Shown one piece after another: positions 1-47,141 of a DNA stretch of 47,141 nucleotides (positions within the stretch are counted from its first letter, which is position 1; the number at the start of each line of letters is the position of its first letter). Below the pieces are notes generated by a model, which saw only the letters and a program-made list of their open reading frames with translations, was not told the origin of the DNA and did not search any database. The stretch is from Actinomycetes bacterium (GTDB lineage Bacteria; Actinomycetota; Acidimicrobiia; Acidimicrobiales; JAJZXF01): NCBI GenBank assembly GCA_021791755.1, contig JAJYWA010000007.1, positions 1-47,141 on the forward strand, in the 5' to 3' direction. Both the position numbers and the translations under genes were made by a program.

Positions 1-381
1 GTCGACAAGATCATCGATGATCTGAAAGTCGGCGATGTCTTCGGTGAGGAGGGCACTCCTTCGCACTGGGCGGTGGCTGCGATCACGAGGTCGATCTGGC
101 GCCGTCTTGGGTTGCCGCCACGGCGCGCCACTGCGGCGGCGAGTTGCCCCAGACCCGGGCGACCTCAACGCTCACGGGGAACGGTCAAATGTCGCTTCGA
201 CGACCGCAAGTCGGGCGGCACGGCGTGCCAGCTCGTCAGCGTCGTCAGAAACGAGAACACCGAAGTGCGACTCGGTGATCGAGGCGACGCTGATAGCGGC
301 CTCGACGCTTATAGCGGCCTCGGCGTCTTCCGGTGGCGGAGCTCACCTAATTAGCGCCGACGTGTCGAGGAGGAGCCTCAC
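1..381 (-). pseudogene. vapC-like PIN-domain toxin remnant, truncated by window edge
   Basis: GTG at 381-379 overlaps the antitoxin stop (GTGA). Reads VRLLLDTSALIR then TGA at 345-343; PIN-like segments continue in shifted frames: ISVASITESHFGVLVSDDADELARRAARLAVVEATFD, QLAAAVARRGGNPRRRQIDLVIAATAQCEGVP, LLTEDIADFQIIDDLVD. Confidence 0.82.
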
Positions 382-623
382 GAAGCGAACGGGTCCACGA
401 TGCCTGTTGGCAGTCGCTCGAGATCGGCATCGAGACCGCGCGGTGCCTTAGTCCGCCAGATCCCAGCGAGCGTAGCGACGCTGATCCAGCGGCCGCGATG
501 TGCCGGGCCCAACTCGGCTACCGGACGACCCGCGACAGTGACGGTGAGGGTCTCGCCAATCTCGGCTCGGCGGAGCACCTTGCCCACCTGGTTACGCAGC
601 TCCTTTTGTGCGATCTCGCTCAC
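378..623 (-). CDS. Phd/YefM (VapB)-type antitoxin
   Basis: GTG start at 623; VSEIAQKELRNQVGKVLRRAEIGETLTVTVAGRPVAELGPAHRGRW is a typical prevent-host-death antitoxin N-terminus. Confidence 0.85.
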   Translation of the reverse strand: MSEIAQKELRNQVGKVLRRAEIGETLTVTVAGRPVAELGPAHRGRWISVATLAGIWRTKAPRGLDADLERLPTGIVDPFAS

Positions 624-629
624 AATGGA

Positions 630-653
630 AATGGTAGCGGAACTGCTACCATT
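630..653. promoter_or_regulatory. Putative TA autoregulatory operator (palindrome)
   Basis: AATGGTAGC-GGAACT-GCTACCATT: perfect 9-bp arms, 6-nt spacer, ending 6 nt upstream of the antitoxin GTG. Confidence 0.65.
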
Positions 654-1009
654 GAAACTCGAGCAAACCAGGAAGGCAGCTGCGGCTCTCAGCCGGCGAG
701 TAGCCAGCGTGGGCGATGTCGCAGTGGCCCTCAGCATCTCCCACCAACTGTTCCACCAACTGCTCCATTAACTGCTCGCCCTACAGACGAAGCCGCGCTG
801 CCGGCTGCAAATCAGGGTGGGCCTAGCGGGACCAGTGGCGCCTGGGTGACGAACTGTCCGAAGTCACCGACAAGCTGTTTCCACCGAGCATGGTCTTGGG
901 CTGATAGCCCGGGCGTCAACAGGCGAGCCCAACAAGGCGCTGGGAGCTTGGTCTTTGTTGTTCTACGGCCAGCTAGGACGCGATTGCGATGAGGGCGCGA
1001 ATCAGTTCA

Positions 1010-1166
1010 ACTGAGGTGTCGTAGTTGGCGCTTGTTGGCGATCTACTCTTGGAAGCGCCGTGGATCCTTCTCGCCCAGCCGGCACGTGAACGCCTTGCCG
1101 TCGACCTTGGTAGTCCAATGGTAATAGGGGGCCGTGGAACTGCTTCGGCTCGGTCGTGGCACATGC
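1010..1166 (-). pseudogene. DUF6788-like protein remnant (family often found near transposases)
   Basis: Minus strand reads ACATTEPKQFHGP, a frameshift, then YYHWTTKVDGKAFTCRLGEKDPRRFQE, TAG at 1045-1043, then IANKRQLRHLS. This resembles the ...HGPYYxWTRKVxGKTVTRxL...W..N.RRLRELV pattern. Confidence 0.6.
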
Positions 1167-1255
1167 GCCAGAGAGCTAGGCAGCGGCTGATGCGGCAGAT
1201 GGCCTAGCTCTGGCCGCTGAGGCGTATAGGCGCGAGCTCACCGGTTCACGCAGTA

Positions 1256-1900
1256 TCACCGGTTAGGCTGGGGCGTCATTCGCAAGTACGGCTTGAGTGT
1301 CTTGAAGCCTTTTGGAAAAGCGACCTTGGCGTCGTCGTCAGGGATCGCAGGCGCAATAATGACGTCGTCTCCGTCCTTCCAGTTCACCGGCGTCGAAACG
1401 GAGTACTTTGCGGTTAGCTGGAGCGAGTCAAGAACCCTCAGGATCTCATCGAAGTTCCGTCCGGTGCTCGCGGGGTAGGTGATCATGAGCTTGATCTTAC
1501 GATCAGGGCCGATTATGAACACCGATCTGACTGTAAGCGTCTCCAGCGCATTCGGGTGGATCATCCCGTAGAGATTTGCGACAACATGGTCCGGGTCGCC
1601 GATGAGCGGGTAGTTGAGCACCTGGCCTTGCGTGTCCTCTATGTCCTTCGACCATTCATTGTGCGACCCCACAGTGTCCACGCTGAGGCCGATCACCTTG
1701 GTGTCGCGTCGATCAAACTCGTTTTTGAGGCGTGCAACCTCTCCAAGCTCCGTAGTGCACACGGGCGTGAAGTCCTTCGGATGCGAGAAGAGTATTCCCC
1801 ACGACCCACCTAGCCATTCGTGGAAGCGGATGACCCCTTCGGTCGTATCAGCCTCAAAGTCTGGCGCCGTATCGCCCAATTGCAGTGCCACAGTTCTCAT
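1256..1900 (-). CDS. 1-Cys (Prx6-type) peroxiredoxin
   Basis: LGDTAPDFEADTTEG and FSHPKDFTPVCTTELGEVARL active-site motif; Prx6-like C-terminal extension. Confidence 0.93.
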   Translation of the reverse strand: MRTVALQLGDTAPDFEADTTEGVIRFHEWLGGSWGILFSHPKDFTPVCTTELGEVARLKNEFDRRDTKVIGLSVDTVGSHNEWSKDIEDTQGQVLNYPLIGDPDHVVANLYGMIHPNALETLTVRSVFIIGPDRKIKLMITYPASTGRNFDEILRVLDSLQLTAKYSVSTPVNWKDGDDVIIAPAIPDDDAKVAFPKGFKTLKPYLRMTPQPNR

Positions 1901-2401
1901 CGTCTCCTTTTAGTAGGTTTCCAACACCGTCCTGACCGAATAAAGCCCCGACCCTGGCAACTACATCGCATTCCCAGGCGACCTACTGTATGGCGCAGGC
2001 CACCAAACGACGTTGCCGGATGCCGCCGTTGCCAAGCAGACCTGGCGGTGTCCCTTGGCCGGCCTGATTACGCAGGTGCACGACGTACTTCACTGACTTT
2101 ACAGGCTCCGAGGATCATTGTCTAGTGCTCTACTTATATTTTCTGCAGCACCAGGATCGCTCCTCGATCACCATTCGACAATTGTCCTGAGCCACGGACG
2201 AAGAGGAAGCGCCGTTGCGGGTTGCGAACCCCGATCCATGCGAGGGCGAAGGCCGCCGAGCTATCTATGTCCCAGAGCGGTGTTCGTCAGCTGGCATGAA
2301 TGGCAAGAAGTAATGAGATCTTGGTCTTAGCTCGTCTCTGGGGCTACTGGGAGGTCGCCTCCCACGGCAAGGCAGCGGCATGCGGAGCTCGCCACCGGGC
2401 C

Positions 2402-2448
2402 GGCCGGGTCCTGCACCAGGCCGGGTCCTGCACCAGGCCGGGTCCTGC
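2402..2448. repeat. 17-bp tandem repeat, about 2.8 copies
   Basis: ggccgggtcctgcacca repeated at 2402, 2419 and 2436 (partial). Confidence 0.9.
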
Positions 2449-2518
2449 GGTAGGGCGGGTGCGTGACCAAGCAGTCGAATGCCGTTGATGCGACAGAGCC
2501 CGGCGCAACCAAAGCGGA

Positions 2519-3106
2519 TCAGGATTCCGCGGAGGTCTCAGTGCCGGCCTCGGCTGACGCACCAGCTTCACCTGTGGGAAGGAAGACGCTTGAGCGATAG
2601 TACGCAAGCTCGGCGATGCTCTCCAGCACGTCGCCCATGGCTCTGTGGCGCCCTGCTTTCTTGGGTGTCCCGGCTACGACCTCCGGGTACCACCGGCGGG
2701 CAAGCTCCTTTATTGTGGAGACGTCAACGGATCGGTAGTGCAGGTACTCGTCGATCTCCGGCAGGTACGTCGCAAGAAACCTCCGGTCGGTGCCGATGGA
2801 GTTGCCGCAGAGCGGCACCGTTCTCGCAGCGGGAACATGGTCCTGGATGAAGGTCAGGGTGCGTTCACCGGCATCGGGAAGGGACAGGTTGGATGACTCT
2901 ATCTCCGACAAGAGGCCGCTTCGTGTGTGCATGGTACGCACGACATCGTCCATGGCGCCTAGCTCTTCAGCGCTCGCCCCAATTATCAGGTCGGGACCTT
3001 CCGCAATGACATGGAGGTCATCATCGGTCACCACCGTGGCGATCTCGACGATCACGTGCTGCCGCGGGTCGAGGCCGGTCATCTCAAGATCCATCCATAC
3101 GAGCAT
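2519..3106 (-). CDS. orn: Oligoribonuclease (DEDDh exonuclease)
   Basis: MLVWMDLEMTGLDPRQHVIVEIATVVTDDDL; PLCGNSIGTDRRFL; HYRSVDVSTIKELARRW. Confidence 0.95.
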   Translation of the reverse strand: MLVWMDLEMTGLDPRQHVIVEIATVVTDDDLHVIAEGPDLIIGASAEELGAMDDVVRTMHTRSGLLSEIESSNLSLPDAGERTLTFIQDHVPAARTVPLCGNSIGTDRRFLATYLPEIDEYLHYRSVDVSTIKELARRWYPEVVAGTPKKAGRHRAMGDVLESIAELAYYRSSVFLPTGEAGASAEAGTETSAES

Positions 3107-3139
3107 CTATCCGATGCTAGGTGCTTACGGTGTACGTGG

Positions 3140-3168
3140 CCACGCCGGCCACGCCGGCCACGCCGGCC
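3140..3168. repeat. 9-bp tandem repeat (ccacgccgg)x3
   Basis: ccacgccgg at 3140, 3149 and 3158, between orn and dut. Confidence 0.9.
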
Positions 3169-3262
3169 AGCGCCGACGGTCGCCACCGTGGCGGCGGACG
3201 TCCCGGGACAGCGAACGCCTGCAAAGTACTGTAGGGTCGCCTCTGTGGTGGAGGTACTTGTC

Positions 3263-3718
3263 ATGCGCGCGGACGCAGAGCTAGACGCCGAGCTAGGCAC
3301 AGAGCTGGACCCAGAGCTGGAGCTGCCGGGCTTTGCGCATGCAGGTGACGCCGGTGCGGATCTGTTCGCGAGAAAGGGGGTCACGCTTGCGCCAGCTGGT
3401 GGCCGCGCCCTGGTGCCGACCGGTGTTGCGCTCGCGATTCCTGACGGGTACGCCGGGTTCGTCCAGCCAAGAAGCGGTCTGGCGCTGAAGCACGGAGTGA
3501 CGTGCTTGAACACTCCTGGGCTGATCGACTCTGGGTACCGAGGTGAGGTGCAGGTCCTGTTGGTCAACACGGATCCATCGAGCCCTTATGTGATCCATCG
3601 TGGTGACCGGATAGCCCAGCTCGTCGTACAGCGCGTCGAACATGTGTCCTTTCGCCCGGTGAAGGACCTTCCGGCCAGCGGCCGTGGAGCGGGCGGGTTC
3701 GGGCACACGGGGAGGTGA
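3263..3718 (+). CDS. dut: dUTP diphosphatase
   Basis: GDAGADLFA; PRSGLALKHGVTCLNTPGLIDSGYRGEV; RGDRIAQLVVQ; C-terminal GRGAGGFGHTGR. In-frame ATG at 3263; longer ORF-track start rejected. Confidence 0.94.
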   Translation: MRADAELDAELGTELDPELELPGFAHAGDAGADLFARKGVTLAPAGGRALVPTGVALAIPDGYAGFVQPRSGLALKHGVTCLNTPGLIDSGYRGEVQVLLVNTDPSSPYVIHRGDRIAQLVVQRVEHVSFRPVKDLPASGRGAGGFGHTGR

Positions 3719-3722
3719 CCTG

Positions 3723-5306
3723 TTGGAGAGGCTGAGCGGTCTGGACGCCACGTTCCTCTACCTCGAGACGCCGAGAATGCACCTGCACGTCAGTGCGGTG
3801 GTGGTGTTTGATCCCGCGACCGCAGCTGCTCCCGGACAGTCTCCTGGTTCGCGGGACTCAGCCGGCGGCGCTGGCGGGGGCCCCGGTGGCGCAAGTGAAG
3901 TGGAGGTTGGCGCCTTCTCCTTTGATCGCTTGAAGGCAGTGATAGAGAGCCGGCTTCACCTTCTTCCGCCGTTCCGGCGTAGAGCGGTGCAGGTACCGTT
4001 CCATCTAGACCATCCTGTCTGGGTCGATGACCCGGACTTCGATCTCGACTACCACCTGCGCCGGCTTGCTCTGCCGGCCCCCGGCGGCGTGCACGAGCTG
4101 TGTGAGCTCGCCGCCGACCTGATCAGTCGCCCGTTGGATCTCGATCGCCCGTTGTGGGAGATCTACGTGCTGGAGGGCTTGCAGTCTGGCGGAGCCGCCC
4201 TGGTGGCCAAGGCGCATCATGCGGCAATTGACGGGGTATCGGGGACGGAGCTTGCCGCTCTCCTGTTCGATCTCGAGCCTGGAGGGACTCCAGTGCCCCC
4301 ACCAGAACATCCTTGGCGGCCCGAACGCGTGCCCTCAGAGCGGGACATGCTCGTCAAGGCATTGGGGCCGATGGTATGTCGTCCGGTAGCGATTGGTCGC
4401 CTCCTTGGCAAGTCCGTAGGCGCGCTCTTCCCGCCCGTGGAAGCCAGCGTCCATGATGCGCATCCTCACGGAATGGTGCCCGACGACGTTCATCAGCGCC
4501 TCCCCCTTGCTTTGCGGGCTCCGAAGACGTCGTTCAACTCGAGCTTGTCGAGCCATCGCAGGGTGGCGTTTGCAGAGGTCTCTCTTGCAGATGTCAAGCG
4601 CGTGCGGGAGCTGGCGGGAGGCACTGTGAACGACGTCGTGCTCACCGGCTGCGCTGGGGCGCTGCGGGGGTACCTCGAGTCCAGAGAAGAGCTTCCCTCC
4701 GAGTCGCTGGTGGCGCTGGTGCCGATCTCGGTCCGGAGACCGTCAGAGAAGGGACAGATGGGCAACAGGGTTGCTGCGATGCTGATCGAGCTGGGCACCG
4801 ACATCGAGGATCCATGTGAACGGCTCCGCTTTGTGTCGGCGAGGACGACGGCCGGCAAGGACCGGCTCGAAGGGCTTGGAAGCACCCTGATGGCCGAGTG
4901 GGCCGAGCAGCTCACCCCATTGCTCGCGGCGCCGACGGCGCGGGTCATCTCTGGCTCGAAGCTCTTCGCGCGGGTTCCGGTTCCCTGCAACGTGATCATC
5001 TCGAACGTCCCCGGCCCCGACTTTCCGCTGTACGCGTCGGGTTGCCGCATGGCAGCCATCCATCCCTTCGGGCCTGTGGTGGAAGGGGTTGGGTTGAACA
5101 TCACGGTGATGAGCTACCTCGGGACCATGTACTTCGGGATCCTTGCCTGTCGTGACCTCGTTCCAGCGATCCAAGATGTAGCGACCTGCCTGGAGGACTC
5201 GTTTCGCGAGTTGGTCCGGGTAGCCGAGGATCGTGCTCGCGTTGGGAACAGGTCCAGGACCAAGGCCCGGCGAGCAGTGACTGGGCTGCGCCCAGGCGCT
5301 TCGTGA
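3723..5306 (+). CDS. Wax ester synthase/diacylglycerol acyltransferase (WS/DGAT) family
   Basis: LERLSGLDATFLYLETPRMHLHV N-terminus; HHAAIDG (HHxxxDG) active site; NVPGPDFPLY near C-terminus. Likely TTG start just after dut stop. Confidence 0.92.
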   Translation: MERLSGLDATFLYLETPRMHLHVSAVVVFDPATAAAPGQSPGSRDSAGGAGGGPGGASEVEVGAFSFDRLKAVIESRLHLLPPFRRRAVQVPFHLDHPVWVDDPDFDLDYHLRRLALPAPGGVHELCELAADLISRPLDLDRPLWEIYVLEGLQSGGAALVAKAHHAAIDGVSGTELAALLFDLEPGGTPVPPPEHPWRPERVPSERDMLVKALGPMVCRPVAIGRLLGKSVGALFPPVEASVHDAHPHGMVPDDVHQRLPLALRAPKTSFNSSLSSHRRVAFAEVSLADVKRVRELAGGTVNDVVLTGCAGALRGYLESREELPSESLVALVPISVRRPSEKGQMGNRVAAMLIELGTDIEDPCERLRFVSARTTAGKDRLEGLGSTLMAEWAEQLTPLLAAPTARVISGSKLFARVPVPCNVIISNVPGPDFPLYASGCRMAAIHPFGPVVEGVGLNITVMSYLGTMYFGILACRDLVPAIQDVATCLEDSFRELVRVAEDRARVGNRSRTKARRAVTGLRPGAS

Positions 5307-5336
5307 GCCGCGGCCTATTTCCGGTAGCTCCGAGCG

Positions 5337-6473
5337 TCAGGCGGGCGGTATGGGGCGGGCGGACATCGTTATGAAGTCGCGTGCCCACCAAGCTTCGAAG
5401 AACGTCCAGGGACCCTGGATGGTGGACGCGAGGAGCTTGGTGCCGTTCGAAGGAGCAGCGAGGCCGTCTGGTGTGGAAGGATCGTATGTCGCGAACACCG
5501 GCCAATCAGGGTTGATATCGAGTTGCATCCCGCGCACGGCCCCAGCCTGTACAAGCAGCTGGGCAAGTTGCAGCGGATCGAGAGCCGGACCGGTCGCGTA
5601 CACGAGCGCGCCGTCGGCGGTGATGCCAAGACCGGACCGCCACTGGTTCTCGATCCCCGGCACGGAGGCAGCACAGGAGGTTGCGCCGCAGGTAGCCCCC
5701 CATGCCTGCCAGTCAGCGCTGGCAGCCAATGGGGTCGGCTGGCCGTTTGAGACGAGCGGACTCAGGTTCTGGCGGACGCTCACCACGTTCGGAGCCATAG
5801 TGACGTCTGTGCCCCAGGCGCCGATGTTCACGCTGCCGTTGGAGTAGATCACAAGCGACGCCGCGCCCGTTCTGAGGGGATCGATCAGGCGACCCTCTGT
5901 ATAGTACCCGCCGCCTGCTACGTTCATCACAAAGCCGCCGTTGAACGCGGCAACGAGCGAAGCAGCCTGGGCCGGCTCCACCGGTGCAGTGTACTTGTAC
6001 GGTCCGCCGCCGGGGCTCATCGATCCTGAGTAAAGCCTCGCCGAGAGAAGGTGGGTGTCCATCCATGCGATCCCTGCGGGCTGGCTGCCGCCGGGTGGAA
6101 CAAGGGTGGTCTCGAACACGGCCGGCATCCCGGCAACGAGGCGTCCCGCGGGCTTCCAGGCGCCCTCTCCCGGCAGGGCAGAAGGACTGAAGGGTGACAG
6201 GGTTGCGGGCGTTGGAAGTGGTGAAAGCCCTGTTGTTGCCGGCTGGTTGGCGCTGGATGATGACGGAGGTGGCCCGGTCTCTGGGATAGTGCTGCTGGAC
6301 GGCTTGGCGATGGTTGTCGTGGAAGCAGGCTTAGGTGTCTTGGGGTGAGCGCTTTTCGTGACGGCGTGCTCGACGGCACTGCACGAGGCCAGGGCCAGGC
6401 CGAGCCCGATCAGCGCGCAGGCGCGAGCCAGGTACGTTGTCGCTGCAGCGGGGCGCCGTTGGGTGGTGGCCAC
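5337..6473 (-). CDS. Lipoprotein with phosphodiester glycosidase (NAGPA/DUF2233)-like domain
   Basis: Lipobox-like LALASC; Pro/Ser/Thr-rich linker; AAFNGGF, RTGAASLVIYSNGSVNIGAWG, RSGLGITADGALVYATG, AGAVRGMQLDINPDW. Confidence 0.7.
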   Translation of the reverse strand: MATTQRRPAAATTYLARACALIGLGLALASCSAVEHAVTKSAHPKTPKPASTTTIAKPSSSTIPETGPPPSSSSANQPATTGLSPLPTPATLSPFSPSALPGEGAWKPAGRLVAGMPAVFETTLVPPGGSQPAGIAWMDTHLLSARLYSGSMSPGGGPYKYTAPVEPAQAASLVAAFNGGFVMNVAGGGYYTEGRLIDPLRTGAASLVIYSNGSVNIGAWGTDVTMAPNVVSVRQNLSPLVSNGQPTPLAASADWQAWGATCGATSCAASVPGIENQWRSGLGITADGALVYATGPALDPLQLAQLLVQAGAVRGMQLDINPDWPVFATYDPSTPDGLAAPSNGTKLLASTIQGPWTFFEAWWARDFITMSARPIPPA

Positions 6474-6509
6474 TCGACCAGACTAGAGACTGACGTGCCG
6501 GATCAGAGA

Positions 6510-7364
6510 TCAGGGACGGGGCAGGCTGGGACCGCCCGTCGCGTACTGGGGGAGGATGTGGGTGGTGAAGTGCTCGAGCCGCTCGTAGCCTTCGGTTGGC
6601 CACCAGCACACCAGATAGGAGACGCCAACCTTTTCGAGGGCGTCGATGGTGGCGCGCACCTGGTCCCATGGCTCCGAGAGCGAGATAGAGGATGCCCTGA
6701 GGATGGAGGAGGGGTCCCTGCCGGCATCCTCAGCCAGGCTGTCGAGGGCACGGGACAGATCTCGGTAGATCTCGGGCGGGTCGAACGCGTGCCATGCATC
6801 GGCCCAGCGCGCCACTATCGGTAGCGTCCTGCGTCTTCCAGATCCGCCTATCCAGATAGGTGGATGGGGGCGCTGCACCGGGACCGGGAGCATCTGCGCT
6901 TCTTGGAGGCGGTAATGCTTCCCCTCGAAGGACACCGGCTCGCCGGTCATGAGGCTGGTGATGACCTCCAGCGACTCCTCCAAACGGTCGAAGCGCTCAC
7001 GCCTTGGCGGGAAGCCAATGCCAAGGGCGGCATGCTCAGGCTCGAACCAGGCCGCGCCAAGAGCAAGGTCGAAACGGCCCTGTGAGATGTTGTCCACGGT
7101 GACGGCCTGAGAGGCAAGGATCGACGGATGGCGGTAGGTAACGCCTGTGACCAGCAGCCCCAGTCGTATGCGAGCTGTCGACGACGCTAGCGCTGCCAGC
7201 GTCGTCATGCCTTCGAAGCAGTTGCCCGGTCCCTCGCCGTAAAGCGGTTGGAAGTGGTCAAAGCCCCAAGCCCCCTCGAAACCGGCCTGCTCAGCGAAGA
7301 GGGCCCGGTCCAGTAGCTCATGCCATGCCATCCGCTGCTGCGCGATGTCTATGCCAAACCGCAT
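6510..7364 (-). CDS. LLM-class (probably F420-dependent) oxidoreductase
   Basis: EGAWGFDHF, LGLLVTGVTYRHPSILASQAVTVDNISQGRFDLALGAAWFEPEHAALGIGFPP, PPIWIGGSGRRRTL. Confidence 0.9.
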   Translation of the reverse strand: MRFGIDIAQQRMAWHELLDRALFAEQAGFEGAWGFDHFQPLYGEGPGNCFEGMTTLAALASSTARIRLGLLVTGVTYRHPSILASQAVTVDNISQGRFDLALGAAWFEPEHAALGIGFPPRRERFDRLEESLEVITSLMTGEPVSFEGKHYRLQEAQMLPVPVQRPHPPIWIGGSGRRRTLPIVARWADAWHAFDPPEIYRDLSRALDSLAEDAGRDPSSILRASSISLSEPWDQVRATIDALEKVGVSYLVCWWPTEGYERLEHFTTHILPQYATGGPSLPRP

Positions 7365-7439
7365 GTGATGACCATATACGCGTCCGGGCCCCGGCAGCGA
7401 GCGCCATTGTCGAGCGGACGCAGTCGCTCCGAGCCGGCG

Positions 7440-8405
7440 TTAGCCATGCGCCGCGCGGCGGAGGCGATCGGCTATCGCGAGACCGATGCCTTCCTCGGGT
7501 GGCATAGCCACGACGAGGACATCCAGGTCCTCTTTGTCGGCTAGTCGCAGCCAGGAGAATAGCCAGTGTGCGAGGACGCCCATGTCACCGCCGGCATCCA
7601 AGGCAACCGAGACGCCCGGGGCTTCGATGCGCTCGAGCGAAAGGACGCCGACCCGGGCGCCTCTTGCAACCAGGAAGGCCGCTCTCCGGGCGAGCTCGTC
7701 GGGCGAGCAGAGCACCAGAGGGGTCGCAGGTGCGTAATGGGATGCTAGCGTTCCAGGTGCGCGCACCGAGCTGCTCGCTGCCGTCCGGGGCCTGGTTCCG
7801 AGGACCCGGGCCAGAGCCTCTGGGCTGATGGCCCCGGGTCTGACGATAGTCGCCTCGCCGTCGACGAACGCGATGATGGTCGACTCGAGGCCAACCTCGC
7901 ACGGACCACCGTCGATGATGGCATCGACCGCGCCCGCTAGCTCGGAGTCCACGGCGAGAGCCGTCGTTGGGCTGACGCGGCCGAAGCGGTTTGCCGATGG
8001 AGCGGCCAATCCACCTCCGAAGGCATGGAGAAGCCGCTGTGCTGCAGGATGAGCAGGGACGCGCAGCGCCACCGTGCCCAAGCCGCCGGTGACCGCGGTG
8101 AGCACTGATGCGTGTCGCGGGAGGACCATGGTCAGCGGTCCGGGCCAGAACGCTCTGGCGAGATGGTCTGCAGCGTCAGGCACATGTGATGCCCACTGCG
8201 TAAGTTTCGCTGTGGCGGGCAGGTGGACGATCAGGGGGTGGTTGGTAGGGCGGCCTTTGGCGGCGAACACCCGGGACACTGCGTCGGCGTTGGACGCGTC
8301 CGCGGCCAATCCGTACACGGTCTCGGTGGGCATGGCCACAAGCCGTCCTGCCTGGAGCATCGCTGCAGCGATGGCGATCGAGCGGTCGGACGTGTCGAGG
8401 ATCAA
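7440..8405 (-). CDS. L-threonylcarbamoyladenylate synthase (Sua5/YrdC/YwlC family)
   Basis: GRLVAMPTETVYGLAADASNADAVSRVFAAKGRPTNHPLIVHL; SANRFGRVSPTTA; Sua5-type C-terminal domain (GTLASHYAPATPLVL). Start placed at TTG 8405; ORF track uses 8465. Confidence 0.92.
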   Translation of the reverse strand: MILDTSDRSIAIAAAMLQAGRLVAMPTETVYGLAADASNADAVSRVFAAKGRPTNHPLIVHLPATAKLTQWASHVPDAADHLARAFWPGPLTMVLPRHASVLTAVTGGLGTVALRVPAHPAAQRLLHAFGGGLAAPSANRFGRVSPTTALAVDSELAGAVDAIIDGGPCEVGLESTIIAFVDGEATIVRPGAISPEALARVLGTRPRTAASSSVRAPGTLASHYAPATPLVLCSPDELARRAAFLVARGARVGVLSLERIEAPGVSVALDAGGDMGVLAHWLFSWLRLADKEDLDVLVVAMPPEEGIGLAIADRLRRAAHG

Positions 8406-8460
8406 GATGCCATTTTCCCACAGGTGAGCTTTACCTGCGCGAGGCGTTCGCCGTTGGCTC

Positions 8461-8498
8461 AACACTCAGGCGGATCATGTACCACCCGCCTGAGTGTT
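8461..8498. terminator. Perfect 13-bp inverted repeat, terminator-like hairpin
   Basis: AACACTCAGGCGG - 12-nt loop - CCGCCTGAGTGTT, just downstream of the zinc-ribbon gene stop on the minus strand; no U-tract. Confidence 0.6.
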
Positions 8499-8509
8499 CA
8501 GGGTGCAGC

Positions 8510-10042
8510 TCAGCTGCCGGGGCTGAGAACGAGCACGGCCAAGAGGTCGCCGACATCTGGATTGTTGGCCGAGTTCTGACCGGGGATCCGCGGGCTGGTC
8601 GACTCGGTCGCCTTGTAGCTGCCGGGGCCAAGGTACGCATGGGCGACCACGACGGCGATCTTGCTGGAATTGGGGACCACGGCGTCGGCGACGATGTTGG
8701 ACGGCCCGGATAGGGTGATCGCTTGGCCTCCTCCTGACAGCGCGATGAACACTGCCAGGCTGCCCTTCCTGGACACGTTGAAGGAGGTGGATGCCAGCGC
8801 TGCGCCGGGTTCGGTCTCTGTGGTGTAGCTCACCGTGCACGAGGAGAAATGGTCGAGCGCTGCTCCGATCATGGCATTCGCCGATGTCCTTGTCGCGTAC
8901 GCGTCCGACGGGCTTGTAGTGATCGCAAAGGCGTCGACGACGTTCTTAGCTGCGTCGGCCACGCTCGCGTAGGTGCCACGGGCAAAATTGCCTGAGGCCT
9001 GGGCGCCACCGGTGGCGAAACCATAAACGTACAGCTGATTTCCGGGCTTGAGGGTCATCGACGTCGAGCGCTCGGCAGCCTGCGCTTCGGTGAGGATAGG
9101 CGAACCTGCTGCCGAGCTGGGCTTGCCAGACAGGCACGCGGCGTTCTTCGCGGCCTGCGTGCCGAAGGTGTTGGCCGATCCAGACGATGGACCCGTAGAC
9201 GGCGGGCTGGAGCTTCCTCGCGCCAGCGATGACGGTGGCGCTGAGGGACCCGTAGAGAGTGGCGCAGTCGACGGAGGTGCGCTGGAGTTGGTTGTCTTAG
9301 CTGGTCCGACGTACACGGCAGGTTGGCCCACCGAGGTCAGCCCGAAACCCAAGTAGGCGCCGATGGCAACGAGCGTCCCGGCAAGCATTGCGGCTATTAC
9401 CGGTATGACCGCCGGTTCACCTGGAGGCGCGTCGTCTTGTGAGCGCGGCTGGGCGCTCAACTTGGCGAGGGGGACGAACAGGATGATAGCTGCCGCGAGG
9501 CCGGCCAAGCCGAGCGCAAGCGCGATCCAGGCTAGCCCAGAAGGCACGGACGATGGCCCGGAGGACGGCAAGCGGAGCAGGTAGACGATGACGAACAGCG
9601 CTAGGAGCAACCCGAACATCCCTGATGACGCCGCTGCAAGGAGCCGCCGGCGATGTATAGCGGACGTGAGCAGCGCAAGGCGCGCTTGGCGTTCATCTTG
9701 TGAAAGGCGCCCAGCCGGTCGGCGCACGGGCCGTTCATCGGAAGCGGACGGCGATGGCGCTGTAGCGCCCGGCGCGCTCATGACGCTGTCGGTGGCTACG
9801 CTCGCATCGCCTGGAGTAGCGCCGTCTGGAGTCGCATCGCCCGGAGTCGCACCGTCACGTGTTCTTTCGGTCGGTCCGACTGGATGCGCTGAGGTTATTT
9901 TCTCAGCTTCCGTCGGGGCGCTCTCAATGGTGCTCGCGTCACTGGCATCCGGCTCCAGCAAGACGAGCGCGGTCCCGCATGCGGCGCAGAACTTCGCGCC
10001 TTGCACAGCAGCCCTGCCGCAGTTGGTGCAATAAGTAGTCAA
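8510..10042 (-). CDS. Zinc-ribbon membrane protein with extracellular Ser/Pro-rich region
   Basis: TTG start at 10042 gives LTTYCTNCGRAAVQGAKFCAACGTAL (zinc ribbon); TM segments; SSPPSTGPSSG linker; low-complexity GATPGDATPDGATPGDA. Confidence 0.7.
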   Translation of the reverse strand: MTTYCTNCGRAAVQGAKFCAACGTALVLLEPDASDASTIESAPTEAEKITSAHPVGPTERTRDGATPGDATPDGATPGDASVATDSVMSAPGATAPSPSASDERPVRRPAGRLSQDERQARLALLTSAIHRRRLLAAASSGMFGLLLALFVIVYLLRLPSSGPSSVPSGLAWIALALGLAGLAAAIILFVPLAKLSAQPRSQDDAPPGEPAVIPVIAAMLAGTLVAIGAYLGFGLTSVGQPAVYVGPAKTTNSSAPPSTAPLSTGPSAPPSSLARGSSSPPSTGPSSGSANTFGTQAAKNAACLSGKPSSAAGSPILTEAQAAERSTSMTLKPGNQLYVYGFATGGAQASGNFARGTYASVADAAKNVVDAFAITTSPSDAYATRTSANAMIGAALDHFSSCTVSYTTETEPGAALASTSFNVSRKGSLAVFIALSGGGQAITLSGPSNIVADAVVPNSSKIAVVVAHAYLGPGSYKATESTSPRIPGQNSANNPDVGDLLAVLVLSPGS

Positions 10043-10051
10043 TATTCTGCC

Positions 10052-10122
10052 TCTGCCTTCCCGAGCGACTCTAGCCACAAATCACCTTCTGCCTTCCCGA
10101 GCGCGTCTAGCCATACATCACC
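10052..10122. repeat. 36-bp tandem duplication, 2 copies with a few mismatches
   Basis: tctgccttcccgagcgactctagccacaaatcacc (10052) and tctgccttcccgagcgcgtctagccatacatcacc (10088). Confidence 0.9.
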
Positions 10123-10432
10123 GACGAGCACCGGGAGACCGATCTAATGCTCGCTAAGCGTGCCTCGTACGAGTGCTCCTGTGCTCAGCCCGCTCACGCG
10201 AGGTTGGCGCGGTTCCTGGTCATCCTGTGGTTCTCCCATGTACTGTACTCGTCCAACTCCGGTGCAGGCGCGCGACACGCCAGGAGGCGCGCAAAACACA
10301 CCAGGAGGCAGGCAGAGCAACCTATGCTACGCCGATCAAGTTCGAAGGTGACGTTGCCGGCAGGTCGCAAGCACGGTACCGTAGCACCGTAGCGTTGCGC
10401 TGCTGCAGTAGCTGGTGGCGCGTAGTCTTGCT

Positions 10433-10468
10433 AGCCACGCAGCGACACGCAGCCACGCAGCGACACGT
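10433..10468. repeat. 18-bp tandem repeat x2
   Basis: agccacgcagcgacacg[c/t] at 10433 and 10451, upstream of the amidohydrolase gene. Confidence 0.85.
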
Positions 10469-10497
10469 AGCGACGAGATGACCCAGGAGGTGATGCC

Positions 10498-11700
10498 GTG
10501 GAGATCGAAGACATGATCCTCGTGAGCGTCGATGACCATGTGGTCGAGCCACCCGACATGTTCATCGAGCATGTGCCCGGCAAGTGGCTCGATAGCGCGC
10601 CGAAGAGCGTGAAGAAAGCTGACGGCACGGACGTCTGGGTGTACGAGGGCAACGAGATACCGAACATAGGCCTGAACGCGGTTGCTGGACGACCGCCTGA
10701 GGAGTACAACATCGAGCCTACTCGCTACGAGGAGATTCGTCGCGGGTGCTTCGACGTCCACGAGCGCGTTCACGACATGGATCGCAACGGAGTGCTCGGG
10801 TCGATGTGCTTCCCTTCCTTCGTACAGTTTTGCGGGCAGCTGTTTGCCAGGAGCGCTGACAAGGAGACGGCTCTCGTGCTCGTGAAGGCGTACAACGACT
10901 GGCATGTCGACTCATGGTGCGCTTCTCATCCCGATCGCTTCATTCCGCTGTCGATACCTCCTATGTGGGATCCGGAGCTGATGGCCGACGAGGTGCGTCG
11001 GATGGCGTCAAAGGGATGCCATGCGGTCACCTTCTCCGAGGATCCGGCGAAGTTGGGATGGCCTCACATCTTCGGTGATCACTGGGATCCGTTCTTCGCT
11101 GCCTGCCAAGACGAGGGCACCGTTATTTGTCTGCATATAGGATCATCATCGACCATTCTTGGCTTGGCTCCAGGTGCGCCGATCGATGTGCTGATCACGA
11201 TGACCCCCCTCAATGCCATGCAGGCGGCTACCGACCTGCTCTGGTCGCCTGTCCTGCGCAAGTTCAAGGACCTGCAGTTCGCCCTTTCCGAAGGCAGCAT
11301 CGGTTGGCTGCCATACTGGATGGAGAGGATTGACTACGTTTACCAGCAGCATCGTTTCTGGACGCACCAAGACTTCGGGGACCGGCTTCCGAGCGAAGTG
11401 GCAAAGGACCACTTCACGTTCTGCTTCATAAGCGACGCGGCGGGCATCGAACAGCGCGATCGCATTGGCTTGGATCGGATCATGTGGGAGTGTGACTATC
11501 CTCACTCGGACTCCTCCTGGCCGTTGTCGCCAGAAGCTCTACGTAAGCAGCTGGACAATGTGAGCAATGCAGAGATCAACCAGATGACCCACCTCAATGC
11601 GATGCGCGTTTTTCGTTACGATCCATTTGCGCGACGTCCCCGGGAGTCATGCACCGTTGGTGCGCTGCGATCAAGAGCGACGAAGGACCAGAGCGTTTGA
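10498..11700 (+). CDS. Amidohydrolase 2-family metal-dependent hydrolase
   Basis: VSVDDHVVEPPDMF; CLHIGSS; MWECDYPHSDSSWP. RBS-like aggaggtgatg upstream. Confidence 0.9.
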   Translation: MEIEDMILVSVDDHVVEPPDMFIEHVPGKWLDSAPKSVKKADGTDVWVYEGNEIPNIGLNAVAGRPPEEYNIEPTRYEEIRRGCFDVHERVHDMDRNGVLGSMCFPSFVQFCGQLFARSADKETALVLVKAYNDWHVDSWCASHPDRFIPLSIPPMWDPELMADEVRRMASKGCHAVTFSEDPAKLGWPHIFGDHWDPFFAACQDEGTVICLHIGSSSTILGLAPGAPIDVLITMTPLNAMQAATDLLWSPVLRKFKDLQFALSEGSIGWLPYWMERIDYVYQQHRFWTHQDFGDRLPSEVAKDHFTFCFISDAAGIEQRDRIGLDRIMWECDYPHSDSSWPLSPEALRKQLDNVSNAEINQMTHLNAMRVFRYDPFARRPRESCTVGALRSRATKDQSV

Positions 11701-11951
11701 CGACAGATCGTGACGAAAGATTGGCCGTCCAGTGCCGTGGCCACTGGCTACAACCAGGTGGGGCTCCTCGTGGAAGCCGCATCGGCGACGTCACTTGCCC
11801 TTACCACGCGGGGCGCGCAAAGCTGTTCCGGCGGAAGGTAACCCTGTCGAGAGATGTCGACAGACGATGACGCCTGAGGTGCGGCGCAGGCAGCTGACGA
11901 TCAATTCATGGACGTCAAGGCCGATGGATACGTAACGAGACGAAGGAGGTA

Positions 11952-12869
11952 TTGGAGCAGATGAGCTTGCTTGACGGGAAGGTTGCGGTAGTCACCGGCG
12001 CCGGGCGAGGCATAGGGCGTGAAGAGGCTTTGCTGCTGGCGGCAAAGGGTGCAACCGTGATAGTGAACGATGTCGGCGCGAGCCTGGCGGGAGACTCGAA
12101 CGAAGGGCAACCTGCGCAGGTCGTGGTGGAGGAGATCCAGGCAGCTGGAGGCAGGGCGGCAACCAACTACGACGACGTCTCATCGTGGACCGGTGCTCAG
12201 AACCTTGTGAACCAGGCTGTCGAGGACTTTGGCCAGCTGGACATCGTAGTCAACAACGCTGGGATCCTGCGTGACCGGATGTCGTTCAATATGCAGGAGT
12301 CGGACTGGGACGACGTCGTACGGGTCCACCTCAAAGGCCACTTCGCGATGTCACATTTTGCTGGCGTCTACTGGCGATCCGAGAGCAAGGCTGGACGGGG
12401 TCGTCCAGGGCGCATCATCAATACCGCGAGCGAGGCTGGCCTGTACGGCAACGTGGGTCAGGCTAACTACGCTGCCGCAAAGGCTGGGATAGCCTCGCTC
12501 ACCTGGGTCCTTGCAAGGGAGCTCGAACGCTTCGGCGTCACTGTTAACGCGATAGCTCCGCGAGCGCGCACGCGCATGACCGAGAGCGCGTTCGGCGCCA
12601 TCGAGGCCGAAGACGATGCATTTGACCCGTGGGAGCCGGGCCACATCGCTCCGGCCGTAGCCTGGCTTGCAAGCGATGGAGCGAAGGACGTCACTGGGCA
12701 GATCTTTGTCGTCTTCGGGAGCACCGTAGAGCTGGTGGAGCCGTTCAAGGTCGTTAGCGCTTTGGACGCAGGCGCGCGGCGCTGGGAGCCCGAGGAGCTG
12801 GTGCAGAGAGCGCCTGAGCTCTTCGGGGACCGGTTGAGCGGCCTTCCCAAGTTCGACGTGGGTCTCTGA
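11952..12869 (+). CDS. SDR family oxidoreductase (3-hydroxyacyl-CoA dehydrogenase/MaoC-associated type)
   Basis: LDGKVAVVTGAGRGIGREEALLLAAKGATVIVND; VVNNAGILRD; NYAAAKAGIASLT. Confidence 0.92.
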   Translation: MEQMSLLDGKVAVVTGAGRGIGREEALLLAAKGATVIVNDVGASLAGDSNEGQPAQVVVEEIQAAGGRAATNYDDVSSWTGAQNLVNQAVEDFGQLDIVVNNAGILRDRMSFNMQESDWDDVVRVHLKGHFAMSHFAGVYWRSESKAGRGRPGRIINTASEAGLYGNVGQANYAAAKAGIASLTWVLARELERFGVTVNAIAPRARTRMTESAFGAIEAEDDAFDPWEPGHIAPAVAWLASDGAKDVTGQIFVVFGSTVELVEPFKVVSALDAGARRWEPEELVQRAPELFGDRLSGLPKFDVGL

Positions 12870-13015
12870 TGTCACCGGCTGTTCGGTCGGCGTAGAAAAC
12901 CGACGTAGAAAACCGACACTGTGGGCCGCTCGGGCGCAGGTCTTGCACGGCCGTGGCCCCGTGGTCGCCTATGAGCACGTCTTGGCCTGCTCGCGGGTGT
13001 GCAGGACGAAGAAGG

Positions 13016-13801
13016 TCAGGGTTGGGAGCGTGGGCCGCTGGTCGAGAAGGTCCGGACGCCCCAACGCATTGGCCGGGCGAGAAGCGGGTAAAATGCTCCG
13101 GGCGCCCCGAATCGTCGGGGAACTGTCATGTAGGTGATCTTCTTCTCGATCATCTTGACCACGGCGGCGGCGATAACCCTGGGTGGGTACAGGCGTCCGG
13201 GGTACTGCGCATCTGCCTTGCGCCAGATCTCCGTGTCGATCGGACCGGGGCTGAGCTCGCCGACATGTACGCCCGATCCGGCCAATTCCAGAGAAAGGCT
13301 CTGTGTCCAAGCGGACAAGGCAGCCTTGGACGCGCAGTATGCTGCCTCTCCGGGCAGTGGCAAGTGGCCCGCGACAGACGTGATGTTGACGATGTGTCCG
13401 TGCCCACGCTCGAGCATCGGCTCGAGCACGGCAGAGGTCATGTAGACGGCCCCGAGGAAGTTCGTTTGAATGATGTGTTCGATCTCCTCGACCGATGTGT
13501 CCGAGACATTTCGATGAAGTCCCACTCCGGCGTTGTTGATGAGCATGTCGATCTGACCCAGGTGTCGGGCCGCTTCGGCCGTTACCTGATTGCACTCCGA
13601 GCGCTTGGACACGTCGGCGACGACAGCTCGTGACGCGGGTGAGCTTCGACGGCAACGTTCCACCGTGGCGTCGAGGCGATCCTCACGCCTCCCGACTGCG
13701 ACTACTGTCAGGCCTCGCCGAGCCAGGTCAATCGCTATGGCTCTGCCTATCCCTGATGTTGCGCCGGTGATGACGGCCGTCTTGCCAGCGATGCGAGTCA
13801 T
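13016..13801 (-). CDS. SDR family NAD(P)-dependent oxidoreductase
   Basis: MTRIAGKTAVITGATSGIGRAIAIDLARRGLTVVAVGRR; MLINNAGVG; YCASKAALSAWTQSL. ATG at 13801 preferred over the longer ORF start. Confidence 0.92.
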   Translation of the reverse strand: MTRIAGKTAVITGATSGIGRAIAIDLARRGLTVVAVGRREDRLDATVERCRRSSPASRAVVADVSKRSECNQVTAEAARHLGQIDMLINNAGVGLHRNVSDTSVEEIEHIIQTNFLGAVYMTSAVLEPMLERGHGHIVNITSVAGHLPLPGEAAYCASKAALSAWTQSLSLELAGSGVHVGELSPGPIDTEIWRKADAQYPGRLYPPRVIAAAVVKMIEKKITYMTVPRRFGAPGAFYPLLARPMRWGVRTFSTSGPRSQP

Positions 13802-14025
13802 CCTTTCTCGAGATCGCCCGAGCGTATGGAGCGCATGGAACCTGTAGGAAGCAGCATTGCCCAACGAGTCTATTCGTATAGGGCGCCGCCAGCGTAAAGG
13901 ACATCGGGCATCGCCAGCGTGGTCGCTCGGAGGACCTGTCGCGACGCTCGCGTAGGTGAAATCAACGGTTCGCACCGCGTGTTCTGACGCTAGCTGCTGT
14001 GTGTGCCGGCTTGGATGATGTCTAG

Positions 14026-15189
14026 ATGCGACGCCGTTCGAGTCCCAAGGGCTCTCCTGCGCTAGTCAGTACTGCCGGACGATCACGTCACGGTGATCTG
14101 GCTGCTGCTGCGGCCTCGATCATGCGGAGAGCCGTCAGTGGCCTGAAGGCCGTGGGGAGGGGCGACACCACAGTTCGTGATCTCCAGATCGCACTTGGTG
14201 TGATCTGGCTTGTCGATGGCGGCTTGCAGCTGCAGCCGTTCATGTTCACCAGGGGCTTTGTCACGCAGATCTTGGAGCCCAGCGCCGCCGGCCAGCCTGC
14301 GCCGTTGGCCCACAGCATTCTTGCAATGGCCCACTATCTCCAGCCACACCTTGTGATGTGGAACGCTCTGTTTGCCTTGCTTCAGCTCGCGATTGGAGTC
14401 GGACTGTGCTTCAGGAGGAGCGTGAAGCCCGCCCTCGTCGTGTCCTTCGTATGGTCACTTCTGGTCTGGTGGCTGGCGGAGGGTCTGGGCGGTGTCCTTA
14501 CCGGTTCTGCCTCTCCGCTGACCGGGGCGCCGGGCGCAGCCCTGCTCTACGTGGTGGTCGGTCTGTGCGCCTGGCCACGGCGTGAGCTCGCAGGTGCACC
14601 AGCAAATGTGGATGTGCGGCCACAGGTTGAGCTGGGCACGCTGGCACGCGCCGAACCGAGCGGTGTACTGGGCACTTGGGGAGCCCGAGTCGGGTGGTGC
14701 GCGATGTGGCTTGGGTTTGCCGCTCTCACCATTATGCCGGACAATGTCCGCCCATCTGGGCTGAGCGCGCTTCTGGCTTCCAGCGCCTCAGGCGAACCAG
14801 GCCCGCTCGGTAGCTTGGATCGCGCTCTCGCTCACCTCGTCGGCGGGAATGGCATGGCGCTGTCGATCCTGCTTGCCGTGGCTGAGGTGGCAATCGGTAT
14901 CGGGGCCGTCTCACGCTGGCATCCCCGGGGGTTCATCGTCTTTGGAGCTGTGGTCGCCGTCATGTTCTGGATCGTTGGCCAGGACTTCGGCGGGGTGTTC
15001 AGCGGGCAGGGAACTGATCCCAACTCAGGTCCGCTCGTGTTGCTCTTGGGTGTTGCGGCTTGGGGGGCTCTGGGTCGGTCCATGTGGAGTCCCGGTCACA
15101 GGAGCCGGACGATAGGAGATCGGGTTGCGCTAGATCGCCCTGGTGAGCCGGCGGCGATCAGGAATGGAGGTTTTTCGTTTGATGCCTGA
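14026..15189 (+). CDS. DoxX-like multi-pass membrane protein
   Basis: Hydrophobic; LGVIWLVDGGLQLQPFMFTRGFV ... VWWLAEGLGGVLTGSASPLTGAPGAALLYVVVGLCAWPRR and a second similar half (GQDFGGVFSGQGTDPNSGPLVLLLG). First gene of the redox operon. Confidence 0.65.
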   Translation: MRRRSSPKGSPALVSTAGRSRHGDLAAAAASIMRRAVSGLKAVGRGDTTVRDLQIALGVIWLVDGGLQLQPFMFTRGFVTQILEPSAAGQPAPLAHSILAMAHYLQPHLVMWNALFALLQLAIGVGLCFRRSVKPALVVSFVWSLLVWWLAEGLGGVLTGSASPLTGAPGAALLYVVVGLCAWPRRELAGAPANVDVRPQVELGTLARAEPSGVLGTWGARVGWCAMWLGFAALTIMPDNVRPSGLSALLASSASGEPGPLGSLDRALAHLVGGNGMALSILLAVAEVAIGIGAVSRWHPRGFIVFGAVVAVMFWIVGQDFGGVFSGQGTDPNSGPLVLLLGVAAWGALGRSMWSPGHRSRTIGDRVALDRPGEPAAIRNGGFSFDA

Positions 15190-16066
15190 TGACGCGCCAG
15201 CCGCTGATGCCGGAACGGTGAGCGGCCAGCCAACTGCGAGCCCGGGCCAGCCAGTTGCGATCCGTAAGGTCAGCAGGAGAAAGGTGCTCGCTGTTCTCGG
15301 TGCAGCAGGCGCGGGCGCCGCTGCAGTCGGGACGGGCATTCTCGGGCGGGAGAAGGCCGCAGCAGCTGCGAGTGGTGCACGAGCGGTCGCCTCGGGCGCG
15401 ACAAAGCGCCGGTCTGGGCAGGTTCCTCAGTGGGCGATGGTGCTGGACCTGCGTCGGTGTGATGGCTGCAAGGCGTGCACCATGGCCTGCCAGCAACGCC
15501 ATTACCTGCATTCCGACCAGACGTGGATCAAGGTCTACAAGATGACGTCCGCAGGTGGTCAGACCTACCACATGCCTCGCCCATGCATGATGTGCGAGGA
15601 CCCGCCGTGCATGTACGTCTGTCCCGTCGGCGCCACGTTCAGGACAGACGAGGGCATCGTCCTCGTTGACCAGAGCGTGTGCATCGGCTGCCGGACTTGC
15701 ATGGCAGCTTGCCCATACGAGGCGCGTTACTTCAACTGGTCGACGCCGAAGCCTGCCCCCCGGATGCCGGGCATGCCGCAGTCGCCAGAGTGGCCTGTGC
15801 CGCAGGTGCTCGGGACCGTGGGGAAGTGCGTGTGGTGCGCTGATCGGCTTCCTCATGGCGAGCTCCCTGCCTGCGTGCAGGGCTGTCCCATGGGCGTTAT
15901 CTACATCGGGGATCTCGTCGCCGACGTGGGGGTGAACAGCTTTGGTGAGGTGATCCGCATCGCGCAGTTCATCCGCGACAACGACGCGGTTCGGTACCAA
16001 GAAGAGCTGGGCACGAACCCGCGGGTCTGGTACGTGCTGGGCCACGATCAGAGCTTGGCCGGATAG
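15182..16066 (+). CDS. Tat-exported multi-[4Fe-4S] ferredoxin subunit (TtrB/PsrB/DmsB-like)
   Basis: Twin-Arg segment SRRKVLAVLGAAGAGAAAVG; CDGCKACTMACQ, CMMCEDPPCMYVCPVGA, CIGCRTCMAACPYEAR, CVWCADR...ACVQGCPMG. Confidence 0.9.
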   Translation: MPDDAPAADAGTVSGQPTASPGQPVAIRKVSRRKVLAVLGAAGAGAAAVGTGILGREKAAAAASGARAVASGATKRRSGQVPQWAMVLDLRRCDGCKACTMACQQRHYLHSDQTWIKVYKMTSAGGQTYHMPRPCMMCEDPPCMYVCPVGATFRTDEGIVLVDQSVCIGCRTCMAACPYEARYFNWSTPKPAPRMPGMPQSPEWPVPQVLGTVGKCVWCADRLPHGELPACVQGCPMGVIYIGDLVADVGVNSFGEVIRIAQFIRDNDAVRYQEELGTNPRVWYVLGHDQSLAG

Positions 16067-16102
16067 CGATGCGACGAACCGCCCGGATAGCGATGCGACG
16101 AA
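16059..16102. repeat. 24-bp-period tandem duplication spanning the stop of the FeS gene
   Basis: ccggatagcgatgcgacgaa at 16059 and 16083; followed by a cgaatcgcgctgcgg-type duplication. Confidence 0.9.
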
Positions 16103-16212
16103 TCGCGCTGCGGCGAATCGCGCTGCGGCGGACAGTCCCAATGCCGAGCAGTCGCCGCAACTCCAGCAACCCGAGCCGCCGCAACCCCAGCAAGAGAATG
16201 GAGGAGATTTGA
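16069..16212 (+). CDS. Candidate 47-aa Arg-rich small protein (sORF, absent from the ORF track)
   Basis: ATG 16069 starts 2 nt after the FeS gene stop; TGA 16210-16212 overlaps the TTG start (16209) of the NrfD gene. MRRTARIAMRRIALRRIALRRTVPMPSSRRNSSNPSRRNPSKRMEEI. Confidence 0.35.
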   Translation: MRRTARIAMRRIALRRIALRRTVPMPSSRRNSSNPSRRNPSKRMEEI

Positions 16213-17699
16213 GTAGTGTGAAGCAGGGAGCCGAGTTGCACGACGTGCCTGAGCTTCCCGAGGTACGTGCGGCATCGATGAGGCCGGTGTTGCGCCCGGG
16301 GAGGTGGTACTGGCCGGTCGTAGGAGCGCTGGCCGCGGTTATCGTTGTCGGGTTGGTCGCCTGGGTGACGCAGCTGCACGAAGGGCTTGGCGCGGCCGGC
16401 TACAACGACCACGCGTTCTGGGCGATATACATCGCAGATGTTGTCACCTTCATCGGTGTCAGCTATGGAGGAGCGGTCGTGTCTGCGATACTCAGGTTGA
16501 GCGGAGCAGCTTGGCGCGCCCCGCTAACCCGGATAGCCGAGGCGACCGCAGTCGTCACCGTGATCATCGGCGGGTCGTTCATCATCCCTCACCTCGGCCG
16601 ACCTGAGAGGATCCTGGAGCTGATCTACCGCCCAAACCTTTCGTCCCCCATTTTCTGGGACTTCGTGGCGGTCTCGACGTACGCGTTCGCCTCGATGGTC
16701 TTCTTCTTCCTGCCATTGATGCCTGATCTGGCCATGGCCCGCGACCGCTTGGCTGAAGCGGGTCGTCATCGCCTCAGTCGCCTGTGCGGAGCCTGCGCTT
16801 GTCGGTGGCAGGGCAATCCGCGTCAGCGCCGGCGCCTTGACGGTGCGATCGGTCTTGTGGCGATCATGGTCATACCACTTGCAGTGTCGGTCCACTCGGT
16901 GCTTTCGTGGGCCTTTACGCTTACCAGCCGGCCCTGGTGGAACGAGAGCATTTGGGCTCCCTACTTCGTGGTTGCCGCGCTTTACTCTGGCATCGCGCTC
17001 GTGATTCTTGTCGTCGCGATCATGAGGCGGGTCTGGGGTCTCAAGGCTTTCATCACCGACCGCCATATCGTGCGGCTGGGCTTCATCCTCGTGCCGTTCG
17101 GCGCCGCCTACCTCTACCTCACGATCGCTGACTTCCTGCCCAGCAGCTACGTGGGAGAGAACGGCGTGACAAGCGTGTTCACACAAGTCCTGGTTGGCAG
17201 GTACGCGTTATGGTTCTGGCTTTTCGTCTTTGCCGGCCTGATAGTCCCCCTGCTCGTCGTGGCGCTGCCATGGACGCGGCGTGCCCCGTTCATCGTCGCC
17301 GCTGCAGCGTTGGTCGACGGGTCACTGTGGATCAAGCGGATGGTGATGGTGGTGGCCCCGGCCAACTATGGTCGTGTCTCCGGGGTGTTCGGCTCGTATC
17401 ACTTCACGTGGATCTCCGTGGCGGTCACCCTTGCCGGCGTTGCGGCGATCCCACTACTGCTACTGCTGCTCTTCAGGATTGTCCCCATCCTATCGGTGAC
17501 CGAGATGGAAGAGATGGAGGCCAGAGCTGCAATCGCAGCGAAGAGTGCGCCAGCTGGCACGGTTGCGGCAGCTGCCTCCGAAGAGCGCGAGCGCGTCTTG
17601 GTGGGCTCGGGGATTGCCGGTGGTCCGATGATGCAATCCGCTGCCGCGGCAGCTGACCGACAGCATCTTCACGACGGCGATGTGAGGCCAGGGTTATGA
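16209..17699 (+). CDS. NrfD/PsrC-like membrane quinone-interacting subunit
   Basis: Multi-TM; HAFWAIYIADVVTFIGVSYGGAVVSAILRL, IIPHLGRPERILELIYRPNLSSPIFWDF; RBS ggaggag before TTG. Confidence 0.85.
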   Translation: MSSVKQGAELHDVPELPEVRAASMRPVLRPGRWYWPVVGALAAVIVVGLVAWVTQLHEGLGAAGYNDHAFWAIYIADVVTFIGVSYGGAVVSAILRLSGAAWRAPLTRIAEATAVVTVIIGGSFIIPHLGRPERILELIYRPNLSSPIFWDFVAVSTYAFASMVFFFLPLMPDLAMARDRLAEAGRHRLSRLCGACACRWQGNPRQRRRLDGAIGLVAIMVIPLAVSVHSVLSWAFTLTSRPWWNESIWAPYFVVAALYSGIALVILVVAIMRRVWGLKAFITDRHIVRLGFILVPFGAAYLYLTIADFLPSSYVGENGVTSVFTQVLVGRYALWFWLFVFAGLIVPLLVVALPWTRRAPFIVAAAALVDGSLWIKRMVMVVAPANYGRVSGVFGSYHFTWISVAVTLAGVAAIPLLLLLLFRIVPILSVTEMEEMEARAAIAAKSAPAGTVAAAASEERERVLVGSGIAGGPMMQSAAAAADRQHLHDGDVRPGL

Positions 17700-18412
17700 G
17701 GCGTTCAGTAACAATGGCCCGCGGCTCTCTTGGTCGAGCTACCGCTGCGTGTGGCGCCGGAGTCGTGGTCGTGCTCATGTTTCTTCTGCCGGGCATGCTG
17801 GGAGGCGCGCCGGCAGCCTTTGGGGTCCCAGCGTCGGCTGCGGCGCAAAATGGCGCCCAAGGCAGCGCACAAAGTGGCGCCCAAGGGATGGGGAACATGC
17901 AATCGACCTCCAGCCAGTCGGGCGCTCGGCAACGTGCGCGGGGCGCCGGCGCCGAACTGAGCCTTTTGGTCGCACGGTCTGGGGCGTCCAGCGACCAGCT
18001 GGTGCTCACCGCAGCGGTCAGCTCTCCTGCAAGCAACGAACGGGTCTCGTTCTTCGTTGTCACGACCGAGCTCGGTGGGCGCCGGCTGGTCCCGCTCGGC
18101 AGCGCGGCCGTTACCCCGTCCGGCGATGCATCTATCACCTACCAGCCGACGTGGACCGGTACGGAGCAGTTCGTCGCACAGATCGGTACGGATCCGTCGA
18201 AGCCGGTCGCAAGCGCAAGCCGGAACTTTCTCGTGACGTCGGCAGTTCCTGGAATGAGCGCCGCGCTTGCCAACTCCCCCAAGCCATTGCGCCAGGTGGG
18301 ACGGGGATTTGTCATCGTCGTGCTGGTGGTGGTGGCGCTGGTGTGGACGACGCTTCTCGCAACCCTGTACCGGGTGGTCAGAGGGACCCGAAGGCTGGCC
18401 AGGGTGACATGA
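17696..18412 (+). CDS. Exported/membrane-anchored protein of unknown function (possible Ig-like ectodomain)
   Basis: Signal-peptide-like N-terminus, Gln/Gly/Ala-rich linker, beta-rich segment, C-terminal TM helix. ATGA overlap with NrfD gene stop. Confidence 0.7.
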   Translation: MRRSVTMARGSLGRATAACGAGVVVVLMFLLPGMLGGAPAAFGVPASAAAQNGAQGSAQSGAQGMGNMQSTSSQSGARQRARGAGAELSLLVARSGASSDQLVLTAAVSSPASNERVSFFVVTTELGGRRLVPLGSAAVTPSGDASITYQPTWTGTEQFVAQIGTDPSKPVASASRNFLVTSAVPGMSAALANSPKPLRQVGRGFVIVVLVVVALVWTTLLATLYRVVRGTRRLARVT

Positions 18413-19329
18413 TCAGGGGATGGGCAGAGCGCGACCGTAATGCTCGAACGCGTCATAGGCGCCTGCGTCCGTCCTGCCTGGCTCTTGTGGCTGTTCCATT
18501 GATGTTCGGCCTCGTCGCGTCGGCATGCGCTCCTGCACCGCTCGGGAAGTCCGCCATTGCCGTCTCGCGCTCCCTGGCACGCACTGAAAGCGCGGGCAGC
18601 GCGGCAGTAAGCATAAACCTCCTGATGGCCTCCTCTCGGCTTGGTCCGCTGGCGGGAAGGGCCACCGGCGTAGTCAGCTTCGCTGATCGCACCGGACGCA
18701 TGGAGCTGTACGGCTTCGGCCTGCCAGAGCGATCTCCGACCGAAGTCGTGTTCACCGGCTCTGCGATCTACATGAAGCTTCCTTCGACGGCGCGCCTCAA
18801 GGGACAGGGCGCGGACCCTTGGCTCGGCCTCCTGCTGAGCGATCTCAACGCCGTGTCGACGGCACAGGCGGGGTTCGTGTTCCAGGCAGAGTCGGTGAAT
18901 GCCCTTTACCTGCTGGACGCGGTCTCTCTTGGGGCCACGGGCTTCGAGCGGTCGTCTTCGTCCGGCCGCACGGCGCCGTACTCGGGGTCGGTGAACCTCG
19001 CTACCGCTCAGAGGTACTCGAGCGGTCTGGACGCGATGGTCCTGTCTCAGCAGACAGCGTTCACAGGTATCTCGGTGGCGCCGGTTGAAGTGTGGCTCGA
19101 TCGGTCTGGCAGGATTCGTCGCCTTCGCTTGGTTCTCGATCCGGCCCAGGCCGCATCGGGCAGCCGGCTGGGGGGAAAGGTCACCATTACGGTCTCGCTG
19201 AGCAGGTTCGGTGTGGCGGCGCCGGTAACGGCGCCGCCGGCAGGCCAGGTGACTAATCTCGACGTCATACTCGAGAACCTTTCGGGTGGTGAGATGGGCG
19301 AGCCGCCGGGCGAGACCCCCGGCCAGTAG
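18409..19329 (+). CDS. Lipoprotein, LppX/LprG-like
   Basis: ATGA overlap with upstream gene; GLVASACAPAPLGKSA lipobox; LprG-like repeat of GxxMELxGFG, VFTGSAIYMKLP, VEVWLDRSGRIRRLRLVLD. Confidence 0.6.
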   Translation: MIRGWAERDRNARTRHRRLRPSCLALVAVPLMFGLVASACAPAPLGKSAIAVSRSLARTESAGSAAVSINLLMASSRLGPLAGRATGVVSFADRTGRMELYGFGLPERSPTEVVFTGSAIYMKLPSTARLKGQGADPWLGLLLSDLNAVSTAQAGFVFQAESVNALYLLDAVSLGATGFERSSSSGRTAPYSGSVNLATAQRYSSGLDAMVLSQQTAFTGISVAPVEVWLDRSGRIRRLRLVLDPAQAASGSRLGGKVTITVSLSRFGVAAPVTAPPAGQVTNLDVILENLSGGEMGEPPGETPGQ

Positions 19330-19590
19330 GGCCAGAGGGAGCGGCGCCATATGACACCGTCCAGGGCCCCAGCCGTTCCTCCGGAACCCATGCATTTCTC
19401 GCCACCCCGTGCGTCACCCCCCGCTCCACTCTCGGCCTGCTCGGCCCCAGCCGTTCCTCCGCTGGCCGCGGCAGATGAGGTCGGGTCGTCGAGGAGACCT
19501 CGGCGAGAGCGAGATGCAGAGAGCGAGGGAGAGCGCAAGCGCAAGCGCGACGGAGCGTCGCCGGGGAAGCGTTGTACTGGTGAGCGCACC

Positions 19591-21252
19591 GTGAGACCAT
19601 CGAGCCCAGCTACGGGATGGAGATCGGCGCGTGGGATCGACGTCACGCGTGCGCCGTTGCTCGGAGGCCTTGCGAGCCGGCTGCTGAGGTGGAGGGCATT
19701 TCAATTCATCGTGATCCTCCCGAACGAGATCCTGTTCTGGCTCGTGATATCGACAGGGCTGATCGGGGGGGTGCTGCTTCACCAGTCGCATGTCTCGACG
19801 ACGGTTCATTTCGGGGCAGCGTCCAGCTCGGGGCTGGGACTCCCATTCGGAGCGGGCGGAGCAGTCACCCACGCAGCCGCCCGTGGAGCAGCCACTCACG
19901 CAGCGACCGGTGGAGGATGGCTTTTCAACACGCCGCTGGTGGACACCTGGTCCAGGCCGAATTTCTCCACCGCGATCACCTGGTGGCTGTGGTGGTCGCT
20001 GGTCTGGTTGCTGATGGCTGTCGTGGGGCGGGGCTGGTGCCTGGTGTGCCCGTTCGGCGGGGCTGCTGAGTGGGTCCAGCGGCTGTCTCTGTGGAGGAGG
20101 CGGCAGCGAAGCATCGGACTTGGCCTGCGCTGGCCGCGGGCGCTTGTCAAGCTCGGCGTGCTGCCCGCGGTCGTTGCCTTCATCGTGTTGACCTGGGTGG
20201 AGGAGTACTACAACATCTCGGTCTCCGGTGATCCTTTCACGACCGGCCTGCTGGTCGGGATTATCGTGCTGCTGGCTCTCGGGATGCATCTCGTCTTCGA
20301 GCGAAGGACGTTCTGCACCTATCTCTGCCCCCTCACCGCCGTGTTCGCTCCACTGGGAGCGACTGGAGTGGTGGCCGGCTTTCGTGCCCGCGACCCGGAG
20401 CGGTGCTATACATGCCCGACCAAGGACTGCATGCGAGGCGGTGAGAAAGGATACGAGTGCGCGTGGTACGAATGGCCCGCAACGGCCTCTTCGAACGCAT
20501 CGTGCGGGCTGTGCACCGAGTGCTTCAAGGCGTGTCCCTATGCCAATGTTGGTCTGTTCGTGCAACCTCCTCTCACGTCGGTCGTAGCGCCTGGCAAGAG
20601 GCGCTACGACATCGCGCTCGCGGCAGTCGCAGTCCTCGGTGCGATCGTGTTCATGACGATCAACGCGCTTCCGATCTACACGAGCATCGACGCGAAGCTC
20701 AATGCGTGGCTGTCCTTCCCGCACTACCCGGATCCAATTGACTACTTCGGGACCATCGCGGCCGTCGTCGCCGGCTTCGCTGCGCTGGCTTGGCTCGTGA
20801 GGATCGCCGCTCGTCCGAGGACGGGGTCACGGGCAGGGTTGTCATGGTTCACGCCGCTTGCCTACGCGGTCATCCCGCTTGCGACAGCAGACCTTCTTGC
20901 CAACCGGGCGCCGACGTTGCTGTTCTACGCGCCGCGGATGATCCAGGTGATCTCGGATCCTTTCGGAAGGGGGTGGAACCTGTTCGGGACGGCCCATCTC
21001 GCCGTAGCGCGCTCGCATCTCGTGGGGTTCGACTTCCAGGGGCGCTCTGGGTCGGCCCTCGCCGTTCAGATCGGGATCGTGGCGCTCGGAGCGGCGGCGA
21101 CCCTGTGGAGCACGCACAGGATCTTTTCGAAGGAGCTCCGGCCGGCTAGCGGCCGCCCGCTCTGGGGCGAGCTGGCGGCCCTTGGCGCCATGGCTGGCTG
21201 TGCCGCGCTCATTGCCTGGAGCTACATGCTGCTCGGGGGTGTCGCGACGTGA
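19591..21252 (+). CDS. NapH/NosR-like membrane polyferredoxin
   Basis: GWCLVCPFGG, CTYLCPLTAVFAP, CYTCPTKDC, CGLCTECFKACPYANVG with multiple TM helices. GTG 19591 proposed; the in-frame ORF extends to 19351 through a low-complexity stretch. Confidence 0.85.
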   Translation: MRPSSPATGWRSARGIDVTRAPLLGGLASRLLRWRAFQFIVILPNEILFWLVISTGLIGGVLLHQSHVSTTVHFGAASSSGLGLPFGAGGAVTHAAARGAATHAATGGGWLFNTPLVDTWSRPNFSTAITWWLWWSLVWLLMAVVGRGWCLVCPFGGAAEWVQRLSLWRRRQRSIGLGLRWPRALVKLGVLPAVVAFIVLTWVEEYYNISVSGDPFTTGLLVGIIVLLALGMHLVFERRTFCTYLCPLTAVFAPLGATGVVAGFRARDPERCYTCPTKDCMRGGEKGYECAWYEWPATASSNASCGLCTECFKACPYANVGLFVQPPLTSVVAPGKRRYDIALAAVAVLGAIVFMTINALPIYTSIDAKLNAWLSFPHYPDPIDYFGTIAAVVAGFAALAWLVRIAARPRTGSRAGLSWFTPLAYAVIPLATADLLANRAPTLLFYAPRMIQVISDPFGRGWNLFGTAHLAVARSHLVGFDFQGRSGSALAVQIGIVALGAAATLWSTHRIFSKELRPASGRPLWGELAALGAMAGCAALIAWSYMLLGGVAT

Positions 21253-23063
21253 GCGCTCGTGCCCTGAGCCGAGAGACCACGGCGCCGATCGCGGTGCGGG
21301 TCTGGCAGATGGCATGCGTCGGGTGCCTGGACTGCGTCCAGAGGTGTCCAACCGGAGCGCTTTCGATGCGCTATCCCGAGGGAGTCTTGGAGGCCGATGA
21401 GAGCCTGTGCGTAGGTTGCCGGATATGCGAGCGTACGTGCGCCTACGCCGCGATCAGCATCGAGGGGCCGCTCGACTCGAAGCCGGCCAATGTTCTCCCA
21501 GCCCGCACTCCGTCTCCCATCGAGGGTGACCTCGGAGAAGTGCAGGCGGGGTACGCGAGCCTCGATGAGGCGAGATCAGCTGCTGAGCGCTGCCTGGAGT
21601 GCCCGGATCCGAGCTGCGTATGGGGCTGTCCTGCTCACAACGACATACCCGGTTTCATCGCTGAGGTGAAGGCGGGGGATCTGGCTGCCGCACGAAGGGC
21701 GCTCGCCAGGACGAGCTGCATGCCGGGCGTGTGCGCACGCGTCTGCGACGCAGGCGCCCAGTGCGAGGGCGCCTGCGCCCTCGCACTGGCGGGCGGTGCA
21801 CCGGTCTCGATAAAGCTGCTGGAGCGCTTCGCCGCCGACTCGGCGCCCGTCGATAGTGGCTCAGGGATCAAGATCGGAGATCGCCCGTTGCCCCCGTTGC
21901 CTTCCGCCGTCTCGGTTGCCGTCGTGGGCGGGGGCCCGGCCGGCATGGCTGCGGCAGTCTGGCTCCTGGCTGGCGGCGCGCGAGTGGAGCTTTTCGAGAT
22001 GGGCCCAGAGCTCGGCGGTGTCCTTTGCTGGGGGATCCCGAGGTATGCGCTGGGGCGCGAAGTATGGTCCCCGCTCGTAAAGGTCCTCGAAGCCTCACCA
22101 GGTCTCTGCTTGCACACCTCGACGCAGGTCGGCCAGGATGTGGATCTCCGAGAGCTGGCTCGCCAGCACGATGCCGTGTTGCTGGCCCACGGCGCATCTG
22201 TGGCCCCTGAGCTGGCAACGCCTGGAGCCGAGGCTGGTGGCGTCATGGATGCCCGGCGCTTTCTCGAGGGCGCCGGCGACCTGTGGGATCCACACGGAGA
22301 GATCTGCGGCGCCGAGCTGGCTGGGAAGTATGTGCTCGTCGTCGGGGGAGGAGATACTGCGATGGCGGTGTCGAGGACGGCGAGGAGGCTTGGGGCGCGG
22401 GTGGTCTCGATCAGGAGGAGGGTGCGATCCAAGGCACAGGTGCGCTCCGACGAGCTGGCCCAAGCCCTGAGCGAGGGCGTCGAGGTGCGGTTCGGTCTAG
22501 CGCTCGAACGCATCGACGCGTCGGGAGAGGTTGTAGCTGCGAGGCTCAGGTCCGCCGTCCCACGGTGGCGAGCGCCGGTTCTCCGTTCGCGAGCGGAGAG
22601 GGGTCCGCGCCGGCAGCTGCTTGCGGTGGACATGGTCGTGGCGGCGACCGGGTTCAAGGTGGACCGATCCATCGGGTCCGGGCGCCGTGGCGCCAATACG
22701 GCAGCCGTCACCGGGTCGCAGCTCGGCGATCCGTCGCAGGGCTCACATGGCCCGCAGGGCTTACGTGATCTGCTCGCAGCGAGCGGGCTCGGCGTCGCAG
22801 GCAGCAGCGATGCGGGCGGTCATCTAGCGCTGGCCGTGCTGGAGAGGCAGGCGGCGCTTGACGCGTCGAAGCGCCAGTGCGCCGATCGGCTCTGGATCGC
22901 CGGAGACGCTCTTCGCGGGCCGTCGAGCGTGGTCGAGGCCATGGCGCAGGGCCGCGAAGCAGCGCTAGAGGTTCTCCGCTTGGCAGCGGCTCAAGATCCC
23001 CGAGATCAGGAGATCCCCGAGCTCGGGTCCGCCTCCTGCCGGGATCAGGTCCCTGAGGTGTAG
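21249..23063 (+). CDS. Ferredoxin-domain + GltD-like FAD/NAD(P) oxidoreductase
   Basis: N-terminal CVGCLDCVQRCPTGALSM and CVGCRICERTCAYAAISI; GltD-type CLECPDPSCVWGCPAHNDIPGFI, CMPGVCARVCDAGAQCEGAC; VAVVGGGPAGMAAAVWLL; VLVVGGGDTAMAVSRTARR; WIAGDALRGPSSVVEAMAQGREAA. GTGA overlap with upstream stop. Confidence 0.9.
   Translation: MSARALSRETTAPIAVRVWQMACVGCLDCVQRCPTGALSMRYPEGVLEADESLCVGCRICERTCAYAAISIEGPLDSKPANVLPARTPSPIEGDLGEVQAGYASLDEARSAAERCLECPDPSCVWGCPAHNDIPGFIAEVKAGDLAAARRALARTSCMPGVCARVCDAGAQCEGACALALAGGAPVSIKLLERFAADSAPVDSGSGIKIGDRPLPPLPSAVSVAVVGGGPAGMAAAVWLLAGGARVELFEMGPELGGVLCWGIPRYALGREVWSPLVKVLEASPGLCLHTSTQVGQDVDLRELARQHDAVLLAHGASVAPELATPGAEAGGVMDARRFLEGAGDLWDPHGEICGAELAGKYVLVVGGGDTAMAVSRTARRLGARVVSIRRRVRSKAQVRSDELAQALSEGVEVRFGLALERIDASGEVVAARLRSAVPRWRAPVLRSRAERGPRRQLLAVDMVVAATGFKVDRSIGSGRRGANTAAVTGSQLGDPSQGSHGPQGLRDLLAASGLGVAGSSDAGGHLALAVLERQAALDASKRQCADRLWIAGDALRGPSSVVEAMAQGREAALEVLRLAAAQDPRDQEIPELGSASCRDQVPEV
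21758..21789. repeat. Perfect 14-bp inverted repeat with 4-nt loop inside the GltD-like CDS
   Basis: ccagtgcgagggcg-cctg-cgccctcgcactgg. Confidence 0.95.
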
Positions 23064-23842
23064 CCGGTCGTGAAGAAGGCCCGAGCGCCGATCCAGACTG
23101 GCACGCCGTTCGGCCACCACGGCGCAGGCTGCATGACCACCTGGAGCGAGCTGTTGAAGGCTATGCCGCCCGGCGGCCAGAAGTAGCCTGTTGTGCCCTG
23201 GCCGTTGCACCAGGGTGTGACGCTGCCGCCGAGGACGGGGTCGTTCTGGTAGAAGGGGCTGTTCGTCGACTCGCCGGTGGTGTTGCCGTTCCAGCCGACT
23301 GACGGCCACCCCATCCAGCTGAAGACCGTCCAGAGCGCGGTATGCCCGTCGATGTAGACCCAGATCTGCCCGTCGTAGGCTCCGCAGTTCCCTCCGTCGA
23401 ACCAGCCGACGGAGGGCCCAATGTTTGCAATCGAATCCCAGGTGACGCCTTTGAACACGCCGGGTCCTGAGACGTTTACCATCGTGTAGGTCTGGGTATT
23501 ATTGGTGACTTCTTCACCCCACGGACCCCAGCCCCAGTTGTGCGGTGCGCCAGCCGGTAGGGAGACGCGTAACCTGCCCTGGCCATTGGTCGGCAGGTTG
23601 CCCACGTTGACCGTCGGGTTGTTCGTAACAGCGACGTTAACCGGGGGAAGCGATGAGTGCGCCGTGCTCGCTCCGACGGGCGAGGTGGCGAGCGCTGCGG
23701 CAGCGCCCAAGCCGGCGCCGATCATCACCATCGCCGAGGCGGCCAGCACGCCGATCCCCAATCGCGCCGCACGGGCTACGGGCGTCCTGCGCACCCTCCT
23801 GCTAGCTGTGCCGCCGACAAGCATTCCCATCTGCTCCTCCAT
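23045..23842 (-). CDS. Secreted protein of unknown function
   Basis: Signal-peptide-like region; Trp/Gly/Asn-rich beta-type sequence (VNVSGPGVFKGVTWDSIANIGPSVGWFDGGNCGAYDGQIWVYIDG). Convergent 19-bp overlap with the GltD-like gene. Confidence 0.65.
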   Translation of the reverse strand: MEEQMGMLVGGTASRRVRRTPVARAARLGIGVLAASAMVMIGAGLGAAAALATSPVGASTAHSSLPPVNVAVTNNPTVNVGNLPTNGQGRLRVSLPAGAPHNWGWGPWGEEVTNNTQTYTMVNVSGPGVFKGVTWDSIANIGPSVGWFDGGNCGAYDGQIWVYIDGHTALWTVFSWMGWPSVGWNGNTTGESTNSPFYQNDPVLGGSVTPWCNGQGTTGYFWPPGGIAFNSSLQVVMQPAPWWPNGVPVWIGARAFFTTGYTSGT

Positions 23843-23924
23843 CTGCGATCATGCCCTGACCGGCTGATCATAGCACATACTTCGCCCGCGCGGGCCGCAG
23901 AAGCTGTAGTGCTCAGGCAGGCGC

Positions 23925-25109
23925 TCAGGGGCCGTCGAGGTTCTCGACGGCCTCGAGGAATAGCCCCTCAGGGCTCCGAAGCGCCTGCGGGGTCGCCCGT
24001 GCCAGGGATGAGCGTACGGTCGCATGGGGCTCTGTCTCCGCCAAGACCTCTTTGAGCGTCGCGACGAGCCTTCCCTGCAGCACGGATGCCCGGTCAACGC
24101 CGGTGCGGAACCTGCAAAGGACTGCAAAGGCGCCTGGGGCCACCCTCGCGATGTCGTCGTCGTGGCGAACGCAGCCTTCGAGTTGGGCTGCCGCAGCGCG
24201 CACGAGCTCGTCTGCCGATGCTGCCCCGTGCTCGCAGTCGGGCGTGTCGACGATCTCGAGGAGCAGGATGGCCAGCTCGTTCTCACCCTTCTCGATGGTG
24301 CCCAGGGCGTGTCCGAGCTTTGCAAGAAATACTGCGGCGCCGGGCAGCCCCGTCACGGGATCTGGGTCGAGCATCGCGGCCAAGGCATCGTGTGTCCGCG
24401 CTACCGGATCGTTGGATGTCCTGATGCCGGCAGCCGCAGCGTCGGGCGGCGCGCCCTGGGACGCGAGGATCTGCCTGGCAGCCTCCTCTGCGGCGGGATG
24501 GCGCCTGTCGACCAAGGGTCGTCCGGGTTGCCGGTGGTCCCTGAGCCACAACGCTGGGGCTGAGCCGAACACCTCTTCGCGAGCTTTCATGTGAGCCGAG
24601 AGACGCATCGCAAGCCCGTTGAGGGCATCCAGCTGGTCTTCGTCGAAGTAGCCGGTTGCCGGGTTGACGACGCACAGAAGCCCCCGTACCTCGTCGGAAA
24701 TTCCCCGGTCGATGACGGCCGCCGCCGCTATGGTCACGCGATGGCCGCCGTTGAACGCTGATGTGGCGTCTCGCTCGTCCATCTGGGCTCCACCGCTCGG
24801 CTCTACTTCGCCGCGCCCTGTGCCGTCATCTGCGTCATCATCGATGAGCGCTGGCGCAACGAGGACCTTTCCCCCCTCGAGGCCCGGGTCTTCCCAGACG
24901 CCGTAGGCCATCTTGCATAGAACCTCGGGCGTCCAGGACGCGTGCTCAGGGAAGGTGGAGGTGAGCCGCAAGGCACCGTCCGCGTGCCGCAAGGCGAGGA
25001 ACGCGACGTCGGCGGCGCACAGGTCCCATGCGGTCCGGAGAAGGTTGGTGGCGGTTCCTCCGCTGGACTGGCTCATCACTTCGGTGAGACTAGCGGCCCG
25101 CCGTCCCAT
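23925..25109 (-). CDS. GAF-like plus degenerate GGDEF-domain protein
   Basis: GGDEF-like fold motifs DPDPVTGLPGAAVFLAKLGHAL...ELAILLLEIVD...ADELVRAAAAQLEGCVRHDDDIARVAPGAFAVLCRF, with APGAF in the GGDEF position. Confidence 0.72.
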   Translation of the reverse strand: MGRRAASLTEVMSQSSGGTATNLLRTAWDLCAADVAFLALRHADGALRLTSTFPEHASWTPEVLCKMAYGVWEDPGLEGGKVLVAPALIDDDADDGTGRGEVEPSGGAQMDERDATSAFNGGHRVTIAAAAVIDRGISDEVRGLLCVVNPATGYFDEDQLDALNGLAMRLSAHMKAREEVFGSAPALWLRDHRQPGRPLVDRRHPAAEEAARQILASQGAPPDAAAAGIRTSNDPVARTHDALAAMLDPDPVTGLPGAAVFLAKLGHALGTIEKGENELAILLLEIVDTPDCEHGAASADELVRAAAAQLEGCVRHDDDIARVAPGAFAVLCRFRTGVDRASVLQGRLVATLKEVLAETEPHATVRSSLARATPQALRSPEGLFLEAVENLDGP

Positions 25110-25197
25110 GGGCGTACGGTTGCCGTACCTGCCGCACAGGCGCTGCGCGACTCACATCCTGCGAGCCGCTCCCGGGCGAGCCTATGATGGCGCCGTT

Positions 25198-25716
25198 GTG
25201 GACGCCACCCGGGCGGTATCAGCCGCAGTTGTGACCGTTGCCGGAAATGAGCTGATCGACTCGTGCCGGATGCGCTTCGATCCATCGGCGGCTCGCGGGA
25301 TGCCTGCGCACATTACGGTTCTCTACCCGTTTGCCAGCGTCGAAGAGCTGCGCGGGGACGTGGTTAGCGCCTTGGAGGACGTCTGTGCGCGCACCAAGCC
25401 CTTCGACTTCGAGCTGGTAGATCTCGGGTCTTTCCCAGGCGTCCTCTACCTCGTGCCGGAGCCGCAGGGGAAGTTCGTCGATCTTGTAGAGTCCCTGTCT
25501 CGTGCGCTGCCGGCCTGGCCACCGTACTCTGGCGCATATGCCGAGGTGGTCCCGCACCTTACGATCGCGCAGCGCCGCAGGGTTCCACGGCGGGCTCGCA
25601 GGCAGCTCTCCGCTGGGCTGCCTTTGGCATGCCGGGCGTCTTTTCTTGATGTGCTGGTCGAAGAGGATGCTGGATGGCGGACACTTCGTCGGTTCGAGCT
25701 GGGCGCTGGGGAGTAG
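25198..25716 (+). CDS. 2H phosphoesterase / 2'-5' RNA ligase family protein
   Basis: Paired motifs AHITVLYPF and PHLTIAQRR; GTG start at 25198. Confidence 0.75.
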   Translation: MDATRAVSAAVVTVAGNELIDSCRMRFDPSAARGMPAHITVLYPFASVEELRGDVVSALEDVCARTKPFDFELVDLGSFPGVLYLVPEPQGKFVDLVESLSRALPAWPPYSGAYAEVVPHLTIAQRRRVPRRARRQLSAGLPLACRASFLDVLVEEDAGWRTLRRFELGAGE

Positions 25717-25760
25717 AAGGAGCCGGGTGTTGGGCTGCAGGCGGGCGATCCCCCCGTCGT

Positions 25761-26897
25761 TCAATGCAGGCGGGAGGCCCCTTGCTCCTCTGATCTCAGC
25801 GTGCTGCGGAGCGCTGCGGCAGAGAGCGGGAACGCCCCTGAGGTGATAGCCCAGGTTCCGTAGTCCCAGATCACGCCGTAGGCGACGGAGTGGGAAGCCA
25901 TCCACCTCAGCAGGTGTGTAACGAAGTAAGCATCATCGCTTCCCGCTGGACTGTCTCCCTGGGGAGCGAGGCCCCACTTCTCGATGGCGAGAGGCTTGGA
26001 GTGCAAGCTCGCGAACTCGGCGAACCAGTCGAGCCCGTAGCTCACGTTGACGAGCAGAGCCCAACGCTGCTGAGGAGTCACGGGGGTCAATGATGGAGGG
26101 GCCTGGCCCGGACTCGCGCCGGTGGTGAGCTCTTGCTCGAGGACGTCGGTGGCGATGATGTCGACGTAGGAGCTCCCTGGATAGATTGCGTTGGGGCCGA
26201 TCCCCGTCGATGTCTGGGCGGAATCCCATACGAACTGGAACCTTGCTCCCGGAACGGCGCGCATGGTGGAGACTATGTGGCGCCAGTACGCTACGTACCA
26301 GCTTGCCTCTGCAGGCGTGGTCGCGGACCACGGCAGGCCTGGTAGGTCCGCATCCCAGCCGAGCACCAAGAGAGCGTTGGACTGGTTGCTCTGGACCAGC
26401 AGTTGAGCCAACTTCGCGAAGTACCCGTCGTACGTACCGGCTGCGCCAGCTGCAAGGGTCGCTCCCGAGCCAGGCAGCATGGGGACTCCCCAGATCCGCG
26501 TGAAGCCGGAACCGGCCCACCTGCCGAGGGTCCACGTGGGTTGCGTGATACTGCTCCAGGTCGCGTTGGAGAAGAAGTCCATCGCGTAGCGAACCGGCAG
26601 CCCCAGATAGTCCTGGAAGGCATACGCGCCTGCGACGTTTCCCGGCCCGGCATAAACTCCGACACCGACACCATCTGCAATACCCCAGCCAGGCGGTTGG
26701 AGCGGAACGTGGCGTGTCACTCGTGGCTTGCCCAGAGCGCTCCCCGGCACTGAACCGGCCAGGGGAGCGCTCTTGACCGGGTGATGACCACGCGGCCCCG
26801 CAGCCCGGTCGGTCTCGAGGACGGCGAGAGCGGCTGCGAGGACCGCTATGGCAACCGCTATGGCTGGGATGCGCAGTCGCGAGCGCGTGCTATTCAA
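25761..26897 (-). CDS. Secreted GH26-like (beta-mannanase-type) protein
   Basis: N-terminal TM/signal; ALLVLGWDADLPGLPWS, YVAYWRHIVSTMRAVPGARFQFVWD, YPGSSYVDIIATDVL, SKPLAIEKWGLAP. Confidence 0.6.
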   Translation of the reverse strand: MNSTRSRLRIPAIAVAIAVLAAALAVLETDRAAGPRGHHPVKSAPLAGSVPGSALGKPRVTRHVPLQPPGWGIADGVGVGVYAGPGNVAGAYAFQDYLGLPVRYAMDFFSNATWSSITQPTWTLGRWAGSGFTRIWGVPMLPGSGATLAAGAAGTYDGYFAKLAQLLVQSNQSNALLVLGWDADLPGLPWSATTPAEASWYVAYWRHIVSTMRAVPGARFQFVWDSAQTSTGIGPNAIYPGSSYVDIIATDVLEQELTTGASPGQAPPSLTPVTPQQRWALLVNVSYGLDWFAEFASLHSKPLAIEKWGLAPQGDSPAGSDDAYFVTHLLRWMASHSVAYGVIWDYGTWAITSGAFPLSAAALRSTLRSEEQGASRLH

Positions 26898-29800
26898 CTG
26901 GGCGGACCCCCGTCATGAGATGGTCCTTTCCTGGGGTCCTCGAGCCGTCGAAGACGCGCCGAGCCATCTGGAGCGCCGTCTTCGAAGCTTCGGCGATGAT
27001 GACGCGCGAACGTCTGTTAGTGAGGGGCAGTGGGAGCAGGACGAGCAGGAACAGGCGAGCAGGCCACGGGGCTAGGTCGAAGAATAGAGCTGGCAGGAGC
27101 GCGAGCATCCATGTGAGCGCTGGGCCCACGGTTGCAAAGGTGAGGTGCAGCGTCTTTCGGAGGGACATGAACGGCACCGCGCCGACCAGGACGCCGGCGA
27201 GCGGCGCCAGGCCTGCTGAGACCAGCCCGAGGCGTGGGATCACCAGGATGGCAACTGCTGCAGTGACCGGGAGGGCGATGGTCTCTGCCACGGCGAACCG
27301 GATGGGTGAGCGGGTGACCAGGAACGTCGCGGCAGCTACCACGAACAGCGCTTCGCAGAGCGCTGCAGCCGACATAGCCGGGAGCACCCTGAAAACCGAC
27401 TTCCAACTCGGTCCGAAGACCGTGCCGACAAGGATCGGAGAGGCGATGGTGACCGCGGCAAGTGGCAGGCCAAGCGTAGCGACCTCGAGAACGGTCCCAT
27501 CAGCGAGCCCAGCGGCAAGGTGCTCGGCGTTGTCTTTCACCCGTGAGAGTCCTGCGAGCGCGACGCGCCATGTGGACCGCACGCCGATCGACAGCATGTC
27601 GATGATCCGCCACGAGAGGGCGAGCCAACCGACTGCAGCCGCGCCCAGGTCGGCTCCGATGACGAGCGCGAGGATGGCGCGGGCGGCGCGCGGCCTCCAG
27701 ATGGACACAGAGGCTGGTATCCCGAACCGAAGCATATTTGCCGCATCACTTCTTGACCAGGCGAGCCTCGGCCACCTGCCCGCAAGACGGTAGCTGCCCG
27801 CAAACCGGACGGCCTGCCAGGTAAGGGTGCCAGCGACTGGCGCCCAGTCTCCCGCTCCGAGCAAGGCGAGTGGCAGCGCGACGGCGTACAGGGCGCTGTC
27901 GGCCACTACCTCTACGATCGCGAGCTGCTTGAAGCCGAAGGAGCGTTCGATGCGGGCTTGAGCAGGGGCCCAGAGGACGTTCAGCGGAAGGCCGATGAGC
28001 AGGACCCTCAGCAAGGGGGCGATATTGTCATGCCCGAAGAGGCCAGCTGCCAAGTACGTGCCGAGCATTAGCGCCGCCGCCATGAAGGCTGTCGTCATGC
28101 AGAGGAGCGTGAACGCTGTGTCGAAGAGGTGGTCCTGTGGGTCAGGGTGCCTTATGAGGTAGATCTCGGCGCCGACCTGAGCCACGGTGGCGCCCAGGGT
28201 GACGACGGCCGCTGCCGCCGCGTAACGGCCGAAGGCGCTGGGTCCTATGAGCCTGGTGAGGGCGAGGACCCCGCCTAGGCGGATTGCGCCGCCGATCCCC
28301 TCCCTCAACATCAGGTACGCGCCGCCCTCGATGCCCTTCGTGCGCAAACGCCGTGCCGGGTTGTCGCCTTCTTGACCAGCTGTCGCGGCTGGTGGACCCG
28401 GTGGCGGCGCAGGTGGGTTCTGGATCGACGAGAGCAGCTCGAGGTCCATCAGGTCCACGTCACGCAATGTGTAGCCGGCATGGGCCGCGATCTGGGTGCC
28501 TATAGACAGGCACTCGACCTGCGTGCCGCCGATGTGTCCTGTCGCGAGCAGATCCTGGTCGTGTGACTCGAGAGAGCTCGTGGTCGGCTGGCGCGCCTGG
28601 AGATCCCCACTGCGGGCAGGTGGAGCAGGTGCGGCATCCCCACTGCGGGCAGGTGGAGCAGGGAAGCTATAGCCGGGGACCAAAGCCGGGTGGATGTCGA
28701 CCCTCCGACCGAGCGCATCTTCGAGCAGGAGACGGTGCGGGAACAGCGCCGATTGGACCACATGCTCTTCGCGCACGAAGAACCCGTGATCGCAGAGGAT
28801 GTCTCGTGCGTTGCAAGCTTCCTGCATGCCAGCCTCGCCTGTCTCGGGATTGGTCACCACGATATCCAGATCGCGGTGACGGCGGGTCTTCGTTCCCAAT
28901 AGCGCGTCTATTCCCCAACCCCCGCCGATGATTGCAGGAACTCCCTCCCGGCGAAGCAGGCTGACAATGCGCATGACGTCGCGAGTGCTCGCTCCGAGAA
29001 GGCGCCGGCGCAGCCTTCCGAGCGATGCAGCGCTCAGGCGAACAGCGGCTGCTCTCGCGGCGTGAAGGGGGTTCCTTCCCTGGTAGTCGACCGCGTCCAG
29101 CGACGGCGGTGTCGGGCTGGGTTCGAGGTGATCGGGGTTTTCAAGCGCCATCGCTGGCGCTATCCCCGACGACGTCTCGTGCAGCATCCCCGATGACGCC
29201 TCGGAGGAAGCCCCCGACAACGCATGGCGCGACCATATGGTGCTCGGCAGCAGCGATTTCTCCGGCTCTGGTTGCCGCCGAGCGACCAGAACGCCACCGA
29301 ACGTCGCGCTCGCAGGCGCCAGCAGGCCGAAAAGCGCCCAGAGCGCCTGCGGCAACCCGCCGTTGCTCACGTATGGCCAGATCGCGTCCATGGGTATCAG
29401 CACCACTGATAGGACCACGAGCGCTCGCCCGAGCGCGACCTCCATGGGATCCGAGCTGCGTGCCGCCTTTCGCGCCCGATCGATCATTGCCCAGCTCATC
29501 GCACCGAAGAGCACGAGCACTATGATGCCGCCCTCCATGAGAAGCGTTATGTACTGTGACTCGGTGTACTGCCAATCGACGTTGCCTGGGAGGCTGATCC
29601 CGTACCCGGTGAGTGGTTTGGCTGCTATAGCTGGGACGTACTCGGTTGTCCAGACCTGCCACCGGAACGCGATCGTCTGGGGTACGCCCACACTTCGTGA
29701 GCTGCCTGCCGTCGTGCCGAACTCGGTCACCATACGTTGGCCGAGGTAGGAGCCGAACGCGATGATCACAACCAGCGTGCCGACCCCAAGCCAGGTGAGC

Positions 29801-30927
29801 ACCCGCTTTGAACGGCGTGCCCAAACACCGAGGATCACGGCTCCGGCGAGCAACCCGCCCATCGCGGATATCTCAGCGGTGAGCATAAGGGCCGACATCG
29901 ACAGGGCCGTCACCACCTTCATGGTCCGGGGCCTGTCGCGGAAGGTGTAAAGCAGTGCAAAGGAGCACAAAGGTATGAGGACTACCGTCAGGTAACCCGC
30001 CAGCGCTGTCCACTGGTCGAACGGACCGGTGGCCCTCATGAAGACGTGGTACGCCGAGGATCCGAGCACCGTGCTGCCGGTGAGCTTCACGATCAACGAG
30101 TCGATGGCGTGCAGCCGGGACTGTTGCGCTATCGCCAGAAGAGATACCGGGATGCTCGCTATGAGGAAGGCGATCAGGGCGTTCCTGCGTTCTTTTCGTG
30201 ATCTAAGAGATACCCGCACGCCTCGGTAGATGAGAAAGAACTGAAGCTGGCCAATGGCGGTTCCCCAGTTGGAAATGGTCAAGTGCTCATGCAGCAAGAC
30301 TGCATTGATGCCGGCCATCGCCGCCCAGCCGACCCCGTAGATGAAGAGCAGCCAGTCCAGAGCCGCCCAACGAACGGCATCCTTGCGCCGCGTGGCGACG
30401 AGCACCGTTACCCCCACCGCGCCGATCAGCGCCTCGGAGAGACGTATGTGGGGGACTGGGACTCCAGGTTGGAACCCCGACACTATGGGAACGATCGCAA
30501 CCAGTATGTAGCCGCCAAGAGCAGGACGCACGAGGACCATGGTCACTACGGCGAGCCCGCCGACAGCTGCGATCGCCAGCTTGATGTCGTACACGGCCGC
30601 GATGCCGATGCCCAGCCCGCCGAAGATGGCCGCCATAGCAAGCAGCACGTCGCGTGGCGCTGAGGTGAGCCAGCTCTGTGCTGTCGTCGTCGAGTCCTCG
30701 CCGACGGTGTGTGCGAGCGTCGTAGTCCTGGCTGTGACCAGTGCTACGGGCTGGATGCCCGCCGGTGTGCCTCCGTCGTCGGGTTTGCCGGCGTGCCGGC
30801 GTTCATGAGCGCCGTCGCCGGGACGGCCGGGATGGCCGGGCTGGCCGGGATGCGCACATTCTCCGGCTTCGAGACCTTCGAGCACCCGCGACCGCGCACC
30901 GGGAGCGAGGGCGGCTGGGCCTGCCAA
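26890..30927 (-). CDS. Predicted three-module fusion: O-antigen ligase/Wzy-like + LnuA-like nucleotidyltransferase + Wzx-like flippase
   Basis: Single 1345-aa frame. N-term polytopic ligase/polymerase-like; middle IIGGGWGIDALLGTKTRRHRDLDIVVTN...VDIHPALVPGY...VECLSIGTQIAAHAGYTLRDVDLMDLELL; C-term GGVLALTRLIGPSAFGRYAAAAAVV...FGIPASVSIW. Confidence 0.8.
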   Translation of the reverse strand: MAGPAALAPGARSRVLEGLEAGECAHPGQPGHPGRPGDGAHERRHAGKPDDGGTPAGIQPVALVTARTTTLAHTVGEDSTTTAQSWLTSAPRDVLLAMAAIFGGLGIGIAAVYDIKLAIAAVGGLAVVTMVLVRPALGGYILVAIVPIVSGFQPGVPVPHIRLSEALIGAVGVTVLVATRRKDAVRWAALDWLLFIYGVGWAAMAGINAVLLHEHLTISNWGTAIGQLQFFLIYRGVRVSLRSRKERRNALIAFLIASIPVSLLAIAQQSRLHAIDSLIVKLTGSTVLGSSAYHVFMRATGPFDQWTALAGYLTVVLIPLCSFALLYTFRDRPRTMKVVTALSMSALMLTAEISAMGGLLAGAVILGVWARRSKRVLTWLGVGTLVVIIAFGSYLGQRMVTEFGTTAGSSRSVGVPQTIAFRWQVWTTEYVPAIAAKPLTGYGISLPGNVDWQYTESQYITLLMEGGIIVLVLFGAMSWAMIDRARKAARSSDPMEVALGRALVVLSVVLIPMDAIWPYVSNGGLPQALWALFGLLAPASATFGGVLVARRQPEPEKSLLPSTIWSRHALSGASSEASSGMLHETSSGIAPAMALENPDHLEPSPTPPSLDAVDYQGRNPLHAARAAAVRLSAASLGRLRRRLLGASTRDVMRIVSLLRREGVPAIIGGGWGIDALLGTKTRRHRDLDIVVTNPETGEAGMQEACNARDILCDHGFFVREEHVVQSALFPHRLLLEDALGRRVDIHPALVPGYSFPAPPARSGDAAPAPPARSGDLQARQPTTSSLESHDQDLLATGHIGGTQVECLSIGTQIAAHAGYTLRDVDLMDLELLSSIQNPPAPPPGPPAATAGQEGDNPARRLRTKGIEGGAYLMLREGIGGAIRLGGVLALTRLIGPSAFGRYAAAAAVVTLGATVAQVGAEIYLIRHPDPQDHLFDTAFTLLCMTTAFMAAALMLGTYLAAGLFGHDNIAPLLRVLLIGLPLNVLWAPAQARIERSFGFKQLAIVEVVADSALYAVALPLALLGAGDWAPVAGTLTWQAVRFAGSYRLAGRWPRLAWSRSDAANMLRFGIPASVSIWRPRAARAILALVIGADLGAAAVGWLALSWRIIDMLSIGVRSTWRVALAGLSRVKDNAEHLAAGLADGTVLEVATLGLPLAAVTIASPILVGTVFGPSWKSVFRVLPAMSAAALCEALFVVAAATFLVTRSPIRFAVAETIALPVTAAVAILVIPRLGLVSAGLAPLAGVLVGAVPFMSLRKTLHLTFATVGPALTWMLALLPALFFDLAPWPARLFLLVLLPLPLTNRRSRVIIAEASKTALQMARRVFDGSRTPGKDHLMTGVRPVE
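28603..28662. repeat. 33-bp-period in-frame duplication within the nucleotidyltransferase segment
   Basis: atccccactgcgggcaggtggagcagg at 28603 and 28636 (encodes APPARSGD twice). Confidence 0.95.
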
Positions 30928-30930
30928 GGT

Positions 30931-33096
<2,166 letters not shown>

Positions 33097-33110
33097 TCGA
33101 GGATCACCGC

Positions 33111-34976
33111 CTAGTCTTCATAGTTCTTCATCCGCATGGTCTTCATCTGGTACAGCTCACGGTCAGCGCGCACGAGCACCGAGGTGGCATCGTCGGTACG
33201 TCCGTCGGCGATCACCGACCCAAGGGTGACGAGGACGCTGATGGTCTGGTTGCGGACCTGATAAGGGTCGGACAGGACGGTTCGAACCCTCCGCATGACC
33301 GCGTCGAGCTCCGCTGGGTCAGGTGACGAGGAGTAGGCAACTGCAGCGAATTCGTCACCTCCGAGCCTCGCTACAGTGTCGCTTGGCCTGAGGACCCCTT
33401 CAAGGCGCCGCGCGACAGCGGTGAGCACTTCGTCGCCGATGTCGTGCCCGTATGTGTCGTTCACGAGCTTGAGACCGTCCAGGTCGCAGAAGAGCAGGCT
33501 TGCCCTTCCGCCTTCCCTGCGGGAGCGCACGAGTGCTCGGGTCAGGTGGTCCAGCAGGAGCGAGCGGTTTGCAACGCCGGTGAGCGGATCATAGAGGGCG
33601 AGCCTGGTCAGCCAGGCCTCGTGCTCTCGCTGTGGCGACGAATCGTGAAGGAGCAGAAGTGCTCCAAGTCCAGCGCCCCCGATCTCCAAGGGCTGGGCCG
33701 AGGCGGTTATCCAGCGTGGTCCGCCCTTTTCTCGGGGGAGTTGTAGCTGCTCGCTTCGGACGGTTGCTCCGCCGAGGGCCCGTGTCAGCGGGTGCTCGGC
33801 GGAGTTGATCCGCGTGCCGTCCGATGAGAGCAAGGAAATGTTCTGCGGGAAGGGACGTCCGAGGAGCTCCGAGTTCGGGGGGAGCCCCTGGAGCGCCAGC
33901 GCCGACGGGTTGGCCAGCAGCACGGTTCCGTGGCTGTCGCATGCGATGAGCCCGTCCTCGAGGGCATCGATGACGGAGTGGGCGGTGTGAAGCTCGTCGA
34001 CGTTCTGAGATGTTCCCCGGGGCCCTTCGGACCGCTCAGACCCCTCGGCCACGATGCGCAGGCTTGCCACGAAGCACTTTCCCAGGTGGCTGCTCTGCAA
34101 CTCTGCTCCGCAGATGTCCACCTGCACATCTGCACGTTCGCCGCGGAACATCTTTACCCGACGTCCCGGTGGAGGCTGCCCAACGATCATCTTCACCAGC
34201 TCCCGGGCTGTGTGGCCTTCAGCGAAGACGGGATCGAACGGGTCTATGAGGTCTGCTATCTCTCTACCGAGGATGTTCGCCGCACCGTCGTTGCCCAGCA
34301 CCGATGAGATGGTCTCGCTCGCATATAGCACTGTGCCGTCTTCCCGAGCCACGAGCACCGGGTCGGGCACGTGTCCGACCACCTCTTCGAGGAAGGTGCC
34401 GGCGCGTGCAGGTGCGAGGATTGGCTTGTCCTGCTGGCCCGGGGCGTTATGCTCGCCCGGCTCATGGCGCTCGCCCGGCTCATGGCGCTCGCCCGGCTGA
34501 CGCGGCCACACGGTTGTCTCGGTCGCGGACCGGCGGGTGTAAGCGAGCCTGCTCGCCAGCCGACTTGCTATCCTCGAGAGTCCGAAGCGGAGCTCGTCAT
34601 CGATGCTGATGGGCGCCGTGTCGACGATTCCAAGCAGGCCAATGTGCTCCGTTTCGCCGCTAGCAGGATCGCGAACGGGCACCACTTTGCAGAGCATGCG
34701 CGTGACGCCTGGGCGCTCCGTGCTTGCGGGCTCGAACCCCGTGAACATCTCAGCGCCGAAGGCATCGGGATGCGCCAGGCAGCTCCGCGCGAGAGCGCTG
34801 ACACGGTCTCGGGTCTCGGGTCGCGCTCCCTCGGGGGGGAGCGCGACGGTCACGTCGCCATCAGGTGTTACGAGGAAGCAGGCCAGAGCCGCGCAGAGGT
34901 CCCGTGCAAGCTGGAGAAGCTCAACAGAAGGCTCATCAAGCGCGAGCTGTTGGTCGGGACTGTTGGGATTCGTCAT
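33111..34976 (-). CDS. GAF/PAS-containing diguanylate cyclase (intact GGDEF)
   Basis: YDPLTGVANRSLLLDHLTRAL, LLFCDLDGLKLVNDTYGHDIGDEVLTAVARRLEGVLRPSDTVARLGGDEFAAVAYS; two PAS-like segments upstream. Confidence 0.93.
   Translation of the reverse strand: MTNPNSPDQQLALDEPSVELLQLARDLCAALACFLVTPDGDVTVALPPEGARPETRDRVSALARSCLAHPDAFGAEMFTGFEPASTERPGVTRMLCKVVPVRDPASGETEHIGLLGIVDTAPISIDDELRFGLSRIASRLASRLAYTRRSATETTVWPRQPGERHEPGERHEPGEHNAPGQQDKPILAPARAGTFLEEVVGHVPDPVLVAREDGTVLYASETISSVLGNDGAANILGREIADLIDPFDPVFAEGHTARELVKMIVGQPPPGRRVKMFRGERADVQVDICGAELQSSHLGKCFVASLRIVAEGSERSEGPRGTSQNVDELHTAHSVIDALEDGLIACDSHGTVLLANPSALALQGLPPNSELLGRPFPQNISLLSSDGTRINSAEHPLTRALGGATVRSEQLQLPREKGGPRWITASAQPLEIGGAGLGALLLLHDSSPQREHEAWLTRLALYDPLTGVANRSLLLDHLTRALVRSRREGGRASLLFCDLDGLKLVNDTYGHDIGDEVLTAVARRLEGVLRPSDTVARLGGDEFAAVAYSSSPDPAELDAVMRRVRTVLSDPYQVRNQTISVLVTLGSVIADGRTDDATSVLVRADRELYQMKTMRMKNYED
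34451..34500. repeat. 18-bp tandem repeat, about 2.8 copies, in the GGDEF gene linker
   Basis: gctcgcccggctcatggc at 34451, 34469 and 34487 (partial); encodes (PGERHE)n. Confidence 0.95.
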
Positions 34977-35134
34977 GCCTGGATCCGGGCTCTCGATGTC
35001 GGCGCGGGCTCATGCCCGGCGCACACAGCAGTCAACATGGACCGCAGGCTAGTGAGGCTCGGTACCCGCGGTGTCCCGCCAACGTACCCTGGGGGTGGGA
35101 CGCCAGCTGGACGCTGCTTTCGTACGGTGCGGCC

Positions 35135-35332
35135 ATGCTCATCTCCTACGTGCTTCGGCTTCACGCCGACGAGCTGGCCTCGGGGCGTGTCGTCGGCGAG
35201 GTAGAGGCTGTTGCCAGCGGGCAGCGCTTCCTGGTGCGCTCGGTTGAGCAGATGATCGCTTTTCTCATGGAGACCTCCCAGGCGGAGGAGGCCTCGGTCC
35301 GTGCCGCGCAGCCCCTCTACGGAGAGGCCTGA
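35135..35332 (+). CDS. Small conserved-looking protein, 65 aa
   Basis: MLISYVLRLHADELASGRVVGEVEAVASGQRFLVRSVEQMIAFLMETSQAEEASVRAAQPLYGEA; internal ATG of the 34865 ORF. Confidence 0.6.
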   Translation: MLISYVLRLHADELASGRVVGEVEAVASGQRFLVRSVEQMIAFLMETSQAEEASVRAAQPLYGEA

Positions 35333-35334
35333 AG

Positions 35335-36906
35335 TTGCCTACGGGGCACCCCTTGGGCTCGGACGCTCCCATGCACGTGTCGAGTGTTACGCTAGTCGAT
35401 GGAGGCGCCGCTGGCCGGTCCGATTTTTCGGCCGACGCAGGTCGTGCGATCGGAGTCCGTTATGCGGATCGAGCCCGGCCCCACCGCTTGCGGGCGTGGC
35501 AGGTCATCGCCGTTGCGGACGCGATTGTCATCGCGTGTGTCGTGGCGATAGCGGCAGCGTTGTCCCTCAGCGGGGCCGCGACGAACCGCCGGGGTTCTCC
35601 GGTTCCACTGGTGATCGTGGTGACATGGCTTTGCTTTCTGACCGGCATATGGCTCAAGCGCCTTTACGCGCTGCCGCGCAAGCGGCTCGTACCTGCCGGC
35701 GCCGAGGACGTTCCTGCGATCATCGAGGCGCTAGCCGGTGGAGTGCTGGTCGCATTGGCGATCGAGTGGGTGTTTGGAGCAGGCCGCGGGCCGCGACCGG
35801 TGCTCTCTGTTGGCGGGCTGGTGATCGCGGCGGCAGCCTGTGCGGTTGCGCTGCCTCTGGTGCGAACGGCGACTGTGAGCCTGCTTGCGAGGTTTGGAGT
35901 CGCAACTGTGAGGGTCGTGATCGTGGGCACCGGAACGGTAGCCAACGACGTCGCTGGGCGGCTGCTTCGCAGCGCGTCATTGGAGCTGGTCGGCTTCGTC
36001 GACGACGATCCTGACGGGAGCCATGTGGTCCTTGGCGGGCTGCGCGACCTGCAACGGGTATGCAAGCGTTACGGCATCGACCGCGTCATCGTCGCCTTCT
36101 CACGCGCCCATCCGGAGAACACGGTCACGAGCCTCAGGGCGCTCGCCGGCTCTGTGCCGCTGACCGTGGTCCCCAGGTACTTCGAGCTTACGAGCTGGCA
36201 GGCTCAAGTCGACGACTTGAGCGGGATGCCTGTCGTGAGCCTCGACGGTGGTACGGCAAGCCTGACCGCCAAGTCCCTGAAGCGTCTAATGGACATAGTC
36301 ATCTCGCTGGTGAGCCTGACGGTGCTGCTTCCCTTTCTTGCGATCGCAGCGCTGATGGTCAAGTTGACGTCGGAGGGACCGGTGGCGCTCCGTCAGGTGA
36401 GGCTGGGCCGGGACGAGCGACCGTTCACGATGTTGAAGCTAAGGAGCATGACATGGACAGACCCGGTTGGGAGCCGCAAGGATGCGCCGGGAACGCTCGA
36501 TCCGGGAGCTGAGCGCCGTGGCGCGCCTGGATCGAACGAGGCTGACCCTCGGATCACCAGCGTTGGACGTGTGCTCCGCAGGAGCGGGATCGACGAGCTT
36601 CTCCAGCTCTGGAATGTATTGCGGGGAGACATGTCTCTCGTCGGGCCCAGGCCCTTCGTTCCCGAGGAGTGCTCCCGTATGGTGAGCTGGGAGCGTAGGC
36701 GCTTCGAGATGCGCCCGGGGATGACAGGGCTCTGGCAGGTATCAGGTCAGCACGATCTGCGATTCGAAGAGCTGTGCCGTTTGGACTACCTCTACGTGGC
36801 TTCCTGGACCATGCATGCCGATCTTCGCATACTCATGAAGACGCCGCGCCGGCTTCTGTGCGGCGCCGGAGGCTCGAGGCGATCTCATGAGAGCTGTGAT
36901 CTCTAG
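35335..36906 (+). CDS. Polyprenyl-phosphate glycosyl-1-phosphate transferase (WbaP/WcaJ-like)
   Basis: RLMDIVISLVSLTVLLPFLAIAALMVKLTSEGPVALRQVRLGRDERPFTMLKLRSM...GRVLRRSGIDELLQLWNVLRGDMSLVGPRPFVPEE...MRPGMTGLWQVSG. Start may be ATG 35371. Confidence 0.93.
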   Translation: MPTGHPLGSDAPMHVSSVTLVDGGAAGRSDFSADAGRAIGVRYADRARPHRLRAWQVIAVADAIVIACVVAIAAALSLSGAATNRRGSPVPLVIVVTWLCFLTGIWLKRLYALPRKRLVPAGAEDVPAIIEALAGGVLVALAIEWVFGAGRGPRPVLSVGGLVIAAAACAVALPLVRTATVSLLARFGVATVRVVIVGTGTVANDVAGRLLRSASLELVGFVDDDPDGSHVVLGGLRDLQRVCKRYGIDRVIVAFSRAHPENTVTSLRALAGSVPLTVVPRYFELTSWQAQVDDLSGMPVVSLDGGTASLTAKSLKRLMDIVISLVSLTVLLPFLAIAALMVKLTSEGPVALRQVRLGRDERPFTMLKLRSMTWTDPVGSRKDAPGTLDPGAERRGAPGSNEADPRITSVGRVLRRSGIDELLQLWNVLRGDMSLVGPRPFVPEECSRMVSWERRRFEMRPGMTGLWQVSGQHDLRFEELCRLDYLYVASWTMHADLRILMKTPRRLLCGAGGSRRSHESCDL

Positions 36907-36928
36907 CGCCAGTACGGGCGCTGGCCGC

Positions 36929-37963
36929 TTACGAAGTGGGGCGCGCAGGTCTGGAGCCGGCATCGCGGATCCAGGCGCGGAGCGCTTCCTCCTGGGCGTT
37001 CCAGCGTGCGAGCTGTGTCTCCTTGGCCGGCATCGCGCGTGCGAGGAGCGATCGGCGGTCGCCTGTAGCCGACCGGACCGCCCTCGCGATGTCTTCGGCG
37101 TTGTTCTCGACGTGAAGCGCATGAGGGAAGAGCTCTCGGCCGGCTGGCCAGTCGGAGATGATGAGCGGCTTACCCGCATAGGTGGCCTCATAGGCTGCAC
37201 GCATGACGGAGGTCGGCTCCGTCGTGAGAGCGGCGACGAGGTCGGCGTCAGCCAGAGCACGCTGGTATGCTCCAGAATGGAGGAAGCCCGTGAAGTGGAC
37301 ATTGGCCGGGGCATGCTCGCGCAGCGCTGCGGGGCAGTCCAGGATGCGCCCCGTCACGTAGAAGTCGCACTCCGGTACGGCGCTAGCGGCAGCAATCAAC
37401 GCCTCGACCGGCTCGTCCGGCGCAAAACGACCCACGTAGAAAAGCCGTGGCCGCGTTCTCTCGGAGCTCTCGGGAGGCTGGGGAGGCTGGGCTGGGCTCC
37501 AGGAGCCGGGAGCCTCGTGGACGATCAGCGGGTGACCGCCCCAGCTCTCGACGATGTCGCACCAGTGCTCCGTAGTCACGAGCGTGATCCCGCACCGCCG
37601 TACCAGCCAGCGATGCAAGGGGAGGAGACGGGCGGATACCCGGTCTTCCTGGGCGCCGAACGACCCCGGATGGCTGTCAAGGCCGACCGTGGAGCCAGTG
37701 AGCTTGCTGCAGACATAGACGACAAGCCCTGCGAAGACGGGGGGATTGGTGACGATCACAGCCTCGGGGCGTCTGGAGATCATGAACGCAACAGTCCGCG
37801 CTGCGCTGAGGACGTACCTGATGAGGACGTGGGGACGCTTCGGGTTGCCCGCAGGGTAATAGCATTTCGCTTCGCCACCCAGCGCTGCGGCGATCTCCCC
37901 GGAACGTCCGCTGATCGCGCCCCAGGAGATGAAGGCGAAGGAGGTGCGGGAAGCCTTGACCAC
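36929..37963 (-). CDS. Glycosyltransferase (GT-B, GT4-like)
   Basis: RPEAVIVTNPPVFAGLVVYVCSKLTGSTVGLDSHPGSFG; RPRLFYVGRFAPDEPVEALIAAASAVPECDFYVTGRI; ADLVAALTTEPTSVMRAAYEATYAGKPLIISDWPAGRELF. Start uncertain (37999 or GTG 37963). Confidence 0.82.
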   Translation of the reverse strand: MVKASRTSFAFISWGAISGRSGEIAAALGGEAKCYYPAGNPKRPHVLIRYVLSAARTVAFMISRRPEAVIVTNPPVFAGLVVYVCSKLTGSTVGLDSHPGSFGAQEDRVSARLLPLHRWLVRRCGITLVTTEHWCDIVESWGGHPLIVHEAPGSWSPAQPPQPPESSERTRPRLFYVGRFAPDEPVEALIAAASAVPECDFYVTGRILDCPAALREHAPANVHFTGFLHSGAYQRALADADLVAALTTEPTSVMRAAYEATYAGKPLIISDWPAGRELFPHALHVENNAEDIARAVRSATGDRRSLLARAMPAKETQLARWNAQEEALRAWIRDAGSRPARPTS

Positions 37964-38954
37964 AGGTGACCTACCTGGGGTGTCCGTCATCGCTGCCACC
38001 TATAACCGCAGGAACCTCCTCGTGCCTTTTGTCGACGCAGTTCTTTCTGATCCTGCGGCCACGGAGCTCATAGTGGTTGTGGACGGTTGCGACGACGGCT
38101 CGATCGAGATGCTGGAGCAGAGAGCAACGGTAGAGCCGCGTCTCAAGCCGCTCATGGTGTCGCACCGTGGGCACCTGGCCTGTCTCCAAGCTGGAGTCGC
38201 GATCGCAAGATCGAGCGTGGTGCTGTTGCTCGATGACGACGTGCTCGCCGACGAAGGGCTTGTCTCTCGTCACGCTGCGCTGCACGCAGGTGCGAAAGAC
38301 CGCGTCGTGATGGGGTACATGCCGGTGAGGGTGGCGCGCAGACGCCGCCATGGCCAGGTTGGCACGTATGTTTACGCTGACGAGTACGAGATGCACTGCT
38401 CGAGGATCAGCCGAGGCGAGCTCCCGGTGCTCGAAGGGCTTTGGGCCGGGAACATCTCGATGCCGCGGGCATCCTGTCTGGCCGTAGGCCTGCAGTCGGC
38501 GGAGTTCGCTCATTTCTACCATTCGGACAGGGATCTTGGTCTTCGACTCCAATCTGGAGGCCTCGAGGGAGCGCTCGACCTGTCCCTCACCGCGTCGCAT
38601 ATTCATGAGCGGTCCACTTTATCGTTCCTGCGGGACGCACTTTCGCAAGGGGAGGGTCTAGCCCTGCTGCACGAGGTGCACGCGGCGAGCCTCGGACCGC
38701 TCGACATCAGCCAGTTCTACGCAGACCTTCCTTGCATGACGCGGCGTCTGGTGCTGTACCTTGCCGGCTCGAAGCACTGCTGGCGCGCGTGCCGCCTGAT
38801 TGGAGCGCTCTCGGGTCTGTTCGGAAGGTTGCACTGGTTCGGGGTCGAGACTGCGGTCGCAAAGCTCGCGAGGCGTGCCCTGCTGCTTCACGCGACAATG
38901 TTCCGCGTGGAGGCGCCATCTGCAGAGCGCTCTTCGGAGAGCCGCGCCAGGTAG
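37956..38954 (+). CDS. Glycosyltransferase family 2
   Basis: VSVIAATYNRRNLLVPFVDAVL...ELIVVVDGCDDGSIEML...VLLLDDDVLADEGLVSRHAAL. TTG 37956 follows a GGAGG ribosome site. Confidence 0.9.
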   Translation: MTTGDLPGVSVIAATYNRRNLLVPFVDAVLSDPAATELIVVVDGCDDGSIEMLEQRATVEPRLKPLMVSHRGHLACLQAGVAIARSSVVLLLDDDVLADEGLVSRHAALHAGAKDRVVMGYMPVRVARRRRHGQVGTYVYADEYEMHCSRISRGELPVLEGLWAGNISMPRASCLAVGLQSAEFAHFYHSDRDLGLRLQSGGLEGALDLSLTASHIHERSTLSFLRDALSQGEGLALLHEVHAASLGPLDISQFYADLPCMTRRLVLYLAGSKHCWRACRLIGALSGLFGRLHWFGVETAVAKLARRALLLHATMFRVEAPSAERSSESRAR

Positions 38955-39019
38955 TCTGTTGTCGCAGATCGCGGCGGCGTACGAAGCGGCGGCGGTCGCC
39001 GGTCTATGGGGGCTCTTCG

Positions 39020-40114
39020 TCACGGGCGGCGTATGGCGCCCGGCGCCGGTGAAGCAGCGCCGGCGAGGATGAAGGGGCAGTCCTCGGGCCGGACCACGGT
39101 GCTCCTCGCGGCAGCGAGCGCTAGGTCCTCTCGTGAGATCTCATGTGCTTCACGTTTGATGGCCAGCTCGCGGCCCTCCAGCTCGGTGGCTATCTCAACC
39201 TGGTGATCGTCTACGTGCTCGCCGAACGCCGCTCTCCTGGGAACTAGCAGCGGGCACTTGCCTGCTCGGAGCGCAGCGAGCGACGACCCCGCACCCGCGT
39301 GCGCCACGACCACATCGGCGGCTTCGATCGCACCGAAGAGATCATCGGAGGAGATCACCTTACGGGCCGATATCCCGAGACTGCTGACGTCGGTGGACCC
39401 CGTCTGCCAGAGGACCTCCACCTCGTCGTCGAGGCACCTCCTCACCGCCTCGACCAGTCGCCGGAAGCCGAAGCCCTTGGCGGTGCCGACGGTGACGACG
39501 GCGCGCCTGATGGGCCTTTCGGCGCTGGGGCCCGGGGTGAACGGGTCGAAGACGGAGCCCCGGTAGAGCCAGCGTGGCTGAGACCAGTTGCGATACTGCG
39601 TGTAAAAGTTGATCCCTGGCACTCGCTCTAGGAGCTTCGCCGACACAGAGGGGGATCCGACGCGCGTAGCGCTCTCGATGTAGTGGCAGTGCGTGCCGCG
39701 CAAGCGGGCGATGGGCAGGAAGGACACGGCAAGCGACGAGCCGGTGCTCACGGCGGTGTCGAAGGCGCGCGCGCGGAGCAGTCTGGCGGCGAGCGCCAGG
39801 TTCTTCGCGGCAGCGAGGACGTCGCGGGGCTGTGCCGGGGCTACGTAGACGACCTCCTCGTCTCGCAGGAGCGACCGAGTCTGCTCGTTGGCCCAGGTCA
39901 CCCAGGTGACGTCTTCGGAGATCCCTTGCAGGCGAGGACGTAGAGCCCACAGCTCCTCTAGGTGACCTCCTGCGCTGGCCACGAGCAACGTTCCCACAGG
40001 CTGAAAGTCGCACGACGGCGTCCCGCTGGCGTCCCGTGGTCTCCCTTCCTCATGGTGGACGTCCGAGGGACGCTCTATACCTACGGTGCTAGAGTGAACC
40101 GGGAGCCAAGGCAT
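39020..40114 (-). CDS. Fused Alg14/Alg13-like (PssD/PssE-like) glycosyltransferase
   Basis: GTLLVASAGGHLEELWALRPRL (Alg14-like) then RAVVTVGTAKGFGFRRLVEAV...VISSDDLFGAIEAADVVVAHAGAGSSLAALRAGKCPLLVPRRAAFGEHVDDHQVEIA (Alg13-like). ATG at 40114 preferred. Confidence 0.85.
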   Translation of the reverse strand: MPWLPVHSSTVGIERPSDVHHEEGRPRDASGTPSCDFQPVGTLLVASAGGHLEELWALRPRLQGISEDVTWVTWANEQTRSLLRDEEVVYVAPAQPRDVLAAAKNLALAARLLRARAFDTAVSTGSSLAVSFLPIARLRGTHCHYIESATRVGSPSVSAKLLERVPGINFYTQYRNWSQPRWLYRGSVFDPFTPGPSAERPIRRAVVTVGTAKGFGFRRLVEAVRRCLDDEVEVLWQTGSTDVSSLGISARKVISSDDLFGAIEAADVVVAHAGAGSSLAALRAGKCPLLVPRRAAFGEHVDDHQVEIATELEGRELAIKREAHEISREDLALAAARSTVVRPEDCPFILAGAASPAPGAIRRP

Positions 40115-40141
40115 CAACTTCGCGTGCGGAGAGCCTGAGCG

Positions 40142-41359
40142 GTGCGCGTTGCGATTGCACATGATTTTCTCTGCCAGCGCGGAGGAGCAGAACGCGTGGT
40201 CCTTTACCTGGCATCCATCCTTGACGACGTCTTCATCGTTACGTCGGTGCACGCCCCTGAAGCCACCTACCCCGAGCTCGCGGCAGTCGAGGTTCGCGCC
40301 AAGACGGTGGTGAGCGCCGGTCGGGCCAGGCATTTCCGTAGGAAGGTTCTGTCGTACCCGGGTATCTTCAGGTCGGCCGACTTGAGCGAGGCAGACTTTG
40401 TAATAGTCTCGTCGTCTGCGTTCGCTCACCATGTCCGCCACGAACGCTCGGTCGTCTACTGGCACACGCCGCCGCGCTTTCTCTATAACCCGGGCGCCTA
40501 TCTTCCGTTCAGGTCGACCGCGCTCAGCGATGCCGCTGCTTCGCTCTGTGCCGGGATCGCTCTTGCTCCTCTGAGGTACCGGGACAGGCAGGCCGCGCGC
40601 TCTCACCTGGGACATGCGGCCAACTCTGATCGGACGGCGGCGAAGCTCCGAGCGGCGTACGGCATCGAGCCTACGGTGCTGCACCCGCCGCTCGACACAG
40701 CAAGGCTCGCTGGCTCATTGACGCCGCTGCCGAGCCCGCCAAGGGCGCTCGTGGTATCGCGGCTGCTCCCGTACAAGGGGGTTGACGTGGCGATCTCGGC
40801 ATGCCGCCGGCTTGGGTTGTCGCTGACGGTGGTTGGAACCGGTCCAGAGGAGGCAAGGTTGCGAAGCCTTGCCGGTAGCTCTGCGAACTTCACGGGTACG
40901 CTCAGCGACAGCGAGCTCGTCGAGGCGTTCGGGCAGAGCTCTGTGGTTCTTTGTCCTGGCGCTGACGACTTCGGGTACATTCCGTTGGAAGCTGGCTTCT
41001 GTGGGCGACCGGTGGTCGCTCTGCTTGGCAGTGGAGCCGCAGAGAGCGTGATCGCCGGTGAGACCGGAGAGCTCGTCGATGGTTGGGACGAGGCGTCCTG
41101 GTCAAGAGCCATCAGCGGGGTCATGGAGCGTTCATGGGATCCGGAGAGCCTGCGTGCCGCAGCATCGCGGTTCGACGGTACGAGCTTCAGCGCTGCGTTC
41201 GCAGAGTGGATAGGCGAATGGGCAGATCCGGCCGAGGTGTTGTCGGCTAAGGCCTTGGACGCTATCCGGCGCTTCGAGAGCTCTCCAGATGACCAGTCGA
41301 GGACTCTTCAGCCGGAGGCGCCAAGGCCGGGGCTCGCAGCTCCTCCGCGGGGCGAGTAG
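40142..41359 (+). CDS. Glycosyltransferase family 4
   Basis: RVAIAHDFLCQRGGAERVVLYLASIL; ALVVSRLLPYKGVDVAISACRRLGLSLTVVGTGPEEARLRSLAG; LCPGADDFGYIPLEAGFCGRPVVAL. Confidence 0.93.
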   Translation: MRVAIAHDFLCQRGGAERVVLYLASILDDVFIVTSVHAPEATYPELAAVEVRAKTVVSAGRARHFRRKVLSYPGIFRSADLSEADFVIVSSSAFAHHVRHERSVVYWHTPPRFLYNPGAYLPFRSTALSDAAASLCAGIALAPLRYRDRQAARSHLGHAANSDRTAAKLRAAYGIEPTVLHPPLDTARLAGSLTPLPSPPRALVVSRLLPYKGVDVAISACRRLGLSLTVVGTGPEEARLRSLAGSSANFTGTLSDSELVEAFGQSSVVLCPGADDFGYIPLEAGFCGRPVVALLGSGAAESVIAGETGELVDGWDEASWSRAISGVMERSWDPESLRAAASRFDGTSFSAAFAEWIGEWADPAEVLSAKALDAIRRFESSPDDQSRTLQPEAPRPGLAAPPRGE

Positions 41360-41396
41360 CGGCTCGAGCAACGGCTAATGAACGTAGCGCTATTTG

Positions 41397-41416
41397 ACGT
41401 ACCACTTTCGGTACGT
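41397..41416. promoter_or_regulatory. Short palindrome between GT4 and acyltransferase genes
   Basis: acgtacc-actttc-ggtacgt: 7-bp perfect arms, 6-nt loop. Confidence 0.4.
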
Positions 41417-41423
41417 TAGCGAG

Positions 41424-42611
41424 ATGGCGAAGATGGCGATCAGCACCGCAAGGATCATACCGCTGTCAGATCTGACGGCCTCTCAGGTTGCACAATGGCA
41501 GGAGCTCGCGGATAGTGCACTAGAGCCGAACCCGTTCTTCGAGCCCGCCTTTGTCATCCCAGCATCTCGTAGGCTGCCGGAGGGGGTTGAGCCCGCGATC
41601 ATCTTTGCAGACAGCGCGGGGCAGCTTGGCGCATGTCTACCGGTGCTCTTCGAGCGCCGGTGGCGCCGCGCTCCGCTGCGGTGCGTGGCGACCAGGCCTA
41701 CGCTGTCGCCTACGCTGCACCGGACGGGGCTCGGGACGCCGCTTGTCGGAGGATCGCATGGCTCCGAAGCGCTTGGATCATTGATAGACGTGCTCAGGCA
41801 GCAAGCTTCGCGGGATGGCTCACTCTTCCTCGCTTTGGAGGTGTTCGGCGTCGGCGGCACAGTCGACCAGCTTCTTCGAGAGGTCCTGGGGGATCGCGGC
41901 TTGCGCTCGTACGAGTATGAGACCTGGGCACGGTCGATGGTCTTGAGAAGGGAACAGGCTACTTACCTGTCTGCGGTGTCGAGCCCAAGGCACCGGCGGG
42001 AGCTTGCACGCCGCAGGAGGAAGATAGGCGAAGAGCTCGGTGGCGTTCTGGAGCTGGTCGATCGTTCGGGCGACCCCGAGGCAGTTGAGGAGTTGCTGTC
42101 CCTGGAAGCCGTGCGAGGTCGCGCGGCGGACGAAGAGGTTGATGGGGTGGGTGAGGATTGGTTTCGCGAGCTTTGTGCCCGCTTCCGCGACCAGGGGCGG
42201 CTTTACCTGCTGTCGCTGGAGGCGGGTGGACGGCCTGCCGCGATGGCCTGCTACCTGCGGGCGGGAGACGGGATGTTCTGCAGGAGGATCAGCTATGAGC
42301 CGCGAGTGGCGCGCCACTCGCCAGGACTTCACCTGGATGTGGCTGTGATCGACAGGTTCCATGATGACGGGCGTATGAACTGGATGGACTCCTGTAATCT
42401 TCCAGAGGATCGGACTACCTGGAGCATGTGGCCGGATCGCCGGCCGGTGTCGACCCTCCTCGTGCCGCTGCGCAGAGGTACCGGTGATCTTGCAGCCAGG
42501 GCGCTGGTTGCACTGCACGCCGCCAAGCAGGGGCTTCGCACCGGCAAGCAGGGGCTTCGCACCGGCAAGGAGAGGCTTAGCACAGAGGGCGGCAAGGAGA
42601 GATTGGGCTGA
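41424..42611 (+). CDS. GNAT/FemAB (BioF2-like) acyltransferase
   Basis: RHRRELARRRRKIGEELGGVLELVDRSGDPEAVEELLSLE; LYLLSLEAGGRPAAMACYLRAGDGMFCRRISYEPRVARHSPGLHLDVAVIDRFHDDGRMNWMDS. Confidence 0.82.
   Translation: MAKMAISTARIIPLSDLTASQVAQWQELADSALEPNPFFEPAFVIPASRRLPEGVEPAIIFADSAGQLGACLPVLFERRWRRAPLRCVATRPTLSPTLHRTGLGTPLVGGSHGSEALGSLIDVLRQQASRDGSLFLALEVFGVGGTVDQLLREVLGDRGLRSYEYETWARSMVLRREQATYLSAVSSPRHRRELARRRRKIGEELGGVLELVDRSGDPEAVEELLSLEAVRGRAADEEVDGVGEDWFRELCARFRDQGRLYLLSLEAGGRPAAMACYLRAGDGMFCRRISYEPRVARHSPGLHLDVAVIDRFHDDGRMNWMDSCNLPEDRTTWSMWPDRRPVSTLLVPLRRGTGDLAARALVALHAAKQGLRTGKQGLRTGKERLSTEGGKERLG
42524..42565. repeat. 21-bp tandem repeat x2 plus a degenerate third copy
   Basis: caagcaggggcttcgcaccgg at 42524 and 42545; encodes KQGLRTG repeats at the acyltransferase C-terminus. 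Confidence 0.95.
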
Positions 42612-42635
42612 TCCACCCGGGGTTGCCGGCGCCGG

Positions 42636-45600
42636 TCAGGAGCTTTCGATCTTCGACCTGTACTCGTTCAGCGCGCCTGACGGTGGGACGCCAAGCTCGA
42701 GCATGGCCCGCTCTGCGCGTGCGAGCGCGGACATTGCGCGGCGCCGGTTTCCGTTGTCGGCGTGCAGGCGCGCTGCGAGGAGGTAGTGGTGCTCTTCGTA
42801 CGGGTCGATGTCGATGAGGTGCTCGAGCATCCCGAGCGCCTCGGCAGTGCGGCCCTGTTGAATTGCATCGTTGACCAGCAAGTCCATGAGGTGCAGGTGC
42901 AGCTGCGCGAGTGATTCCCTCGCAGCGGCGGCCCAGTCTGCATATCGGTCGCCAGGCAAGAGCTCGCCGCCATACCACGAGAGCGCCTCGGCAGCCAGTG
43001 TCACGGCGTCGGCGGGTGACGCTTGGCGGGAAAGGGCCCTGTCTGCCAGCGAGCGAAATGCCGTGATGTCTACCTCTGCCTCGGGGGATATCCTGATGAA
43101 GGCGCCGTCGCGTGCGAGCAGGTCGCCGCAGGCCGCTCGGACCCTGAAGAGCACGTTGCGCAGGCGCCGGGTACCGACTCCAGGTCCAGCATCCGGCCAT
43201 AGAATCTCGACGAGCTCGTCTACCAGGAGGCGCTGGCGGATCGCGATGACCTTGATCGCCTGCGCCGGGAGGCTTGGAGGCAAGGTTACCTCGATTCCTC
43301 GGTAGCGAAGCGAGAAGCTGCCGAGCATGACAATCTGCCACGCGGGCGGGCGTCCCGCGTCGGCGCGCCGGTGATGGTTCCGCAGGACATCGGGAAGGCC
43401 GATGGTGGCGGCATCTCGAGGTAGAGCAGCCTTGTGGCTGGCGCCACGCAGCGGCGATCCTGTCTCGCCTGTCTCGCCTGTCTCGTCAGTATCCGCTCTC
43501 AGTTCAAGAGCGATCTGTCGCGGCATTGGCGTGCGAGGTTCTCCGGTCCCGGTCTCGCGGCCAGAGATCAGACGATCCCTGCCGCGGGAGCTCGACTGCG
43601 CCCCGCGGGACGTGCTCCGGAGCGCTTCGACCTCTTCAAGCGCCCTTCCAGCCCAGCCGCGTGCTCCGAGCGATGCGAACGAGCTACGGGCAGTTTCCAG
43701 GTGTTCCTCCGCATCTGGCAGCTGACCGGCCTGCGACAGGACCTGTCCCCATCTGAGCTCTGTCCGGGCAGCGAGAAGCGGCATCGATGGCGCGCTCGCA
43801 AGAGCCCTGGAAAATGACTCGGATGCCTCGGCGGCGTCCGTAGAGAGCATACCGAGAAGGTAGGCGCGCCGGCGCTGTTCCAACGAAGTCGCTTCCAGCC
43901 AAGTCGCTGGTGCACCTGTGACGCAGCCAGGAGATTGTGCAGCAGAGCCACTCGCGAGGAGGTCTCTCGCCAGGTTGTCCCGCCCCGAGAGCGCAAGAGC
44001 TTCGATGAGCGGCGGCGCCCAGATGTGATCGAATGCCCCGTTGTCAACGTGGCGGGGACCAGGTGTCATGGCGCCCAAAGACGCGGCCTCATGGCGGGAC
44101 GCGCTCAGCCAGGCGATCGCAGCCTCCGAGTCTCCCCTCTGCAGCTCTAGCTCACCCAGGGCTGCCAGTGCTCGGACGCGAGCAGCGTTGGCAACGCCAG
44201 CGGGGATGGCGAGGACCCGTGTCGCGTGTTCGAAGCACCGGTCGCGTAGACCCAGCGCGGCTTCGAGCTCAACCTGTAGCCCGAGGGAATGCGCGGTCAA
44301 GGTGTCCTGGCCGCATGTCTCGGCATGCCTGCCGGCAGCTTCGCAGACGGCGAGTGCGTCGTCTACGTAGCCTTGCTGGAATGCAACTGAGGATCGAACT
44401 ATCAATGCCGCGGCGAGCAGTGGGCGATCGCGAGCGGTGTGGGCGCACCGCTCGGTCCAGGATGCCCAGCGTGCGGCCTGATCCTGCAGCACCTCCTCAA
44501 GCAGGCCGAGGCCGATGGCCAGCGCCAGCTGCGCTGACCCGGCAAAGCCTTGGGTGTGGCTCATGACAAGAGATGTCGTCTCCGTGAGCGAGGGCGCGGC
44601 GCCGGATGTCACAGTTGGAACAGGGTCGCGACCATTGCTGCCGTCCTCGTTGGTGGAATGGAGCCTAGCGTTCCTGGCACGGGCCAGATCGAGCACCGCC
44701 CCTGCAAGCGCTTCGAAGTGGCTGCTCACCGACCCCGCAAGGTCTATCGCGAACTGAGCGCTCTCAGCTGCCTCGTTGTAGCGGCCCGCCAGGAGGTCGC
44801 AGGCTGTGGAGTCGGCGAGCATCATCACGGCGCGGTGTGGCGCTGTGTGGCTGCATGCTCGCCCTGCAGCTAGCAGCTCTGCGGCAACGTCTGGCCCGCC
44901 ATCGGTGGCCAGCCGAGCTCTTGCCCGCCAGTACCGAACGTCTGCTCGGGTGGTGTCCGAGATCGCCCTGAGGAGTGCTCGGTCGAGACAGCCGATGGCT
45001 CGTTCATGCTGGCCCTCTTGAGTCCAGATACGCGCGGCTACGGCCAGGTGGTGGGCGGCTCCATCTGCTTCGACAGCGAAGTCCGAGGCCATCTCTTCGT
45101 TGACCGCAGCGGTAGTCGGATCGTCGCGGCTCAGAGCGATGTGCGAAGCCTGCGTAAGCAACCTTGCCACCCTCCCGCTCTTGCCTGACGTCCCGGCTGC
45201 AGCGTGAACCACCGTGCGCTCGACATCTCCTCTGGCTGAGAAGGCACGGGCGAGGGCCTCGTGCGCACTCCGGCGTAGCTCTTCGCCAGCGAGCTGGAAC
45301 GCCGCAGCCCCGACCAGCGGGTGGTCGAAGTGGACGCGTCCGTTCCTCATGGCGATGACGCCGGCCTGTCGTGCAGGCTCTATGAGCTCCTCTAGCATCT
45401 CGGGTGAGTCTGTTACCAGGTGGTCTACTGCGGTCTCGGCGACGCCAAGCGGCAGTTCGGGGCTTGCAGCTACGATGCACAACGCATTCCGTGTTGCTTC
45501 CGGGAGGCTTGTAAGACACCGTCCGAACATCGTTGCAAGTGAGGAGCCGATTCGCAGAGGCGCGGGCAAGGGTCGCCACCCTCCGAGCTCGTCGTCACTG

Positions 45601-46454
45601 AGACGCGCGCAGGAATCGATCGTTCCATAGGGGTTGCCGAGCGTCTGGTCGACGATCGAAGTCAGTACTTGTCGTGCGGGAGGCACTGCGCCGTGGCTTT
45701 GGAGTAGAGATCGAGCCTGCTCCAAGCTCAGCCCTGCCAGGTGGCGTTCGTCGAGTCCGGCTAGCTCAGGAGCCGCGATCTGTACGTAGGGGATGTCAGA
45801 CCATGCAAGCACCGCCGCGACCGGCTCCTCGCGAATTTGCAGGGAAGCTTCGACCAGAGCCCGAAGGAGCTGTTCTGGAAGCCACTGAACGTCGTCTACT
45901 GCTACGAGGACAGGTGACGACGTCGACACAGCAGCTCTACGGAAGAGCTCCAGCAGCAGCATTGCCAGCGATGCCGGCCCCGCGTGAGCCCCTCTGCGAC
46001 CTCTGCGTTCGTGTTGCGCCAGCCCGTCCGCGTTTCGCCCGGTGAACAGATCGTGCGGTAGCGCCTCATCATCGAGTCGGAAGCGGGCGTCGTGCATGAA
46101 GGGATCCAGGATCCTCCGTAGCTGAACATCAGGATCGGCGCCAGGGTCGTCCACGCCTCGGAGCCTTACAATGTTCATGTCAGGAGCCATGGTCACAGCC
46201 GACTCGAGCAAGGCCGTCTTCCCGGTGCCCGGCTCTCCCCTCAGCACCATGGCGCCGCCTTTCCCAGATCGCGCCGAGCGAACAAGACCGGCGATGTCTT
46301 CGAGCTCGTGGTCGCGCCCGACAAGACCCGTGCTTGAAGTCTGGCCCTCGCCGTCGTACCAGCTATTGGCCTTTCTTGCACCGTAGCTGGAGACGCCTGA
46401 CGACATACGACCTGGGGTCATATTGCCCGGCCAGGGATCAATTTTCCTCATCAC
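42636..46454 (-). CDS. Large ATPase/TPR regulator with C-terminal wHTH-BTAD (SARP-like) domain
   Basis: Walker A GEPGTGKTALL; VLVAVDDVQWLP; TPR-like middle; C-term MLGSFSLRYRGIEVTLPPSLPAQAIKVIAIRQRLLVDELVEILWPDAGPGVGTRRLRNVLFRVRAACG and BTAD sequence to the end. Confidence 0.88.
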   Translation of the reverse strand: MMRKIDPWPGNMTPGRMSSGVSSYGARKANSWYDGEGQTSSTGLVGRDHELEDIAGLVRSARSGKGGAMVLRGEPGTGKTALLESAVTMAPDMNIVRLRGVDDPGADPDVQLRRILDPFMHDARFRLDDEALPHDLFTGRNADGLAQHERRGRRGAHAGPASLAMLLLELFRRAAVSTSSPVLVAVDDVQWLPEQLLRALVEASLQIREEPVAAVLAWSDIPYVQIAAPELAGLDERHLAGLSLEQARSLLQSHGAVPPARQVLTSIVDQTLGNPYGTIDSCARLSDDELGGWRPLPAPLRIGSSLATMFGRCLTSLPEATRNALCIVAASPELPLGVAETAVDHLVTDSPEMLEELIEPARQAGVIAMRNGRVHFDHPLVGAAAFQLAGEELRRSAHEALARAFSARGDVERTVVHAAAGTSGKSGRVARLLTQASHIALSRDDPTTAAVNEEMASDFAVEADGAAHHLAVAARIWTQEGQHERAIGCLDRALLRAISDTTRADVRYWRARARLATDGGPDVAAELLAAGRACSHTAPHRAVMMLADSTACDLLAGRYNEAAESAQFAIDLAGSVSSHFEALAGAVLDLARARNARLHSTNEDGSNGRDPVPTVTSGAAPSLTETTSLVMSHTQGFAGSAQLALAIGLGLLEEVLQDQAARWASWTERCAHTARDRPLLAAALIVRSSVAFQQGYVDDALAVCEAAGRHAETCGQDTLTAHSLGLQVELEAALGLRDRCFEHATRVLAIPAGVANAARVRALAALGELELQRGDSEAAIAWLSASRHEAASLGAMTPGPRHVDNGAFDHIWAPPLIEALALSGRDNLARDLLASGSAAQSPGCVTGAPATWLEATSLEQRRRAYLLGMLSTDAAEASESFSRALASAPSMPLLAARTELRWGQVLSQAGQLPDAEEHLETARSSFASLGARGWAGRALEEVEALRSTSRGAQSSSRGRDRLISGRETGTGEPRTPMPRQIALELRADTDETGETGETGSPLRGASHKAALPRDAATIGLPDVLRNHHRRADAGRPPAWQIVMLGSFSLRYRGIEVTLPPSLPAQAIKVIAIRQRLLVDELVEILWPDAGPGVGTRRLRNVLFRVRAACGDLLARDGAFIRISPEAEVDITAFRSLADRALSRQASPADAVTLAAEALSWYGGELLPGDRYADWAAAARESLAQLHLHLMDLLVNDAIQQGRTAEALGMLEHLIDIDPYEEHHYLLAARLHADNGNRRRAMSALARAERAMLELGVPPSGALNEYRSKIESS
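43460..43486. repeat. 9-bp tandem repeat (ctgtctcgc-type) x3 in the regulator linker
   Basis: ctgtctcgc ctgtctcgc ctgtctcgt; encodes (ETG)n. Confidence 0.9.
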
Positions 46455-46672
46455 GACACTGCTCTTGATGGTGCTCTCAGATCTTTGTCAGGCCAACCCA
46501 CGTTCACCACGGCTTTCCAGGCGAGCGATGGGCGCACTTCGAAGCACGTATGTACGTATTAAGGTTTAGGTGCACCTGGCCCGCCAACAACTGGTTCAAG
46601 TCCCTCCTTGCTCATCGGCATGCTCAGGGACCTTCTATAGTCTTATCGTTAACCTATTATAAGGGCGTAAAG

Positions 46673-46756
46673 TTACCGGCGCACCTGGCTGCAGGAGCAC
46701 CGAAGAGCGGTAATGCCTGCGGGACGGGCCCCGTTGAACGGAAGCAGTATTGGGCC
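46673..46756 (+). other. Candidate structured 5' leader (possible pseudoknot plus hairpin)
   Basis: Interleaved complementary pairs ttaccg(46673)/cggtaa(46708) and gcagg(46691)/cctgc(46716); then ggccc(46727)/gggcc(46752) enclosing ccgt-tga-acgg. Confidence 0.25.
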
Positions 46757-46778
46757 GTGTGAATTTGGGCTGTGTGAA
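46750..46778. repeat. 15-bp-period imperfect tandem repeat x2
   Basis: ttgggccgtgtgaa (46750) and ttgggctgtgtgaa (46765). Confidence 0.9.
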
Positions 46779-46820
46779 CGGCAGGCGTGGATGCGGGGGT
46801 GGCAGTATTGCGGGGTGCCG

Positions 46821-47141
46821 ATGCAGAAAGGTAATCGCTCCCATGCGAGGATGCTCTGCAGCTCCTTGCCACTGCTTGCAGTTGCTGTAGCCTACATGTC
46901 TCCGGCGCCGTTGGTGGTTCGGATGGCGACGTCTAATGTCCCTGACGTATCGGCACCCACCTCGCGGGCATCTCACCAGGTGACGCCCGTGCCCACAGTC
47001 GCGTGGCGCAGCGTCCCGAGCATGGACACCTCGCCGCTGCAGAGCAACCACCTGCGTAGCGTCTCTTGCGCGACGACGAGCTTCTGCGTCGCGGTCGGCT
47101 ACTTCTTCAACGGCCTGACAAACCAGGCGCTGGTCGAGGTG
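46821..47141 (+). CDS. Partial secreted protein with SVSCxxxxFCVAVG-type repeat start (runs off window)
   Basis: ATG 46821 open to the last base: MQKGNRSHARMLCSSLPLLAVAVAYMSPAPLVVRMATS...NHLRSVSCATTSFCVAVGYFFNGLTNQALVEV. Absent from the ORF track because no stop lies in the window. Confidence 0.7.
   Translation, partial: MQKGNRSHARMLCSSLPLLAVAVAYMSPAPLVVRMATSNVPDVSAPTSRASHQVTPVPTVAWRSVPSMDTSPLQSNHLRSVSCATTSFCVAVGYFFNGLTNQALVEV

Follow-up and report, generated by a model that had tools for sequence, protein, structure and literature searches.

A Wzy-nucleotidyltransferase-Wzx fusion in a glycan locus, and the pairing of its nucleotidyltransferase with 2H phosphoesterases

The window, by which we mean the whole stretch of 47,141 nucleotides analysed here, carries on its minus strand one gene that joins a Wzy-like module, a nucleotidyltransferase (NT) module and a Wzx-like flippase module. 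This fusion is genuine, conserved but rare, and lies inside a known pathway. In this order, NT genes occur paired with a gene for a 2H phosphoesterase; this statistically strong pairing probably gives the odd middle domain of the fusion a job. The fusion frame runs from a TTG at 30927 to a stop at 26890 and is open for 1345 codons, bearing out the single uninterrupted minus-strand frame described in the initial annotation; the stop of a polysaccharide-copolymerase-like gene immediately precedes the TTG, with AAGGG upstream of the TTG. The features discussed below are as follows.

25198..25716 (+): 2H (LigT-type) phosphoesterase; PF13563, 7.6e-24; motifs AHITV and PHLTI
25761..26897 (-): GH26-like protein; PF02156, 4.3e-4, at the cut-off; start overlaps the stop of the fusion
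26890..30927 (-): whole fused gene, Wzy-like + nucleotidyltransferase + Wzx-like; 1345 aa, TTG start
26998..28353 (-): Wzx-like MOP flippase module, residues 859-1310; PF13440, 4.1e-42
28354..28401 (-): linker 2, residues 843-858; variable
28402..29040 (-): NT module, residues 630-842; PF10706
29041..29247 (-): linker 1, residues 561-629; variable; in frame and open in both species of the genus
29248..30684 (-): Wzy/O-antigen-ligase-like module, residues 82-560; PF04932; ~13 TM segments by hydropathy
30931..33096 (-): polysaccharide-copolymerase-like gene; two TM segments; assigned by inspection, no Pfam match above cut-off
33111..34976 (-): PAS-GGDEF diguanylate cyclase; RLGGDEF intact; upstream of the fusion, same direction
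35335..36906 (+): initiating polyprenyl-phosphate sugar-phosphate transferase; TIGR03025 over cut-off
37929..38954 (+): GT2 glycosyltransferase (EpsD-like); Pfam and NCBIfam

Pfam profiles recovered the three domains in the order first described, each above its curated gathering score: Wzy_C (PF04932) at fusion residues 340-474 (E 1.2e-9), a match that does not separate polymerase from ligase since PF04932 also covers O-antigen ligases; PF10706 at residues 651-830 (E 1.1e-20); and Polysacc_synt_3 (PF13440) at residues 890-1178 (E 4.1e-42). The flippase module also matched Polysacc_synt (PF01943, E 3.2e-11), the two flippase profiles together spanning residues 868-1178. LicD (PF04991) was absent among the Pfam matches of the fusion, and the LicD profile had no match in the genome of the window or among six genomes searched. 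No PDB sequence match was found for the Wzy module. Its hydropathy profile has a 68-residue loop before the third-last TM segment and a basic loop at residues 483-501; a simple hydropathy count with the positive-inside rule puts the predicted C-terminus of Wzy in the cytosol, and this would place the NT there as well.

We compared the fusion with the corresponding gene of G001, the one further representative of its genus and family among the compared genomes. G001 has the same three-domain order in one frame of 1291 aa that is 72-74% identical to the fusion overall (Wzy 83%, NT 62%, Wzx 81%), with both linkers open. The linkers differ in length between the two species and about half of third codon positions differ, yet the frame is kept. 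Because the matching three-domain frame of G001 is likewise free of stops, a chance open run or an assembly slip is excluded, as is the missed frameshift that the initial annotation had named as a risk. Internal initiation at the ATG that had been placed at 28975 was also rejected. That codon is at 28974-28972 and encodes Met652; it has no Shine-Dalgarno sequence, lies within sequence alignable across three species (the two of the genus and G043, described below), and does not correspond to a start-like Met in the sister species, where Asn follows Val. Other candidate internal starts likewise have no good Shine-Dalgarno sequence and do not match between species. The earlier idea of a single polypeptide for glycan export and polymerisation stands insofar as both members of the genus have one polypeptide frame, surrounded by a full Wzx/Wzy-type locus.

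The locus contains a MOP-superfamily flippase, a Wzy-type polymerase and an initiating transferase, and, as in other Wzx/Wzy-dependent assembly systems, these are found together with a copolymerase-like gene and glycosyltransferases; unlike in those systems, a single polypeptide holds both Wzy and Wzx, separated by an NTase domain. The copolymerase-like gene is directly upstream of Wzy in all three genomes. Its product is V4R-like over an N-terminal stretch (E 0.3), and its C-terminus resembles a decayed BY-kinase domain, neither being confirmed by a database match. Candidate catalytic Glu positions of the GH26-like protein (FVWD/FEWD, IEKWG/IAKWG) are by inspection not kept between relatives, so this protein may be a non-catalytic glycan binder. 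Two further genes adjoin the locus or lie at its edge: one for a GAF-GGDEF protein (23925-25109, minus strand) with RVAPGAF replacing GG[DE]EF, a degenerate diguanylate cyclase, and one for a 1272-aa AAA-TPR-BTAD regulator (42636-46454, minus strand).

The proposed search for the same three-domain architecture found it in the second member of the genus and in that genus only; a relative from another family of the order, G043, splits Wzy off. In G043, Wzy (47% identical to the Wzy module of the window) is encoded by a separate gene that ends ...GCGCGCATGA and overlaps the next frame by ATGA, at the position occupied by linker 1 in the window. The downstream G043 frame carries an NT, a flippase and a GH26-like domain, the last being the counterpart of the separate GH26-like protein of the window. 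The gene order PCP-Wzy-NT-Wzx-GH26 is thus common to the genus and the G043 lineage, with NT and Wzx fused in both; the outer joins differ, because Wzy is fused in the genus and the GH26-like protein in G043. Since G043 has a separate Wzy and a fused NT-flippase, the NT-flippase is probably the older unit, to which Wzy would have been joined only in this genus. Beyond these three, a search of the order (397 genomes) and of the phylum (397 genomes) gave no further NT-flippase fusion, and a Wzy relative at 1e-10 was present in only 6 of 298 order genomes. We found no report of Wzx-Wzy or NT-flippase fusions in the literature searched. Another genome of the order, G042, has a 1423-aa open frame (L050:4847-9115, minus strand) with a MurJ-like flippase at residues 128-550, a Wzy-like stretch at 755-918 and a sugar-phosphate transferase at 1227-1418; this flippase-Wzy-initiating-transferase frame is a candidate for an independent fusion.

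The NT module retains the motifs GGGWGIDALLG, RRHRDLD and RRVDIHP, with key residues G668-G670/W671, H684, D686, D688 and D744. The hG[GS] motif (GGW), the [DE]x[DE] motif (D686/D688) and the third acid (D744) of the NTase fold are all present by alignment, in agreement with the motif first described; in G043 the third acid is Glu. D686, D688 and D744 align with Asp44, Asp46 and Asp86 of ANT(2'')-Ia and with Asp362, Asp364 and Asp416 of FKRP, which has an NTase fold; the roles of the aspartates in both enzymes have been described (PMC6965139). The earlier label "LnuA-like" holds for fold and motif: LnuA is the best PDB sequence match of the NT and its best Foldseek fold match, and the window NT shares with LnuA and ANT(2'')-Ia (PF10706) the hG[GS] and DxD motifs and a C-terminal CLS..Q..H.GY..R..D.DL motif. 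The fold match comes from a low-confidence model and was used weakly, the structure models being poor (pLDDT 43 for the NT with 2 sequences; pLDDT 31 for a 1200-residue model). The label does not extend to membership of the resistance families. NCBIfam Lnu and ANT(2'') models scored 24-36 bits on the fusion against cut-offs of 300-350, so the NT does not qualify as any named resistance enzyme, and in the tree the fused NTs make up a separate clade (97/94, support that covers this clade but not its deeper placement) that does not group with Lnu/ANT(2'') enzymes. We rejected resistance-gene identity on these scores and the tree. The window NT further differs from LnuA and ANT(2'')-Ia in a proline-rich loop insertion, in its fusion to membrane proteins and in having a 2H partner. 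Between the window and G001, the NT diverges faster than its flanks (62% versus 81-83% identity); branch lengths in the tree hinted that the NT of the window itself evolves faster, but a relative-rate test did not support this. A variable NT loop (window residues ~757-776) contains a PPARSGD repeat in the window and, in G043 (L049), an extended tract of GAV repeats; within the domain, this predicted loop is a site at which tandem repeats grow.

The 2H partner of the NT had been missed in the initial annotation, as had NTs of the same type beside flippases in relatives. The 2H gene of the window has a probable GTG start within the ORF 24913-25716 and is convergent to the fusion, ~3 kb from the NT; it occupies the same place in G001 and G043. 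Its product resembles LigT/YjcG-type 2H phosphoesterases in having both a PF13563 match and two HxT/S motifs, and its nearest solved structure is BSU11850 of B. subtilis. Unlike those enzymes, the 2H proteins of this order are paired with PF10706 NTs, twice in one frame. An NT and a PF13563 gene were found within 3.5 kb of each other in 10 of 50 PF10706-bearing order genomes, from seven families, and within 200 bp in 7 of these ten. By contrast, ~0.13 such genomes would be expected by chance, a rough figure that assumes a mean genome size of 3.6 Mb and is to be read with the non-independence of related genomes in mind. In G253 (L128:5699-6904, minus strand), NT and 2H form one 401-aa protein with motifs intact; in G396 (L156:1998-3182, plus strand), a 394-aa NT-2H frame has lost the DxD motif of the NT but keeps the two HxT motifs of its 2H part. 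For NTs sampled from outside the order, elsewhere in the phylum, no 2H gene was found within 1.5 kb, and we found no report of NT-2H pairing in the literature searched.

Several standalone NTs of the order have glycan genes as neighbours. G289 and G354 have the order flippase-GT2-NT with a convergent 2H gene, a flippase and an NT are neighbours in G244, and in G253 the NT-2H gene is followed by a flippase. The G396 locus has NT-2H, LicD and an NTP_transf_3-aminotransferase (PntC-like) protein, followed by a flippase, a GT4 and two further NTs; PntC-type cytidylyltransferases accompanied by LicD-like phosphotransferases are a signature of loci for the tailoring of cell-surface glycans (PMC6697681). 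The NT-2H pairs of G011, G392 and G376 adjoin genes unrelated to glycans. The position of relatives' NTs beside flippases, together with the presence of a phosphodiester-cleaving enzyme, suggests that the NT decorates a sugar building block before export.

The mechanism we favour, to which we give slightly less than even confidence, is that of one multi-domain membrane protein in which the NT decorates a lipid-linked repeat unit that is then flipped and polymerised, and which the 2H phosphoesterase trims. In the chemistry that we infer for the two enzymes, the NT would act at the cytosolic face, where it would modify a sugar hydroxyl of the lipid-linked repeat unit with a nucleotidyl (NMP) group or, alternatively, as LicD and FKRP do, with a phospho-substituent from a nucleotide donor. 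The flippase module would then move the decorated unit across the membrane, the tethered Wzy would polymerise it outside, and the 2H phosphoesterase would trim or remove the phosphodiester, as processing or proofreading. Consistent with decoration are the frame, the kept gene order, the ATGA coupling in G043, the conserved catalytic residues, the cytosolic TM count, the NT-2H pairing, the location of the NT beside a flippase and/or a glycosyltransferase in G289, G354, G244, G253 and G396, and the co-occurrence of LicD and a PntC-like protein in the G396 locus. Against it we count the NT-2H pairs off glycan loci, the Glu third acid in G043, the faster NT divergence and the poor models. A precedent exists in pneumococcal teichoic acid synthesis, where decoration by LicD is followed by the gatekeeper MOP flippase TacF and then by the Wzy-like polymerase TarP (PMC13385700). 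The sequence we propose for the window is alike in placing decoration by an NTase-superfamily enzyme before a MOP flippase and a Wzy-like polymerase; it is unlike in that LicD, TacF and TarP are separate proteins, and in that the window NT, whose glycan substrate is putative, lies outside PF04991.

A near-neutral merger of genes that lie tightly packed in an operon, with Wzy, NT and Wzx keeping separate jobs and gaining no added coupling, is possible, though we consider it unlikely. It would fit joins that differ by lineage, genes that already overlapped, as in G043, and a three-way fusion confined to one genus; it fits less well with a frame that, in two diverged species, has stayed open across both fast-evolving linkers and with NT-Wzx fusion in two families, and it concerns the joining, not the NT's own activity. 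For that activity, a regulatory role seems improbable: the NT would nucleotidylate a Wzy/Wzx domain or a partner protein and the 2H enzyme would reverse this, forming an on/off switch for export, possibly with the c-di-GMP enzymes of the locus. The writer/eraser-like pairing, the two GGDEF-type proteins in the locus and the GGDEF-EAL gene that adjoins NT-2H in G376 are in keeping with such a switch, but PF10706 relatives of known function act on small-molecule sugar hydroxyls, and standalone relatives adjoin glycosyltransferases and flippases without GGDEF genes.

Since characterised 2H enzymes cleave 2',3'-cyclic or 2'-5' phosphodiesters, and since in G392 the pair is flanked by a lysyl-type tRNA synthetase on one side and a polyprenyl synthetase on the other, we also considered that RNA is the target of NT and 2H, or that the two synthesise and degrade a nucleotide messenger, with the glycan link being secondary. 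With the NT fused to a flippase in three genomes and adjoining flippases or glycosyltransferases in five more, this is very improbable. We give almost no credence to chance capture of an antibiotic-resistance domain: membership of the same Pfam family and LnuA as the closest solved structure speak for it, but scores of 24-36 bits against cut-offs of at least 300, the separate NT clade and the glycan context speak against it.

Returning to decoration of the repeat unit, we put forward, only tentatively and as something we doubt more than we believe, that NT and 2H are an undescribed writer/processor pair for phosphodiester-linked nucleotide or phosphate on lipid-linked repeat units, with the writer built into a single decorate-flip-polymerise protein that would couple the three steps. 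Little is understood so far of how Wzx, Wzy and the enzymes that decorate repeat units are coupled; in a single-chain Wzy-NTase-Wzx the stoichiometry would be fixed at 1:1:1, and such a protein would offer a direct handle on the coupling. Annotation pipelines tend to call such enzymes drug resistance or RNA ligase, and the NT/2H pairing offers a testable lead to a phosphodiester modification of bacterial surface glycans that has gone unrecognised.
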